From Actinomycetota bacterium (GTDB lineage Bacteria > Actinomycetota > Actinomycetes > Streptosporangiales > Streptosporangiaceae), in the NCBI GenBank assembly GCA_003140115.1, contig PLIQ01000282.1, positions 4,111 to 13,987 of the forward strand: a DNA stretch of 9,877 nt, in the 5' to 3' direction. Within the stretch, counting starts at the first letter, position 1; every line of letters begins with the position of its first letter. Made by a program: the position numbers and the translations under genes. Shown in pieces: positions 1-9,877 of this stretch. Below the pieces are notes generated by a model. It was given only the letters and a program-made list of their open reading frames with translations. It did not search any database and was not told the DNA's origin.

Positions 1-156
1 CGGGCCCGCTATGACGCCGACCGGACCGTGGCGGCGTTCGCGGCGCGGCTCAAAGACGCGGCGGACCTGGACCAGGTCCACGATGACCTGGCCAGTGTGG
101 TGCGCAATGCCCTAGAGCCCGACCGTATCTCGGTCTGGGTCAGCGATTACCAGTGA
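1..156 (+). CDS. C-terminal fragment of a probable membrane/GAF-type signalling protein (5' end outside window)
   Basis: An open frame enters from the left edge and stops at TGA 154-156, giving 51 residues. The fragment reads RARYDADRTVAAFAARLKD and continues with acidic and hydrophobic residues to end in SVWVSDYQ. This tail resembles the C-terminus of actinobacterial multi-pass membrane signalling proteins, in which an 'RYD..RTV.AF..RLRD..DLD' segment is followed by a short 'P..VS.W' end. The N-terminal domains are missing, so the function of the whole protein cannot be stated. It lies 90 nt upstream of the murL start on the same strand; whether they share a transcript is not visible. The family call is from memory of the tail pattern only. 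Confidence 0.55.
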   Translation, partial: RARYDADRTVAAFAARLKDAADLDQVHDDLASVVRNALEPDRISVWVSDYQ

Positions 157-230
157 TGGTTCGCCAGACGGCGCAGCGCCATCATTGCGGCCTCTATCAT
201 GGGCCGACGCACTGGGCTAGCCGGACGGTT

Positions 231-236
231 GGGGGA
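231..236 (+). promoter_or_regulatory. Ribosome binding site that decides the murL start
   Basis: GGGGGA lies 10 nt before ATG 247. The upstream in-frame ATG at 199 has only a pyrimidine-rich stretch before it and no purine run, so 247 is the better start. The protein then begins MALPDRLPPS. Confidence 0.5.
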
Positions 237-246
237 TTCACTCGAG

Positions 247-1593
247 ATGGCTCTACCCGACAGGTTGCCGCCTTCATCAGTTCGCGGGCGCGTGTTCCGG
301 TACGGGGACTGGGCCACCGATGCCGAGCGCGGGTTGCTGACCTGCGGGTATTCGCTGGACGGGCGGGAGTTCACCGAGCGGATCACGCTGCCGCCCGGGC
401 CGCGCTGGCGGACCGAAGCGGCCCGGGCCGCCGCGCGCCTGGTGTTCCTGCTGGCGGGAGTGTCCTACTACAAGACCGCCGCGCCGCCGGTCATCGACCT
501 GGGCCAGACCACGCTGACCGAGGCCGAGCTGGCCTTCCTGCGCGAGTTCTACCTGCAGGGCCTCGGCGAGTTCGCCTACCGCAACGCCTTGGACCTCACC
601 CCGCTGCGCTTCGAGGCACGCCGGTCCGACGCCCGGACTCCCCAGCCGCGGGAACCAGGGAGCCGGCCGCGAGCCCTGGTGCCGTTCGGCGGCGGGATCG
701 ACTCGATCGTGGTGGTGGAGCGGATCCGGCGGCTGGCCGATGCCGCCCTGTTCGTGGTGAGCAGGCCGGCCGACCGGTTCGCGGCGATCGAGGAACCGGC
801 CGCGGTCACCGGCCTGCCGGTGGTGCGGGCCGAGCGGGAGATCGACCCGCAGCTGCTGCGCTCGGCCGAACTGGGCTTCCTCAACGGGCACGTGCCGGTG
901 ACCGGGATCCTGTCCGCGATCGCGGTGCTCGCGGCGGTGCTCGAGGACCGGGACGCGGTCGTCATGTCCAACGAGTGGTCGGCGTCCATCCCGACGCTGC
1001 GGGACCAGGGCCGCCCGGTGAACCACCAGTACTCCAAGAGCGCCGACTTCGAGGCCGCCTTCCGCGGGGTGCTGGCGGGCAGCCCGGCCCCGATGCCGGA
1101 TTACTTCTCCTGGCTGCGGGACCGGACCGAGCTGTGGGTGGGCCGGGAGTTCGCGGCCCTGGAGCAGTACCACGGGTCGTTCCGTAGTTGCAATAAGGCG
1201 TTCTACACCGACCCGGCGCGCCGGCTCGATCACTGGTGCGGGCAGTGCGACAAGTGCTGCTTCATCGACCTGATCCTGGCGCCGTTCATGCCGGCCGAGG
1301 AGCTGCGGCGGATCTTCAGGCAGACCGGCGAGCCGCTGGAGGATCCGGGGCTGGCCGGGAAGTTCCGGGCCCTGCTCGGCGCGGGCGCCAAGCCGTTCGA
1401 GTGCGTCGGCGAGGTCAACGAGTGCCGGGCCGCGGTCCTGCTGGCGGCGCGGCGGGACGACCGGGCCGGCGCCGGCCTGCTGCAGGAGCTGGCCGCCGAG
1501 GTCGCCGGCTGGCCCGACGCCCCATCGGCCGCGGATGCGGCCGCCATGCTGCGGCCGGTCGCCGAGAACTTCATCCCCGCCGGGTACCGATGA
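247..1593 (+). CDS. murL: MurL: UDP-MurNAc-L-Ala-L-Glu epimerase (ATP-dependent)
   Basis: This is probably the cytoplasmic enzyme that inverts the terminal L-Glu of UDP-MurNAc-L-Ala-L-Glu to D-Glu, which in the Xanthomonas enzyme needs ATP and Mg2+. From ATG 247 it has 448 residues. An N-terminal alpha/beta region carries YYKTAAPPVIDLG at 74-86. A PP-loop-like GGGIDS at 148-153, in the context PFGGGIDSIVVVERI, suggests ATP binding. A conserved-looking SNEWSAS lies at 241-247, and a cysteine cluster C331-x2-C334-x2-C337-C338 sits within HWCGQCDKCCFIDL. Further Cys residues are at 386 and 393. The stop overlaps the murD2 start in an ATGA, which strongly supports the pairing and the call. An alternative ATG at 199 would add 16 residues but lacks a ribosome site. 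Such proteins are often labelled hypothetical. The family assignment is by recognition of the motifs and the neighbour, not by a search. Confidence 0.87.
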   Translation: MALPDRLPPSSVRGRVFRYGDWATDAERGLLTCGYSLDGREFTERITLPPGPRWRTEAARAAARLVFLLAGVSYYKTAAPPVIDLGQTTLTEAELAFLREFYLQGLGEFAYRNALDLTPLRFEARRSDARTPQPREPGSRPRALVPFGGGIDSIVVVERIRRLADAALFVVSRPADRFAAIEEPAAVTGLPVVRAEREIDPQLLRSAELGFLNGHVPVTGILSAIAVLAAVLEDRDAVVMSNEWSASIPTLRDQGRPVNHQYSKSADFEAAFRGVLAGSPAPMPDYFSWLRDRTELWVGREFAALEQYHGSFRSCNKAFYTDPARRLDHWCGQCDKCCFIDLILAPFMPAEELRRIFRQTGEPLEDPGLAGKFRALLGAGAKPFECVGEVNECRAAVLLAARRDDRAGAGLLQELAAEVAGWPDAPSAADAAAMLRPVAENFIPAGYR

Positions 1594-2915
1594 CCGATCC
1601 CCGCCCGAAACTCTCCTGGTCCGACCTGCCCGGTGCCCGGGTCGGCGTCTGGGGCCTGGGCCGCGAGGGCCACGCCAACCTGCGCAAGCTGCGGGCCCTG
1701 GGGGTCGAGCCCGTCCTGGTCGATGACCACCCGGGCGCCCCGGGCGTGCTCGCCACCGGCGAGGGCGGGCTGGCCGCACTGGAACGATGCGACGTGGTGG
1801 TCAAGACGCCGGGCCTGAGCCGGTACCGGCCCGAGGTGGCCCGGCTGTCCGGGCTGGGCATCCCGGTGGTCGGCGGCCTGGGCCTGTGGCTCGCCGAACG
1901 AGCCGGCGCGGACCTGGGGCGGGTCCTGTGCGTGACCGGCACCAAGGGCAAGAGCACCACCGCGTCGCTCACCGGGCATCTGCTCACCGGGCTGGGCTAC
2001 CGGTGCCTGGTCGGCGGCAATATCGGCGTCGTGCCCTACGACCCGGCCGAGGAGTCCGCGGCGGGCGACTTCGACTACTGGGTCATCGAGGTGTCCAGCT
2101 ACCAGGCCACCGACCTGCCGTGCACGCCGCCGGTGGGCGCGGTCACCTCGCTGCACCCGGACCACCTGGACTGGCACGGGGGAGTGGAGCAGTACTACCG
2201 GGACAAGCTGTCCATGTGCTCCCAGCCCGGGGCCGACCTGACCGTGGCCAACGGCGACAGTGACCTGCTGCGCCAGCACGCGGGCCTGCTCGGGCCCCGG
2301 GTGGAGTGGGTGTCGCAGGACGATGACCCGGACGCGGACTGGATGGCGCCGCTCGGGCTGCTCGGGCGGCACAACCGGCGCAACGCGCTGATCGCCCGGC
2401 GGTGCCTGACCGCCCTCGGCGTGCCCGGAGCCGCCGACGCCGCCGCCCTGCGCGTGGCCGCCGCCGGCTACCGCGGGCTGCCCAGCCGGCTCGCGCCGAT
2501 CGCGACGATCGCCGGGGTCACCTTCGTCGACGACAGCCTGTCCACCAACGTGCTGCCCACCCTGGCCGCGCTGGATGCGTTCCCGGCCAGGAGGATCGCG
2601 CTCATCGTGGGCGGTCACGACCGCGGCATCGACTACGCTCCGCTCGCGGCAGGCGTACTGGCCCGGGACGCGCCGACCCTCGTGCTGACCTTGCCGGATA
2701 ACGGCCCCCGCATCCGCGCCGAGATCCAACGGGCGGCCGCCGGGATCGAAGTGACCGACTGCTCCGGCCTGGACGCAGCCGTGGCGGCGGGCTTCGGCTG
2801 GGCCCGGCCCGACGGGGTGGTGCTGCTGTCTCCCGCCGCGCCGAGCTTCGGGCAATTCCGGGACTACCGCGACCGCAGTCAAGCCTTCGCCCACGCGGTG
2901 GGCCTGATTTCCTGA
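1590..2915 (+). CDS. murD2: MurD2: UDP-N-acetylmuramoyl-L-alanine--L-glutamate ligase
   Basis: Mur-ligase-family enzyme of 441 residues, predicted to join L-Glu (not D-Glu) to UDP-MurNAc-L-Ala with ATP, supplying the substrate of MurL. Domain 1 is a Rossmann-like UDP-binding fold with VWGLGREG at 20-27. Domain 2 has the ATP P-loop GTKGKST at 117-123, the acidic EVSSYQ at 167-172, HPDHLDWHG at 189-197, and GRHNRRN at 259-265. Domain 3 has DDSLSTN at 314-320, GGHDRGIDY at 341-349 and LSPAAPSFGQFRDY at 413-426. Compared with E. coli MurD from memory, Lys319 corresponds to Leu317, Lys348 to Arg345 and Phe422 to Tyr426, all near the D-Glu pocket, while Thr321 and Ser415 are kept as Thr319 and Ser419. 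The start ATG overlaps the murL stop, implying translational coupling. It is not MurT: there is no partner gatD and no zinc-ribbon cysteines. An ordinary MurD is the main alternative, but the adjacent murL argues against it. Confidence 0.87.
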   Translation: MTDPRPKLSWSDLPGARVGVWGLGREGHANLRKLRALGVEPVLVDDHPGAPGVLATGEGGLAALERCDVVVKTPGLSRYRPEVARLSGLGIPVVGGLGLWLAERAGADLGRVLCVTGTKGKSTTASLTGHLLTGLGYRCLVGGNIGVVPYDPAEESAAGDFDYWVIEVSSYQATDLPCTPPVGAVTSLHPDHLDWHGGVEQYYRDKLSMCSQPGADLTVANGDSDLLRQHAGLLGPRVEWVSQDDDPDADWMAPLGLLGRHNRRNALIARRCLTALGVPGAADAAALRVAAAGYRGLPSRLAPIATIAGVTFVDDSLSTNVLPTLAALDAFPARRIALIVGGHDRGIDYAPLAAGVLARDAPTLVLTLPDNGPRIRAEIQRAAAGIEVTDCSGLDAAVAAGFGWARPDGVVLLSPAAPSFGQFRDYRDRSQAFAHAVGLIS

Positions 2916-3001
2916 GCCCCGGTCCCAGCAGCCCCGGTCTCCACCGGCCACCACGATGATCCAACCAGGCCGCTCCTGCGTCGTCTTACCTACGACAGGA
3001 C

Positions 3002-3006
3002 AAGGA
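3002..3006 (+). promoter_or_regulatory. Ribosome binding site for the BNR-repeat lipoprotein
   Basis: AAGGA lies 9 nt before ATG 3016. It selects this start over the longer in-frame ATG at 2956, which would place 20 non-signal-like residues in front of a good lipoprotein signal peptide. Confidence 0.6.
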
Positions 3007-3015
3007 CGGTGCGAG

Positions 3016-4260
3016 ATGGCGGCATCTCGGCGACGGCTGCTGCTGGCGGCCGGTGTGGCCGCCGGGCTGCTGCTCGGCGGCACGGCGTGCGGCACGGTGC
3101 ACGTGGCGGGGGCGGGTCCGCCCCGCGCAGCCTCCTCCGGGGCGAGCGGGTCAGCCGGCCCGTCAGCCGTCCACCCGGGCCGTTCGGCCTCAATCTCGTC
3201 CCCGCCATCCGAAGCCGGCCCTACGGCCGGAACCCCGGCCGGTCCGGTGCCGGCCGGGTTCGCGGCCACGTCGGTCACCTGGGTCTCGCCGGACGAGGCG
3301 TTCGTGCTGGGCACCGCGCCGTGCGCGCATGCGCCGTGCACCATGATCGCCCGGACCCTGAACCGGGGCGCGAGCTGGACCGCCCTGCGCGGCCCGGCGG
3401 TGCCGGTCGGGGCGCCGTCGCAGGCCGGCGCGGTGTGGGGCATCCGCTTCGCGACGCCCGAGCACGGGTTCGTGTTCGGCGACGGGTTGTGGGAGACCAC
3501 CGACGGCGGCCAGCGGTGGGCCCGGGCCGTCACGCCCCCCGGATCGGTCCTGTCCCTGGCCATCGTTCAGGCTCAGGCACTCGCGGTCATCGCGCGGTGC
3601 ACGGCCGACGGCGGCTGCCCGCAACCAGGCACGCTGGTCCGCCGGGCGCTGAACGGCGGCCCCTGGGTCTTCGCGGCCAGCGGCGCGGGCATCCGCCTGC
3701 TCGACCCCGACGACCTGATCGCCACCCAGGCCGGGGTCGCGGCTGTCGTGGTCGACCACGACGTGCTGGTCACGGCCGACGGCGGGCGCACCCTGCGCCG
3801 GAACCCGATCCCGTGCCCGGCGCTCGCCCCGGTTCCGTCGGTCGCGGTGACCTCCGCGACCGGGCTGGCCATCGTGTGCACCGGCGAGGGGTTCGGCGGG
3901 CACACGATCAAGCACGTGTACGTCAGCGACGACGACGGGGCGCACTGGGCGCTGGCCGGTCAGCCCAGCCCGGACGGCGACGCGGGCACCCTCGCCGCCG
4001 CCACGGCCGGCCAGCTGGCTATCGCCACCGCCAGCGCGGCGAGCTGGCTGTTTTACTCCGGCGACGCCGGGGCTAGCTGGCGCGTCGTGAACCAGCAGGA
4101 CGACGGCGGGATGGGGTGGGCCGACCTCGGCTTCACCACCGCCGCCCACGGGGTGGTGGTGTACGGGCCCGCCGACAGCGACGGCAACGTCACCCGGCGG
4201 CCCGGGCAGCTGTTCCTGACCGACGACGCCGGAGCGACCTGGCACCAGGTCAGGTTCTGA
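3016..4260 (+). CDS. BNR/Asp-box-repeat (sialidase-like beta-propeller) lipoprotein
   Basis: Predicted exported, membrane-anchored protein of 414 residues. MAASRRRLLLAAGVAAG begins a signal peptide with a twin-Arg-like charged end, a hydrophobic core, and GGTA-C with lipidation predicted at Cys25. A low-complexity Ser/Pro/Gly linker (about 30-78) precedes a repeat domain. Asp-box-like turns (S/T-x-D-x-G-x-x-W) recur at LNRGASW 115-121, TTDGGQRW 161-168, TADGGRTL 253-260, SDDDGAHW 304-311, SGDAGASW 348-355 and TDDAGATW 402-409. This indicates a Ycf48/sialidase-type beta-propeller of about six blades. No catalytic sialidase residues (Arg triad, FRIP) are evident, so enzymatic activity is not claimed; a binding or scaffold role is more likely. 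The gene follows murD2 after 100 nt on the same strand, and its stop overlaps the convergent methyltransferase stop. The lipobox is imperfect, with Gly at -3. Confidence 0.8.
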   Translation: MAASRRRLLLAAGVAAGLLLGGTACGTVHVAGAGPPRAASSGASGSAGPSAVHPGRSASISSPPSEAGPTAGTPAGPVPAGFAATSVTWVSPDEAFVLGTAPCAHAPCTMIARTLNRGASWTALRGPAVPVGAPSQAGAVWGIRFATPEHGFVFGDGLWETTDGGQRWARAVTPPGSVLSLAIVQAQALAVIARCTADGGCPQPGTLVRRALNGGPWVFAASGAGIRLLDPDDLIATQAGVAAVVVDHDVLVTADGGRTLRRNPIPCPALAPVPSVAVTSATGLAIVCTGEGFGGHTIKHVYVSDDDGAHWALAGQPSPDGDAGTLAAATAGQLAIATASAASWLFYSGDAGASWRVVNQQDDGGMGWADLGFTTAAHGVVVYGPADSDGNVTRRPGQLFLTDDAGATWHQVRF

Positions 4261-4966
4261 ACCCGGTCACCGCCCGCATTCCCGGCGGCAGCTCCGCAGC
4301 GCCGAAGGCTGACCCCACCGTGGCCGTCACGCCGTGCCCGGCCAGCAACGCCGGGATCAGCGACGTGTCGACCAGCACGTTCTCGTGGCGCTCGCTGCCG
4401 CGCCGCCATGCGCCGGCCCCGTCGGGAACGAACGTGGTGACGTCCCGGACGAACACCTCCGGCGCTGGCCGGGAGAAAACGGTTATGGCGGCCCAGTCCG
4501 GCCCGACCCGGCCGACGTTCTGCTCGCCGGCCCGGACGCGGCCGAACTCCAGGTCGCAGATGTCGATGGCCAGCACCCCGCCCGGCCGCAGCGCCGCGGC
4601 CATGCCGACCAGGGCCCGGTCCACGGCCGCGGCGTCCGGCAGGTAGCTGATCACGTGCCCGACCGAGACGATCGCGTCCGCGGCCGGCAGCGGATCGTCG
4701 GGCAGGACGAGCGGGCGCAGGTCCGCCTCCCCGCCCAGCGCCGCCCGGGCCAGCTCGAGCATGGCGGCGGACGCGTCGGTAGCGATAACCCGGTGACCGG
4801 CGGCCAGCAGGTGCCGGGTCAGGGCCCCGGCCCCGCAGCCGAGCTCGAGCACGAGCCCGCCCCGCACCGGGTCCAGCAGTTCCAGCAGGCCAGGCGCGCA
4901 CCGGTCGGCGTGCTGGCCGAAGCCGCGGGCGTGCACCAGGGCCAGATCGTGCTGGTAGTACTCCAG
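4250..4966 (-). CDS. Class I SAM-dependent methyltransferase, probable CTG start
   Basis: About 238 residues from CTG 4966. Motif I ELGCGAG is at 41-47, followed by an acidic ribose-binding residue Asp64 in IATDAS. DAIVSVGHVISYLP (97-110) and RPGGVLAIDICDLE are later Rossmann strands. The N-terminal YYQHDLALVHARGFGQHADR resembles actinobacterial small-molecule methyltransferases of unknown substrate. No ATG, GTG or TTG lies in frame between ATG 5158, which would bury 60 or more improbable residues inside the pentapeptide gene, and GTG 4936, which would remove the conserved N-terminus. A CTG at 4966 has GAAAGG 7 nt upstream; a second CTG at 4981 overlaps the preceding TGA. The gene follows the pentapeptide gene directly and is likely co-translated with it. 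Its stop overlaps the convergent lipoprotein stop by 11 nt. The substrate is unknown. Confidence 0.8.
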   Translation of the reverse strand: MEYYQHDLALVHARGFGQHADRCAPGLLELLDPVRGGLVLELGCGAGALTRHLLAAGHRVIATDASAAMLELARAALGGEADLRPLVLPDDPLPAADAIVSVGHVISYLPDAAAVDRALVGMAAALRPGGVLAIDICDLEFGRVRAGEQNVGRVGPDWAAITVFSRPAPEVFVRDVTTFVPDGAGAWRRGSERHENVLVDTSLIPALLAGHGVTATVGSAFGAAELPPGMRAVTGFRT

Positions 4967-4973
4967 GGGGGTG

Positions 4974-4979
4974 CCTTTC
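4974..4979 (-). promoter_or_regulatory. Ribosome binding site for the methyltransferase CTG start
   Basis: On the minus strand GAAAGG overlaps the TGA stop of the pentapeptide gene and sits 7 nt before CTG 4966. It is the only good purine run near the expected N-terminus, so it supports a non-canonical start. Confidence 0.45.
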
Positions 4980-5589
4980 AGTCGGCCACGGTGATGCCGA
5001 GGTGGCGGGCCAGGTACGGGGCCAGGGTCACGAGCTGGACGCTGTCGATGGTGACGCCGCGCAGTGACTCGTATCCGGCCGTGATGCCGAGCTGAGCGCC
5101 CCGCAGGTCCACCTCGGTGCAGGTGGCCTTCGTGAAGTTCGCGCCGGTCAGGGTGCACCCGGCGAAGCTGACCCGCAGCAGAGTCGCGCTGGCGAAGTCC
5201 ACGTCGCGCAGCACGCAGTCCTCGAAGGCCACGTCGGTAAATTTTGCGCTGCGGAAGTTCACCGAGTCGAGCTTGCCGTCGCGGAACGTGACGCGGCGCA
5301 GCGCGGCCGAGAACGCCTGCACCCCGGCCAGCGCGCAGCCGGCCAGGGTCGAGTCCTGCCAGCCGGTTTCGGTCAGGTCGGTAGCCACGAACCGGGTGTC
5401 GCGCACGCAGGTGTCGGTGAACCGGCTCTTGCGCAGCCGGCCGCCGCCAAATGACACACCCAGGAACGAACAGTCCAGGAAGTGACAGCCGCCCGCGGCG
5501 GCCTCGTCGAATGTGGCGTCGGCGAAGGTCAGGCCCTCGTAGTCCTCCTCCGGCTCCAGATTGCCCTCGAACCGGGTGCGCTCCGCCAT
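4978..5589 (-). CDS. Pentapeptide-repeat protein (right-handed quadrilateral beta-helix)
   Basis: 203 residues from ATG 5589. The centre position of the A(D/N)Lxx-type repeat recurs every five residues without a break from Phe22 to Leu167: F22, F27, A32, F37, F42, F47, L52, F57 and so on, then F102, L107, F112, F117, F122, L127, F132, L137, F142, L147, F152, C157, L162, L167. That is about 30 pentapeptides, or roughly seven beta-helix coils; only Ala32, Ala92 and Cys157 deviate clearly. A non-repeat C-terminal tail, ESLRGVTIDSVQLVTLAPYL (174-193) and onward, looks helical and is typical of actinobacterial members. The size is close to MfpA/Qnr-type gyrase-binding proteins, but this fold is shared by many proteins of unknown role, so quinolone or toxin protection is only a possibility. 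It lies 39 nt downstream of the LuxR regulator and directly upstream of the methyltransferase. Confidence 0.88.
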   Translation of the reverse strand: MAERTRFEGNLEPEEDYEGLTFADATFDEAAAGGCHFLDCSFLGVSFGGGRLRKSRFTDTCVRDTRFVATDLTETGWQDSTLAGCALAGVQAFSAALRRVTFRDGKLDSVNFRSAKFTDVAFEDCVLRDVDFASATLLRVSFAGCTLTGANFTKATCTEVDLRGAQLGITAGYESLRGVTIDSVQLVTLAPYLARHLGITVAD

Positions 5590-5596
5590 GCGCTCG

Positions 5597-5602
5597 ACTC
5601 TA
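5597..5602 (-). promoter_or_regulatory. Probable -10 element of a leaderless promoter for the pentapeptide gene
   Basis: TAGAGT (TANNNT pattern) lies on the minus strand 7 nt before ATG 5589. This is the spacing expected if transcription starts at or next to the A of the ATG. No ribosome site precedes the ATG. The -35 region (around 5620-5625, CTGTCC) is a poor match, so this is tentative. Confidence 0.4.
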
Positions 5603-5628
5603 GCGGCGGACCGCGGCCAGGACAGCGG

Positions 5629-6315
5629 CTAACCGCGCAGGTAGGTCAGGACCGCCAGCACCCGGCGGTGGTCTTCGGCCCCCGGCAGCAGGCCGAGCTT
5701 GGCGAACAGGTTCCCGACGTGCGTTTCCACGGTCTTGGGCGACATGAACAGCTGCGCGGCGATCGCGTGGTTGGACCGGCCCTCGGCCATCAGGCCCAGC
5801 ACGGCCAGCTCACGCTCGGTGAGGGTCTGCAGCGGGCTGTCGCGCCGCGGCCGGGCTACCAGCCGGGACACGACCTGCGGGTCGATCACCGACTCGCCCG
5901 CGGCCACCCGGCGGATCGCGTCGGTGAACTGGGCGATGTCGGCGACCCGTTCCTTGAGCACGTAGCCGATCCCGCGCGGATCTCCGGCCAGCAGCTCAAA
6001 CAGGTGCTCGGTCTCGACGTGCTGGGACAGCACGATCACGGGCGTACCCGGCCACCGGCGGCGGATCTCCAGCGCGGCCTGCAGGCCCTCGGTGCTCTGG
6101 GCGGGCGGCATCCGGATATCGGTGAGCACGACATCGGGCCGCGACGCCGAGACCAGCTGCAACAGATGGTCCGCGTCCCCGGCCATGCCCGTCACGTCCA
6201 GGCCCGCGTCGGTCAGTACCCGGCGCAGCCCCTCGCGCAGCAGCACCGCGTCCTCGGCGATGACCACGCGCAGCCGTGGCCGGCCCGGGGCGGCCGCCCC
6301 GGGAGTCACGGACAC
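5629..6315 (-). CDS. NarL/LuxR-family two-component response regulator
   Basis: 228 residues from GTG 6315. The receiver domain (about 14-140) has the acidic pair Glu21-Asp22, phospho-acceptor Asp66 in VVLTDIRMP, Ser97 in VIVLSQH and Lys121 in YVLKERV. The C-terminal LuxR-type helix-turn-helix (about 163-226) contains LTERELAVLGLMAEGRSNH and SPKTVETHVGNLFAKLGL, so it should bind DNA as a dimer when phosphorylated. The start overlaps the 3' end of the histidine kinase by 10 nt. GGAAG lies 10 nt upstream of GTG 6315. A second GTG at 6309 would form a GTGA overlap but sits farther from that site. The partner is almost certainly the adjacent kinase. Its targets are unknown. Confidence 0.93.
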   Translation of the reverse strand: MSVTPGAAAPGRPRLRVVIAEDAVLLREGLRRVLTDAGLDVTGMAGDADHLLQLVSASRPDVVLTDIRMPPAQSTEGLQAALEIRRRWPGTPVIVLSQHVETEHLFELLAGDPRGIGYVLKERVADIAQFTDAIRRVAAGESVIDPQVVSRLVARPRRDSPLQTLTERELAVLGLMAEGRSNHAIAAQLFMSPKTVETHVGNLFAKLGLLPGAEDHRRVLAVLTYLRG

Positions 6316-8024
6316 GGGAGGTCCGCTTCCAGGCGGGTCCCGCGGCCCGGCGGGCTGTCCACCCGCAGCACGCCACCGACCGAGGCCACCCGGTCGGCCA
6401 GGCCCCGCAACCCTGATCCCCCTTCGGCCCGGGCGCCCCCGGCCCCGTCGTCGCTGACCTCGATCACCAGCCGTCCGGGTAGCCCGCGGATCGTCACCTG
6501 GGCGCCGTCGGCCATCGCATGCTTGGCCACGTTGGCCAGCGCCTCGGAGACCACGAAGTACGCGGTGGCCTCGATGGCGGCCGGGAACCGCTCGTCCGGC
6601 ACCGCGGTGATCGTGACGGCCACCGGTGAGCGCTCGACCAGCGCCTGGATCGCCCCGGCCAGCCCGGTCTCGGTCAGCACCGCGGGATGGATCCCGCGGG
6701 CCAGCTCCCGCAGCTCGGTCAGCGCCTCGCGCGCCTCCTTACCCGCCGAGGTAATCAGCGCCTCGAGCTCCGGGTCCGCCCCCGCCGCACGGTCGCGGGC
6801 CATCCCCAGCGCCAGGCTCAACATCACCAGCCGCTGCTGCGCGCCATCGTGTAGATCACGCTCCAGCCGGCGTCGTTCGGCATCCCCGGCCTCGACGATC
6901 CGGGCGCGGGAGGCGCGGACCTGCTCGAGCTGGGCCTGCACCTCGGCCTGCAGCCGGGCGTGCTCCAAAGCCATGCTGGCCGCCGCGGCCGTCAGCTTCA
7001 CTAGCTGCGGCTCGAGCTCCAGTCCCTCGTCGTAGACCAGGACGGCCCCGTCCGAGCCCGCTATCGGCACCACGGCCCGGCCGTTATCCGGCCGGTCCGC
7101 GTCGACGGCCTGGCCCCCGGTATCCAGATAACCCGACCCGCCCGGCTGCCGGAACGCCAGCTGCAGAGTGGAGTCGCCGAGCGCCCGGGCCAGCGCGTCC
7201 TTGAGCCGGCCCGGCGAAGCACCCGGTTCCAGGTCGACGATCGCGGTGCCAAGCGCGCCGCCCGCCGTCCGGGCCCGCACCGTGCTGATCACGAACAGGG
7301 CCGGGCCTGCCAGCAGCACCAGCGGGAGCAGCGCGTAGGTGACCGTAGCGGAAAAGTGGAACAGATTCCCGGTCAGGATTTGTTCTGCCCCCACCGCCGG
7401 GGCAATCCACAACAGCGGCATCATGGCCCGCCGGGACCAGCCGCGCGCGGACCTCCAGTGCCGGACGATCAGGGTCAGGACGATGCCGGTGATCACGAAC
7501 CCGATGAGCGCTTCAACCGTGTTGATGGCATTCCAGGTCGGCCGGGAACTCCGGATGAGCAGCACGTTGGCCGGGCAACTAGCGTTGCATCCGCTGAACG
7601 CGGGATTCCAGAACATCGTCGCGGCCGTGTTGAACGCGATGTTCACCGCGTAGTCGGCGACGATCACCCCGCGCTCGAACCTGGACCGCATCCGTCCGCC
7701 AGGCCAGGCCAGGCCCAGCTGGGCCAAGGCCGCACCGTAGATGCCCCCGGCCGGGTACCCGATCGTCCACGCCACCGGATTGGCGAGGTTGCCCAGGATG
7801 ACCGGCACCAGGTAGAGGTAGCCGACGATCGTGAACAGCAGGCCCAGCCGGCTGGCCGGCCACCGCTGCCAGGCCGCGATCCCGGCCACCATGAACGACA
7901 GCCCGACGACCGCGAAGCTGATCTCGACCGGCACGTACCCTTGCGGGGGCCAGGACGACCAGACGAAGCAGCCCACCGCGGCGGTCGCGCCCGCGATCAG
8001 GGCTGCCCGCAGCCACCGGTTCAT
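6306..8024 (-). CDS. Membrane sensor histidine kinase, NarX/UhpB (HisKA_3) type
   Basis: 572 residues. The N-terminal 250 residues form about eight hydrophobic segments (near 7-23, 36-52, 61-84, 90-108, 120-139, 166-188, 201-218 and 227-247). A probable outside loop between the fifth and sixth segments carries Cys146 and Cys150 in SGCNASCPANVLL. Next comes a GAF-like cytoplasmic region (about 258-352), then a coiled coil (about 353-380). The dimerisation/phospho-acceptor segment DAERRRLERDLHDGAQQRLV has His392. The ATPase domain shows the N box SEALANVAKHA (493-503, Asn498), DDGAGG at 525-530 and GSGLRGLADRV at 536-546. The ATG overlaps the TAA of the upstream receiver gene (TAATG), and the 3' end overlaps the LuxR regulator, so all three are likely translated together. 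The ligand is unknown. Confidence 0.93.
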   Translation of the reverse strand: MNRWLRAALIAGATAAVGCFVWSSWPPQGYVPVEISFAVVGLSFMVAGIAAWQRWPASRLGLLFTIVGYLYLVPVILGNLANPVAWTIGYPAGGIYGAALAQLGLAWPGGRMRSRFERGVIVADYAVNIAFNTAATMFWNPAFSGCNASCPANVLLIRSSRPTWNAINTVEALIGFVITGIVLTLIVRHWRSARGWSRRAMMPLLWIAPAVGAEQILTGNLFHFSATVTYALLPLVLLAGPALFVISTVRARTAGGALGTAIVDLEPGASPGRLKDALARALGDSTLQLAFRQPGGSGYLDTGGQAVDADRPDNGRAVVPIAGSDGAVLVYDEGLELEPQLVKLTAAAASMALEHARLQAEVQAQLEQVRASRARIVEAGDAERRRLERDLHDGAQQRLVMLSLALGMARDRAAGADPELEALITSAGKEAREALTELRELARGIHPAVLTETGLAGAIQALVERSPVAVTITAVPDERFPAAIEATAYFVVSEALANVAKHAMADGAQVTIRGLPGRLVIEVSDDGAGGARAEGGSGLRGLADRVASVGGVLRVDSPPGRGTRLEADLPCP

Positions 8025-8419
8025 TACGGCTCCCGGGCCAGGAACCGGCGCAGCGCCGCGCCCGAGAGCTCATCTTTGGGCAGGAACCCGGCGGCCGGGC
8101 TGGCCGCGATCCGTGCCCCGTAGTCGCGCGCCTCGCGGGTCGAAGTCAGCACCACGACCGGAGCCGGGTCTCCGGCCGGGACGGCGGCCAGCCGCCTGGC
8201 CACCTCGAACCCGTCGAAGTCCGGCAGGCCGATGTCGAGCAGCACCAGGCCGGGCCGGACGGTCCGGACCGCCTGCGTCGCCTCCGCGCCGGTGGCCGCC
8301 TCGGCGACCGTGAAGCCGGCGGCCTCGAGCATGCCCCGGGCCAATCGCCGGAAGCCGTCGTGGTCGTCGACGATCAAGATCGCCTCGCAGGGCTGCACGG
8401 ATCCAGTCTGGCACCGCAT
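8024..8419 (-). CDS. Stand-alone receiver-domain response regulator
   Basis: 131 residues consisting of a receiver domain only. Asp18-Asp19 form the acidic pocket in LIVDDHDGF, Asp62 is the phospho-acceptor in LVLLDIGLPDFDGFE, Thr92 is in VVVLTST and Lys115 is in GFLPKDE. No output domain follows, so it would act by protein contact or as a phosphate sink or relay for the kinase encoded directly downstream (TAATG junction). ATG 8419 has only a weak GGTGG in front. GTG 8398 is an alternative start that removes seven residues ahead of the domain. It is the first gene of the three-gene signalling unit and divergent from the lipoprotein at 8573. Confidence 0.9.
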   Translation of the reverse strand: MRCQTGSVQPCEAILIVDDHDGFRRLARGMLEAAGFTVAEAATGAEATQAVRTVRPGLVLLDIGLPDFDGFEVARRLAAVPAGDPAPVVVLTSTREARDYGARIAASPAAGFLPKDELSGAALRRFLAREP

Positions 8420-8432
8420 TTAGCCACCGGCA

Positions 8433-8448
8433 TCAGGGCAGACCCTGA
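8433..8448. promoter_or_regulatory. Perfect inverted repeat, candidate operator in the divergent promoter region
   Basis: TCAGGG-CAGA-CCCTGA is a perfect 6-bp inverted repeat with a 4-nt spacer. A third copy of the half-site (TCAGGGC) lies at 8478-8484. Both are within the 153-bp region between the receiver gene (minus) and the lipoprotein gene (plus), where a shared regulator could act. No clear -35/-10 pair could be assigned for either direction; TAGCGT at 8516-8521 fits a loose -10 for the plus-strand gene. Confidence 0.35.
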
Positions 8449-8557
8449 GCATTTTCCTGGCTGACCCGGACCGGAGTTCAGGGCGCGGCCCGATCCGGCC
8501 AGCCGCCGGAATTCCTAGCGTCGACCTGGCCGGGCATCAGTCAGCCCGGGTCCGAAC

Positions 8558-8564
8558 GAAAGGA
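8558..8564 (+). promoter_or_regulatory. Strong ribosome binding site for the lipoprotein at 8573
   Basis: GAAAGGA lies 8 nt before ATG 8573, an ideal Shine-Dalgarno match and spacing that fixes the start. Confidence 0.75.
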
Positions 8565-8572
8565 CTTCAGAC

Positions 8573-9877
<1,305 letters not shown>

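What the first reader, a model, noticed from the sequence alone, without database searches (positions are those of the whole stretch)
247..2915. Coupled murL-murD2 cassette: peptidoglycan D-Glu made on the nucleotide precursor
The sequence shows a PP-loop-like protein with a Cys cluster whose stop overlaps the start of a MurD-like ligase. The same gene pair in Xanthomonas oryzae was shown to add L-Glu to UDP-MurNAc-L-Ala and then epimerise it, replacing glutamate racemase plus MurD, with orthologues reported in some actinobacteria. If the genome also keeps murI and a canonical murD, the pair could instead be a backup, a stage-specific route (for example in sporulation) or a way around racemase or MurD inhibitors.
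Basis: partly seen in the sequence, partly recalled or inferred. Interest (0 to 1): 0.75.

Follow-up and report, generated by a model that had tools for sequence, protein, structure and literature searches.

The report
MurL–MurD2 pair for wall D-glutamate
Two overlapping genes in an actinobacterium very probably make the cell wall's D-glutamate while it is already attached to the wall precursor, a known alternative route that in its sampled relatives stands in place of the usual one.

Summary
ORF 247-1593 is a full-length MurL homologue and ORF 1590-2915 a MurD-type ligase; stop and start overlap (ATGA). The pair is an orthologue of the published Xanthomonas MurL/MurD2. The window's own genome is not held, so murI/murD were tested in relatives. 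In 200 genomes of the nearest relative's family, 18 have MurL and 180 MurI; none has both, two neither. All 18 have one MurD, beside MurL. In 10 of 10 scorable cases the old murD slot (mraY-ftsW) holds no murD. Backup or stage-specific roles are therefore unlikely. MurI exceeded its cut-off in 0 of 105 MurL/MurD2 genomes.

New points: (1) this clade's MurD2 has Asp, not Glu, at one of two X. oryzae residues that set L-Glu specificity, while Arg is kept; an assay is needed. (2) The MurL model's best fold match is the QueC-like anti-phage protein QatC, then QueC, which fits carboxylate adenylation. (3) In Kineosporia, MurL/MurD2 coexists with an intact but catalytically dead MurD, kept in place under purifying selection.

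Verdict: a new member of a known pathway, with testable extras.

The parts
247..1593 (+). [quoted passage not shown]
   Evidence: NF041275 E 1.1e-100, 337.3 bits; 40-43% identity to Xanthomonas sacchari MurL; model pLDDT 94.3
682..705 (+). PP-loop-like motif PFGGGIDS of MurL (residues 146-153)
   Evidence: G150, D152, S153 invariant in 59 rows; aligns with the SGGQDS loop of E. coli QueC
1189..1257 (+). four-Cys cluster of MurL, C315-x15-C331-xx-C334-xx-C337 (probable metal site, inference)
   Evidence: all four Cys invariant in 59 rows; align with the Cys motif of E. coli QueC
1390..1410 (+). KPFECVG motif of MurL (residues 382-388) with invariant Cys386, candidate acid/base (guess)
   Evidence: P383, E385, C386, V387, G388 invariant in 59 rows
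1590..1593 (+). ATGA overlap of murL stop and murD2 start (translational coupling, inferred)
   Evidence: sequence read
1590..2915 (+). murD2: UDP-MurNAc-L-Ala:glutamate ligase, MurD2 type, 441 aa
   Evidence: TIGR01087 247.7 bits; 45% identity in the alignment to Xanthomonas sacchari MurD2
1938..1961 (+). Mur ligase P-loop GTKGKSTT (residues 117-124)
   Evidence: alignment; catalytic residues in place
2160..2162 (+). Asp191, at the position of X. oryzae MurD2 Glu197 / E. coli MurD Asp182
2622..2624 (+). Arg345, at the position of X. oryzae MurD2 Arg358 / E. coli MurD Lys348
2841..2849 (+). Pro418-Ser-Phe420, at the positions of X. oryzae MurD2 Pro433 and Phe435

Best explanation
The pair is the MurL/MurD2 route, and most likely the cell's only source of wall D-Glu. 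[quoted passage not shown] MurL (247-1593) then adenylates the alpha-carboxylate of that L-Glu with ATP (AMP released), which loosens the alpha proton; [quoted passage not shown] Shown here: homology, gene coupling, mutual exclusion with MurI in relatives, absence of dcw murD in relatives, QueC/QatC-like fold of the MurL model. Shown by others for X. oryzae, and reported for Micromonospora and Salinispora orthologues: the reactions; the adenylate mechanism is those authors' hypothesis. Inferred: that this window's pair does the same, that the Cys cluster binds a metal, and that Cys386 or another invariant residue is the acid/base.
Against: The window's genome is not held, so MurI and a second murD are untested in it. 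Residue 191 is Asp, as in E. coli MurD; the E197D mutation changed stereospecificity of X. oryzae MurD2. MurL scores below the NF041275 cut-off (337 against 700), though so does Longispora's (400). Another D-Glu source is not excluded: many MurL+ genomes have a class-IV aminotransferase scoring up to 132.7 bits, under half the D-AAT cut-off of 277.45, and DapF can make D-Glu in Chlamydia (PMC5885031, title and start of abstract in a search listing). Two family genomes without MurL (G159, G205) also show no MurI at E<=1e-15 yet keep dcw murD: incomplete assemblies or another D-Glu source. One MurL genome (G030, a Saccharibacteria MAG) has a partial 74-bit racemase match. The profile match of MurL to QueC is weak (E 0.0017, probability 15.5%).
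Confidence: 0.85

Rival explanations
1. In this clade the ligase has drifted back to D-Glu or to dual specificity (Asp at the Glu197 position), and MurL works only as a salvage or proofreading step on wrongly added L-Glu.
For: Asp at that site in 39 of 40 window-side loci (the other a gap), Glu in 71 of 79 on the other side; E197D changed specificity in X. oryzae.
Against: Arg is kept at the second specificity site in every readable sequence. The 18 MurL+ family members have no MurI at E<=1e-15 and no D-AAT over cut-off, so a D-Glu supply for such a ligase is not apparent. Asp also occurs in Longispora, a member of the family (Micromonosporaceae) in which other MurL/MurD2 pairs are reported as verified.
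Confidence: 0.08
2. The pair is a backup or stage-specific route beside an intact MurI plus dcw MurD.
For: None found. Kineosporiaceae MurL+ genomes do keep a second MurD-like gene in the dcw cluster.
Against: MurI and MurL do not co-occur in 200 family genomes at the thresholds used, nor MurI and MurD2 in 13 Kineosporiaceae; the second Kineosporia MurD has lost its catalytic residues in 6 of 6.
Confidence: 0.04
3. The pair serves a specialised metabolite or wall decoration rather than bulk peptidoglycan.
For: MurL homologues without an adjacent annotated murD lie on two Pseudonocardia plasmids (a third plasmid hit was not looked at).
Against: In 18 of 18 MurL+ relatives the MurD beside MurL is the only one at E<=1e-35; the family scans show no biosynthetic cluster in the window.
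Confidence: 0.03

Closest known systems
MurL/MurD2 of Xanthomonas oryzae (XOO_1319/XOO_1320) and Micromonosporaceae
   Same: Same two genes in the same order, full-length homology; equivalents of Arg358, Pro433 and Phe435 kept; MurI lacking in relatives as reported for X. oryzae.
   Different: On the MurL tree a branch with SH-aLRT 97 sets the window's actinobacterial clade apart from Micromonosporaceae and Xanthomonadales; Asp at the Glu197 position; MurL about 40% identical to Xanthomonas sacchari and Longispora MurL.
Canonical route: glutamate racemase MurI plus dcw MurD
   Same: [quoted passage not shown] MurD2 shares MurD's catalytic residues.
   Different: Stereochemistry is set after ligation; MurI not found and dcw murD missing in MurL+ relatives.
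QueC / QatC / Cap9 (QueC family, PF06508)
   Same: MurL model has QatC as best VIA-align match over 317 residues; PP-loop and four-Cys pattern align with E. coli QueC.
   Different: No Pfam hit at E<=0.01; GGGxDS rather than SGGxDS, and 15 rather than 8 residues after the first Cys; MurL's product keeps a free carboxylate where QueC makes a nitrile (published). MurL is mentioned 0 times in the main texts of PMC13329287 and PMC13279940.

Membership tests
MurL (broad family) | Full-length homology to characterised MurL | tested here: met
   NF041275 E 1.1e-100, residues 15-445 of 448
NF041275, MurL of Xanthomonadales (lineage-limited model) | Score over curated cut-off 700 | tested here: not met
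   337.3 bits; Xanthomonas L065 792, Longispora L066 400. Not filed under this model.
MurL (broad family) | Partner MurD2 gene adjacent | tested here: met
   4-base overlap
[quoted passage not shown]
   needs an assay
MurL/MurD2 pathway | No MurI in the genome | tested here: inconclusive
   Own genome not held; 0 of 105 MurL/MurD2 relatives have MurI over cut-off
MurD2 | MurD homologue with intact Mur ligase catalytic residues | tested here: met
   E167, H192, K206, R300 in place
MurD2 | Arg at the X. oryzae Arg358 position | tested here: met
   Arg345; Arg in all 110 readable of 119 loci. Not specific to MurD2: Streptococcus mutans MurD also has Arg there (PMC8788868)
MurD2 with the X. oryzae Glu197/Arg358 pair | Glu at the X. 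oryzae Glu197 position | tested here: not met
   Asp191; so not filed as the Glu/Arg type
MurD2 | L-Glu as substrate | not testable with these tools
   needs an assay
QueC family (PF06508) | Pfam match | tested here: not met
   0 Pfam families at E<=0.01; so not filed there, only said to share the fold
QueC family (PF06508) | SGGxDS loop and C(x)8CxxCxxC zinc motif | tested here: not met
   GGGIDS and C-x15-CxxCxxC: related but not the defined motifs (sequence; motifs from PMC13329287, passages)
QueC/QatC fold | Structural similarity | tested here: met
   [not shown]

The most novel reading that the evidence does not exclude
MurL is an unrecognised offshoot of the QueC/QatC fold that epimerises by way of an acyl-adenylate; and when MurL/MurD2 displaces MurI/MurD, MurD catalysis becomes dispensable but its body need not: in Kineosporia the displaced dcw MurD persists as a conserved pseudoenzyme with a fixed inactive signature, implying a non-catalytic (scaffold) role of MurD in wall synthesis.
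Probability: 0.5. Interest if true: 0.75.

Novelty: new member of a known kind. Interest (0 to 1): 0.5.

Why it matters
The pathway is known, but three open questions become testable. Which residues make MurD2 take L-Glu: this clade has Asp where the mutational work stressed Glu, with Arg kept. How MurL works: the reviews read here say it lacks known conserved domains, and a QueC/QatC-like fold points to an adenylate mechanism with definable residues. What MurD does besides catalysis: Kineosporia keeps a dead copy after the enzyme activity has apparently moved elsewhere. The clean swap within one actinobacterial family also suggests which actinobacteria should be indifferent to MurI inhibitors.

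Tried and rejected
Backup or sporulation role: no support in the relatives. Phage origin of MurL: the one hit among phage records (MT836755, human faeces) carries MurL plus a MurD-like ORF among bacterial-looking ORFs and is unannotated, so by eye it looks like a bacterial fragment. Defence reading suggested by the QatC fold: PADLOC gave 0 families at E<=1 for four proteins, the window's MurL and MurD2 and two other MurLs. D-amino-acid transaminase as the D-Glu source: 0 of 25 genomes over cut-off, but matches below it occur in all 25 and are confounded by other class-IV aminotransferases; over cut-off the control rang in 1 of 14. PDB sequence search with MurL: 0 hits at E<=1. Distances in the MurL active site could not be measured, as no coordinates were available. 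A single origin of the pair in the family is not supported: on the MraY tree the MurL+ genomes fall in two groups, one of three beside MurL-negative G205 (89/96); few MurL-negative rows were used. Two early alignments used a wrong E. coli record and an offset numbering; both were redone. In the counts of MurD residues three genes occur twice (L156 = L007, L164 = L066, L188 = L191), and I set the two sides from the MurL tree for loci in it and by similarity for the rest.

Full report
WHAT IS THERE. The window encodes a 448-aa protein (247-1593) and a 441-aa protein (1590-2915) on the + strand whose stop and start overlap as ATGA. The first matches the NCBIfam MurL model over nearly its whole length (E 1.1e-100), below that model's cut-off of 700 bits, which is set for Xanthomonadales: a Xanthomonas MurL scores 792 bits, Longispora 400, the window 337. 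The second passes the MurD cut-off (247.7 against 211.95 bits) and is 45% identical to the MurD2 of Xanthomonas sacchari in a pairwise alignment. In these 80 the MurD homologue begins within 300 bases of the MurL stop in 73; of the other seven, L047 has it at 431 bases, L040 has the order reversed, and five show no MurD match, their stretch ending at most 512 bases after MurL. The nearest protein bearing an organism name is from a Streptosporangiaceae MAG (P0033, 87%), the nearest named genome locus from another (L005, 76%). On the MurL tree the window groups with loci of that family at SH-aLRT 99.

PUBLISHED BACKGROUND. In X. [quoted passage not shown] orthologues from Micromonospora and Salinispora are reported as confirmed in vitro; the actinobacteria listed are Micromonospora, Actinoplanes, Verrucosispora and Salinispora (PMC8788868, parts 1 and 2 of 3 read; PMC5808125, passages and abstract). 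The primary papers behind these reviews were not seen.

SOLE ROUTE, NOT BACKUP. The window's own genome is not held. In 200 genomes drawn from the family of the nearest relative (genome G001), MurL (E<=1e-20) is in 18 and MurI (E<=1e-15) in 180; 0 have both and 2 neither (G159, G205); Fisher p 1e-23, which ignores kinship. Of the 180 genomes with MurI, 118 have a match over the curated cut-off; the other 62 are weaker. In 18 of 18 MurL+ genomes there is one MurD at E<=1e-35, beside MurL or a piece of it. Across all MurL/MurD2 genomes tested, MurI exceeds the cut-off in 0 of 105: 37, 14 not already counted, 5 not already counted, 49 (26 chosen by MurL, 23 Micromonosporaceae chosen by MurD2). 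Weak matches exist: 5 of 37 at E<=0.001, the best a partial 74-bit match in a Saccharibacteria MAG, and 8 of 49, at most 26.2 bits; and 56 matches weaker than 1e-15 were not listed. The control exceeded the cut-off in 8 of 14 well-known genomes. MurL itself was found in 27 of 396 genomes sampled over the phylum.

THE OLD MURD SLOT. Of the 18 MurL+ family members, 10 have mraY and ftsW on one fetched stretch, and in 10 of 10 no murD match lies between them; five others had no ftsW in the stretch and three had no mraY match at E<=1e-60. In five of the ten the two genes are nearly adjacent; in others there is a gap, which in G001 holds long minus-strand ORFs without a MurD match. In 4 of 4 MurL-negative members looked at (two MurI+, and the two with neither) murD is in the slot. 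In Candidatus Frankia californiensis the pair itself lies between ftsW and mraY, on the other strand.

A DEAD MURD KEPT IN PLACE. Of 13 Kineosporiaceae genomes, 7 have MurI and one MurD scoring 360-382 bits; 6 lack MurI (E<=1e-15) and have MurL with MurD2 (250-261 bits) plus a second, full-length MurD-like ORF (217-235 bits). In 6 of 6 that ORF lies between mraY and ftsW. In 6 of 6 it has lost the P-loop Thr/Ser (to Ala), Asn138, Glu157, His183, Lys198 and Lys319 (E. coli numbering), whereas the 7 MurI+ sisters keep these six. This does not look like decay: no stops, and pairwise dN/dS among the six is 0.10-0.40 (15 pairs), against 0.05-0.44 for the canonical MurDs (21 pairs) and 0.07-0.23 for MurD2 (15 pairs). 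Of the 120 homologues listed (of 7513 matches), 40 lack at least two of Glu157, His183 and Lys198 (36 lack all three), 23 of them with one identical eight-residue signature; the other 80 keep all three. HGW-Actinobacteria-2 (G010) has a truncated relic in the slot. I infer a retained non-catalytic role. Literature searches for MurD with pseudoenzyme, with Kineosporia, and with 'catalytically inactive' plus 'dcw cluster' listed 1, 3 and 0 papers, none on this by title and abstract.

SPECIFICITY RESIDUES. The review reports that E197D and R358K each changed the stereospecificity of X. oryzae MurD2 and that both together give a D-Glu ligase. The window has Asp191 and Arg345 there, with Pro418 and Phe420 as in MurD2. 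Arg is present in every readable sequence (37 of 40 loci on the window's side, 73 of 79 on the other; the rest are gaps). The Glu197 position is Asp in 39 of 40 on the window's side (one gap), and Glu in 71, Asp in 4 and a gap in 4 of 79 on the other (three genes occur twice, and sides were set as told under Tried and rejected). Of 28 loci of the Micromonosporaceae search, 23 have Glu, one Asp (Longispora), two a gap, and two are canonical-looking MurDs with Asp/Lys. So the verified actinobacterial enzymes probably have Glu and the Asp/Arg type may be untested; I could not see the sequences of the verified enzymes. With no MurI and no D-AAT over cut-off in the relatives, L-Glu use is still the better inference.

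VERDICT. A new member of a known pathway, very probably the organism's only D-Glu route, in a clade outside the actinobacterial genera named in the 2021 review. The wider value lies in the clean swap, the Asp/Arg ligase type, the QueC/QatC-like fold and the conserved dead MurD of Kineosporia.

Noticed in passing
L116 7677-6247 (minus) and L224-L228: Conserved catalytically dead MurD in the mraY-ftsW slot of 6 of 6 MurL+ Kineosporiaceae genomes.
   Followed up: yes
window 4978-5589 (minus): Pentapeptide-repeat protein; a 58-66% identical homologue lies convergently beside MurD2 in 6 of 44 loci compared (L013, L151, L153, L154, L155, L159; many of the 44 are short or repeat a genome). It could be a conserved neighbour of the pair.
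   Followed up: partly
L205, L206, L207: A second mraY, about 70% identical to that of G001 and with no other dcw match in the fetched stretch, in three MurL+ genomes; MurL-negative G205 also has two matches.
   Followed up: no
L002 5983-7392, L003 5965-7359: MurL homologues on two ant-associated Pseudonocardia plasmids without an adjacent annotated murD; both are followed by a very large protein (annotated as WD40 repeat in L003) and a sigma factor. Function unknown.
   Followed up: no
L004 3881-6539: Record labelled a human-gut phage (MT836755) carries MurL followed by a MurD-like ORF and looks like a bacterial fragment; MurL/MurD2 may occur in gut bacteria.
   Followed up: partly
P0117: A 732-aa MurL with an extra PF02578 domain.
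   Followed up: no
L120/L121: In Candidatus Frankia californiensis the MurL-MurD2 pair lies between ftsW and mraY on the opposite strand.
   Followed up: partly
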